Shown here one piece after another: positions 1 to 41,204 of a stretch of 41,204 bases of DNA. The notes under the pieces were generated by a model. The model worked only from the letters and a program-made list of their open reading frames with translations. It ran no database searches and was not told where the DNA came from. The stretch lies in NCBI GenBank assembly GCA_012729575.1, contig JAAYCW010000135.1:1-41204 (forward strand), written 5' to 3'. Source of the DNA: Actinomycetota bacterium (lineage in GTDB: Bacteria > Actinomycetota > Thermoleophilia > RBG-16-64-13). Numbering within the stretch: position 1 is the stretch's first letter; each line of letters starts with the position of its first letter. Both the position numbers and the translations under genes were made by a program.

Positions 1-1243
1 CCGGCAGGGAGAGAGACGAGCGCCGGGCCGAGCGGGTGATACGCCCGGGGAGTGAGAGAAAGCGCGTGCGCAGCGTCTTGGTGGTCATCCGGGGAGTCTC
101 GGCCAACTGTCCGACCCAGCGCCCCAGATTGTGGGCCATGACCTGCAGAGCCAGCCAGGCGGCGTTGGCCCCGAACTTTCCTGAGGGCAGATGGTTGAGG
201 CCCACCCCATGCTTGAGGTCCCGGATGACGTTCTCGATCTCGGCATGGCGGCGATGATCGGCTTCGAGTTCCAGGGTGTCACCCTCGCGATCAGTCACGA
301 AGCCGTGATAGGCGTAGGTGGCAAACAGAGCGAGTTGGCTCCCGGGACTGGGCGGCACCCGGCGCACGATGAGACGCACGGCCACGCCTTGTTTGCCGAA
401 GGCGGTGTAGGGGAGCTCGGTCACCGCCGCGCCGGGCAAAGGGTAGCCGATCGGCTGCCAGGCCGTCTCCGCAAGCGCGGCAATCCTCGCGGCGAGACTC
501 TTATGAAGGGGCAGGCCGATGGAGAAGCGCACCTTCTTCCTGCAGCAGGCTCTCACCACCTTCTCCGAGTAGAAGCCGGCATCCGCCCGCAGAGTGAGCT
601 CGCCCGTGTGCCCCGCCGCGCGTACCCGGGCATGCGTCTGGGAGATGAAGCGCTCGACTCCTTGGGCGGTATGAGCTGGGCCGCCGCGGAGTTGGGCGTG
701 CAAGACCTCCCCGGTGGCCGGCAGTACGGCCAAGAGGGGGTGATATCCACGTACGTGGGTGTAGGTGAAGCGGCTGCCGCCGGCTTTCGCAAGACCGTAG
801 GTCTCGCAGATGGTGGAATCAAGATCGATGGTGAGGGGTCCATCACCCGGTCCGGCCCCCAAGCGCCAGGCCCGCGACAGGGCTTCCCGGCTCACCACGT
901 CGAGTTGCAGGGCGTGTCCCCACCGAAACGAACGCAGGAAGGTCCCGAGGGTGGAAGGTGCCCGCACCTCTTGGCCCAGCACGGCCTTTGTGCGGCCCGC
1001 ACGCAGGATCCCCGCGTCATCGATGCAGTCTCCTCCGGAAAGAGCAGAGTAGATGAGGGTGAGGGCCTTCACACCCGCGTGACCACGGCCGGGGGCCTCC
1101 CCGAGATCGACGACACGGTCATAGAGTTCCCGAAGGCCCAGCTTCTGCGCGAGCGTGGCCGGCAGAACAAGGCCGGCATCGGCGACGGCACGGGAGTCAG
1201 AGAAGGCTACTGACAGACGGTCCAGGCTGTGGGAAGATTGCAT
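1..1243 (-). mobile_element. IS1380-family transposase, 3' end cut by window edge
   Basis: Reading the minus strand from an ATG at 1243 gives an uninterrupted frame of 414 codons running off the left edge. It starts MQSSHSLDRLSVAF. The DDE-type residues expected of the IS1380 group are visible: Asp in TIDLDSTICETYG, Asp in LRADAGFYSEK and Glu in HAEIENVIRDLKHG. IS1380 transposases are usually around 450 residues, so only a few tens of C-terminal residues should be missing. The enzyme would catalyse cut-and-paste transposition of its own element. No frameshift or stop is seen, so it may be intact. Upstream, GGAGAGAAAGG lies about 10 nt before the ATG. The element's far terminus is outside the window, so the inverted repeats cannot be matched. 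Family assignment is from motif recognition and is fairly secure. Confidence 0.88.
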
Positions 1244-1560
1244 CTGATGAGTGCCTTTCTCTCCGGGTGTTTGTGGTCTTAAGCAACTCACATTCTCCCA
1301 GGAAAGAGGGCACTTGTCGCCTTTCTAAGGCTTGATCTGAGGACCGGGGAGCGGTGGATTCCGACTAAGTTCGAGTCTCGGTTGAGCGCACAGTGGGGCG
1401 TCTATCGGACCCCCCGGTTCGATACGACTGCCATGATGCGTTGTTGAGTCGCAGGCGCTCAGCTCCTATTATGGTTTCCTCGGTCTTTCTCGAATCTTTC
1501 TGGTTCGCGGGAAAACAGCGGTAAGTCTGAATCATCGGTGTCTACGAGCGGAGGTGAGTC
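1244..1560. other. Non-coding gap between IS transposase and gdhA1
   Basis: About 317 bases with no convincing gene. The part next to the transposase must contain the leader and one terminus of the insertion sequence. The stretch near 1300-1345 is a plausible place for the terminus, but the matching inverted repeat is off-window, so I cannot fix the boundary. The right-hand part carries the gdhA1 promoter and leader. Two GGTTCGA-like strings near 1370-1430 resemble tRNA T-loops but have no supporting cloverleaf. Confidence 0.5.
1444..1472 (+). promoter_or_regulatory. Candidate sigma-A-type promoter of gdhA1
   Basis: TTGAGT (1444-1449) is followed by a 17-bp spacer and TATTAT (1467-1472), close to the vegetative consensus. 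Transcription would start near 1479 and leave a leader of about 80 nt before the GTG at 1561. This is a pattern match only. Confidence 0.55.
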
Positions 1561-2904
1561 GTGCACGAATACGCACGCGAGGTGATCGAAGCCGTCAAGG
1601 CCAGGGATCCTCTGGAACCAGAATTCCATCAGGCTGTGACGGAGGTGTTCGAGTCGGTCGCTCCGGTTCTGGATGCCCATTCTGAGTATCGCCAGGCCCG
1701 CATCCTTGAGCGTCTGGTAGAACCCGAACGGGTGATCATGTTCCGCGTGCCCTGGGTCGACGACAACGGCGATATCCAGGTGAACCGTGGCTTCCGGGTG
1801 CAGATGAATTCCGCCATCGGCCCCTACAAGGGCGGATTGCGCTTCCACCCCTCGGTGAATCTGAGCACCATGAAGTTCCTTGGCTTCGAGCAGACCTTCA
1901 AGAACGCCCTCACCACCCTCCCCATGGGGGGCGCCAAAGGCGGGTCCGATTTCAACCCCAAGGGTAAGAGTGACAGCGAGGTCATGCGCTTCTGCCAGAG
2001 CTTCATGACCGAGCTGTACCGGCATATCGGGCCCGATACGGATGTCCCTGCGGGCGACATCGGCGTCGGTGGACGGGAGATCGGCTACCTCTTCGGTCAA
2101 TACAAGCGTCTGAAAAACGAGTTCACCGGGGTGCTCACCGGCAAAGGGCTGGGCTGGGGCGGATCGCTCGTCAGACCGGAGGCCACCGGCTACGGCGTGG
2201 CCTATTTCATCACCGAGATGCTGGCGACGAAGGGGGATTCGTTGGCCGGGAAGACTATAGCCATCTCCGGTTACGGCAACGTGGGGACCTACTTCGTGCA
2301 GAAGGCCGTCGAGTTCGGAGCCAAGGTGGTCAGTATAGGCGACGAATACGGTTGCGCCTTCGATCCTGACGGCATCTCGGGCGAGAAGCTCGCCTATATG
2401 GCCGATCTATGGACCGTGTACCGCAAATCGGCCAAGGAGTACGCGGACAAGTTCGACTGCGAATGGAGGCCGGAGACTAAGCCGTGGCGTTTCATCAAGT
2501 GCGACATCGCCGTGCCGACGGCCATGCAGAACGAGATAGAGGCCGAGGATGCTGCGGCTCTGGTAGCCAACGGCTGCCAGGTGGTCTGTGAAGCCGCCAA
2601 CATGCCCTGCACTTCGGAGGCCATCCACGTCTTCGAAGAGGCTGGAGTCATGTACGCTCCGGGTAAGGCGGCGAATGCCGGGGGCGTGGCCACGTCGGGA
2701 CTGGAGATGTCGCAGAACAGCATGCGGCTCAGCTGGTCGAGTGATGAGGTGGATGGGCGCCTGCATCAGATCATGACCGGTATCCACCAGGCCTGTCTGG
2801 AAGCGGCCGAACGCTTCGGGTCGCCGGGCGACTACGCCACGGGAGCGAACATCGCCGGCTTTCTCAAAGTTGCCAACGCCATGATGGACCAGGGTGTCGT
2901 CTAG
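1561..2904 (+). CDS. gdhA: Glutamate dehydrogenase, first tandem copy
   Basis: A 447-residue hexameric-type glutamate dehydrogenase that interconverts glutamate with 2-oxoglutarate and ammonium in the cytoplasm. The substrate-binding segment NSAIGPYKGGLRFHPSVN and the catalytic-lysine segment PMGGAKGGSDFNPKGKSD are intact. The Rossmann domain begins at SGYGNVGTYF, and the end of beta-2 reads SIGDEYG rather than the SDSSG of E. coli-like NADP enzymes, so its cofactor preference may differ from the second copy. The GTG start at 1561 is chosen because GGAGGTGAG lies just upstream. The length is normal for the family. It is followed after 60 bp by a paralogue with the same N-terminal half. Function is secure; nucleotide specificity is inference. 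Confidence 0.95.
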   Translation: MHEYAREVIEAVKARDPLEPEFHQAVTEVFESVAPVLDAHSEYRQARILERLVEPERVIMFRVPWVDDNGDIQVNRGFRVQMNSAIGPYKGGLRFHPSVNLSTMKFLGFEQTFKNALTTLPMGGAKGGSDFNPKGKSDSEVMRFCQSFMTELYRHIGPDTDVPAGDIGVGGREIGYLFGQYKRLKNEFTGVLTGKGLGWGGSLVRPEATGYGVAYFITEMLATKGDSLAGKTIAISGYGNVGTYFVQKAVEFGAKVVSIGDEYGCAFDPDGISGEKLAYMADLWTVYRKSAKEYADKFDCEWRPETKPWRFIKCDIAVPTAMQNEIEAEDAAALVANGCQVVCEAANMPCTSEAIHVFEEAGVMYAPGKAANAGGVATSGLEMSQNSMRLSWSSDEVDGRLHQIMTGIHQACLEAAERFGSPGDYATGANIAGFLKVANAMMDQGVV

Positions 2905-2908
2905 TAAA

Positions 2909-2959
2909 CTCCCTCCGACAATCGGTGAGGCCGGCGCCTTCTGGGTAGCCGGGAGGGAG
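2909..2959 (+). promoter_or_regulatory. Hairpin that could mask the gdhA2 ribosome binding site
   Basis: CTCCCTCC at 2909-2916 is complementary to GGAGGGAG at 2952-2959, which is the Shine-Dalgarno sequence of gdhA2 (GTG at 2965). The intervening 35 nt include GGCCGGCGCC, which can fold by itself. The pairing would close the ribosome site unless the region is opened, for example by ribosomes finishing gdhA1 at 2904. The complementarity is seen; the regulatory role is inference. Confidence 0.4.
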
Positions 2960-2964
2960 GTTAC

Positions 2965-4329
2965 GTGAACGAGTACTGCCGATGGGCCAGTAAGGAACTG
3001 GTCCCAACTAAAGACCCTGGACAGCCGGAGTTCCACCAGGCGGTGGAGGAGGTCCTCGAGTCGGTCGCCCCTGTTCTCGACGCTCACTCCGAGTATCGCC
3101 AGGCCCGCATCCTGGAGCGACTGGTGGAGCCGGAGAGAGTAATCATGTTCCGCGTGCCTTGGGTGGACGACCGTGGTGAGATCCAGGTCAACCGGGGTTT
3201 CCGAGTGCAGATGAACTCGGCCATTGGTCCCTACAAGGGAGGCCTGCGGCTGCATCCGTCCGTCAACCTGAGCATCATCAAGTTCCTGGCTTTCGAGCAG
3301 GTCTTCAAGAACGCCCTCACCACCCTCCCCATGGGCGGCGCCAAGGGTGGATCCGATTTCAACCCCAAGGGCAAGAGCGACAACGAAGTCATGCGCTTCT
3401 GCCAGAGCTTCATGACCGAGCTGTACCGGCATATCGGTCCCGATACGGATGTCCCTGCGGGCGACATCGGCGTCGGTGGGCGGGAGATCGGCTACCTCTG
3501 GGGCCAGTACAAGCGTCTCCGCAACGAATTCACCGGGGCCCTCACCGGCAAGGGTACGGCGTGGGGTGGCTCTCTCATCCGGCCTGAAGCCACCGGGTAC
3601 GGGGTGGTGTATATCGCGACAGAGTACCTCGCCACCAAAGGCGAATCGTTGGAGGGCAAGACCTGTTTGGTCTCGGGTAGCGGGAACGTGGCCCAGTATA
3701 CTGTGGAGAAGCTGCTGGACCTGGGCGCCAAACCCGTCACCCTGTCCGACAGTTCGGGCTACATCTACGATGAGTCCGGGATAACCCGGGAGAAGCTCGC
3801 CTTCGTCATGAGGTTGAAGAACGTCATGCGCGGACGGATCTCCGAATACGTCTCCAAGTATCCAGAAGCGGTGTATCAAGAGGCAGATCCGACCCTGGGC
3901 TACAACCCGCTCTGGTCTCATCCCGCCGATTGCGCCTTCCCCTCTGCCACGCAGAATGAGATAAACGACCGCGATGCCGCCCATATGTTAAGAGAAGGGG
4001 TCCATCTGGTGGCTGAGGGAGCCAACATGCCCACTACCCCTGGGGCCATCGAGAACTTGGCCGACGGCGGAGCGGTCATCATCCCGGCGAAGGCCGCCAA
4101 CGCAGGCGGCGTGGCCGTCTCAGGGCTGGAGATGTCGCAGAACAGCATGCGCATCGCCTGGACGCGGGAAGAGGTGGACGCAAGACTCCAGGGCATCATG
4201 AAGGAGATCTTCACCACCATAACCGTTGCGGCGGAGCGTTATGGCCTGGAGAACGATCTCATAGCCGGGGCCAACATCGCCGGATTCCTGAAAGTTGCGA
4301 ACGCCATGATGGATCAGGGTGTGGTGTGA
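2965..4329 (+). CDS. gdhA: NADP-type glutamate dehydrogenase, second tandem copy
   Basis: A 454-residue glutamate dehydrogenase paralogous to the gene immediately upstream. The catalytic segment PMGGAKGGSDFNPKGKSD is the same as in the first copy. The nucleotide-binding domain instead reads SGSGNVAQYTVEK and LSDSSGYIYDESG, which is the E. coli GdhA NADP-type pattern. The two proteins are nearly identical over the substrate domain and differ most in the Rossmann domain, around residues 240-340. The GTG start follows GGGAGGGAGG with 4-5 nt spacing. The stop overlaps an upstream candidate GTG start for the next gene. A pair like this commonly splits assimilatory and catabolic roles, but that division is inference here. 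Confidence 0.95.
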   Translation: MNEYCRWASKELVPTKDPGQPEFHQAVEEVLESVAPVLDAHSEYRQARILERLVEPERVIMFRVPWVDDRGEIQVNRGFRVQMNSAIGPYKGGLRLHPSVNLSIIKFLAFEQVFKNALTTLPMGGAKGGSDFNPKGKSDNEVMRFCQSFMTELYRHIGPDTDVPAGDIGVGGREIGYLWGQYKRLRNEFTGALTGKGTAWGGSLIRPEATGYGVVYIATEYLATKGESLEGKTCLVSGSGNVAQYTVEKLLDLGAKPVTLSDSSGYIYDESGITREKLAFVMRLKNVMRGRISEYVSKYPEAVYQEADPTLGYNPLWSHPADCAFPSATQNEINDRDAAHMLREGVHLVAEGANMPTTPGAIENLADGGAVIIPAKAANAGGVAVSGLEMSQNSMRIAWTREEVDARLQGIMKEIFTTITVAAERYGLENDLIAGANIAGFLKVANAMMDQGVV

Positions 4330-4354
4330 CCTCGGATCGGCCCGACACTGAGTG

Positions 4355-4425
4355 TGGAGGCCTCACCGCTAGGCGGGAGAGGGATGGGTGGACGCCCACC
4401 CTCCCCGGCGAGCGGGGTGGGCAGG
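4355..4425 (+). other. Hairpin-rich leader between gdhA2 and the PEP-synthase-like gene
   Basis: The stretch has several short inverted repeats in a row, the clearest being GGGTGG (4386-4391), loop ACGC, CCACCC (4396-4401). Others are CCGC/GCGG near 4366-4378 and CCCCG/CGGGG near 4403-4418. The frame is open from a GTG at 4326, but the peptide it would encode is Gly/Arg/Pro-rich and unlike the conserved protein that follows, so I treat this as leader rather than coding sequence. Confidence 0.35.
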
Positions 4426-4439
4426 TATTCCAACACCTC

Positions 4440-7349
4440 ATGTCGCGCCGGGTGGAAGACATTATCCTGGTATCCAGCCTGTACGACACCTTCATCCTGC
4501 AGGAAGACGGCCAGCTCAGCGAGTTGATACTGAGCGAGTTTTTGGAGCTCAACCTCCATCACACGACCGGCCTGACCCACGTGTCCACGGGTGAGGAGGC
4601 GATCGCTCTGGCCAAGTCGCACAGCCGTTTCAACCTCATCATCACGGCTGTGAACGTGGGCGATATGGATGCCGTGGAGCTGGCCGAGAGGGTGCGGGAG
4701 GAGGGGCTGGATATCCCTGTGGTGCTCCTGGCCTACGACGGTGGCGAGCTGTCCGAGTATATGGCCCGGCAAGACACGGCGGCCTTGGAACGCATCTTCC
4801 TCTGGCAGGGTGATCCCAAGATACTCCTGGCCATAGTGAAGTACGTTGAGGACCGCCAGAACGTGGAGTACGACACCGGGGTGGCCGGTGTGCAGTGCAT
4901 CTTCTTGATCGAAGACAACATCCGCTTCTACTCGGCCTTCCTCCCGATCATGTACGACGAGGTCATCAGATACTCTCAGAGGCTGCTGACCAAGGGTATG
5001 AACATGGCGCACAAGATCCTACGGATGCGGGCGCGCCCCAAGATCCTATTGTGCGCGAACTTCGAGGAGGCTTGGGAGTACTTCTCCAAATACTCGGACC
5101 AAACCCTCGGCGTGATTGCCGATATGCAGTTCCCCCGAGAAGGTGTCCTCGACCCGGAGGCGGGGGTGGAGTTCGCTCAGAAAGTCCGGCAGAAATGGCC
5201 GGACATCCCCATACTCCTTCAGTCCAGCCGGGTGGAGAACGAGCGCCCGGCCCTGGAGGCGGGCGCGTCGTTCATGCTCAAGGGATCTCCAACGCTGCTG
5301 AAGGACCTGCGGCAGTTCATGGTCGGCAGGTTGGCCTTCGGCGACTTCGTCTTTCAGATGCCCGATGGGACGGTGGTGGATCGCGTACGCGATCTGCGCG
5401 GCCTTCTGGAGAGACTGCGGGTCGTGCCGGCGGAGAGCATCGCGTACCATGCGGACCGCAACGACTTCTCCCGCTGGCTGCGGGTGCGGACCGAATTCGA
5501 CCTTGCCCGTCATCTGCGGGTCCGCAGCAGCACCGACTACCCGGGCGTGGAGCAGCGCCGCAACTACCTCATCTCTCAGATTGACGCTTACCGGCGGGAG
5601 CAGGCTCGCGAGACCATCGGCGACTTCGATCCGTCTACGTTCGATCCCACGGCCAGCTTCGCCCGCATCGGCGGAGGTTCTCTGGGCGGAAAGGCTCGGG
5701 CGCTCGCCTTCGTCAGACGCCTCTTGGCCGATACAGACCTTGCGGACAAGTTCGAGGGGGTCAATATCACCGTGCCGCCTGCGGTGGTCCTCGGTACCGA
5801 TGTGTTCGATAAGTTCCTGGACGACAACAATCTGCGCGATTTCGCCATGAGCTGCAACGACGACGAGGAGATCGAGCGGGAGTTCGTCGCCGCCGGCTTC
5901 CCGAGAGAATACGAAGCCGACCTTGCCGCCTTCCTCGAGTTCATGTGCAGTCCCCTAGCCGTGAGGTCGTCCAGCCTACTCGAAGACTCGCAGTACCAGC
6001 CGCTTGCCGGTGTGTACAACACCTACATGCTCCCCAACAATCACGAGGAGCTGCAGGTGCGGCTGGAGAGGCTCGTAGAGGCGGTGAAACGGGTCTACGC
6101 CTCAACGTTTCTGACCTATGCCAAGAACTACTTCAAAGTGACCCCCTACCTGCTGGAAGAGGAGAAGATGGCCGTTCTCATCCAGAAGGTGGTGGGATCC
6201 CGGCACGGTCCTCGCTTCTATCCCCATCTGGCCGGTGCGGCGCGTTCGTACAACTTCTATCCCCATCCGCCACAGACTCCTGAGCAGGGTGTGGTGGCCG
6301 TGGCTCTAGGTTTGGGCCGTACAGTGGTGGATGGAGAGACCTCGCTCTCCTTCTGTCCCGCCTGTCCTCAGAACCTTGTCCAGTTCTCTACGCCCCGGGA
6401 CATGCTCGAGAACTCCCAGCGCGAGTTTGTCTCCATCGAGATGGACGAAGAGGATGGGGAGATCACCGAGCGGCACCATCCGTTGGAGACGGCCGAGGAA
6501 GACGGCACTCTCAGCTACGTTGGTTCCACGTACTCGGCCGACAACGACGTCGTTTATGACGGTACCTCCCGCCCGGGTATCCGGCTGGTAAGTTTCGCCC
6601 CCATACTCAAGCACCACACCTTCCCTCTGCCGGAGATCATGGTCCATCTGCTGGAGTTCGGGAAGAAGGGGATGAATGGTGAAGTGGAGATCGAGTTCGC
6701 AGTCGATCTGACGAGCGCCAAGGGAAAGCCCAAGGAGTTCGGATTCCTCCAGCTCCGACCCATGGCCATGACCAGGGAAAGTGAAGAGGTCGATACGGAG
6801 AACATCGATCCCGGCAGCGTCCTCTGCCGGTCGGAGAGTGTCCTGGGCAACGGAAAGTTCACTCATATACACGACCTGGTGACGGTCGACCGGCGTCGAT
6901 TCGTCCGGGCCAAGACCCGCGAAGTGGCTGCGGAGATAACCCGTCTGAACGCCGAACTGCTGAGTAGCGGTGTCCCTTATGCCCTCATTGGTCTGGGTAG
7001 GTTGGGGTCGGCCGACCCTTGGTTGGGGATCCCCGTCACTTGGGACCAGATCTCGGGGGCCCGGGTCATAGTCGAAGCGGGCTTCGAAGACCTGCATGTT
7101 ACCCCCTCGCAGGGTAGTCACTTCTTCCAGAACCTGACCTCCTTCCGGGTGGGCTTCTTCACGGTGAATCCGGAGGCGGGAGAAGGTTTCGTCGACTGGA
7201 CCTGGCTCGAGGAGCAGATGGGGGAACCGCAGGATGGTTTCGTGCGCCACCTCCATTTTTCGGAGCCGCTGGTGGTCAAGATCAATGGCAAGCGCCAGCA
7301 GGGGGTTATCTTGAAACCCGGTCACGGCGGGGTGAACGGCGGGCAATGA
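4440..7349 (+). CDS. Receiver-like domains fused to PEP synthase/PPDK ATP-binding domain
   Basis: A large cytoplasmic protein, 969 residues from the ATG at 4440 (an in-frame GTG at 4326 overlapping the gdhA2 stop is the alternative). Residues about 1-125 and 160-300 look like two response-regulator folds. In the first, the strand that should carry the phosphoacceptor reads LIITAVNVGDMD, without the usual Asp. The second reads GVIADMQFPREG, with Asp228 in place and a later Lys in FMLKGS. Residues about 410-790 match the ATP-grasp-like N domain of pyruvate phosphate dikinase/PEP synthase, with GGSLGGKARALAF and PLAVRSSSLLEDS. There is no phosphohistidine swivel domain and no PEP/pyruvate TIM barrel. 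The C-terminal part carries LIGLGRLGSADPWLGIPV and PSQGSHFFQNLTSF, which I recall as a conserved block in annotated PEP/pyruvate-binding proteins of unknown role. It should not be called a true PEP synthase. The reaction is unknown. Confidence 0.8.
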   Translation: MSRRVEDIILVSSLYDTFILQEDGQLSELILSEFLELNLHHTTGLTHVSTGEEAIALAKSHSRFNLIITAVNVGDMDAVELAERVREEGLDIPVVLLAYDGGELSEYMARQDTAALERIFLWQGDPKILLAIVKYVEDRQNVEYDTGVAGVQCIFLIEDNIRFYSAFLPIMYDEVIRYSQRLLTKGMNMAHKILRMRARPKILLCANFEEAWEYFSKYSDQTLGVIADMQFPREGVLDPEAGVEFAQKVRQKWPDIPILLQSSRVENERPALEAGASFMLKGSPTLLKDLRQFMVGRLAFGDFVFQMPDGTVVDRVRDLRGLLERLRVVPAESIAYHADRNDFSRWLRVRTEFDLARHLRVRSSTDYPGVEQRRNYLISQIDAYRREQARETIGDFDPSTFDPTASFARIGGGSLGGKARALAFVRRLLADTDLADKFEGVNITVPPAVVLGTDVFDKFLDDNNLRDFAMSCNDDEEIEREFVAAGFPREYEADLAAFLEFMCSPLAVRSSSLLEDSQYQPLAGVYNTYMLPNNHEELQVRLERLVEAVKRVYASTFLTYAKNYFKVTPYLLEEEKMAVLIQKVVGSRHGPRFYPHLAGAARSYNFYPHPPQTPEQGVVAVALGLGRTVVDGETSLSFCPACPQNLVQFSTPRDMLENSQREFVSIEMDEEDGEITERHHPLETAEEDGTLSYVGSTYSADNDVVYDGTSRPGIRLVSFAPILKHHTFPLPEIMVHLLEFGKKGMNGEVEIEFAVDLTSAKGKPKEFGFLQLRPMAMTRESEEVDTENIDPGSVLCRSESVLGNGKFTHIHDLVTVDRRRFVRAKTREVAAEITRLNAELLSSGVPYALIGLGRLGSADPWLGIPVTWDQISGARVIVEAGFEDLHVTPSQGSHFFQNLTSFRVGFFTVNPEAGEGFVDWTWLEEQMGEPQDGFVRHLHFSEPLVVKINGKRQQGVILKPGHGGVNGGQ

Positions 7350-8323
7350 GAGATTCGCTGGTCGATAGACGTTCGGTGGAACGACTGCTTCTTCTGGTGG
7401 GGGCACTCCGCTCCGGGTTGATCGATGCCCTAGGTGGCGAGGAAGCGCTGCCCCTTGAGGAGGTGGCGCGCATCGCCGGCACCGACCTCCGGGCCAGTCG
7501 CATCGTCCTTGCAGCTCTGGCTTCCGAGGGCGTCGTCGAGGAGACCGAGGGAGCCGACGGTAACATCTTCTACCGGCTGTCACCGGTGGGGCGGGCCCAC
7601 CTGCTGAACGAGGGGCCGGATTTGGAGCGGGCCGGTCTGGTCCATGAGGTCAACAAGTTGCGGGGCTGGCTGGAGTTGCCGGAGGTGATCCGCACCGGCA
7701 GGCCGGCGTCTGGCGGTATGGCGCGCAAAGATGTGCGCAGTCGGGCCATGGCCATGGGGGAGCGCGACCCGGCCGTTCTCCAAGAGGTGGTGGAGCGCTG
7801 CTTCGGCTATGCGGGGGGTCGCATCCATACCATGGTAGACGTAGGCGGCTCCGTGGGTCACCTGGCCCGCGAGTTCTCTCGTCGTGGAGTGAAGACCTCC
7901 CTCTTCGACAAGGAGGAGGTGCTGCCTTTCGCCCGCGAGTATCTCGGCGAAGAGGCCGGTGATATCACTTTTCTCGGGGGCGACCTCACCGAGGCGCTCC
8001 CGGCGGGGCCGTTCGACCTGGTGTACTTCGGCAATGTTCTTCACATCTACAGTCCGGAGACCAACGCCCGGGTCGCGCTCGAGGCTTACCGAGCCACCTC
8101 ACGCGGCGGCACCATAGCCATCCAAGACTACGTGTGGGGCCGCAGCCCGGCTGCAGCTCTGTTCGCGGTGAACATGCTGCGCTCGACGGACGACGGAGGA
8201 GTGTGGACCGAAGAGCAGCACCGGGCGTGGCTGACCCGTGCCGGCTTCACCGGTGTCGAGGTCCTCGACCTGGATACCAGCGGGGGCCAATTGGTCCTGG
8301 GTAGACGTCCCGCAGGTTTATGA
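7346..8323 (+). CDS. SAM-dependent O-methyltransferase-like protein
   Basis: A 325-residue protein resembling the Methyltransf_2 group of small-molecule O-methyltransferases. Residues about 1-95 form the winged-helix dimerisation domain. The SAM-binding domain follows, with motif I as MVDVGGSVGHLAREF near residue 155, an acidic residue at the end of beta-2 in TSLFDKEEV, and LVYFGNVLHIY near residue 230. The ATG at 7346 overlaps the stop of the upstream gene (ATGA), which points to translational coupling and co-expression with the receiver/PEP-synthase-like protein. The substrate cannot be deduced. The C-terminal half lacks the His typical of plant catechol-type enzymes as far as I can see. 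A role as modifier of a small molecule made by the upstream protein is speculation. Confidence 0.75.
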   Translation: MRDSLVDRRSVERLLLLVGALRSGLIDALGGEEALPLEEVARIAGTDLRASRIVLAALASEGVVEETEGADGNIFYRLSPVGRAHLLNEGPDLERAGLVHEVNKLRGWLELPEVIRTGRPASGGMARKDVRSRAMAMGERDPAVLQEVVERCFGYAGGRIHTMVDVGGSVGHLAREFSRRGVKTSLFDKEEVLPFAREYLGEEAGDITFLGGDLTEALPAGPFDLVYFGNVLHIYSPETNARVALEAYRATSRGGTIAIQDYVWGRSPAAALFAVNMLRSTDDGGVWTEEQHRAWLTRAGFTGVEVLDLDTSGGQLVLGRRPAGL

Positions 8324-8402
8324 AGGGTGGGGAGCGGGCAGCTTTCAAAGGGTTTCTGAAGGCTGCAGGGGGTAGCTACTAAGGCCGAGGAGGGTTGAAT
8401 CC

Positions 8403-9005
8403 TTGCTGACGGTATTGGGTCTGGCGGGAAGTCATCGCCGGGGCGGCAACACCGAGACCCTCCTCGACTGGTGCCTCGAAGCCGCGCGCGACGAAGGCGC
8501 CGAGGTGGTCAAGTTCAGGCTGTCCGATTTGGATCTACACGGCTGCCGGGCCTGCGACGGTTGCTGGAAAGACGGTACCTGCGTGGTCAGGGACGGTATG
8601 CAGGACCTGTTCCCGCACCTACGGTCGGCGGACTCGATCGTGCTCGCCGCTCCCACGTACTTCATGGGGATGCCCGCGGTGCCCAAGATGATGGTGGATC
8701 GCTGTCAGTGCTTCTGGGCCCTCAAGTACGTGCTCAAGCGGTCGCTCGTAGAACCAGGTCGGCCGACCCGTTTTGGAGCCTATCTAAGCTGTTCGGGGAC
8801 CAAGCACCCGCGCGCGTTCGATGGTGCCAGGGAGGTTGTGAGCAGCTTGTGGCATGTCCTGGAGGTGAAATCGGTCGGGGAGATGCTCATTCCAGGCGTG
8901 GACGCGAAGGGCGAGATAGAGGAGCAGCCCGGAGCGCTCGACCAGGCGGAGGCTGTCGGCCGCCGTCTGGCTGGGGAGAGGGCTCAGGAAAAGGAGGAGA
9001 CGTGA
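8403..9005 (+). CDS. NADPH-dependent FMN reductase / iron-sulfur flavoprotein-like
   Basis: A 200-residue flavodoxin-fold protein. The N-terminus VLGLAGSHRRGGNTETLLD is the FMN phosphate-binding loop typical of the NADPH-dependent FMN reductase family. CRACDGCWKDGTC, around residues 48-60, has the C-x2-C-x5-C spacing of iron-sulfur flavoproteins and related electron-transfer proteins. AAPTYFMGMPAVPKMMVDR is the usual second flavin-contact loop. It probably moves electrons between NAD(P)H, flavin and an acceptor in the cytoplasm; the physiological partner is unknown. The start is TTG at 8403, supported by GAGGAGGG about 8 nt before. Its stop overlaps the GTG of the following zinc-ribbon gene. 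Whether a cluster is actually bound depends on a fourth ligand that I cannot assign. Confidence 0.82.
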   Translation: MLTVLGLAGSHRRGGNTETLLDWCLEAARDEGAEVVKFRLSDLDLHGCRACDGCWKDGTCVVRDGMQDLFPHLRSADSIVLAAPTYFMGMPAVPKMMVDRCQCFWALKYVLKRSLVEPGRPTRFGAYLSCSGTKHPRAFDGAREVVSSLWHVLEVKSVGEMLIPGVDAKGEIEEQPGALDQAEAVGRRLAGERAQEKEET

Positions 9006-9205
9006 GCGAAGACATTAAGACCTGCATCAACTGTGGCAAGCCTCTGGCCGATCGGGTGGAGGAGGTGGAACGCACTGGGACCGGCATCAGTCTGGCTACC
9101 GGTGAGTGCAGCACCTACCGGGTGTGGTTCTGTGTCAACAAAGAATGCGTGATGTTCAATACCGATCTCTACCGGGAGCAGATAGCGGATCGTACCGACC
9201 GCTGA
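9002..9205 (+). CDS. Small four-cysteine zinc-ribbon protein
   Basis: A 67-residue protein starting [15 protein letters not shown]. It has CxxC at residues 8-11 and further Cys residues in GECSTY and WFCVNKEC, an arrangement that could bind one zinc ion. No other domain is visible and I do not recognise a named family. The GTG start at 9002 overlaps the stop of the flavoprotein gene (GTGA) and is preceded by GGAGGAG at 8993-8999, so the two are almost surely translated together. A redox or metal-related partner role to the flavoprotein is plausible but unproven. Confidence 0.7.
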
Positions 9206-9279
9206 TCTGTGTCGATCGCCGATCTGCACGGTGGGCGGTCGCGCGTGGAGTTGCAGGGAAGCGGGGGAAAGAGGACGAC

Positions 9280-9495
9280 ATGGCTAAGCGTTTGTATCGG
9301 TCTCGGACCGACAGGATGATCGGAGGAGTGTGTGGCGGGCTTGCCGCCTACTTCGACATCGACCCGACCATCATCCGGGTGCTGTGGGTGGTCGTGACCC
9401 TTATGGGCGGGGCGGGGATTCTTGCCTATCTCATCTTGTGGGTGGTCGTTCCGTTGGAGTCGCCGGGGTCGTTCCCTCCTCAGCCTCCCTACTAG
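9280..9495 (+). CDS. PspC-domain small membrane protein
   Basis: A 71-residue protein made almost entirely of a PspC domain: [20 protein letters not shown], then a second conserved segment [18 protein letters not shown], then a hydrophobic span of about 25 residues ending in PLESPG. PspC-like proteins sit in the inner membrane and take part in envelope-stress responses; the short stand-alone form in Gram-positive bacteria is poorly characterised. The ATG at 9280 is chosen because it begins the conserved domain; GGGGGAAAGAGG lies upstream. It is 74 bp after the zinc-ribbon gene and 91 bp before selD, so it may be in the same transcript. Confidence 0.85.
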
Positions 9496-9586
9496 GGCTC
9501 TGAGCGCCGCCGTCTGGTTTGATGCAGCGGGTGGTGCAGCGGATCTATTGTCGGCGGGAGGAAGCGGGGAAGGGAGGTGACGGCTG

Positions 9587-10651
9587 ATGACAGACATACC
9601 TAGACTGACCACCTTGTCGCACGGCTCCGGCTGAGCGTGCAAGCTGGGCCCCAAGGACTTGGGGCAGGTTATGAGTATGCTGCCGCGGGTCGAAGATCCA
9701 GCTCTGTTGGTGGGATCAGACACGCTCGATGATGCGGCCGTCTACCGCTTGAGTGACGAGCTCGCCCTGGTGCAGACGGTGGATTTCTTCACGCCTGTCG
9801 TCGATGACCCTTTCGACTTCGGACGCATTGCGGCCGCCAACGCCTTCTCCGACATATACGCTATGGGCGGGCGCCCGTTGACGGCTCTCAACATCGTCTG
9901 TTTCCCCAAAGAAGTGCTACCTCTCGACTACCTTGGCCGCATCTTACAGGGCGGTGCTGAGACGGCCCGTTTGGCCGGAGCGACCATCGTCGGAGGACAC
10001 ACCATCGACGACCCAGAGCCGAAGTACGGCCTGGCGGTGACGGGTCTGGTGCGCCCCGGCGAAGAATTGACCAATGCGACCGCCAGGCCCGGCGACTTCC
10101 TAGTGCTCACCAAGCCTCTGGGAACGGGCATCATAGCCACCGCCATCAAGCAGGGCACGGCCTCCAGCACTGCTATAGCCGCCGCAACCGCAGCCATGGT
10201 CCAGCTCAACCGGGATGCTTCCGAAGTGGCCCGAGAACACGGAGTGGAGGGCCTCACCGACATCACCGGCTTCGGCCTCCTCGGCCACCTCACCGAACTG
10301 TGCCGGGCCAGCACGGTGGGAGCAGATCTCTGGTTTGAGAGACTCCCGCTGCTCCCCGACGCGGCCGATCTGGTTCGCGGAGGAGTGGCGCCGGGTGGCA
10401 CCAGACGCAATCTGGAACACGTGGAGCCGTGGACCACGTTCGACGAGACGTTGGAGCCCTGGCAGCGCCTGCTGTGCGCCGATGCTCAGACCTCGGGCGG
10501 CCTGGTGCTGTCGGTGCCGGAGGCGCGCCTGGCTGAGGTGTTGAAGGCTCTGGACCTGCGGCACGTCTCGGCGGCCGCCGTCATCGGAAGGGTGCGCGAA
10601 CCGGGGGACAAGCTGTTGCGCGTTCGCGCGAGCGCAAACGCGACCATCTAG
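9587..10651 (+). CDS. selD: Selenophosphate synthetase, itself a selenoprotein (UGA-encoded Sec16)
   Basis: The frame starting at ATG 9587 is interrupted only by a TGA at 9632-9634 and then stays open to TAG at 10649. Reading TGA as selenocysteine gives 354 residues, with HGSG-Sec-ACK at residues 12-19. This aligns with the E. coli SelD active site HGAGCGCK, so Sec16 replaces catalytic Cys17 and Lys19 matches Lys20. SelD makes selenophosphate from selenide and ATP for Sec-tRNA (and sometimes selenouridine) synthesis. Other family signatures are present: GSDTLDDAAVY, ANAFSDIYAMGG, GGHTIDDPEPKYG and DITGFGLLGH. The start is supported by GGAGGTGA at 9573-9580. Starting at codons after the TGA would remove the catalytic loop, so a plain call from about 9659 would be wrong. 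It ends 1 bp from the convergent anti-sigma gene. Confidence 0.93.
9632..9668 (+). promoter_or_regulatory. UGA selenocysteine codon with bacterial SECIS-like hairpin
   Basis: The in-frame TGA occupies 9632-9634. Starting 13 nt after it, GCCCCAA (9648-9654) pairs perfectly with TTGGGGC (9659-9665) around a GGAC loop, giving a 7-bp stem whose loop guanines are 21-22 nt past the UGA. Bacterial SECIS elements lie within the coding sequence just after the UGA and present a guanine in the apical loop to SelB; E. coli fdhF has a GGUC loop at a similar distance. Binding by SelB is inferred. Confidence 0.82.
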
Positions 10652-10652
10652 G

Positions 10653-11081
10653 TCACGCCGAAGCGGCGATATCCCGGTTGAGGGCGACCGAAAGACTCAC
10701 CATGGTCCCGCCCCCGGGTGCGCGGGCGAAGACGACCTCGTCCATGAGGGCCACCATGAGCGGCAGACCGAGCCCGCGGTTGGTGATGCGGTCCCAGCGC
10801 GGTGGCGGGGGATGAAAGAGTCCGGTATCTGTGATGGTGAAGGTCAGACGCTGAGCGTGGACTCGGGCGCAGACTTCCAGAGACATCGCCTCACCTCCGG
10901 CGTGCTCCACGGCGTTGGCGCAGGCCTCGGATACAGCCAGCTTCAGATCGAACATCTTCTCCACATCGAGAGCGACCTCTACCGCCACCTCTTCCACGAA
11001 CCTCCGCACGGCCGCCAATTGGGCAGTATCCGCTCTGACCGTGATGTGCCGGTCGATGCCCGGGGGTAGGGCAGCGGTCAA
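10653..11081 (-). CDS. Anti-sigma-factor serine kinase, RsbW/SpoIIAB type
   Basis: A 142-residue GHKL-ATPase protein. The N box reads EACANAVEHA, the G1 region DTGLF and the G2 region NRGLGLPLM, as in RsbW, SpoIIAB and related anti-sigma kinases. Such proteins bind a sigma factor, or act in a partner-switching relay, and phosphorylate a STAS antagonist on serine. The STAS gene lies directly upstream on the same strand and overlaps it by TTGA (the start is TTG at 11081, preceded by GAAGGAGACAGG), so the two form an operon. No sigma factor or PP2C phosphatase gene is nearby, so the regulated target is unknown. It converges with selD, 1 bp between the two stop codons. Confidence 0.85.
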   Translation of the reverse strand: MTAALPPGIDRHITVRADTAQLAAVRRFVEEVAVEVALDVEKMFDLKLAVSEACANAVEHAGGEAMSLEVCARVHAQRLTFTITDTGLFHPPPPRWDRITNRGLGLPLMVALMDEVVFARAPGGGTMVSLSVALNRDIAASA

Positions 11082-11482
11082 GTCCTGTCTCCTTCGGGCG
11101 TCACATTCGCCGGTGGGATGGTTTCAACCGATGCGGTCTCGGGGAGCGCGGCCTCCGCTTCAGAGCGGTCGGCAAACACCTGGAAGCCGGGGTCGGCGAC
11201 CAGGCCTACGATCTCGAGAATCCGGCGGACGTTGTGGTTGGGACCCATAACCCCAAGCCATCCGTGGTCGCGTATGCGGCGCAGCCCGGCGAGGAGAACA
11301 CAGATCCCTCCGCTATCGATATATGTGACCCGACTCAGATCGAGCAGGACGACCGTTGTGCCGTGATCAAGGACTTCGCCCAGAGCGGTCTCCAGGGCTC
11401 CACAATTGTTATGATCGATCTCTCCCCGAATCTCGAGGAGAGGGACTCCCTTAAGGGCCGTAATCGTAATCTCCATTGGCAC
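11078..11482 (-). CDS. STAS-domain anti-anti-sigma factor
   Basis: A 134-residue protein of the RsbV/SpoIIAA type. The STAS core covers residues about 1-105. VTYIDSGGICVLL contains the serine normally phosphorylated by the partner kinase (DSGG context). The last 25 residues are an unstructured acidic/proline tail. It would release the sigma factor or downstream regulator by binding the RsbW-like kinase encoded next. The start is either GTG at 11482 or ATG at 11476; neither has a good Shine-Dalgarno sequence, so this end is uncertain by two codons. Confidence 0.86.
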   Translation of the reverse strand: MPMEITITALKGVPLLEIRGEIDHNNCGALETALGEVLDHGTTVVLLDLSRVTYIDSGGICVLLAGLRRIRDHGWLGVMGPNHNVRRILEIVGLVADPGFQVFADRSEAEAALPETASVETIPPANVTPEGDRT

Positions 11483-11516
11483 CGAACGGGTCTAGCTTTG
11501 GCCGACGTGGATACTA

Positions 11517-13022
11517 CTACCCGGAAACCGGCTCGCTAAACTCGTCGGAGCGAGGTTTCTGCCAGCGGAGAACGGGGTGCCGCGCGGCCAAGGTCTCATC
11601 CGGCCTCCGGACCGGGGTGTGGTGCGGAGCTTCGCGCACCGTCTCCGGGTCGTTGGTGATCTCCCCATCGATCTGCCTCATCACGTCGACGAACCGGTCG
11701 AGGGTATGCAGGTCTTCGGTCTCGGTGGGCTCCACCATGAGGGCTTCCCGCACGGTGAGGGGGAAGTAGACCGTGGGAGGATGGATGCCGAAGTCCAGGA
11801 GCCGCTTGGCGATATCGCGGGCGGTGCCGCCCCGTTCGGCCTGTTGCGTGGCTGAGATGACGAACTCGTGCATGCAAGGTCCATCGTGGGGTACGGAGTA
11901 GAGGTCGCACAGACGGGCCCGGAGGTAGTTGGCGGCAAGGACCGCGTCTTCTCCTGCCCGGGTGAGCCCATCGGACCCCACGCTGAGAATGTATGTGAAC
12001 GCGCGTATCATCACGCCCACGTTGCCGAAGAAGCCCTTTACCCGGCCGATACTAAAGGGACGGTCGTAGTCCAGTGTGAATACACCTTCGCCCTGGACCG
12101 GCCGGACGAGCGGCATAGGCAGATATGGCTCCAACGTTGGTCCGACGGCGACCGGCCCGGCACCCGGTCCTCCGCCGCCGTGGGGCGTGGAGAAGGTCTT
12201 GTGCAGGTTGAGATGCACGACGTCCATCCCCATGTCGCCCGGCCGGGCTTTGCCCAGGATGGCGTTCAGGTTCGCCCCGTCGTAGTAGCAGAGAGCGCCG
12301 GCTTCATGTATCAGCCTGGAGATCTCCAGGATGTCTTCTTCGAACAAGCCCAAGGTGTTGGGGTTGGTGAGCATGATGGCCGCGGTGCGCTCAGAGAGAT
12401 GGCGTCGCAAGGTGGAGAGGTCGATAAGACCGCGGGGCGAGCTGGGTATCTCTACCACCCGGTAGCCGGCCATAGCGGCCGAGGCCAGGTTGGTGCCGTG
12501 GGCGGAGTCGGGGACGATCACGGTATCTCGGCCGGTACCGTCGTTGTCCCGGTGGTAGGCCTTGATCATGAGGATGCCGGCCAACTCCCCCTGAGCGCCG
12601 GCGGAGGGCTGAAGACTCGCCCGCTCCATTCCGGTGATGGTAAGGAGAGCCTGTTCCAGCTCGTACATCAAACGGAGTACGCCTTGGACTTGGTCCTCCG
12701 TCTGGTAGGGATGGAGAGCGGCGAATCCGGGTAGGGCAGACATCTCTTCGTTGAGCTTGGGGTTGTACTTCATGGTGCACGACCCCAGCGGATAGAACCC
12801 AGTGTCAACGCAGTAGTTGAGCCGCGAAAGCCTGGTGTAGTGCCGCACCACCTGAGGCTCGGCCACCTCCGGCAGAGAGGGAGGCTCTTCGCGCAGGGGC
12901 ACCCCGGGCAAGAGGACGGCCGGGTCCGCGGCGGGAACGCCCGCCGTGGGCAGGTGGGATCCGCGGTGCCCCGGGATACCCTTCTCGAAGATGAGGGACT
13001 CACCGCCGCTGACGGTCATCAT
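11517..13022 (-). CDS. gcvPB: Glycine dehydrogenase (decarboxylating) subunit 2
   Basis: A 501-residue P-protein subunit of the glycine cleavage system. It decarboxylates glycine with pyridoxal phosphate and passes the aminomethyl group to lipoylated GcvH. The PLP-lysine segment is VHLNLHKTFSTPHGGGGPGA, and YDGANLNAI and NPNTLGLFE are further conserved P-protein blocks. P-proteins are either one chain of about 950 residues or two subunits; here they are split, as in Firmicutes and many thermophiles. The ATG at 13022 overlaps the gcvPA stop (ATGA), indicating coupled, stoichiometric translation. gcvT and gcvH are not in the window. The C-terminal residues after about 480 are probably not part of the fold. 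Confidence 0.96.
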   Translation of the reverse strand: MMTVSGGESLIFEKGIPGHRGSHLPTAGVPAADPAVLLPGVPLREEPPSLPEVAEPQVVRHYTRLSRLNYCVDTGFYPLGSCTMKYNPKLNEEMSALPGFAALHPYQTEDQVQGVLRLMYELEQALLTITGMERASLQPSAGAQGELAGILMIKAYHRDNDGTGRDTVIVPDSAHGTNLASAAMAGYRVVEIPSSPRGLIDLSTLRRHLSERTAAIMLTNPNTLGLFEEDILEISRLIHEAGALCYYDGANLNAILGKARPGDMGMDVVHLNLHKTFSTPHGGGGPGAGPVAVGPTLEPYLPMPLVRPVQGEGVFTLDYDRPFSIGRVKGFFGNVGVMIRAFTYILSVGSDGLTRAGEDAVLAANYLRARLCDLYSVPHDGPCMHEFVISATQQAERGGTARDIAKRLLDFGIHPPTVYFPLTVREALMVEPTETEDLHTLDRFVDVMRQIDGEITNDPETVREAPHHTPVRRPDETLAARHPVLRWQKPRSDEFSEPVSG

Positions 13023-14455
13023 CGGGTTCCTTGTGGCCGTGGTTCCGTCCCGGCAAGGACCTCGCGGGCCGCGGCCGCGTATCTTGCCAGAGCATCCGGA
13101 GGGTTGGACTCCGTGACAGCGACCAAGAGCACGTTCTCGGCGGGAACGGTCGGGGGTGGGGGCGGTTCATCGCGCCCGGCACTGAGATCGGGGTCGAACA
13201 CGGGCCGCGCCCCTCTCTCCATGCGTAGCAGGGGAACCCCGGGATCGATGCCCTGGGTGCGCATGGCTTGGGCAAAAGCCTCGGCCGCACAAGGGAGAGC
13301 CAGGGCGAACTCTAGGAAGAAGGGACCGGTTACGAGCGGGCGGACCCCTGGTATCTCACACAACAGGCCGTGCAGATGGTGAGCGCGCTGAAGGCAGATC
13401 TCCCCGAGTTCACGCAGCCCCACGGGGCCCAGCAGGGCCAGATGAATGGTGGCGGCTAGTGCGCCCAGGGCCTGATTGGAGCATATGTTGGACGTGGCTT
13501 TTGCCCTGCGGATGTGCTGTTCGCGGGCCTGCAGGGTAAGCGTGTAGCAGGGACGTCCGTCTGCATCGAGCGTCCGGCCGACCAGTCGGCCGGGTACTTG
13601 GCGGAGGTGCTCCATACGACAGGCGAGGAACCCTACGGAAGGTCCACCAAACGACGGCGCGTTGCCGAACACCTGAGCGTCGCCGACGGCTATATCGGCA
13701 CCGAGCATGCCCGGTGATTCCAGGATCCCCAGGGTGGCCAGGTCTGTCGAGACCACCAGCAACGCGCCCACGGCATGAGCCGCCTCAGCCAGGGGTGTGA
13801 GATCTTCCACCACCCCCAGGCAGTTGGGTTGGCTGACGAGGACGGCACCCGTCGCCGTCGAAAGCTGCAATGTCTTCGTGGAGGTGGTGCCCGATACGGG
13901 ATCCAGGGCCTGCCTGAGCACTGTGAGTTCAGGCCCCTCGGCATATGTTTCCACCACCTGAAGGGCCTCCGGGTGCACACCTGCAGATACGAGGAGCTCG
14001 TCGCGCCCTGTGAGCCGGAGTGCCATGAAGGCCGCCTCGGCCAGGGCGGAGGGGCCGTCATAGAGCGAGGCGTTCGCCACTTCGAGGCCGGTAAGCTCGC
14101 TCACGCATGTCTGGAACTCGAAGATGCTCTGCAAGGTTCCCTGGCTGGCCTCGGGCTGGTAAGGCGTGTAAGCGGTCAAGAATTCGCCCCGAGATGTCAA
14201 TGCGCTCACCGCCGCTGGGACGTAATGGCGGTAACAACCGGCCCCAAGGAAGGACAGGGGACCGGAAGGCCGGTTGGCCGCGGCCAGATCCTCGACCTTC
14301 TCTCGGGTCTCCGACTCGGGAAGACCAGGGTCGAGGTCAAGCCTCCTCAGGAGCAAGGTCTCAGGGATGGCAGAGAAGAGGTCGTCAACAGCCGAGGCGC
14401 CCAAAGCGCCCAGAAGCTGCAGCCGGTCGTTATCGTTGTGGATCGTGTGGCTCAC
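13019..14455 (-). CDS. gcvPA: Glycine dehydrogenase (decarboxylating) subunit 1
   Basis: A 478-residue partner of GcvPB. ASAVDDLFSAIPETL near the N-terminus, then FLGAGCYRHYVPAAV, YTPYQPEASQGTLQ and NASLYDGPSALAEA, are typical GcvPA blocks. The frame is open far upstream, but nothing before the GTG at 14455 is conserved, so I start there. No Shine-Dalgarno sequence precedes this GTG. Instead a -10-like TATGAT lies 9 nt upstream, suggesting a leaderless transcript. It is about 30 residues longer than usual because of an ASP/PRO-rich C-terminal segment including EPPPPPTVP. It is transcribed divergently from the radical SAM gene and in an operon with gcvPB. Confidence 0.95.
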   Translation of the reverse strand: MSHTIHNDNDRLQLLGALGASAVDDLFSAIPETLLLRRLDLDPGLPESETREKVEDLAAANRPSGPLSFLGAGCYRHYVPAAVSALTSRGEFLTAYTPYQPEASQGTLQSIFEFQTCVSELTGLEVANASLYDGPSALAEAAFMALRLTGRDELLVSAGVHPEALQVVETYAEGPELTVLRQALDPVSGTTSTKTLQLSTATGAVLVSQPNCLGVVEDLTPLAEAAHAVGALLVVSTDLATLGILESPGMLGADIAVGDAQVFGNAPSFGGPSVGFLACRMEHLRQVPGRLVGRTLDADGRPCYTLTLQAREQHIRRAKATSNICSNQALGALAATIHLALLGPVGLRELGEICLQRAHHLHGLLCEIPGVRPLVTGPFFLEFALALPCAAEAFAQAMRTQGIDPGVPLLRMERGARPVFDPDLSAGRDEPPPPPTVPAENVLLVAVTESNPPDALARYAAAAREVLAGTEPRPQGTR

Positions 14456-14464
14456 TACTATGTC

Positions 14465-14493
14465 ATCATATCGCGTCAGACAGAGTGTTCGAA
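14465..14493 (-). promoter_or_regulatory. Candidate leaderless promoter of gcvPA-gcvPB
   Basis: On the minus strand TTCGAA (14493-14488) is followed by a 17-bp spacer and TATGAT (14470-14465). The GTG start begins 9 nt beyond the -10, so transcription would start at or within a base or two of the initiation codon. Confidence 0.45.
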
Positions 14494-14499
14494 GGCTTG

Positions 14500-14512
14500 T
14501 GTTACCATAACA
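14500..14512. promoter_or_regulatory. Inverted repeat TGTTA-CCA-TAACA, possible operator
   Basis: A perfect 5-bp inverted repeat with a 3-bp spacer lies just upstream of the proposed gcvPA -35 and within the divergent gcvPA/radical SAM gap. The position suits a dimeric regulator of gcv expression. No regulator gene is adjacent, and a motif this short can occur by chance. Confidence 0.3.
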
Positions 14513-14563
14513 GGCGCGCGGTAGTGGGTCGCGTGCCACCTGTCGAGCGACTGCGAGGTCAGC

Positions 14564-16009
14564 GTGCGCATCACCTTCATTGAGCCCGCGGCGCCGGGTT
14601 TTCATGTATATAGTTTTGTGAAGCAGCTGCGGCTCGGTCTCCCCCTCCTGGGCGCCATGATGAAGGCTCGCGGTCATCAGGTCCGCATCTATGTGGAGAG
14701 CCTGAGCGAGGTCGACTGGAACGACGTACTTGCTTCCGATCTCGTGGGAGTATCGGCCACCACCTCTACCGCCATTCGGGCCTACCGATATGCCCAGAGG
14801 GTCAAAGACGCCGGGATACCGGTCATCATGGGAGGGCCTCACGTTACCTTCTTGGCCGACGAGGCCATGGACTTCTGCGACTATGTGGTCCGCAACGAAG
14901 GGGAAGAGACCCTGGTCGAACTCATGGAATACCTGCAGGGCCGGGGCTCGCTCGAGAACATCTTGGGGTTGACGTACCGGGCGGCCGACGGCCGGGTCGT
15001 GCACAACCCGGCTCGCCCCCTTCTTAGCGGTTTGACGGAGCTTCCCTGGCCGGACCTGGATTTGGTGGTCGGCGGCGACAAGGTAAGCCCCACGCCGATC
15101 CTGGCTTCTCGAGGTTGCCCGTTCGGCTGCGAGTTCTGTTCGGTGGTTCAGATGTTCGGGCGTAAGGTGCGCGCCGTCGACCCGATCGAGACGGTCAAGC
15201 AGATCAAACGTCTACAACCCCACAAACTCTTCTTCTACGACGACAACTTCTTCATCAGCAAGCGTAGGGGCCGGGAGTTGCTCACTGAGATGATCCGCGA
15301 GGGTATCGATGTGCCCTTCTATGCTCAGATCAGGGCCGATTCGGTCTACAAAGACGGCAAGACCGACCACGAACTTCTCGATCTGCTGTGGAACGCGGGG
15401 TGCCGGATAGTCTATCTGGGCCTCGAATCCGTCAATCCGGAGACCCTCAAGGAGTATCACAAGGAATCCAGCATCGACGACATGGCGGGCGGCATGGAAG
15501 CGTTGGCCAACAGGGGTATCAAGACCCACGGCATGTTCGCCTTCGGAGCCGACTCCGACACCCAAGAGTCGCTGTACCAGACCGTCGAGTTCGCAGTCGA
15601 TCATGGTTTGAACAGCGTGCAGTTCCTGGTTCTGACTCCTCTGCCGGGTACCCCGCAGACGGCTCAGCTGGAGGCGGAAGGCCGTATCTTCACCAAGAAC
15701 TGGAGCCTTTACGATGGGTTTCATGTGGTGCACTGGCCGAAGCGCATGACTCCATACGAGCTGCAGGAGTCGGTACTGGAAGCGCACCGGCGCTTCTACA
15801 CCGTACGCCGCATGTTCACCGTCAGGCCGAAGGCGCCCATGTACCACAAACACCAGGTGCAAGGGTATCTGCTCAGCCATGTTTGGGAGTACGTCCGGGA
15901 GAATCGGGAGTATCTGCGCGAACTGAAGGACTTCTCCGAATCACAGTCACCCCCGGTCGCTGCCACCGAGGGCTTGCTTCGGTCGGGCCTCGAGACCGTT
16001 AGCCGGTAG
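14564..16009 (+). CDS. B12-binding-domain radical SAM protein
   Basis: A 481-residue protein. Residues about 1-140 form a cobalamin-binding-like Rossmann domain, with VGVSATTSTAIRAYRYA and IPVIMGGPHVTFL. The canonical DxHxxG base-off motif is not visible, so true B12 binding is doubtful. Residues about 175-400 form the radical SAM barrel, with RGCPFGCEFCSV carrying the CxxxCxxC 4Fe-4S ligands and LFFYDDNFF and VYLGLES as later strands. This architecture covers methylases, cyclases and methylthiotransferase-like enzymes, and the substrate cannot be named. The GTG start at 14564 follows GCGAGGTC. It is followed after 110 bp by parA on the same strand. Confidence 0.85.
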   Translation: MRITFIEPAAPGFHVYSFVKQLRLGLPLLGAMMKARGHQVRIYVESLSEVDWNDVLASDLVGVSATTSTAIRAYRYAQRVKDAGIPVIMGGPHVTFLADEAMDFCDYVVRNEGEETLVELMEYLQGRGSLENILGLTYRAADGRVVHNPARPLLSGLTELPWPDLDLVVGGDKVSPTPILASRGCPFGCEFCSVVQMFGRKVRAVDPIETVKQIKRLQPHKLFFYDDNFFISKRRGRELLTEMIREGIDVPFYAQIRADSVYKDGKTDHELLDLLWNAGCRIVYLGLESVNPETLKEYHKESSIDDMAGGMEALANRGIKTHGMFAFGADSDTQESLYQTVEFAVDHGLNSVQFLVLTPLPGTPQTAQLEAEGRIFTKNWSLYDGFHVVHWPKRMTPYELQESVLEAHRRFYTVRRMFTVRPKAPMYHKHQVQGYLLSHVWEYVRENREYLRELKDFSESQSPPVAATEGLLRSGLETVSR

Positions 16010-16119
16010 TATCCGATGGGAGCTGCTCGCCCTTCCGTCGGAGGATTCTCTGCACTCTGTGCGAAAAGTCATATTTAGGGTCGGCCGGACCGGCGACCTG
16101 TCGAAGCAGAGGAGAGAAC

Positions 16120-16878
16120 TTGGCCAAAGTCGTGGCCTTCACGAACCAGAAGGGCGGAGTGGCGAAGACCACGACCACCCTCAATCTCGGGGTGGCCTTG
16201 CAAGAGCTGGGTCACCGCGTCTTGGTCGTAGACCTGGATCCACAGGGCAATCTAACCATGAGTCTGGGACTCAACCCTGACACCGCGCGTCCCAGCATGT
16301 ACGACGTGCTGGTCAGTGGGGTGAACATCCAGCGGGCCATATACCATCAGGAGCTCGACGTTGCAGTGGCGAACATCGATCTGGCTGCTGTGGAGATCGC
16401 TCTCAGCTCGCTCATCGGTCGGGAGCGCGCGCTGAGCAAGGCTCTGATGCAGGTGGACGACCAGTACGATCACATTCTCGTGGATACGCCTCCGTCGCTC
16501 GGGCTTCTGACGGTCAACGCGCTCACAGCTTCCGACGCGGTCATCGTGCCGGTACAATGCGAATACTTATCGCTGCGCGGTCTTGCCCAGCTGGAAAGGA
16601 CTCTCGAACTGGTCCGGGAGAACCTCAACCCCAAAGTGCACATTGCGGGTATCGTTCCCACTATGTACGATTCACGTACGATACACGGGCGTGAGGCCGT
16701 AGAGGTACTGAGGAGCAGTTTCGGCGATTTGGTCTTCGAGACGACAATCAACAAGACCATCAGGTTCGCCGAGGCTCCGGTCAGGGGAGAGTCGGTGCTG
16801 AAGTACGCTCCGGAAAGCCGGGCCGCCAAGGCATATCGCCAGCTTGCAAGAGAGGTGCTCAATGGAAAAAAGATCTAG
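16120..16878 (+). CDS. parA: ParA/Soj-family chromosome partitioning ATPase
   Basis: A 252-residue deviant Walker-A ATPase. TNQKGGVAKTTTTLNL carries the signature KGGxxKTT, followed by VVDLDPQGNLT and DHILVDTPPSLGL (Walker B). The length fits Soj/ParA without the N-terminal DNA-binding domain of plasmid ParA. Such proteins position chromosome origins or cell-division and polar machinery. The start is TTG at 16120 after AGAGGAGAG. No parB gene follows; instead the frame overlaps ftsZ by 17 bp, so this ParA may serve division-site positioning rather than, or besides, origin segregation. That is inference from gene order. Confidence 0.92.
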   Translation: MAKVVAFTNQKGGVAKTTTTLNLGVALQELGHRVLVVDLDPQGNLTMSLGLNPDTARPSMYDVLVSGVNIQRAIYHQELDVAVANIDLAAVEIALSSLIGRERALSKALMQVDDQYDHILVDTPPSLGLLTVNALTASDAVIVPVQCEYLSLRGLAQLERTLELVRENLNPKVHIAGIVPTMYDSRTIHGREAVEVLRSSFGDLVFETTINKTIRFAEAPVRGESVLKYAPESRAAKAYRQLAREVLNGKKI

Positions 16879-18280
16879 CATGAAGGACAGCGGTCTCAGC
16901 TCTCTCTTCAGGGCGACTGAGCCGGCGAAGCCGGCCGAGACGGAGCCCTCCGGTCCGAGCATGAGCGAGGGTGATACTCCAGAGAAACCCCAATCCACGC
17001 TGAACGAAACGGAGTCTCCGTCCAGTGGCACAGGAGCCGAGGGCGAGACGCCCGATGTCTCTTCTGCTGGTCCCACTGTCACCGACGCCGGCCGGCGCAC
17101 CCTCATACCGGCTTCGCGCAGCTTCCCCGCGGTCATCAGAGTCATTGGCGTGGGCGGAGCAGGGGTCAACGCCATCAACCGCATGCTGGAAGCGGGTCTG
17201 GAGGGGGTGGAGTTCATCGCCATCGACACCGACGCCCAGGCTCTCGCCACGTGCGAGGCCGATCACCGGGTGCGGATCGGCGCGGACCTGACCAAAGGCC
17301 TGGGTGGGGGCTCCGACACGAAGATCGGCCGAGATGCTGCTTTGACCGCCTACGATGAGATCAAGGACATGCTCCGGGGGAGCGACATGGTCTTCATCAC
17401 GGCGGGCGAAGGGGGCGGCACCGGGACCGGTGCCGCACCGGTGGTGGCCGAGATAGCCCGGTCCCTGGGAGCGCTCACCATAGGGGTGGTGTCACGGCCG
17501 TTCGCATTCGAGGGCAAAAAGCGGGGCCTCCAGGCGCTGGAGGGTGCACGGACGCTGAAGCAGCGGGCCGACACGGTCATCGTGGTCCCCAACGACAAGC
17601 TCCTTGAGGTGGCCGACAGGAAGACCACCATGGTGGAGGCTCTGCGACTGGCGGATGACGTGCTCCGGCAGGGCGTGCAGGGCATCTGTGATCTGGTCAC
17701 CGTCCCGGGTCTGATCAACCTCGACCTGGCCGACGTCCGGACCATCATGAGCGGCGCGGGAACGGCCCACATGGGCATCGGCCGGGCGCACGGCGAGGGG
17801 CGGTCGAGGAAGGCCGCGGAGATGGCCCTGAACTCGTCGCTGCTGGAGACTTCGATCGACGGAGCCCGCGGCATCCTGCTCAACATCAGTGGGGGCAAGG
17901 AACTGTCTCTCCACGAGATCACCGAGGTGGCGGAGACCGTCAACGCGGCCGCTGAGCCCGAGGCCAACATCATCTTCGGCGCGGTGATCGACGAGTCTCT
18001 CGGCGACAAGCTCTGGGTCACCGTGGTCGCCACCGGCTTCGACGCCACCAGCGAAGAGGTGCTTACGGCGGAATTGGAGGACGCGACGCGCCACGATCGC
18101 CCGACGGCGACGGGGGCTCCCGCTCCCGCCCAGACCGAGGTCCCGCGCAAAGCGCCCTGGGAAGCCCCTTGGGAGCCGGCTGAGAGCGGAGCTCCTGAGG
18201 CACCGCGGGTGGAACGGACCGAGCGCGTGGTCATCAGACCCGAAGACGACGAACTCGACGTCCCGCCGTTCTTACGGTAG
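16862..18280 (+). CDS. ftsZ: Cell division protein FtsZ with long N-terminal extension
   Basis: A 472-residue tubulin-like GTPase that forms the division ring. The fold begins only around residue 92 (IRVIGVGGAGVNAINRM); the GTP-binding signature is GEGGGTGTGAAP and the synergy-loop region contains DLADVRTIM. The C-terminal peptide ELDVPPFLR is the conserved tail that binds membrane tethers. Typical FtsZ has only about 10-20 residues before the fold. Here about 90 residues rich in Ser, Pro, Glu and Thr precede it and are probably disordered. The ATG at 16862 is preferred because GAGAGGTG precedes it by 5 nt; an ATG at 16880 is a weaker choice and barely shortens the tail. It overlaps parA and lies outside any division-cell-wall cluster. 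Its 3' end overlaps the convergent GNAT gene by 9 bp. Confidence 0.94.
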   Translation: MEKRSSMKDSGLSSLFRATEPAKPAETEPSGPSMSEGDTPEKPQSTLNETESPSSGTGAEGETPDVSSAGPTVTDAGRRTLIPASRSFPAVIRVIGVGGAGVNAINRMLEAGLEGVEFIAIDTDAQALATCEADHRVRIGADLTKGLGGGSDTKIGRDAALTAYDEIKDMLRGSDMVFITAGEGGGTGTGAAPVVAEIARSLGALTIGVVSRPFAFEGKKRGLQALEGARTLKQRADTVIVVPNDKLLEVADRKTTMVEALRLADDVLRQGVQGICDLVTVPGLINLDLADVRTIMSGAGTAHMGIGRAHGEGRSRKAAEMALNSSLLETSIDGARGILLNISGGKELSLHEITEVAETVNAAAEPEANIIFGAVIDESLGDKLWVTVVATGFDATSEEVLTAELEDATRHDRPTATGAPAPAQTEVPRKAPWEAPWEPAESGAPEAPRVERTERVVIRPEDDELDVPPFLR

Positions 18281-18730
18281 ATCGCCGCTCAGGTTGCGTT
18301 CGAAATAGAGACAGGTCTTCTCGGCCAAGCCCAGACTGCGGTAGAAGGCGTGGGCTTTGAGGTTCCAGTACTCGGCCAGCAGGAATAAGCGGGTGCAGCC
18401 TCGCGACCGTGCCAACTCCTCGGCGAAGCCCAGGAGTCCCCGGCCTACGTCGCTACGCCGGCGGCCACTTGTGACGACGACGTCTTGCAGTTCACAAACA
18501 GGCGACGCGGACCAGGTACTCTGCGAGAATAGGGCGGCGCACATGCCTACCAGTCGACCCTCGTCGTCGGCGACCAGGAGCAGATGGTCAGGGTCCTCCA
18601 GGATGGCCGACACGGTGCCGAGCAGACGCTCGGGACTGGGGGCGGCGACACTATGGTGCTCCATGATCTCCCTGAGAAGAGCGAGCACCTGCGGGGTGTC
18701 CGACGAGGTAGCTTGGCGATAGGTGATCAT
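18272..18730 (-). CDS. GNAT-family N-acetyltransferase
   Basis: A 152-residue single-domain acetyltransferase. Motif A is represented by LQDVVVTSGRRRSDVGRGLL, with the R/Q-x-x-G-x-G/A-like acetyl-CoA loop slightly degenerate (RRSDVG). Motif B is AEYWNLKAHAFYRSLGL, with the typical late Tyr. It should acetylate an amine using acetyl-CoA; the substrate cannot be deduced. The ATG at 18730 has no Shine-Dalgarno sequence. The start lies only 17 bp from the divergent dat start, and the stop lies inside the 3' end of ftsZ. Confidence 0.85.
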   Translation of the reverse strand: MITYRQATSSDTPQVLALLREIMEHHSVAAPSPERLLGTVSAILEDPDHLLLVADDEGRLVGMCAALFSQSTWSASPVCELQDVVVTSGRRRSDVGRGLLGFAEELARSRGCTRLFLLAEYWNLKAHAFYRSLGLAEKTCLYFERNLSGDLP

Positions 18731-18747
18731 CGAGGTGAGGTTAGCAG

Positions 18748-19659
18748 ATGGATAACGAGGTGCTGTACCTAAATGGTGACTTCCTCCCTCTCTCCCAGGG
18801 GCGGGTCCCCGTAGAGGACCGCGGATTCCAATTGGGGGACGGCATATACGAGGTCATCAAGGTGATGAACGGACGCCTGGTATGGCTTGAGGATCATCTG
18901 GAGCGTCTGGAACGGAACCTGGCCGCCGTCAGTCTGAGCGAGGCGGCTTCGGGCCATCATCTCGACTTTGTCCTTCCCGACCTGGTGGTTCGGTCGCAAG
19001 TGGATCACGGCTTCGTCTACGTGCAGGTGACCCGCGGTTTCGCTCCCCGGGAGTTCGTCTTCCCCAACCCGCCGCACCCCACCGTATTGGCGTACGCCCG
19101 CAGCAAGCCGGCTCCCGCAGTGTCCGAGATCCTGATGGGGACCACGCTCCACCCTGTGAGGGATCTGCGTTGGGCGCGCTGCGACATCAAGTCCACTAAT
19201 CTGCTGGCGGCGGTGCTGGCGAAGGAGGAGGCCAGACAGGCCGGGGCGCACGAGGCCCTCTTCATGGCGGAGGACGGCGTGGTCCGCGAGGGGGGGTCGT
19301 CAAACGTGTTCGCCGTTTTGGATGGCGGGCTGCGCACCCATCCGCTCGATAATCGTATCCTGGGCGGGATCACGCGGAAGCACGTGATCGAAATGGCCCT
19401 TCAGGAAGGCTACCCGGTGGAGGAGCGGGCCTTCACGTTGGATGAAGTCATGTCGGCGCCGGCCGGAAGGTGCGAGGTCTTCACCGCTTCGACCACCAAG
19501 GACATCATGCCCGTGGTTCGGATAGGCTCCCAGGTGGTGGGAGACGGAAAGCCGGGCGTGGTGACGTTGGCCCTGCTCGACGTCATCCGCCGTGCCCAGG
19601 CGATTCTGGTCGGCTTGGAGCCTCCGCCGGCCTTGGGAGTCCGGCCCGCATCAGTTTGA
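18748..19659 (+). CDS. dat: D-amino acid aminotransferase (class IV PLP enzyme)
   Basis: A 303-residue fold-type IV transaminase that interconverts D-alanine and D-glutamate with their 2-oxo acids, feeding peptidoglycan precursors. The N-terminus VLYLNGDFLPLSQGRVPVED and GFQLGDGIYEVIKVMNG match D-amino acid transaminase rather than the branched-chain enzyme. The PLP-binding lysine lies in CDIKSTNLLAAV, and REGGSSNVFAV and TASTTKDIMPV bind the cofactor phosphate. Residues in the N-terminal half that select D-substrates cannot be tested by eye, so a general class IV transaminase remains possible. GAGGTGAGG precedes the ATG by 8 nt. The last 77 bp overlap the 3' end of the convergent endonuclease gene. 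Confidence 0.9.
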   Translation: MDNEVLYLNGDFLPLSQGRVPVEDRGFQLGDGIYEVIKVMNGRLVWLEDHLERLERNLAAVSLSEAASGHHLDFVLPDLVVRSQVDHGFVYVQVTRGFAPREFVFPNPPHPTVLAYARSKPAPAVSEILMGTTLHPVRDLRWARCDIKSTNLLAAVLAKEEARQAGAHEALFMAEDGVVREGGSSNVFAVLDGGLRTHPLDNRILGGITRKHVIEMALQEGYPVEERAFTLDEVMSAPAGRCEVFTASTTKDIMPVVRIGSQVVGDGKPGVVTLALLDVIRRAQAILVGLEPPPALGVRPASV

Positions 19660-20728
19660 CCAGGGCGACATTGTCGGCGTCCGGCCCGTGCCCTTCAGCC
19701 CCGGGGACTTCCAGCACGAAGGGGATGCGTGTCAGTGCCGGGTGTCGGACGATGCGCGCCAGGCCCTCATATCCGATGAGCCCGTCCCCAGGGTTGGCAT
19801 GACGGTCCCGGTTGGAAGCGAGCTCGGACGCGGAATCGTTGAGGTGGATGAGGCCTACTCTGCTCAGAAGACCGGCCCGATCCAATTCGTCAAGCAGGAC
19901 CTGCAGTCCTGTCTCTTCATGGATCGGATAACCGGCGGCGAAGAGATGGGCGGTGTCCAGACACAGGCCGAGGTCGAGCGGCCACCCTGGCGTGAGGGAG
20001 GAGGCCGAGGGTGGGGCAGGTCGGGTGGATCGGTCCCGACTTACGGCCCGTGCCGGGGGGCGCAGAGCGAGCGCCTCCAAGAGGGCTCGCAGTTCGCCTA
20101 TGTTTCTGCCCACGATCGCCCCGGCTCCCACGGCTGTTTCAAGGAGGAGCGGGGGCAGCGCAGGTTCGCTTTGTCCCGTCTGCTCGGCGGCCAGCGTCTC
20201 TCGGGCGGTGGTTTCCGCCGAACGGATGGCCTCGGCTACCAGTCCGATCGAGGCTTCGAATCCTTCGCCTCGGTGGGAGCCGACGTGGGTGACGACGCCG
20301 GCGGCTCCGGCCAGAGCTCCAGTGACCAGAGCATGCGCCAGCGCTGCAGCGGACCGCGCGCGGAGTTCTCCATCTGGTGAAGCGAGATTGATCAGGTAGA
20401 TGGTGTGGAAAAAGAGGGGGAGTCGGTACCTGCGCAGCCCGGTCTTCAGAGCCGCCATCTCGTCCGGTTCGGGGTGGCGGGTGCGCCAGGTCCGGGGATT
20501 CGAACTGAAAATCTGCATCACCTCGGCCCCCAACGCCGCGGCGCGCTCTGGGACCGGGGCGAAACCGCCCGCTGTAGAGATCTGGGCGCCGACGATCGGC
20601 AGCTGCTTCAGCCCGGAAGGTGCCTCTGGTGAAGGCGCCGCCTGTTGGGACGTCGGGCCTGACCGGCGGATGCCCTTGCGTCCTCGGGTGCGAGGTGAGC
20701 CGGGTGTTTTACCGGTCTTCTTGTTCAT
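19583..20728 (-). CDS. nfo: Endonuclease IV (apurinic/apyrimidinic endonuclease)
   Basis: A TIM-barrel AP endonuclease that cuts 5' of abasic sites in base excision repair. The three-zinc ligand blocks are recognisable: VVTHVGSHRGEG, LLLETAVGAG, LGLCLDTAHLFAAGYPI, GLIHLNDS, NRDRHANPGDG and FVLEVPGA. From the ATG at 20728 the protein has 381 residues against about 280-290 usually. The excess is a basic/Pro-rich N-terminal stretch of about 55 residues before QISTAGGFAPV, an Ala/Pro/Arg-rich insertion of about 30 residues just before the CLDTAH block, and a C-terminal tail lying over the 3' end of dat. Catalytic blocks are intact, so it should be active. GGAAGCGAG precedes the start. Confidence 0.93.
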   Translation of the reverse strand: MNKKTGKTPGSPRTRGRKGIRRSGPTSQQAAPSPEAPSGLKQLPIVGAQISTAGGFAPVPERAAALGAEVMQIFSSNPRTWRTRHPEPDEMAALKTGLRRYRLPLFFHTIYLINLASPDGELRARSAAALAHALVTGALAGAAGVVTHVGSHRGEGFEASIGLVAEAIRSAETTARETLAAEQTGQSEPALPPLLLETAVGAGAIVGRNIGELRALLEALALRPPARAVSRDRSTRPAPPSASSLTPGWPLDLGLCLDTAHLFAAGYPIHEETGLQVLLDELDRAGLLSRVGLIHLNDSASELASNRDRHANPGDGLIGYEGLARIVRHPALTRIPFVLEVPGAEGHGPDADNVALVKLMRAGLPRPAEAPSRPESPGHGG

Positions 20729-20992
20729 AGCCGTCTGCTCGCTTCCGTTCCGCACTGGCCGTGGCTTCCGCGCCGGTCGCGGTTCCCGCTCTTGCTGCGG
20801 TTCTCCCGCTCGTCTCGACTCCGACGCTCATCTCGAGTTCCGTGCTGGTCGTGAGCCCCTCTGTCATCGGTCCAAGCCAGCATATAGAATCGACACGGGC
20901 AGAGACAAGGTGATGCCGGCCCGTTGGGGAGCGCCTGCGCGGCCTCGAGGGGCTGCGGGAGAATATTAGAGGACTCAAGAGGTCGGGGAGTA
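20729..20992. other. Divergent intergenic region, nfo and queuosine glycosyltransferase gene
   Basis: 264 bases upstream of both genes. A -10-like TAGAAT (20885-20890, plus strand) could serve the downstream gene, with a poor -35 match TGTCAT at 20862-20867, spacing 17. The half nearest nfo is rich in repeated CGGAAC/CGAG-type words but encodes nothing I can support. Confidence 0.35.
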
Positions 20993-22210
20993 TTGACGGA
21001 GCAGGGTAGCGGACTAGGGGACGATAGCAGCAGACGGCCCGGGTTGGAAGTCTGGGCTCTGGAGCCCTACTTCGGCGGGTCGCACAAGATCTTCCTGGAT
21101 GGGCTGACCCAGCATTCCCGTCATGCATTCAGTCTGTTCACTCTGCCGGGGCGCCACTGGAAGTGGCGGATGCACGGCGGGGCCCTCACGCTGGCGGACC
21201 GCGCCGCGGCTGCGGCCGCGACGCGTGTTCTTCCCCACGCCTTTTTTGCCTCGGACATGCTCGACCTGCCTGTCTTTCTGGCGGCGGTCGAGCCGGATAT
21301 GCGGGTTCTGCCGACGATGGTCTACTTTCACGAGAACCAACTCAGCTATCCTCTGCCTGCCGGCGCGGAGCGCGACCTCGGGTATGGATTCAAGAATGTG
21401 ACGACGGCGGCTGTGGCCGACACGGTCCTCTTCAACAGCGACTATCACAGGAGGGAGTTCCTCTCGGCTGCGGCAGCATTGCTCCAAGCCGTGCCCGACG
21501 AGGTCCCGCTGGAGCTCCTGCCGGAGATTGAGGCAAAGGCCCGCGTTATCCCGGTGGGTTGTGATCTACGTCGTTTCGACCGTCACCGGTCGGAGGCTAC
21601 GGGCGATGCCGCCGCGGGACGGTGGGGGTGTCCGGCAGACGGCCCTCTTCTCCTATGGAACCAGCGTTGGGAGTACGACAAAGCCCCCGGCACGCTCTTC
21701 GCAGCTTTGTATGCACTCAAGGATATGGGGGTGTCCTTCCGCCTGGCTATGGCCGGGCCCAATCAGGGCACGCCCACTGCTGAGTTCGTCGAGGCGAAAG
21801 CGCGTCTGGCCGGCCACCTCGTGCAGTGGGGGAAGGTGCAGGGCGATGCCGACTATGCTTCACTGTTATGGGCGGCGGATGTGGTGGTATCCACGGCGGT
21901 GCACGAGTTCTTTGGCATCGCTGTTGTGGAAGCCATCTACTGCGGTTGCCGCCCGGTGCTACCCGATCGGCTGAGCTATCCGGAGTTGATCCCAAAGGAA
22001 GCGCATGAAGATGTGCTCTACCGGGAAGGAGGCTTGGTAGCTGCGCTGACACGGGCGTTGGCGCGGCCTCGAGCCTGGTCGGAGGATTGGCAGCGGACCT
22101 GGGTGGGCGGCTTCGACTGGGCGGGCCTGCGGTCCCGCTACGACGAAGAGATCCAGAGTTGCTGGGACAAAGCTACGCGCATCAGGAGCCGTAGGGGCTT
22201 CGTGCGGTAG
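20993..22210 (+). CDS. tRNA-queuosine mannosyltransferase-like protein (DUF3524/GT4)
   Basis: A 405-residue glycosyltransferase. The N-terminal domain starts LEVWALEPYFGGSHKIFLDG and contains LPGRHWKWRMHGGAL and YFHENQLSYPLP, the hallmark of the DUF3524 family that includes animal GTDC1/QTMAN. The C-terminal GT4 half has LLLWNQRWEYDKAP and STAVHEFFGIAVVEAIYCG, the nucleotide-sugar site with its conserved Glu. Animal QTMAN puts mannose on queuosine-34 of tRNA-Asp from GDP-mannose, and the bacterial function is inferred by homology. The start is TTG at 20993 after GGTCGGGGAG; the frame is open about 70 nt upstream but the extra peptide is not conserved. pgi follows 20 bp downstream, so the two are probably cotranscribed. 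A sugar other than mannose, or a non-tRNA target, remains possible. Confidence 0.82.
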   Translation: MTEQGSGLGDDSSRRPGLEVWALEPYFGGSHKIFLDGLTQHSRHAFSLFTLPGRHWKWRMHGGALTLADRAAAAAATRVLPHAFFASDMLDLPVFLAAVEPDMRVLPTMVYFHENQLSYPLPAGAERDLGYGFKNVTTAAVADTVLFNSDYHRREFLSAAAALLQAVPDEVPLELLPEIEAKARVIPVGCDLRRFDRHRSEATGDAAAGRWGCPADGPLLLWNQRWEYDKAPGTLFAALYALKDMGVSFRLAMAGPNQGTPTAEFVEAKARLAGHLVQWGKVQGDADYASLLWAADVVVSTAVHEFFGIAVVEAIYCGCRPVLPDRLSYPELIPKEAHEDVLYREGGLVAALTRALARPRAWSEDWQRTWVGGFDWAGLRSRYDEEIQSCWDKATRIRSRRGFVR

Positions 22211-22230
22211 GCGACTGGGAGGATCGTTCT

Positions 22231-23595
22231 ATGGAAAGGCTTTCGATCGACATCACCAAGTGCATGAGCGGTCTGGATGAGGGCACGGCGCTTACTCCGA
22301 ACATGTTGGAACAGTTCGCTCCCCAGCTTGAGAAGGCCCGCCGGGCGGTACTGGACGCAGCCGGGACCGGGATGCTCGGCTGGATGGACCTTCCCGCTCA
22401 GGACCCGGGCCCCTACCTGGACTTCGCGGCTGAGTGCGCCGACAAGTATGAGTGCCTGCTGATCATCGGAATCGGGGGCTCGGCGCTCGGCACCACTGCT
22501 CTGGCCACCGCGCTCCTGCCCTTCTACTACAACGAGTTGAGCCCGGGGGAGCGCAAGGGACGGCCTCGTCTCTACGTGCTCGACAATGTCGACCCGGACG
22601 AGACCGTCGCTCTACTCGGCCGCCTCGATCTCAGCCGAACGCTGGTGAACGTTATCTCCAAATCGGGGACCACCGGTGAGTCGATGGCCGGCTATCTGGT
22701 GCTCCGCGAACAACTGCGGACTTTGGTGGGACAGGCAGCCCTGAACGAGCACTTCGTGTTCACCACCGACCCGGTGGGGGGAGCGCTCCGCAAGATCGGC
22801 GCCGCGATGGGCGCGCCCATGTTCGATCTGCCTCCTGACGTTGGGGGAAGATTCTCGGTCTTGAGTGCGGTGGGGTTGCTTCCGGCGGCGCTGACAGGCA
22901 TGGATGTGCGTGGTCTCTTGGCCGGGGCTCAGGATATGGCTGATTGGATCGCCGAAACCAAGGGCTGGGAGAACCCGGCCTGCAAGTTCGCGGGGGTGCA
23001 ATTCCTTGAGGACACCGCTCTGGGCCGCTGCGTGAGCGTGATGATGCCCTATTCGGCCCGCCTGCGCGACGTGGCCGATTGGTACCGCCAGTTGTGGGCG
23101 GAGAGCTTGGGCAAGGAGGTCGACCGGCAGGGCCGGACCGTGAACGTGGGTCCTCTTCCGGTCAAGTCGCTCGGTGTGACCGATCAGCATTCCCAGCTGC
23201 AGCTCTACGCCGAAGGGCCTGACGATAAGGTGATCACCTTTCTTGGTGTGGGAGAGTTCGACAAGACGGTGACGATCCCCACTCCGGGTCCGGAGGCGGA
23301 GGCGCTGGCTTATCTGGGTGGCCATACTCTGGGCGGACTACTCTGGGCCGAGCAGAAGGGGACCGCCTGGGCTCTCGCCAAGCGGGGCCGGCCCTCACTG
23401 ACCATCACTCTTCCGCGGGTGGAGGCGTACTCGGTCGGGGCGCTCCTCTACCTGTTGGAGATGGCCACGGCCATCGCCGGTGGACTCTACGATGTCGACG
23501 CCTTCGACCAGCCCGGGGTGGAGCTGAGCAAGCAGGCGACGTATGCTCTCATGGGACGGCCCGGGTACGAGGCGCTGGCCAGCGAGATCGGGTGA
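22231..23595 (+). CDS. pgi: Glucose-6-phosphate isomerase
   Basis: A 454-residue cytoplasmic isomerase of glucose-6-phosphate and fructose-6-phosphate. The double SIS fold is marked by LLIIGIGGSALGTTAL, NVISKSGTTGESM (sugar-phosphate loop) and PPDVGGRFSVLS. The catalytic Glu is in QLWAESLGKE, and LGVTDQHSQLQLYAEGP carries the conserved His. Its length matches the shorter archaeal/Gram-positive-type PGI rather than the 550-residue E. coli enzyme. GGAGGAT precedes the ATG. The stop codon TGA (23593) is inside the left arm of a 42-bp perfect palindrome. Confidence 0.95.
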   Translation: MERLSIDITKCMSGLDEGTALTPNMLEQFAPQLEKARRAVLDAAGTGMLGWMDLPAQDPGPYLDFAAECADKYECLLIIGIGGSALGTTALATALLPFYYNELSPGERKGRPRLYVLDNVDPDETVALLGRLDLSRTLVNVISKSGTTGESMAGYLVLREQLRTLVGQAALNEHFVFTTDPVGGALRKIGAAMGAPMFDLPPDVGGRFSVLSAVGLLPAALTGMDVRGLLAGAQDMADWIAETKGWENPACKFAGVQFLEDTALGRCVSVMMPYSARLRDVADWYRQLWAESLGKEVDRQGRTVNVGPLPVKSLGVTDQHSQLQLYAEGPDDKVITFLGVGEFDKTVTIPTPGPEAEALAYLGGHTLGGLLWAEQKGTAWALAKRGRPSLTITLPRVEAYSVGALLYLLEMATAIAGGLYDVDAFDQPGVELSKQATYALMGRPGYEALASEIG

Positions 23596-23624
23596 CGGCG
23601 CGTACGCGCCGTCACCCGATCTCG
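23583..23624. terminator. 42-bp perfect palindrome at the pgi stop codon
   Basis: The left arm, 23583-23603, is exactly complementary to the right arm, 23604-23624, with no unpaired centre (the middle is GCGTACGC). It spans the last four codons of pgi and its stop. As RNA it would form a stem of about 19 bp with a small loop. There is no following U-run, so it is a non-canonical terminator candidate or an mRNA 3'-end protector. It also isolates pgi from the SOS promoter of dinB. Confidence 0.6.
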
Positions 23625-23639
23625 ACACCCGCTACCTAC

Positions 23640-23668
23640 TTGTAAGCAAACATATGTTCGTCTATCAT
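23640..23668 (+). promoter_or_regulatory. dinB promoter with LexA (SOS) box in the spacer
   Basis: TTGTAA (23640-23645), a 17-bp spacer and TATCAT (23663-23668) form a good promoter. The spacer holds CAAACATATGTTCG (23647-23660), which differs at one base from the Gram-positive LexA consensus CGAACATATGTTCG. LexA bound there would block RNA polymerase, so dinB should be induced by DNA damage. The ATG lies 8 nt after the -10, implying a leaderless mRNA. Confidence 0.82.
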
Positions 23669-23676
23669 GCTCTTAT

Positions 23677-24921
23677 ATGGGAGAGCGGCCAACATCCACC
23701 AAGCCTTTGGCCGACAGTGGTTCTCGGGCGGGCCTCGTGCCCGGTGCCGGCGCCGGCATCAATCCTCGGGCGGCTCACCGGGTCATAGCCCACCTGGACT
23801 TCGACGCCTTCTTTGCCGCAGTCGAGGAGAACCGGGACCCGTCGCTGCGGGGCAAGCCGGTCATCGTGGGGGGTGGCGAGCGGGGGGTGGTGTCCACCGC
23901 CAACTACGTGGCCCGGCGGTACGGCGTCCATTCAGCCATGCCGCTTCGCACCGCCAGGCGTCTCTGCCCCCAGGGGGTGTATCTCACCGGGCACCATCAG
24001 CTCTACTACGAGTACTCCCGACGTCTCATGGCGATCCTCGATCAGTACTCTCCCTTGGTGGAGAAGATGAGCCTCGACGAAGCCTACGTTGATCTCACCG
24101 GCACCGACGCTTTGTTCGGTCCGCCGGTCCGGACGGCGCGGCTCATCCAGCGACGGGTGATGGATGAACTCGACCTGAGTATCTCGGTGGGGGTGGCCAC
24201 AAACAAGCTGGTGGCCAAAGTGGCCTCCGACTACCGCAAACCGGGCGGTTTCACCGTGATCTCACCCGGTCGGGAGGCGGAGTTCCTCGCTCCTTTGCCG
24301 GTGGAGCGGTTACCCGGAGTAGGCCCCGTCCTTCTTGGGCAGCTACGGGATCGGGGGGTGGTCACCGTGGGCGACTTGGCTCGGGTACCGGCCGACCTTC
24401 TCCGGCTTTCCTTCGGGGAGTGGGGGGAAGTGCTCGCCCATCGGGCAAGGGGGGAGGATCTGCAGCGGGTCACTCCTTGTGAGGAAGTCAAATCCATATC
24501 CCGGGAGCACACCTTCGAAGAGGACGTATCCGATGTGGGCCTGCTTGAATCGACGCTGGTTCTACTCACCGAAGATGTTTGCCGCCGTCTCCGTCACAGA
24601 AGGCTGGAAGCGCGCACGGTGACGGTCAAGATCCGCTACTCGGACTTTGTCACACATACCTGCTCTCACACTTTGCCGAAGCCCCAGGATGTGGATGAGG
24701 TGTTCTTTGAGGAGGTCCTCGGTCTGTTCCGACATGGACGAAACCGGCGCTATCATCTGCGACTGGTGGGAGTAGGGCTCAGCAATCTGGTGCCTCGAGC
24801 CTGGCAGGACGATCTGTTCGATCAAGGATTACCGCTGCTGCGGGAACTGGATCTCAAGCTGGACGTCATCCGCGAGAAGTACGGCAATGGCGCCGTGCGC
24901 CGGGGAGCTGCGTTTCCTTAG
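23677..24921 (+). CDS. dinB: DNA polymerase IV (Y-family translesion polymerase)
   Basis: A 414-residue Y-family polymerase. The catalytic acidic residues are in HLDFDAFFAAVE near residue 42 and MSLDEAYVDL near residue 131; SVGVATNKLVAKVAS and LPGVGPVLLGQL (helix-hairpin-helix) follow, and the little-finger domain is from about residue 280. The first 35 residues before VIAHLDF are Gly/Ala/Pro-rich and not part of the fold. The ATG at 23677 has no Shine-Dalgarno sequence but sits 8 nt after a -10, so I take it as a leaderless start; a GTG at about 23740 is the alternative. No C-terminal beta-clamp motif of the QxxLxLF type is obvious at the end, though DDLFDQGLPLL inside the last 50 residues may serve. 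Confidence 0.94.
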   Translation: MGERPTSTKPLADSGSRAGLVPGAGAGINPRAAHRVIAHLDFDAFFAAVEENRDPSLRGKPVIVGGGERGVVSTANYVARRYGVHSAMPLRTARRLCPQGVYLTGHHQLYYEYSRRLMAILDQYSPLVEKMSLDEAYVDLTGTDALFGPPVRTARLIQRRVMDELDLSISVGVATNKLVAKVASDYRKPGGFTVISPGREAEFLAPLPVERLPGVGPVLLGQLRDRGVVTVGDLARVPADLLRLSFGEWGEVLAHRARGEDLQRVTPCEEVKSISREHTFEEDVSDVGLLESTLVLLTEDVCRRLRHRRLEARTVTVKIRYSDFVTHTCSHTLPKPQDVDEVFFEEVLGLFRHGRNRRYHLRLVGVGLSNLVPRAWQDDLFDQGLPLLRELDLKLDVIREKYGNGAVRRGAAFP

Positions 24922-24943
24922 CGTCGCTGCTAGTCGGCCGGTC

Positions 24944-25723
24944 TCAGTCGGCTCGGGCGTAAACGTGTATCTCGGAGAGGGAAGTGTCGTCCCACTCCTT
25001 ACCTGGGTAGACGGAAACGATCGTCATCTTGATCCATTCCACCAGCTGGCGGGTGGGGATGATGGTCTGATATTCCTGGGTATCGAGTAGCCTTATCAAC
25101 TGGGTTGTGCCTGTGGAGTACTCCACTTCCAGGGATTTCACCCGCGGGTTCCCTAGGAAACGCTCCTCGTCCTTCTGAGACCCGTTCGCGATCTCGATAC
25201 GGGAAAGTGAGACCTGCTCGGAGAACTCGAGTTTCACCCATTCACCCACGCCTGGACCCTCCACGCCTTCACTCCATGGTGTGGCCGGGTCTCCATCCAA
25301 CAGGTTGGTGGGCCGGTAGTTGTTGATTGATGTCGGCTTGAGAGTCGACGAAGAGGTGATGGACGAGGGTCGTATTAGAGTCCCCGGAATAGTGGTCACG
25401 GTGGTGGCGGACCCTTCGCCTCCGTCTGGGTTGTCGGTGCCGGTCGAAACAACCGTGGCCGTGGTGCCGGATTGACCTGCCCAGGGATCCACCGGCTCTT
25501 CCGTATCCAACGCATGCTGGACTATCGAATAGAGGGTGAACACCATGCCCGCGAGTACCAGCAGGAGGGCGATACTCATGGCGACACCGGCTGGTGTGAC
25601 CCGTCGTCTGCGTCCCCAGCGAATGCGGCCGTAGAGAGAAGCTCCACAGCGGCTGCAGAAGATCGCCTGCGGCTCGTTGAGAGCGCGGCATTGACTACAT
25701 CTTACAAACTCAGTGGGACTCAT
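24944..25723 (-). CDS. Zinc-ribbon, one-TM protein with extracellular discoidin-like domain
   Basis: A 259-residue protein. A four-cysteine zinc ribbon (CSQCRALN...CSRCG, residues about 9-28) is followed by basic residues and a transmembrane helix (VAMSIALLLVLAGMVFTLYS, about residues 47-66). Next is a Thr/Ser-rich linker with ATTVTTIPG and a C-terminal domain of about 140 residues. That domain reads YRPTNLLDGDPATPWSEGVEG and LEFSEQVSLSRIEIANG, the F5/8-type C (discoidin, galactose-binding-like) pattern that binds carbohydrate or cell-surface ligands. The ribbon would face the cytoplasm. Start ATG 25723 is taken because the ribbon begins shortly after it. It converges with dinB, 22 bp between stops. 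Function unknown; a cell-surface sensor or anchored binding protein is plausible. Confidence 0.75.
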   Translation of the reverse strand: MSPTEFVRCSQCRALNEPQAIFCSRCGASLYGRIRWGRRRRVTPAGVAMSIALLLVLAGMVFTLYSIVQHALDTEEPVDPWAGQSGTTATVVSTGTDNPDGGEGSATTVTTIPGTLIRPSSITSSSTLKPTSINNYRPTNLLDGDPATPWSEGVEGPGVGEWVKLEFSEQVSLSRIEIANGSQKDEERFLGNPRVKSLEVEYSTGTTQLIRLLDTQEYQTIIPTRQLVEWIKMTIVSVYPGKEWDDTSLSEIHVYARAD

Positions 25724-25871
25724 CCCCGTCTGCCCTTCCCTGGATCGGGCGATTCCATTCATACAAGCGTTTCACCACCGGCCACCCATTATCTCAGTAT
25801 CGTGGAGTCCGTTCCTAACCCTCTGATAGAATCTGAGCGTCCCCGTAAGCAAGCACAGCGGAGAGAAGCCA

Positions 25872-26756
25872 ATGGCCGACACCGATAGTCTCAAAGAAAC
25901 CAAAGACTTCTGCCTTGATGTTCCGTATCGGCACGAAGCGTTCTTTGTCAAAGGGTCCACCTCTCTCGATTGGGGTATGCAGAACCGTCTCGCGCGTATC
26001 TTCAACCCGGTATCGGGCCACACTGTGATGCTCGCCATCGATCACGGCTACTTCCAGGGACCGACGTCAGGCCTCGAGCGCGTGGATGTGAATATCCTCC
26101 CCTTGGTCCCCTATGCCGATGCAGTGATGCTCACTCGTGGCATTCTGCGCACGACCATGCCGTCCTCCTTGGGCAAGGGCATAGTGCTCCGCGCCAGCGG
26201 TGGCCCGAGTATCCTCAAAGAGCTGTCGAACGAACAACTCGCTCTCGATATGGAAGACGCCCTCCGGCTGAACGCGTCCGCGGTGGCCGTCCAAGTATTC
26301 ATTGGAGGCGAGTACGAGACGCAATCCATCCACAATCTCACCCGGCTTGTCGACGCGGGCAATCGCTGCGGAGTGCCCGTGCTGGGGGTCACGGCGGTTG
26401 GCAAGAACATGACCCGGGACGCCCGTTACTTCCGGCTCGCCTGCCGGATAGCGGCCGAACTGGGAGCGCACTTCGTCAAGACCTACTACGTGGAGGAGGA
26501 CTTCGAGACGGTGACCGCGTCCTGCCCGGTTCCCATCGTCATGGCGGGCGGAAAGAAGCTCCCCGAATTGGATGCGCTGGCCATGGCCTACAAGGCGGTG
26601 AGCGAAGGGGCGGCTGGGGTCGATATGGGCCGCAACATCTTCCAGTCCGACGCGCCTGAGGCAATGATCCAGGCTGTGAACAAGGTCGTGCATGAGGGAA
26701 TGAAGCCGGCCGAAGCGCATGAGCTGTTTCTGACCCTGCGCAGCGAAAAGAAGTAG
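25872..26756 (+). CDS. lsrF: LsrF-type 3-hydroxy-5-phosphonooxypentane-2,4-dione thiolase
   Basis: A 294-residue DhnA/LsrF-family (class I aldolase fold) enzyme. Its sequence follows E. coli LsrF closely along the whole length: [61 protein letters not shown] and [12 protein letters not shown]. Lys203 in KTYYVE falls at the same position as the E. coli catalytic lysine. LsrF finishes AI-2 breakdown by moving an acetyl group from the phosphorylated diketone to CoA, giving dihydroxyacetone phosphate and acetyl-CoA. No lsrACDB transporter, lsrK kinase or lsrG isomerase is in the window. A -10-like TAGAAT sits at 25827, without a clear -35, and GCGGAGAG precedes the ATG. The following epimerase gene is 7 bp away. 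An aldolase role on a related sugar phosphate cannot be excluded. Confidence 0.9.
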
Positions 26757-26763
26757 TCCGAGC

Positions 26764-27483
26764 ATGGGTGGTACCACGTTCGAGCACCTGCGTTCTCTCT
26801 GTCCCAGCATCAGCGTGGGGGTCCTGTCGGCCGATCTGATGAACTTGGGCTTGGAATTGCAGATGTTGGAGCGGGTCGGGGTCGGCATCGTGCATGTCGA
26901 TGTGATGGACGGGCGTTTCTGTCCCTGGATGACGGTGGGTCCCTCCTATGTGAAGGGCCTGAAAACGTCGTTACTGAAGGACGTGCATCTCATGGTGCAT
27001 GAGCCTTTGGACAAGCTGCCGGCTTATGTGGACGCCGGAGCGGATATGGTGACGGTCCACGTAGAGGCGGCGGTGCATATACACCGGGTTCTTCAGAGAC
27101 TGGGGACGATGGAACACCGCGCCGGTCCCGGCCGGGGCATCGTCCGAGGGATCGCTCTCAACCCGGCGACTCCGCTGGAATCGTTGACGCCGCCTCTGCT
27201 TGACGAAGTGGAGGTGATATCACTCCTGGCTGTCGATCCGGGGTGGAGCGGGCAGAGGTTCGCTCCGCGCACCCTTGAGCGGGTGGCGCGCGTAAGGGAG
27301 ATGATCTCCGGATCGGGGAGAGACATCCTCTTGTGCGTCGACGGCGGGATCACGAGGGAGAACGTGGCCCAGGTAGTGGCCGCCGGGGTCGATCTGGTGG
27401 CCGCGGGCAGCTCCGTGTTCGACGGCAAGGCGGCCGAGGCAAACGCGGGGTTCATGTTGAACACCGTGCGGCGTTCCGCGTGA
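26764..27483 (+). CDS. Pentose-5-phosphate 3-epimerase-like protein (LsrE-like)
   Basis: A 239-residue TIM-barrel protein of the ribulose-phosphate 3-epimerase family. HVDVMDGRFCPWMTVGP aligns with the metal-binding DVMDGHFVPNLTIGP segment; DVHLMVHEP, VTVHVEAAVHIH and CVDGGITRENV also match. The loop LLAVDPGWSGQRF replaces the usual VNPGFGGQ.F, and the N-terminal SADLMNLG replaces SADFARLG, so it is a divergent member and a ketopentose or AI-2-like phosphate epimerase rather than the standard Rpe is likely. Salmonella lsr operons end lsrF-lsrG-lsrE, and LsrE is an epimerase of this fold, which fits the adjacency to lsrF. The ATG at 26764 starts the frame; the SD is weak. Confidence 0.78.
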   Translation: MGGTTFEHLRSLCPSISVGVLSADLMNLGLELQMLERVGVGIVHVDVMDGRFCPWMTVGPSYVKGLKTSLLKDVHLMVHEPLDKLPAYVDAGADMVTVHVEAAVHIHRVLQRLGTMEHRAGPGRGIVRGIALNPATPLESLTPPLLDEVEVISLLAVDPGWSGQRFAPRTLERVARVREMISGSGRDILLCVDGGITRENVAQVVAAGVDLVAAGSSVFDGKAAEANAGFMLNTVRRSA

Positions 27484-27548
27484 AGAGGCCGCCTGAACAG
27501 ACCGGGTGAGAAGGCCGTGCGAGGAGGCCGGGTGAGAAGAGGTGCTCC

Positions 27549-29858
27549 ATGAGGTCGAGGTGGTCGGATGAGGAGGCAGCCGGGCTCGTAGCCACATATG
27601 GGACGGAGTGGGGCGAACCACTGGCCCTGCGCACGTACACGGCGCGACTCCTCGGGAGCGAACCGGACCTTGTTTTGCATGGAGGCGGCAACTGTTCCGT
27701 CAAGACGTCCTGGACAGATGTCTTCGGCGAGGAAATCCCGGCGCTCTTTGTGAAGGCCTCGGGTGCGGATATGGCCATTATCGAGCCGGCCGGCCTGTGC
27801 GGTTTGGAACTCGACTATCTGCGCCGCTTGAGGGGGCTGGTCTCTCTGGACGACGAGGCCATGGTGGAGCAACTGCGCACCCATCTATTGCGGGCCGGCA
27901 GTCCGGACCCTTCCATCGAAGCCCTGGTACATGCTTTCCTGCCTTACGCCTACGTTGATCACACTCATGCCGACGCTGTGCTGGCGCTCACCAACCGGAC
28001 GGATGCGGATGCGCTGGTGCCGCAGGTGTTCGGCGACGACGTGGTCGTCCTGCCCTACGTGACGCCGGGGTTCAAACTGGCGGTAGCGGCTGCAGAGGCC
28101 TTCGAAGAACGGCCCGACAGCGTGGGTATGGTGTGGGCGCACCACGGGATAGTCACCTGGGGAGAGACGGCCCGCGAGTCGTATGAGGCGATGATTGCTC
28201 TGGTCTCCCGGGCAGAGGAATACGTGGAGTCCGGCCGGAGCCGGGGCGGCGCGCCGCCCACGGCGGCGCGCCGCGCGGTCGCTTCCCGAGGTGCGCCAGG
28301 AGTCAAGCCGCCTGGTTCGTCTTTCGCGGTGGCCGGAAAACCCGACCACCAGGGACAGATCGGTGAGCGTCTGGCTCAGGTCCTACCGGTACTGCGGGGG
28401 CTGTTGGCTGCTCGCACCGGAGATTGCGATCACCCCTACCGCCGCGTGGTGTTGAAGACGATCATCGGGTCGGAGGTGTCGGCGGCGCTCTCCGGCCCCG
28501 GTGCCCGGGAGGCGTTCTGTAACGCATCTCTCACGAGCGACCACCTTATCCGGACTAAGGCCCTCCCCCTCTGGGTCGAAGATCTGCCCTACGACGACCC
28601 GGCTGGGCTCCGTGAACGGCTTGAGCAGGCTGTAGACGGCTATCGTGAGGATTACCAGGCCTACTTGGCCCGGAACGCAGAGGCGATGCCCGCCGGGGTC
28701 GAGGCATTCGCTCCCGAACCACGTGTGGTGATGATCCCTGGCCTGGGTGTGGTATGCGCCGGGCCCGATCTTCAGGATGCTCTCATTGCTCGGGACATCA
28801 CGGCACACACGCTCGGGGTCAAGATCCGCATACGGGAGTCCGGCGCGGAGTATCTCGGGCTGCCGGAAGAAGAGCTGTTCAGCATGGAATATAGGACCCT
28901 CCAGCACGCCAAGTTGCACCGGGCCCCGGTCTTGAAGGCTCCATCGGTGTCTGCCTCAAGTGGGGCGGCGGGCGCGGGGAGCGTGAGTGGGGGAAGGGCG
29001 AGCACAGACAGGGCAGTTGCAGCCGAGGTTAGTGGCGGCAGTGCCACAGGTAGGTCTCTGCGGGGGCACGTAGCTCTTGTGACCGGCGCTGCGGGCGCCA
29101 TCGGGACGGGCATCTGCAGAGGTTTGTTGGAGGCCGGAAGTCTGGTTGCGGCCACCGATCTGGCCGGAGATCCACTGGACACCTTGGTTGGCGAATTGGG
29201 GGCGGAGTTTCCGAGTCGCATCGCCGGGTTCCCACTCGACGTGACCGATCCCGAGTTGGTGAAGAACGCCTTCGACTCCGTCGTCGGAGCCTGGGGCGGG
29301 GTCGATCTGGTCGTGCCCAACGCCGGCGTGGCCATGGTGGCTCCGCTGGTGGATCTTTCCCTCGACGGATACCGGAAGCTGGAGCGGGTGAACGTGGAGG
29401 GCACCCTGCTGGTCCTGGCCGAAGCCGGCAGGCTTTTCAAGCGTCAGGCCACCGGGGGCGACATCGTCTTGGTGTCGACCAAGAACGTCTTCTCACCGGG
29501 GGCCGATTTCGGAGCCTACAGCTCGACCAAAGCTGCGGCTCATCAGTTGGCCCGTATCGCCAGTCTCGAACTGGCCGGGGATGATGTACGAGTAAACATG
29601 GTCGCACCCGATGCGGTGTTCGCCTGTGGAGAGTGCCGGTCGGGCCTGTGGGCGGAAGTCGGTCCGGGGAGGATGAAGGCTCGGGGATTGGACGAGGCCG
29701 GGCTCGAGGCCTACTATCAGAATCGCAATCTGCTCAAGGTCAGGGTCACGGCCGATCATGTCGCGAATGCGGTTCTTTTTTTCGCCACCAGGGAGACACC
29801 CACTACGGGAGCGACCATCCCCGTGGACGGCGGTTTGCCCGATTCGACGCCTCGCTGA
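27549..29858 (+). CDS. Bifunctional class II aldolase / short-chain dehydrogenase
   Basis: A 769-residue fusion. Residues about 15-235 are a class II aldolase/adducin domain, with GGGNCSVKT, DHTHADAVLAL and WAHHGIVTWG giving zinc-ligand-type His residues. Residues about 265-460 continue the aldolase part, including AHTLGVKIRIRESGAEYLG. After a linker (about 465-500, Ser/Ala/Gly-rich) comes a short-chain dehydrogenase: VALVTGAAGAIGTGICRGL (cofactor loop), PNAGVAMV, VLVSTKN and YSSTKAA (the catalytic Ser, Tyr and Lys). Such fusions, for example YuxG/RhaE-like proteins, split a ketose 1-phosphate and handle the aldehyde product. It could therefore cleave the phosphate made by the lsrF-epimerase genes just upstream. 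GAGGTG precedes the ATG. A GC-rich insertion lies at residues about 233-270. Confidence 0.87.
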   Translation: MRSRWSDEEAAGLVATYGTEWGEPLALRTYTARLLGSEPDLVLHGGGNCSVKTSWTDVFGEEIPALFVKASGADMAIIEPAGLCGLELDYLRRLRGLVSLDDEAMVEQLRTHLLRAGSPDPSIEALVHAFLPYAYVDHTHADAVLALTNRTDADALVPQVFGDDVVVLPYVTPGFKLAVAAAEAFEERPDSVGMVWAHHGIVTWGETARESYEAMIALVSRAEEYVESGRSRGGAPPTAARRAVASRGAPGVKPPGSSFAVAGKPDHQGQIGERLAQVLPVLRGLLAARTGDCDHPYRRVVLKTIIGSEVSAALSGPGAREAFCNASLTSDHLIRTKALPLWVEDLPYDDPAGLRERLEQAVDGYREDYQAYLARNAEAMPAGVEAFAPEPRVVMIPGLGVVCAGPDLQDALIARDITAHTLGVKIRIRESGAEYLGLPEEELFSMEYRTLQHAKLHRAPVLKAPSVSASSGAAGAGSVSGGRASTDRAVAAEVSGGSATGRSLRGHVALVTGAAGAIGTGICRGLLEAGSLVAATDLAGDPLDTLVGELGAEFPSRIAGFPLDVTDPELVKNAFDSVVGAWGGVDLVVPNAGVAMVAPLVDLSLDGYRKLERVNVEGTLLVLAEAGRLFKRQATGGDIVLVSTKNVFSPGADFGAYSSTKAAAHQLARIASLELAGDDVRVNMVAPDAVFACGECRSGLWAEVGPGRMKARGLDEAGLEAYYQNRNLLKVRVTADHVANAVLFFATRETPTTGATIPVDGGLPDSTPR
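28244..28274. repeat. GC-only double palindrome inside the aldolase gene
   Basis: GGGCGGCGCGCCGCCC (28244-28259) is a perfect 16-bp palindrome, and the 12-bp palindrome GCGGCGCGCCGC (28263-28274) repeats its core. Together they code for part of the Gly/Ala/Pro/Arg-rich segment of the fused aldolase that is unlike the flanking conserved protein. The block could be a palindromic insertion or simply a slippage-expanded low-complexity segment. Confidence 0.6.
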
Positions 29859-29929
29859 GCCGGGGGCTCGCCGGCGGACCAGTTAAACGCGAGGTGTACG
29901 ACAGAGAGACGCGGGGGTAAGGAGGAACC

Positions 29930-30997
29930 ATGTCACTCCCGACTCAGCCCATAGATCTGCGAAGCGACACGGTGACCAAGCCGAGCGACGAGATGCGCCG
30001 GGCCATGGCTGCCGCGCCGGTCGGGGATGACGTCTATCGCGAGGATCCCACCGTCAACCGTCTCCAGGAGTTGGTGGCGGATCTGCTCGGCAAGGAGGCT
30101 GCTCTCTTCGTCCCCTCGGGCACGATGAGCAATCAGTTGTGCCTGCGCACGCTGACCCGCACGGGTGACGAGGTGATAGTCCACGAGGACGCTCACGTGC
30201 TTCATTATGAGGGTGGCTCCGCGGCAGCCCTATCCGGGCTGCAGCTCCGTCCCTTGCCCGGTGCTTTGGGAGTCTTCGCTCCCGAAGATATCGAACGAGC
30301 CGTCCGTCCGGCCTCCGAGCACTTCGCGCGCACCGGAGCGGTGGAGACGGAGAACACTCACAACCGCTGCGGGGGGACGATATGGCCTCTCGATGCTTTG
30401 CAGGCCGTCTCGACGGTCGCCCGTGCCCGTGGGATCGGCGTCCATCTCGATGGCGCCCGTCTCTGGAACGCGCACAGGGCCACAGGAGTCCCCTTGCCTG
30501 CCTATGCGGCCACGGCTGATTCGGTGACGGTCTGTTTCTCAAAAGGACTCGGCGCTCCGGTGGGATCCGCGCTGGCCGGCTCAAGGGAGTTCGTGGAAGA
30601 GGCGCGCTATCACCGCAAGCGCTACGGAGGAGCTATGCGGCAGGCGGGGATAATCGCGGCCGGTGCTCTCTATGCGCTGGAGCACAACCTCGAACGTATG
30701 GCGCAGGACCACGAGAACGCAGCCCTGCTGGCCGAATACATTCAGCAGGTACCGGGTGTGGAGCTGATCCATCCGGTTCAGACTAATATCCTCATCGCTT
30801 CCGTCGCAGGGCTGGGAGCACAGGCGGCTCACGTGGTGGATAGCCTGGCGGAACACGGGGTCCTCTGCGGCGTGGCTGCGCCGGACCGAGTGCGCTTCGT
30901 CACTCATCTGGATGTGACTGCGGCGGCGGTGAAAGCGGCTGGGGAGACCATCGCCCGCATCCTGCCTACGCTCGGCCGGAGATCTGTGGATCGATGA
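29930..30997 (+). CDS. ltaE: Low-specificity L-threonine aldolase
   Basis: A 355-residue PLP enzyme that cleaves L-threonine or L-allo-threonine to glycine and acetaldehyde. [19 protein letters not shown] at the N-terminus, [29 protein letters not shown] and [11 protein letters not shown] are all family blocks; [17 protein letters not shown] holds the PLP lysine. GGAGGAACC precedes the ATG at 29930. The ATG of the following Nudix frame overlaps the stop, though a later start is preferred for that gene. Glycine from this reaction could feed the Gcv system also encoded in the window; that link is inference. Co-location with an aldolase that may release aldehydes is notable because threonine aldolase works in that chemistry. 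Confidence 0.93.
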
Positions 30998-31032
30998 TGG
31001 GAAGAAGTTCGGACCGAGTGAGAGGAGGACCG

Positions 31033-31551
31033 GTGTCGGAGCCACTGCCATCGGGGCGGGATGTGGAGCCTCTGCCATCCGGACCGGCTGCGGACCCGCG
31101 GGCGCCCTACGCACGGGTGGCCGTGGTAGGACTGATCGCACGGGCAGACCATCGCGGTGGCCGGCCGGCGTGGCTTCTCCTGCACCGGGTAGACCTCGGT
31201 GATTGCTGGGATCCGCCGGGGGGCCGTGCGGAAGAAGGGGAGGACCTGGTCTCGGCCGTGGCGCGGGAGGTCAGGGAGGAGACCGGTCTTGAGGTCCGGG
31301 TAGTGGGGCCCTGCTATGCTCTGCTGACGGTCCACAAGGGCGAGCGGTTGCTTGCGGTGAGCATGGCCTGTAGGCTGCTGAGCGACCCAGATGCGGTGCG
31401 TTTGGAGCCGGAAGGGGCCATCGGCTGGCGATGGGCCTCCGAAGAGGAATGGGAGGAACTGGCTGCAGTTGGCCGCAGTAGTTGGAGTGCGCGTGACGTG
31501 CGAAGGGTGGCCGCCATGGTTGCGGCGCTGTGGGAGGTGGACGACGATTGA
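31033..31551 (+). CDS. Nudix hydrolase
   Basis: A 172-residue Nudix protein. The 23-residue box is intact (GX5EX7REUXEEXGU), from GGRAEEGEDLV to AREVREETGLEV, so it should hydrolyse a nucleoside diphosphate-linked substrate with Mg2+. The N-terminal 30 residues are Pro/Gly-rich with EPLPSG twice and lack fold features. The GTG at 31033 is chosen for the AGGAGG four nt upstream; an ATG at 30994 overlapping the ltaE stop is the alternative. It overlaps the next gene by TTGA. The substrate is unknown. Confidence 0.88.
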   Translation: MSEPLPSGRDVEPLPSGPAADPRAPYARVAVVGLIARADHRGGRPAWLLLHRVDLGDCWDPPGGRAEEGEDLVSAVAREVREETGLEVRVVGPCYALLTVHKGERLLAVSMACRLLSDPDAVRLEPEGAIGWRWASEEEWEELAAVGRSSWSARDVRRVAAMVAALWEVDDD

Positions 31552-32102
31552 ACCGGGGGCAGGCGTTACAGCTCGTACGGAATAAGGTTGAGAACGAGAA
31601 CCTGGTCTGTCACATGCGGGCCGCCGAAGCCATCATGGGAGCTCTGGCCAAGCGCTTGGGCGGCGATGAGGAGCGCTGGCGGTTGGCCGGTCTGCTGCAC
31701 GACCTGGATGTGGAGGAGACCGCCGACAACATGCACGCGCACGGTGTCCTTACGGTGCAATGGCTCCGGGAAGCGGGGCTGGATGACGAGGAGGTCCTCC
31801 ATGCCATCCTCGCCCACAACGCGGCCAACGGATCGAGTGTGGAGTCACAGATGGATCGGGCCCTCTTCGCTTGTGACTGTCTTACCGGGCTGGTCACGGC
31901 GGCGGCGCTCATCCGGCCGGAGAAGCGTTTGGCACCGGTAGAGCTGAAGAGTCTGAAGAAACGCTTCAAGGAGCCCTCGTTCGCGAAGGGGGCCAGACGG
32001 GAAGACATCATGACCTGCTCGGAACTGGGCCTGGAACTGGAGGAATTCCTCGCCATCGGTCTGCAGGCGATGAAGGAGGTTGCTGATGAACTCGGACTGT
32101 GA
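31548..32102 (+). CDS. HD-domain (HDIG-type) hydrolase
   Basis: A 184-residue HD-superfamily protein. CHMRAAEAIM near the N-terminus gives the first His, GLLHDLDVEET carries the His-Asp pair, and HAHGVL and AILAHN hold later metal-ligand candidates. Such proteins are metal-dependent phosphohydrolases, often of nucleotides. The TTG start at 31548 overlaps the Nudix stop and GGAGGTGG precedes it by 8 nt. The stop is 16 nt into the next gene's start region, so the four small genes here are translationally linked. A specific substrate cannot be given. Confidence 0.85.
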   Translation: MNRGQALQLVRNKVENENLVCHMRAAEAIMGALAKRLGGDEERWRLAGLLHDLDVEETADNMHAHGVLTVQWLREAGLDDEEVLHAILAHNAANGSSVESQMDRALFACDCLTGLVTAAALIRPEKRLAPVELKSLKKRFKEPSFAKGARREDIMTCSELGLELEEFLAIGLQAMKEVADELGL

Positions 32103-32331
32103 GTCCGGGCCCCCCGGACCCCCGCCGGTCCTGCTGGTGACGGTCTACGACCCGGTCGAAGCGGAGATCATCGCGGCCAAGCTGCGCAGCGCCGGCATCG
32201 ATTCATTCTTGCGCCACGATGCCTTGTCGACGGTGTATGGCCTCACTGTGGACGGCGCGGGACAGCAGGATATCATGGTGCGGCCGGGAGATCTGGAAGT
32301 GGCGAAAGCCGCGCTGGAGCAGAACCCGTAG
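32086..32331 (+). CDS. DUF2007-like small protein
   Basis: An 81-residue protein with LLVTVYDPVEAEIIAAKLRSAGIDSFLRHD and IMVRPGDLEVAKAALE in the pattern of the putative signal-transducing DUF2007 family (alpha-beta, about 70 residues). No catalytic residues are evident. The ATG at 32086 has AAGGAGG 6 nt upstream and overlaps the end of the HD gene by 17 bp. The molecular role is unknown. Confidence 0.8.
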   Translation: MNSDCESGPPGPPPVLLVTVYDPVEAEIIAAKLRSAGIDSFLRHDALSTVYGLTVDGAGQQDIMVRPGDLEVAKAALEQNP

Positions 32332-32369
32332 TCTCTAGGATCCGGACGGTTTCGAAGGAGAGGATCCGG

Positions 32370-33353
32370 ATGAGCGTGGTGTTGGGCGTGGATGTCGGGG
32401 GGACGAAGGTGGCGGCCGGGCCGGTGGACCAGGCCGGTACCCAGCTGGCGCCTCCTCTGGTCGAAGCCAGCCGGACTGAGGACACGGCCACCTTTTTGGC
32501 GGGTCTGGAACTCACTTTGCGTCGGGCTCTCGACGAGTTCGCCGGGTTCTCCCCGAAGGCCGTGGGCTTGGCGTGTGCCGGCACCGTCGATGCCCAGCGG
32601 GGAGTGGTGGTCGGATCGCCCAACCTGCCTCTGGTGGACACCCCGGTCGCCGCCATGATGGAGAAGGCGCTGAGACTACGGGTGGTGTTGGAGAACGACG
32701 CCAACGCCGCGGTCCTGGCCGAGACTGTGGCCGGTGCCGCGATGGGCTTTCGACATGTGGTGATGCTGACTCTGGGAACGGGCGTCGGTGGAGGGATCCT
32801 CCTCGACGGGCGCGTCTACCACGGAGCCCGGGGTGGAGCGGGGGAGCTGGGCCACATGGTGGTACAGAAGGGGGGTCTTGTCTGTGCCTGCGGAGGTCAC
32901 GGTTGCCTCGAGATGTACGCTTCCGGGCCTGCTCTGATCCGTTACGCGGCGGCGTGGATCGGAAACTCCGAGCGCGATCCCGGGGGTGTTCTCGGGGATC
33001 TGTTCACGCGGGGTCTTCTGACGGGCGAAGCGGTTGCGAAGTTGGCCCATGAGGGGCATCCGGGGGCCACAGAGGCTGTGCGGGAGCTGGGTGTTTGGCT
33101 CGGTGCCGGTTTGGTGAGCGTGAGCAACATCTTCGATCCGGAGATCATCGTAGTGGGGGGAGGAGTGAGCGCTTTGGGCGAAGCACTGCTTGCACCGGCG
33201 CGGGACCAGGTGCGCGTGAGTGCCATGCCTCCGGCAAGAGAGAAGGTCCTGGTTGTCCCTGCCCGGTTGGGCAACAGCGCGGGCCTGGTAGGGGCCGCTC
33301 TCTCAGTTTGGGGGCGTCCGGACTGGGGCGCGGAGGGGAGTGTCCGGGCCTAG
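32370..33353 (+). CDS. glk: ROK-family sugar kinase, probable glucokinase
   Basis: A 327-residue ROK kinase. VLGVDVGGTKVAAG is the phosphate-1 loop, VLENDANAAVLAE holds the catalytic Asp, LTLGTGVGGGILLDGRV is the phosphate-2 region, and CACGGHGCLEMYASG is the zinc-binding CxCGxxGCxE motif of ROK kinases. It should phosphorylate glucose or another hexose with ATP; glucokinase is the commonest annotation for this subfamily, but the substrate is not proven. AAGGAGAGG precedes the ATG. It lies upstream of rsmI, 29 bp apart. Confidence 0.86.
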   Translation: MSVVLGVDVGGTKVAAGPVDQAGTQLAPPLVEASRTEDTATFLAGLELTLRRALDEFAGFSPKAVGLACAGTVDAQRGVVVGSPNLPLVDTPVAAMMEKALRLRVVLENDANAAVLAETVAGAAMGFRHVVMLTLGTGVGGGILLDGRVYHGARGGAGELGHMVVQKGGLVCACGGHGCLEMYASGPALIRYAAAWIGNSERDPGGVLGDLFTRGLLTGEAVAKLAHEGHPGATEAVRELGVWLGAGLVSVSNIFDPEIIVVGGGVSALGEALLAPARDQVRVSAMPPAREKVLVVPARLGNSAGLVGAALSVWGRPDWGAEGSVRA

Positions 33354-33382
33354 ACGGGCTGTGCTGCTATGGTCCATATGTG

Positions 33383-34357
33383 ATGCTCTACATCTGTCCC
33401 ACTCCCATAGGCAACCTGCAGGACGTCACTCTGCGTGTTCTCGAGGTGCTGGCGCATGTCGAACTGATCGCCTGCGAGGACACGCGCCGCACGCGGATTC
33501 TGCTGGAGCGTCACGGTATCACCGGCCGGTTGCTCAGCTTTCACGAGCACAATGAGGAACGGCGCATCGAGTCGTTGCTCGTGCTCCTGCGAGAGGGCAA
33601 AGAGGTGGCGCTGGTCAGCGACGCGGGGATGCCTGGTCTTTCCGACCCGGGCTTCACTCTGGTCCGGGCCTGCGCCGCCGCGGGCATTCCCGTGACCGTG
33701 CTGCCCGGCGCGTCGGCCATCTCCACCGCCTTGGTGCTTTCGGGTCTACCGACAGACCGTTTCGCCTTCGTTGGTTTCCTTGCCCGCGGAAGGCGCAAGT
33801 TGATCGAGCAGTTGGCGACCTTCGATGAGACTGGAGCCACCCTGGTGGCCTTTGAGTCGCCGCGGAGGCTCCGGGCCTCGCTGGCGGCGATCGGTGAGCG
33901 TTGGCCCGATAGAGAGCTGGCTATGTGTCGGGAACTGACCAAGCTGCACGAGGAGGTACTGCGGGGGACCGCCTCTGAGGTGCTGGACCGGTTGGGGGAC
34001 CCTGTGCGGGGGGAAATAGTGCTGGTTCTGGCAGCCAAACGGGCCGTTGATGCGGCCTCGCCGAAAGCCGGGATATCGGCCTCGCCGGACGAGGCGCTTT
34101 CGTGCACAGCTTTGTCTGTTTCGTCCGGTGCGACGACAGAACTCGAACAGCGCGTTCGAGCGGCCCTGGGCGAACTGGTTCGACTGGGAGTGGGTACCAA
34201 GAAGGCTGCCGGTGTGGTGGCCGCTCTGACCGGCTTGCCGGGCCGTCGAGCCTACGAGTTAGGCCTTGAGGTCAAGGCTGCGGCAGAATCCGAGGCCGGT
34301 AGCGAGACCAAACCTGGAATCGAGGCAGATTCGAAGCGGGGCGAAAGGAGGCCCTAG
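33383..34357 (+). CDS. rsmI: 16S rRNA (cytidine-1402-2'-O)-methyltransferase
   Basis: A 324-residue tetrapyrrole-methylase-fold enzyme that 2'-O-methylates C1402 of 16S rRNA in the decoding centre. LYICPTPIGNLQDVTLR, ACEDTRRTRILL, LVSDAGMPGLSDPG and VLPGASAISTALVLSGL are RsmI hallmarks. The C-terminal 55-60 residues (from about 220) contain a Ser/Ala-rich segment and a Lys-rich tail unlike the core. The ATG at 33383 (or GTG at 33380) has no Shine-Dalgarno sequence; a -10-like TATGGT ends 9 nt upstream but without a good -35. The TAG stop sits exactly at the centre of a 34-bp palindrome. Confidence 0.93.
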   Translation: MLYICPTPIGNLQDVTLRVLEVLAHVELIACEDTRRTRILLERHGITGRLLSFHEHNEERRIESLLVLLREGKEVALVSDAGMPGLSDPGFTLVRACAAAGIPVTVLPGASAISTALVLSGLPTDRFAFVGFLARGRRKLIEQLATFDETGATLVAFESPRRLRASLAAIGERWPDRELAMCRELTKLHEEVLRGTASEVLDRLGDPVRGEIVLVLAAKRAVDAASPKAGISASPDEALSCTALSVSSGATTELEQRVRAALGELVRLGVGTKKAAGVVAALTGLPGRRAYELGLEVKAAAESEAGSETKPGIEADSKRGERRP

Positions 34358-34372
34358 GGCCTCCTTTCGCCC
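34339..34372. terminator. 34-bp perfect palindrome at the rsmI stop, bidirectional terminator candidate
   Basis: Arms of 16 bp (34339-34354 and 34357-34372) flank TA, and the sequence is exactly self-complementary. It covers the last codons of rsmI with the TAG at the centre. The S-layer gene ends at 34432 from the opposite side, so a terminator serving both strands makes sense. A U-run is missing on either side. Confidence 0.6.
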
Positions 34373-34431
34373 GATGTGTCTCAGTTGTCGCCAAACGCTC
34401 TGTGAATGCGGGTGCGCCATGCCAACCCGAG

Positions 34432-36144
34432 CTACAGCCCCAATAGTCCGATCAGGTTGAAAAGGAGCTGGCTGCATTCACCTCGGGTAGATCCGGCGAA
34501 GAAGTCATAGGTCGGTCCCACATCTGAGAGGCCGTCAAGCAGTCCTCCGTACTGCGCCTCGCGGGCGTTCAGGTAGTGTTCTTCAGGGTAGAATTGCCCG
34601 GGCGTGAAGTTGGGGGTGAACGCAGCGGGTGGGTTGGAGAGCCCAGATGATCGAGTGATCATCGTGATCAACTGTTGGTGCGAGATCGTCGTCCAGGGGT
34701 CGAAGGACGTGGCCGTTTTGCCCTTCGTGATCTCAGCGTCCGCGCATACCGCCACGTACTTGGACGGATAGAGAGGATCGGCCCCTATTTGGGGAGAGAC
34801 ATCGGTAAACGGGCAGACCTCCGCGCCGGTTACGAGAAGGTCCAGCGTGAGGACGATCATCTTGGCAAATTGTTGACGGCTGATCAGGTCATTGGGACCG
34901 AAGAGACCGCCCCCTTTGCCGATGACGACTCCCCGGTCGGCGAGTTCGATGATGGCTTCGGCATGCGGTGTCACTCCAGGAGTGACGTCGGTGAACGGGC
35001 TCTCACTTCCGCCGCCTCCGCCGGCCGCGGTGCTGAAGCTCCAGACCACGGGAGCGCCGGTTAGGCTGCGGCCTCCCGAGCTCTCAACAGCGGTGGAGAG
35101 GGTCACCAAGTAGGTCGTCTCCTCCTCGAGATCGGCCACTGGGTCAAGTGTGGCCGTACGGGTGGTCGCATCGTAGGCAACAAGGGCCGGTAGCGGAGTG
35201 CCGCCGGTCTCGTGCAGGTAGAAAGTGGCCGCAGTCAGGGTCGAGGGATCCATGTTCATGTCGAAGACGGCCGCCACCACTTGGTCAACGGGGACATCGG
35301 TAGCCCCCTGGGCCGGGATCCTGGTGGCCACCTGGGGTGCGTCAGCCGCGGTGCAGAAGCTCCAGACAACCGTGGATTTCAGGTGCAACCCGTTCTCAGC
35401 TGTCACCGCTGTCGTGAGCGTGACCACGTACATCGCACCTTCCTCCAGATTGACCAGAGGGTTGATCATGGCCGTACGCTTGTCAACACTCTTGAGCATG
35501 GTGACCGGTACCACATCGCCGCCGGCCTCCTGGAGGTAGAAGGAGCCGGAACCGACGGTGGACCAGTCCATCGTCTTGTCAAAAGTGACGGAGACGGTCT
35601 CGTCCACCGGAACGTCGGCGGCAGCCGGTACCGGTGTTCTTGTCAGGATCTCGGGAGGGGTGATGGTTTTGAATGACCAAGTCTGATCGTTGAACAAAGG
35701 CAGACCGTCGGTACTCTCGATGCCGTCTGTCAAGGTGACCTCGTAGACGGTATCGGCCAGCAGATTGTCAAGTGGGTTGAGTACGGCGATGTCCGTGGCA
35801 CTGCTGTAGCTCCGACCGGCCGCGAGATACGTCGTGGCCCCCGCCTTCTTGATCTTGAAAGTGGAAGCATTAAGAGTCGATTCATCCAGGTTGAGGCTGA
35901 ACTTGACCGTCACGTTTCTGTTGAGGGCGACTTCTGTCTCGTCGGCAGTTGGAGACAGGTCCGAGGCAAGAAGGATCGGTTGGATCGTCCACGTGGGAAA
36001 CGTGGGGTTGAAGGTGACGCTGGGTAGGGCCGCCGAAGCTTCGTCGTTGCTGCTCTGATACGCTCCTCCAAGCACCAGAGCGAAGGCCAGAAGCAAGAGC
36101 AGTAGGACGAGTGGGGTCTTGCGGTCGAGACGGTGCTTTCTCAT
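34432..36144 (-). CDS. S-layer-homology surface protein with bacterial Ig-like repeats
   Basis: A 570-residue secreted protein. Residues 1-about 30 are a signal peptide (basic start, hydrophobic run LVLLLLLLAFALVLGG). Three repeats follow with the Big_5/SbsA Ig-like pattern (for example VPVDETVSVTFDKTM and TYLVTLSTAVESSGG), spanning about 55-375. A Gly-rich linker (GGGGGSESPFTDV) leads to three SLH units; the first (FTDVTPGVTPHAEAIIELAD) and second (FTDVSPQIGADPLY) are clear, the third is degenerate. SLH units bind the cell-wall polymer, so this is a wall-anchored, probably S-layer-associated protein. The ATG at 36144 has GGGAGGGAC upstream; the frame extends further but lacks a signal before that. 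It converges with rsmI. Neighbouring genes do not explain its role. Confidence 0.87.
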   Translation of the reverse strand: MRKHRLDRKTPLVLLLLLLAFALVLGGAYQSSNDEASAALPSVTFNPTFPTWTIQPILLASDLSPTADETEVALNRNVTVKFSLNLDESTLNASTFKIKKAGATTYLAAGRSYSSATDIAVLNPLDNLLADTVYEVTLTDGIESTDGLPLFNDQTWSFKTITPPEILTRTPVPAAADVPVDETVSVTFDKTMDWSTVGSGSFYLQEAGGDVVPVTMLKSVDKRTAMINPLVNLEEGAMYVVTLTTAVTAENGLHLKSTVVWSFCTAADAPQVATRIPAQGATDVPVDQVVAAVFDMNMDPSTLTAATFYLHETGGTPLPALVAYDATTRTATLDPVADLEEETTYLVTLSTAVESSGGRSLTGAPVVWSFSTAAGGGGGSESPFTDVTPGVTPHAEAIIELADRGVVIGKGGGLFGPNDLISRQQFAKMIVLTLDLLVTGAEVCPFTDVSPQIGADPLYPSKYVAVCADAEITKGKTATSFDPWTTISHQQLITMITRSSGLSNPPAAFTPNFTPGQFYPEEHYLNAREAQYGGLLDGLSDVGPTYDFFAGSTRGECSQLLFNLIGLLGL

Positions 36145-36398
36145 GGTGTCCCTCCCTTGGCGCGCAGTTTGCCCGGGCCTGGGCGAGGGTGCGATTCCAA
36201 ATTGTTGCCTCATCCACTCGCGCTCAGGCGATGGACGCTTTCCCACCCATCAGTATCGGCAGAACGTGAGGGTGAGTCAATCGGAACTTCAACCCGCTGC
36301 GATCGCATGGGTTGCCGAGCGGGCGGTCTGCTCCCATCCCGTGTGTTCACGGCCTTTCTGCGGTCGTCCTGTCTGGGCCGTATGGCCGCTCCGGCGCT

Positions 36399-37925
36399 CT
36401 AGTCTCCCCTGGACAACCAGTTCCGCAGCGCGTCTTCCAGCGACTCCCGGTCTCCCGCCACTTGCTCCTTGAAGCGTACCGGCCGGGAGAGCATCTCCCG
36501 GACCACGGGGGGTGCCGGATTGCCCGGAGCGAGTTGTTCCACTTTCTCCAGCAGTTCGAAGTCGTCACCCTCCAGTGGTTGATCAGCCGGGAGTCCGCTA
36601 AGACCGCGCAGCACATCGGCAGGGAACTTAGACCAGTGCGCCGGGGATACCACCAGCATGGGGAGATCGCCGGAGTGTCTGTCCGCCGTCTCCCACGCGA
36701 CCGCGGTGTGCGGGTCTATCAGGTACCCGAGATCCCGGTGAACACGTCCGATGGTTTGGAGACAGGTCTCGTTGTCCACCCAATCGCCGATGAGGTCCTC
36801 GCGCAGGCGGGCGAACATGTCGGTCTCAAGTCGGAAGCGCCCCCGAAGCCGGAGATCGTCCATCCACTGCTGCACGAGCAGGCCGTCGTGTGCGGTCTCG
36901 TACAAGAGGCGTTCGAGGTTGGATGAGATAAGGATGTCCATCGATGGAGAAGCCGTCTTGACCAGCCGACGTCCTGCGATCTCATAGACACCGCTCTCCA
37001 AGAAGTCGGCGAGCACGTTATTTGCGTTGGCCGCGCACAGCAGACGGGCGATCGGGGTGCCCATCCGCTTGGCATAGTGGGCGGCGAGGATGTTGCCGAA
37101 GTTGCCGGTGGGGACACACACGTCGATCGGGTCTCCGAGTGCGCGCACCCCTCGGGCGACCAGATCGGCGTAGGCACTGATGTAGTAGACGATCTGGGGT
37201 ACCAGCCGGCCCCAGTTGATGGAGTTGGCCGAGGACAGTTCGAGTCCGTACTCGGCCAGGAGTTCGGCTGCGAAACTCTCATGCGCGAATACGGCCTTGA
37301 CCGTCGACTGGCAGGCGTCGAAGTCTCCCTTGACGGCGAAGACGTTCAGGTTGTCACCCGGTTGAGTGATCATCTGTCGTTGCTGTATGGGTGAGACTCC
37401 GCCGGCCGGATAACAGACCGCGATCTTGATATGCAGCCGGTTGGCGAAGCCGGTGAGCGCTGCAACCCCGGTATCACCGGAGGTGGCCACCAGCACCAGG
37501 AAATCTGCCTCTCTGTGCCCGCGGGAACGCGTCATCTCCAAAGCTTCCGAGAAGAAGAGAGGCATGCATTGGAGGGCCATGTCCTTGAAGGCCAACGTGG
37601 GTCCGTGCCATAACTCCAAGGCGAAGCGGTTCGTGCCCACGGCCCGCACGGGCGCGACCTCCGGATGATCGAAGTTTTCTCCGTAGGCCTGTCGAGTGAT
37701 CGCCTCGATCCGCTCGTAGGGCATATCGAATTCGAAACGCCGGAACACGTCTGCCGCACGCTCCCGGTAGGGCAGACCGGCCAGCGCCTCGATCTCGGTG
37801 AGGGTCAACGTCGGTAGCCGCTCCGGCACGAAGAGTCCCCCTCCCGGTGCGATGCCCTGGAGTAGGGCCTCCGAAAAGGGCACAGGATCATCAAGAAACG
37901 ACCTGGTGTCCAAGTATCCGATCAA
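36399..37925 (-). CDS. thrC: Threonine synthase
   Basis: A 508-residue PLP-dependent beta/gamma-elimination enzyme making threonine from O-phosphohomoserine. The N-terminal block YLDTRSFLDDPVPFSEALLQG and GGGLFVPERLP are typical of the E. coli/yeast-like long form, and the PLP-lysine segment is GPTLAFKDMALQ. ATSGDTGVAALTGF and PTGNFGNI are the cofactor-phosphate and catalytic regions. The start is TTG at 37925; no better conserved start exists. It is divergent from metG. Threonine made here is the substrate of ltaE in the same window, though the two are not adjacent. Confidence 0.93.
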   Translation of the reverse strand: MIGYLDTRSFLDDPVPFSEALLQGIAPGGGLFVPERLPTLTLTEIEALAGLPYRERAADVFRRFEFDMPYERIEAITRQAYGENFDHPEVAPVRAVGTNRFALELWHGPTLAFKDMALQCMPLFFSEALEMTRSRGHREADFLVLVATSGDTGVAALTGFANRLHIKIAVCYPAGGVSPIQQRQMITQPGDNLNVFAVKGDFDACQSTVKAVFAHESFAAELLAEYGLELSSANSINWGRLVPQIVYYISAYADLVARGVRALGDPIDVCVPTGNFGNILAAHYAKRMGTPIARLLCAANANNVLADFLESGVYEIAGRRLVKTASPSMDILISSNLERLLYETAHDGLLVQQWMDDLRLRGRFRLETDMFARLREDLIGDWVDNETCLQTIGRVHRDLGYLIDPHTAVAWETADRHSGDLPMLVVSPAHWSKFPADVLRGLSGLPADQPLEGDDFELLEKVEQLAPGNPAPPVVREMLSRPVRFKEQVAGDRESLEDALRNWLSRGD

Positions 37926-37965
37926 ATCCGCCCGCCGCCTGTCTCGTGGGTTTCCGTCTTCGGAC

Positions 37966-37994
37966 AGACTAGAGCCTCACGGGCTCGGTGGCAA
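37966..37994 (-). promoter_or_regulatory. Candidate thrC promoter
   Basis: On the minus strand TTGCCA (37994-37989), a 17-bp spacer and TAGTCT (37971-37966) resemble a vegetative promoter. Transcription would start near 37959, about 34 nt before the TTG codon. Only the pattern is seen. Confidence 0.4.
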
Positions 37995-38076
37995 CAGTGC
38001 CGGTCCCCCGATGGGTCCCTGGGTAGGTCGCTCGACGGTCCAGGCGATCCGTCGTGTCAGGCCTCGAACAGGTGGC

Positions 38077-38104
38077 TTGGGCGTTGTGGGCCATCTGTTA
38101 GAAT
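38077..38104 (+). promoter_or_regulatory. Candidate leaderless promoter of metG
   Basis: TTGGGC (38077-38082), a 16-bp spacer and TAGAAT (38099-38104) precede the metG ATG at 38114 by 9 nt, and there is no Shine-Dalgarno sequence. Transcription and translation would begin almost together. Confidence 0.55.
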
Positions 38105-38113
38105 AGCGCGGCT

Positions 38114-39871
38114 ATGGGCCGTTTCTACATCACCACACCCATCTACTACGTGAACGACGTGCCGCACATCGGTCATGCCTACACCACGACGGCTGCCGAT
38201 GTGGCTGCCCGTTACCATCGGCAGCTGGGCGACGACGTGTTCTTCCTCACGGGTACCGATGAGCACGGCACCAAGGTGGAACAGGCCGCGGTCGCTCGGG
38301 GCCTCACTCCCAAAGAGCACGCCGACGAGATGGTGGTTAAGTTCAAAGAAGTGGCCCGCAAGGTGGGCGCCAGCAACGACTTCTTCATCCGGACCACGGA
38401 CCCGGAGCATGAGAAGTACGTGCAAGAGTTTGTCCAGCGCTGTTACGACGCCGGCGATATCTACAAGAGCTCGTATTCCGGTCTGTACTGCCCGGCGTGC
38501 GAGGCCTACTACACCGACGAGAACCTGGTCGACGGCCTGTGCCCCGACCACGGTACCCCGCCGGTCCGCATGGAGGAGGAGAACTACTTCTTCCGGCTCT
38601 CGGCGTTCCAGGAACGGCTTTCCGACCTGTATCGGGGTAACCCCGAGTTCGTACGGCCCCGTCATCGGTACAACGAGGCGTTGTCGTTCATCGACCAGGG
38701 GCTCGACGACATCTCCATCTCACGGGCAACGCTCAAGTGGGGCATCAGTGTCCCTTGGGACCCATCCCAGGTGATCTATGTGTGGGTGGATGCCCTCATC
38801 AACTACCTGAGTGCTCTCACCTATGCTGCTGATGAAGATCTTATCCCGCGCTTCTGGCCCGCCAGCTACCACCTGATGGCGCAGGACATCCTCAAGTTCC
38901 ACGGCATCATCTGGCCGGCGCTGCTGATGTCGGCGGGGTATGAGTTGCCTGATCATCTCTTCATCCATGGCTATCTGAAGCTGGGTGGGGAGAAGATGTC
39001 GAAGACCCGGGGGAACGTGATGGACCCCTTCCCGCTCATCGAGCGGTACGGGGCCGATCCCTTCCGCTTCTACTGCCTGAGAGAGGTCAGCTTCGGTCAA
39101 GACGGGATGGTGAGCGAGGAGGGCTTCAAGGCCCGCTACAACAGCGAGTTGGCCAACGAACTCGGCAATCTACTGTCGCGGACCGCCTCCATGATCGGCA
39201 AGTACCGAGGCGGCGCCGTGCCGGCGCCGCCCCCCGGCTACGCCGACCCTCCTGAGTGCGATCACGCTCACCCCGGCTCGCCGTTGGCGGTCGAAGCGAC
39301 CGATGTGTGCGCTGCGGTAAGGACGCAGCTCGAAGAGATGGACCTGAGCGCCGCTCTCGAGACCATCTGGGTCTTCGTCCGGCGACTCAACCGCTATGTC
39401 GAAGAGCGGGCTCCCTGGAAGCTGGCCAAGGCGGCGGAGGCGGAAACCGCTGCGGCCGCTGCGGCCGCTGAGTTTGCCCAGCCCGGCGGCTCGGCCGGCG
39501 GCCGCCGGCTCGGGGAAAGTTGTTCGCTCGCCATGACCGCGCGGCCGAGCATGAAGGCTTGGTCCATGGATAAGGCGGTGAAGGCCGCGAAGGCTGCATC
39601 GGAGGCGGCGGGCATCGAGGAGGGTGGGTCGGCCAACGCCGCTCTTGACGCCACCCTGTGGGATCTCGCGGAAGGCCTGCGTCTGCTGTCGGTCCTACTT
39701 TATCCCTTCATGCCTCAGACGTCCGCTCTCATCAGGGAGAGGTTGGGTCTCGGTGCACCTGCGGCTGTGGATAGCGGCCTTCCGTCCTGGGACGAGGCGG
39801 TCTGGGGTCTGATGCCCTGCGGTCTATCGGTGGGTGGGGGTGCGCCTCTCTTCCCCCGTATCGAAGAATGA
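38114..39871 (+). CDS. metG: Methionyl-tRNA synthetase with Ala-rich insertion
   Basis: A 585-residue class I synthetase charging tRNA-Met. ITTPIYYVNDVPHIGHAY contains the HIGH motif, and GGEKMSKTRGN contains KMSKS as KMSKT. The connective-peptide domain has the knuckle YCPACEAYY. VWVDALINYLSAL and PASYHLMAQDILKFHGI follow. In the anticodon-binding domain, between APWKLAK (residue 439) and ALDATLWDLAEGL (about 510), about 65-70 residues rich in Ala, Gly and Lys replace the usual short connector. There is no C-terminal tRNA-binding (EMAP) domain, as in many shorter MetRS. It is probably cotranscribed with tatD and rsmA. Confidence 0.95.
   Translation: MGRFYITTPIYYVNDVPHIGHAYTTTAADVAARYHRQLGDDVFFLTGTDEHGTKVEQAAVARGLTPKEHADEMVVKFKEVARKVGASNDFFIRTTDPEHEKYVQEFVQRCYDAGDIYKSSYSGLYCPACEAYYTDENLVDGLCPDHGTPPVRMEEENYFFRLSAFQERLSDLYRGNPEFVRPRHRYNEALSFIDQGLDDISISRATLKWGISVPWDPSQVIYVWVDALINYLSALTYAADEDLIPRFWPASYHLMAQDILKFHGIIWPALLMSAGYELPDHLFIHGYLKLGGEKMSKTRGNVMDPFPLIERYGADPFRFYCLREVSFGQDGMVSEEGFKARYNSELANELGNLLSRTASMIGKYRGGAVPAPPPGYADPPECDHAHPGSPLAVEATDVCAAVRTQLEEMDLSAALETIWVFVRRLNRYVEERAPWKLAKAAEAETAAAAAAAEFAQPGGSAGGRRLGESCSLAMTARPSMKAWSMDKAVKAAKAASEAAGIEEGGSANAALDATLWDLAEGLRLLSVLLYPFMPQTSALIRERLGLGAPAAVDSGLPSWDEAVWGLMPCGLSVGGGAPLFPRIEE
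39494..39509. repeat. 16-bp perfect palindrome inside the metG insertion
   Basis: GCCGGCGGCCGCCGGC reads the same on both strands and lies within the Ala/Gly-rich insertion of the synthetase. It is similar in kind, though not in sequence, to the double palindrome in the fused aldolase gene. Confidence 0.6.
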
Positions 39872-39890
39872 GGCAGCGCGGACGTAGCCG

Positions 39891-40652
39891 GTGTTGATCG
39901 ACTCCCACACCCATCTTGATCATTGCCACGAGGATCCCGCCGAACTGGTCGCCGATGCTCAGGAAGCAGGGGTGGACATCATCATCCAGTCGGGCATCGA
40001 TCTTCAGCGCTCGCGCCACTCAGTGGAGCTGGCGGAGCGGTTCCCCCAAGTGTTTGCGACGGTGGGCTTTCACCCGCACGAAGCGGGTAATCTCGACGAG
40101 GCGGCTCTTGAAGAACTCGAGGCGATGACGTCGAACCCACGTGTGGTGGGAGTGGGAGAGACCGGCTTCGACTTCTATCACGACAACTGGCCCCACGGGA
40201 CTCAGGGTGAAGTGTTCGCCCAGCATCTCCAGCTGGCCCGCCGGTCCGGCCTGCCGGTGGTGATACACACGCGTGAAGCGGCCAAGGATACGATGGAGGC
40301 GTTGGAGAGACATGGCTCTGGGCTGACCGTGGTCCTGCACTGCTTCTCTCTGCCGAATCTGCTGGACGAGGTGGTGGAGCGCGGCTACTTCGTCAGCTTC
40401 GCCGGAAACGTGACCTACAAGAGCGCTACGGACCTGCAGGAAGCTGCTCGGTCGGTGCCGGCGGAACTCCTCCTATTCGAGACCGATGCACCCTGGTTGG
40501 CGCCTGTGCCCGTGAGGGGGCGCCCGAACCGCCCCAGTCTGGTGGCGAAAGTGTACGAGTTCGTCGCCGGTCTTCGCGGCGAGGCGGTAGAAGACCTGGC
40601 CGCGCAGGTGGAGTCGAACGTACGCCGGGCATTCCCACGAATCGGGGGATAG
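39891..40652 (+). CDS. tatD: TatD-family metal-dependent DNase/hydrolase
   Basis: A 253-residue TIM-barrel amidohydrolase-type metalloprotein. IDSHTHLDHCHED at the N-terminus gives the first metal-ligand His pair, VGVGETGFDFY the conserved Glu, VVIHTREA and VVLHCFS further His residues, and FETDAPWLAP the final Asp. TatD enzymes have 3'-to-5' DNase activity and are linked to DNA repair or quality control, but the exact in-cell role is unsettled. The GTG at 39891 is chosen for the conserved VLIDSHTHLD start; no strong Shine-Dalgarno sequence is seen. metG-tatD-rsmA is a common bacterial order. Confidence 0.93.
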   Translation: MLIDSHTHLDHCHEDPAELVADAQEAGVDIIIQSGIDLQRSRHSVELAERFPQVFATVGFHPHEAGNLDEAALEELEAMTSNPRVVGVGETGFDFYHDNWPHGTQGEVFAQHLQLARRSGLPVVIHTREAAKDTMEALERHGSGLTVVLHCFSLPNLLDEVVERGYFVSFAGNVTYKSATDLQEAARSVPAELLLFETDAPWLAPVPVRGRPNRPSLVAKVYEFVAGLRGEAVEDLAAQVESNVRRAFPRIGG

Positions 40653-40692
40653 ACCGGCGACGCCTGCCGGACACGCACCCCTTGAGCGTGAG

Positions 40693-41204
40693 ATGAGCAG
40701 GGAAGAGCCTTCAGACAGTCACGAGGTCAGCGGCGACCGTCGCAAGCCGGAGGGCGCTCTGCGGCAGGTCTCGCTCGCCCGGTTGGCCGAGTTCGGCGTC
40801 ATCCCCAAGCGGGATCTGGGTCAGAACTTCCTGATCGACGACAACATCCTGGGCGTTATTCTCGGCCAGCTCGAATGCCGGCCCGAGGATGTGGTCCTCG
40901 AGGTGGGAGCGGGTCTGGGCGTGCTCACCGCATCTCTCGCGGGTGCGGCAGGGCACGTGCATGCTTTTGAGATCGATAGGAGTCTGGAAGCGGCTCTTTG
41001 CGCGACGCTGGGGCCGGACCCGAAGGTCACTCTGCATTTCCAAGACGTGCTTAGGGCCGCGCTCGAGAACCTCGATCCGGTGCCTACGCTCTGCGCCAGC
41101 AACCTTCCGTACTCGGTGGCGGGCCCGTTCATGATCGAGTGCCTGCAGAGGGTCCCCACCATACGCCGCTATTGCGTGATGGTGCAGCGGGAGGTGGCAG
41201 AACG
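40693..41204 (+). CDS. rsmA: 16S rRNA dimethyladenosine transferase RsmA/KsgA, cut by window edge
   Basis: The ATG at 40693 opens a frame of 170 codons to the right edge. GVIPKRDLGQNFLIDDN is the N-terminal block of RsmA, LEVGAGLGVLTASLAG is the SAM-binding loop and SNLPYSVAGPFM is the catalytic NLPY motif. The enzyme dimethylates A1518 and A1519 of 16S rRNA late in small-subunit assembly. About 25 residues before the conserved block are acidic/basic and probably disordered. Roughly the last third of the gene should be outside the window. Confidence 0.93.
   Translation, partial: MSREEPSDSHEVSGDRRKPEGALRQVSLARLAEFGVIPKRDLGQNFLIDDNILGVILGQLECRPEDVVLEVGAGLGVLTASLAGAAGHVHAFEIDRSLEAALCATLGPDPKVTLHFQDVLRAALENLDPVPTLCASNLPYSVAGPFMIECLQRVPTIRRYCVMVQREVAE

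Follow-up and report, generated by a model that had tools for sequence, protein, structure and literature searches.

RPK, a receiver-PPDK_N protein kept beside glutamate dehydrogenase genes in bacteria and one archaeon: a candidate regulator of this enzyme

A 969-residue protein, named RPK here, is encoded at positions 4440-7349 of a 41,204-nucleotide stretch of DNA from an Actinomycetota bacterium (hereafter the window). Two receiver domains are followed in this protein by the ATP-binding head of PEP synthase and by an orphan C-terminal domain. Since its gene stands beside gdh, the gene of glutamate dehydrogenase (GDH), in very different bacteria and in one archaeon, RPK is probably a dedicated controller of GDH that has long been overlooked. 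It is proposed with moderate confidence that RPK is a two-component-controlled, ATP-using regulator dedicated to GDH or to the glutamate/2-oxoglutarate node. GDH is one of the main routes by which ammonia enters metabolism, and its control by RPK, if true, would provide a role for those receiver-PPDK fusions that censuses list without a function.

The locus reads gdh1, gdh2, RPK and an O-methyltransferase gene, all on the forward strand according to the open reading frame calls. Its features are the following (residue numbers are those of RPK).

1561..2904 (+): gdh1, glutamate dehydrogenase of the NADP-GDH family (NF006929, 730 bits; PF00208/PF02812)
2965..4329 (+): gdh2, glutamate dehydrogenase (NF006929, 718 bits; ELFV dehydrogenase/NADP-GDH)
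4440..7349 (+): RPK, 969 aa, REC1-REC2-linker-PPDK_N-orphan C-terminal domain (Pfam, homologue alignment)
4452..4844 (+): REC1, degenerate receiver, about residues 5-135 (Pfam 7e-9; columns over 98 homologues)
4881..5333 (+): REC2, complete receiver, about residues 148-298 (98 homologues; Foldseek to PleD; hhalign against REC1)
5121..5123 (+): codon of D228, expected phosphoacceptor of REC2 (Asp in 98/98 homologues)
5337..5639 (+): helical linker, residues 300-400, with conserved H337, S344 and R350, weakly DUF5752-like (Pfam, homologue alignment)
5679..6803 (+): PPDK_N ATP-binding head, residues 414-788 (PF01326, 1e-35)
6804..7322 (+): orphan C-terminal domain, residues 789-961 (homologue alignment; AlphaFold model)
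7119..7121 (+): codon of H894 (invariant in 98 RPK homologues, and in 31/31 sequences with the paralogues included)
7346..8323 (+): O-methyltransferase, MfnG-like, Methyltransf_2 in Pfam, translationally coupled to RPK

An earlier note, made from the letters of the window, had described tandem gdh genes ahead of a 969-residue protein and a translationally coupled methyltransferase behind it. The locus is indeed built in this way: two NADP-type gdh frames precede RPK, the second ending 110 bases before its start, and the start of the methyltransferase gene shares 4 bases (ATGA) with the stop of RPK. The RPK start, ATG at 4440, is kept in 98% of homologues, and gdh2 is the host copy closest to the RPK-linked gdh genes found elsewhere, with about 60-75% identity to many of them. 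Upstream of gdh1, a 441-aa open frame on the reverse strand (2-1324) runs off the start of the window and looks by eye like a DDE transposase.

The N-terminal half of RPK finds its best structural match, using Foldseek, in the tandem receivers of PleD, and REC1 and REC2 are related to one another by hhalign with a probability of 95%. Pfam detects a Response_reg domain at residues 22-98 (7e-9) and misses REC2 in the host sequence; in a Bacteroides homologue, it is the second receiver that Pfam detects best. The two domains are clearly distinguished by their residue columns over 98 homologues. REC2 retains the acidic pair, the phosphoacceptor Asp, the Thr/Ser and the Lys of a receiver (E158, D228, S262 and K281 in 98/98 homologues, D159 in 97/98), whereas REC1 has no Asp at positions 69-72 in nearly all of them and has also lost the Lys, close to whose expected position an invariant tryptophan, W122, is found. 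The DUF5752 match of the linker, at residues 314-388, lies below the Pfam cut-off. Tandem-receiver response regulators such as PleD share with RPK the two consecutive receivers; their output is a GGDEF domain, whereas that of RPK is an ATP head with an orphan domain. REC-PPDK fusions are already recorded as an architecture (PMC5847659, PMC4395418), and receivers without the Asp have been reported to be enriched with PPDK (PMC4395418).

The ATP head can be aligned through its motifs GGK, RSS..ED, IE(F/W) and Q.R with the PPDK of the host and with PEP synthases, the automatic alignment misplacing the host PPDK in the RSS stretch. Residues K418, R509, E515, D516, E752, Q771 and R773 are conserved, with few or no exceptions in RPK and the related proteins. 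In this region AlphaFold's model of the full-length protein is of low quality (mean pLDDT 61.5), and no claim is therefore made on the arrangement of the domains. PEP synthase and PPDK possess the same ATP-binding head, with its catalytic residues, together with a phosphohistidine swivel and a PEP barrel; RPK has no barrel and no detectable swivel, and carries instead two receivers in front and the orphan domain behind. No Pfam match to the PEP/pyruvate-binding TIM barrel was found in RPK, in which only the 170-aa orphan domain remains after residue 788.

This C-terminal domain has an invariant core made of G853, R854, G856, E879, S890, G892, H894 and F895. Its AlphaFold model is confident (pLDDT 84.6, pTM 0.84) and has no match in the PDB at E <= 0.001 nor in a library of viral structures, so that "unmatched" is to be understood relative to solved and viral structures. 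By eye, its GSHFFQN stretch resembles the TSHAAI of the swivel; the idea of a divergent swivel was rejected after profile comparison and fold search. Since RPK shows no PF00391 match, the C-terminal block reaches an hhalign probability of only 0.2 against the swivel in the set-up that relates REC1 to REC2 at 95, and the structural search is empty, the last 170 residues are considered as an orphan domain, the invariant set of which reads G-R-G..E..S-x-G-x-H-F. The domain reading of the earlier note, namely two receiver-like domains of which one lacks the phosphoacceptor Asp, the ATP-binding domain of PEP synthase with neither swivel nor PEP-binding barrel, and a conserved C-terminal block of unrecognised kind, is confirmed by these comparisons. 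A complete PPDK split into adjacent genes, the arrangement which that note had opposed to its own reading, was not observed among the homologues, and the host encodes its PPDK separately, as one complete gene located on a different contig.

The link to nitrogen metabolism suggested by the earlier note is strongly supported by gene order and by co-occurrence. When the full-length homologues were clustered at 70% identity (n=38), gdh was found within 2 kb of RPK in 29/38 clusters, a lower bound because the inspection of most loci was limited to flanks of 1.5 kb; it lies mostly directly upstream and on the same strand. Even if 5% of loci had such a neighbour as background, the binomial tail would amount to 2e-30, to be taken as an order of magnitude since the clusters are not fully independent. 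This linkage extends over the host family of Actinomycetota, Ignavibacteriales and other Bacteroidota, Krumholzibacteriia, three genomes from the phylum of a Deltaproteobacteria MAG, and one archaeon of the Thermoplasmata. The host protein itself combines the full architecture, the invariant C-terminal motif and the gdh neighbour that characterize the RPK family. Within the host family, this GDH is present in 12/12 genomes with RPK versus 1/6 without (p = 7e-4), and in the single exception (G007) the contig breaks off in gdh, just ahead of the expected position of RPK. Related families contain many gdh genes at 54-70% identity without having RPK, from which it follows that GDH does not generally need RPK; GDH without RPK is likewise found elsewhere in the host class. 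A residue signature separating RPK-linked from RPK-free GDHs was looked for by comparison, and nothing convincing emerged.

Two paralogue subfamilies share the head and the tail of RPK, including H894 in their common invariant core. The first one, of about 520-600 aa and devoid of receivers, adjoins divergent gdh genes. The second one, of about 870 aa, has an N-terminus resembling KaiC by inspection, Pfam finding PPDK_N only; it stands beside gdh in several genomes. In the host genome, an 865-aa protein of this KaiC-like/PPDK_N type is encoded within a gltB-gltD-paralogue-glnA array on one strand (L073:7360-17455), and the order is identical in a sister species (L072). Some RPK loci devoid of adjacent gdh are informative as well. 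Three genes for subunits of a 2-oxoacid:acceptor oxidoreductase, with best models of the 2-oxoacid/2-oxoglutarate type, directly precede RPK on the same strand (5900-8907) in a Deltaproteobacteria MAG (L170), and alanine-type aminotransferases are found nearby at other loci (L165-L167). These enzymes point to the glutamate/2-oxoglutarate node, which the hybrid sensor described below does not. At a further locus without gdh nearby (L158:6708-14872), two divergent RPK copies, at about 37% and 54% identity to Bacteroides RPK, lie close together and are followed by a gene resembling by eye a transhydrogenase/alanine dehydrogenase subunit. An apparent 1542-aa fusion (L160) was discarded, its extra N-terminal stretch looking like a chance open frame. 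Viral contigs yielded no relatives, three "phage" matches being unannotated faecal contigs, perhaps chromosomal.

In a genus recognised as Bacteroides-like by its gene content and by 80-84% identity to Phocaeicola, RPK is a near-core gene found in 97/100 genomes, in many cases at the gdh locus. Gene orders vary: gdhB can be followed by a convergent RPK, or gdhA and RPK can diverge, in some cases on either side of a 712-aa gene, and in one clade RPK lies away from gdh. In several Bacteroides, a hybrid two-component sensor divergent from RPK takes the place of gdh; apart from this sensor, no histidine kinase gene is fixed beside RPK at the inspected loci. One such gene, a Reg_prop hybrid sensor with gdh not adjacent (L209:3755-7687), is a possible partner kinase.

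The Bacteroides genes may also be connected with an older observation. In B. thetaiotaomicron, gdh is presumably represented by BT_1970 and BT_1973, so that BT_1972 would correspond to RPK. BT_1971 is a catalase (PMC4595636). One genome shows the order gdhA-RPK-catalase-gdhB, an arrangement that fits the B. thetaiotaomicron locus as its order is inferred. In a study of this organism published in 1996, a 3-kb downstream segment reportedly restored GDH activity in trans. The title of the 1996 paper announces one or several trans-acting genes beside gdhA that affect GDH activity. Widespread, conserved and gdh-linked, and combining an intact ATP site with a complete receiver and an output domain that matches no solved structure, RPK is a concrete candidate for this neighbouring gene in a gut Bacteroides, and the identification of its orthologue with the 1996 gene is suggestive; the catalase lying between one gdh and RPK in the fitting arrangement counts against it.

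The following mechanism can be envisaged on these grounds. Asp228 of REC2 would receive a phosphoryl group from a histidine kinase, and REC1, itself not phosphorylated, would serve as a partner for structure or sensing. The state of REC2 would gate the PEP-synthase-type head, which is expected to bind and split ATP. The C-terminal domain, through its invariant His894 and Arg854, would then pass a phosphoryl, pyrophosphoryl or adenylyl group, or a conformational change, to a target that is most likely GDH, switched on or off in this way, possibly by covalent modification. The ATP-dependent output of kinase-like or ligase-like type put forward in the earlier note is likewise hypothetical. Arguments counted for GDH regulation are the gdh linkage and co-occurrence, the paralogues by gdh and by gltD-glnA, the node enzymes, the invariant residues of REC2 and of the ATP head, the divergent sensor, the 1996 title and the near-core status in Bacteroides; counted against it are the RPK-free gdh genes of related families, the lack of a GDH signature and the Bacteroides clade with RPK away from gdh. 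A broader and only tentative proposal is that RPK founds a class of signal-gated enzymes spanning bacteria and archaea, in which the ATP head drives an unrecorded C-terminal domain to modify GDH covalently, the KaiC-like relatives acting likewise on other glutamate enzymes (GDH, or GOGAT/glutamine synthetase).

The main rival to the regulation of GDH is that RPK is itself a metabolic enzyme. Its ATP head would activate a small molecule of the glutamate/2-oxoglutarate/ammonia node, its C-terminal domain would complete a ligase- or kinase-type reaction, and the receivers would only exert control. Such heads are those of enzymes acting on small molecules by phosphorylation or ligation, the nearest NCBIfam models being PigC/RedH and PEPS, with rifamycin phosphotransferase lower in the list; the neighbours of RPK are enzymes of one metabolic node, and the invariant residues of its C-terminal domain form a compact set. 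The two receivers and the KaiC-like alternative N-terminus suggest nevertheless a signalling role, and neither a PEP/pyruvate barrel nor another recognisable substrate domain accompanies a tail without fold match; a metabolic enzyme is considered less likely than a regulator of GDH. The next rival, a regulator of something else, retains the signalling role and explains the gdh linkage by shared expression in a nitrogen regulon, the real target being elsewhere, for example in another phosphorelay or a transcription factor. It agrees with the receivers and with the hybrid sensor, in place of gdh, beside RPK in several Bacteroides. Shared expression alone, however, would hardly preserve a gdh neighbour across phyla and in an archaeon, nor would it explain the paralogues by divergent gdh genes and in the gltD/glnA array, and this explanation appears improbable. 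Finally, a decaying or split PEP synthase/PPDK without a function of its own, to which the missing swivel and barrel might point, was already disfavoured and is scarcely credible for a near-core gene of Bacteroides whose ATP-site, REC2 and C-terminal residues are invariant in 98 homologues down to roughly 36-40% identity, and whose homologue coexists in the host with a separate complete PPDK.

Dedicated regulation of nitrogen enzymes at the protein level is well represented by GlnE, which acts on glutamine synthetase, and by GarA/PknG, which acts on NAD-GDH. RPK would work alike, a nitrogen/carbon signal changing the activity of an assimilation enzyme; none of these proteins has domains homologous to those of RPK. 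The Bacteroidales proteins annotated as "PEP/pyruvate-binding domain-containing protein" belong to the same family as RPK (37-40% identity over the full length), and no description of what they do, of a link to gdh, of the C-terminal domain or of the relation to the paralogues was encountered. The open-access literature, most subscription papers lying outside the scope of the search, likewise yielded nothing on the linkage to gdh, on the orphan tail or on the paralogue associated with gltD and glnA.

The survey of neighbours proposed in the earlier note gave a divided answer: the gdh part was upheld, and the methyltransferase turned out to be coupled to RPK in the host genus alone. In a sister species (G001) the order gdh1-gdh2-RPK-methyltransferase is retained and seems to be spread over two contigs. 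Among other relatives, the methyltransferase lies across a gdh gene or near RPK and separate in some, and was not found near RPK in the rest. It was consequently rejected as a partner in the module, and is probably a lineage-specific neighbour outside of it. Next to it lies an NADPH-dependent FMN reductase-like gene (8403-9005), which in some relatives (L060, L062, L063) is also found close to the methyltransferase and to a PspC-like gene. Further downstream, selD (selenophosphate synthetase, 9587-10651), whose start is placed too late by the standard gene call (9659), contains an in-frame TGA codon at the position of the active site (LSHGSG-U-ACK), and SelD itself therefore looks like a selenoprotein.
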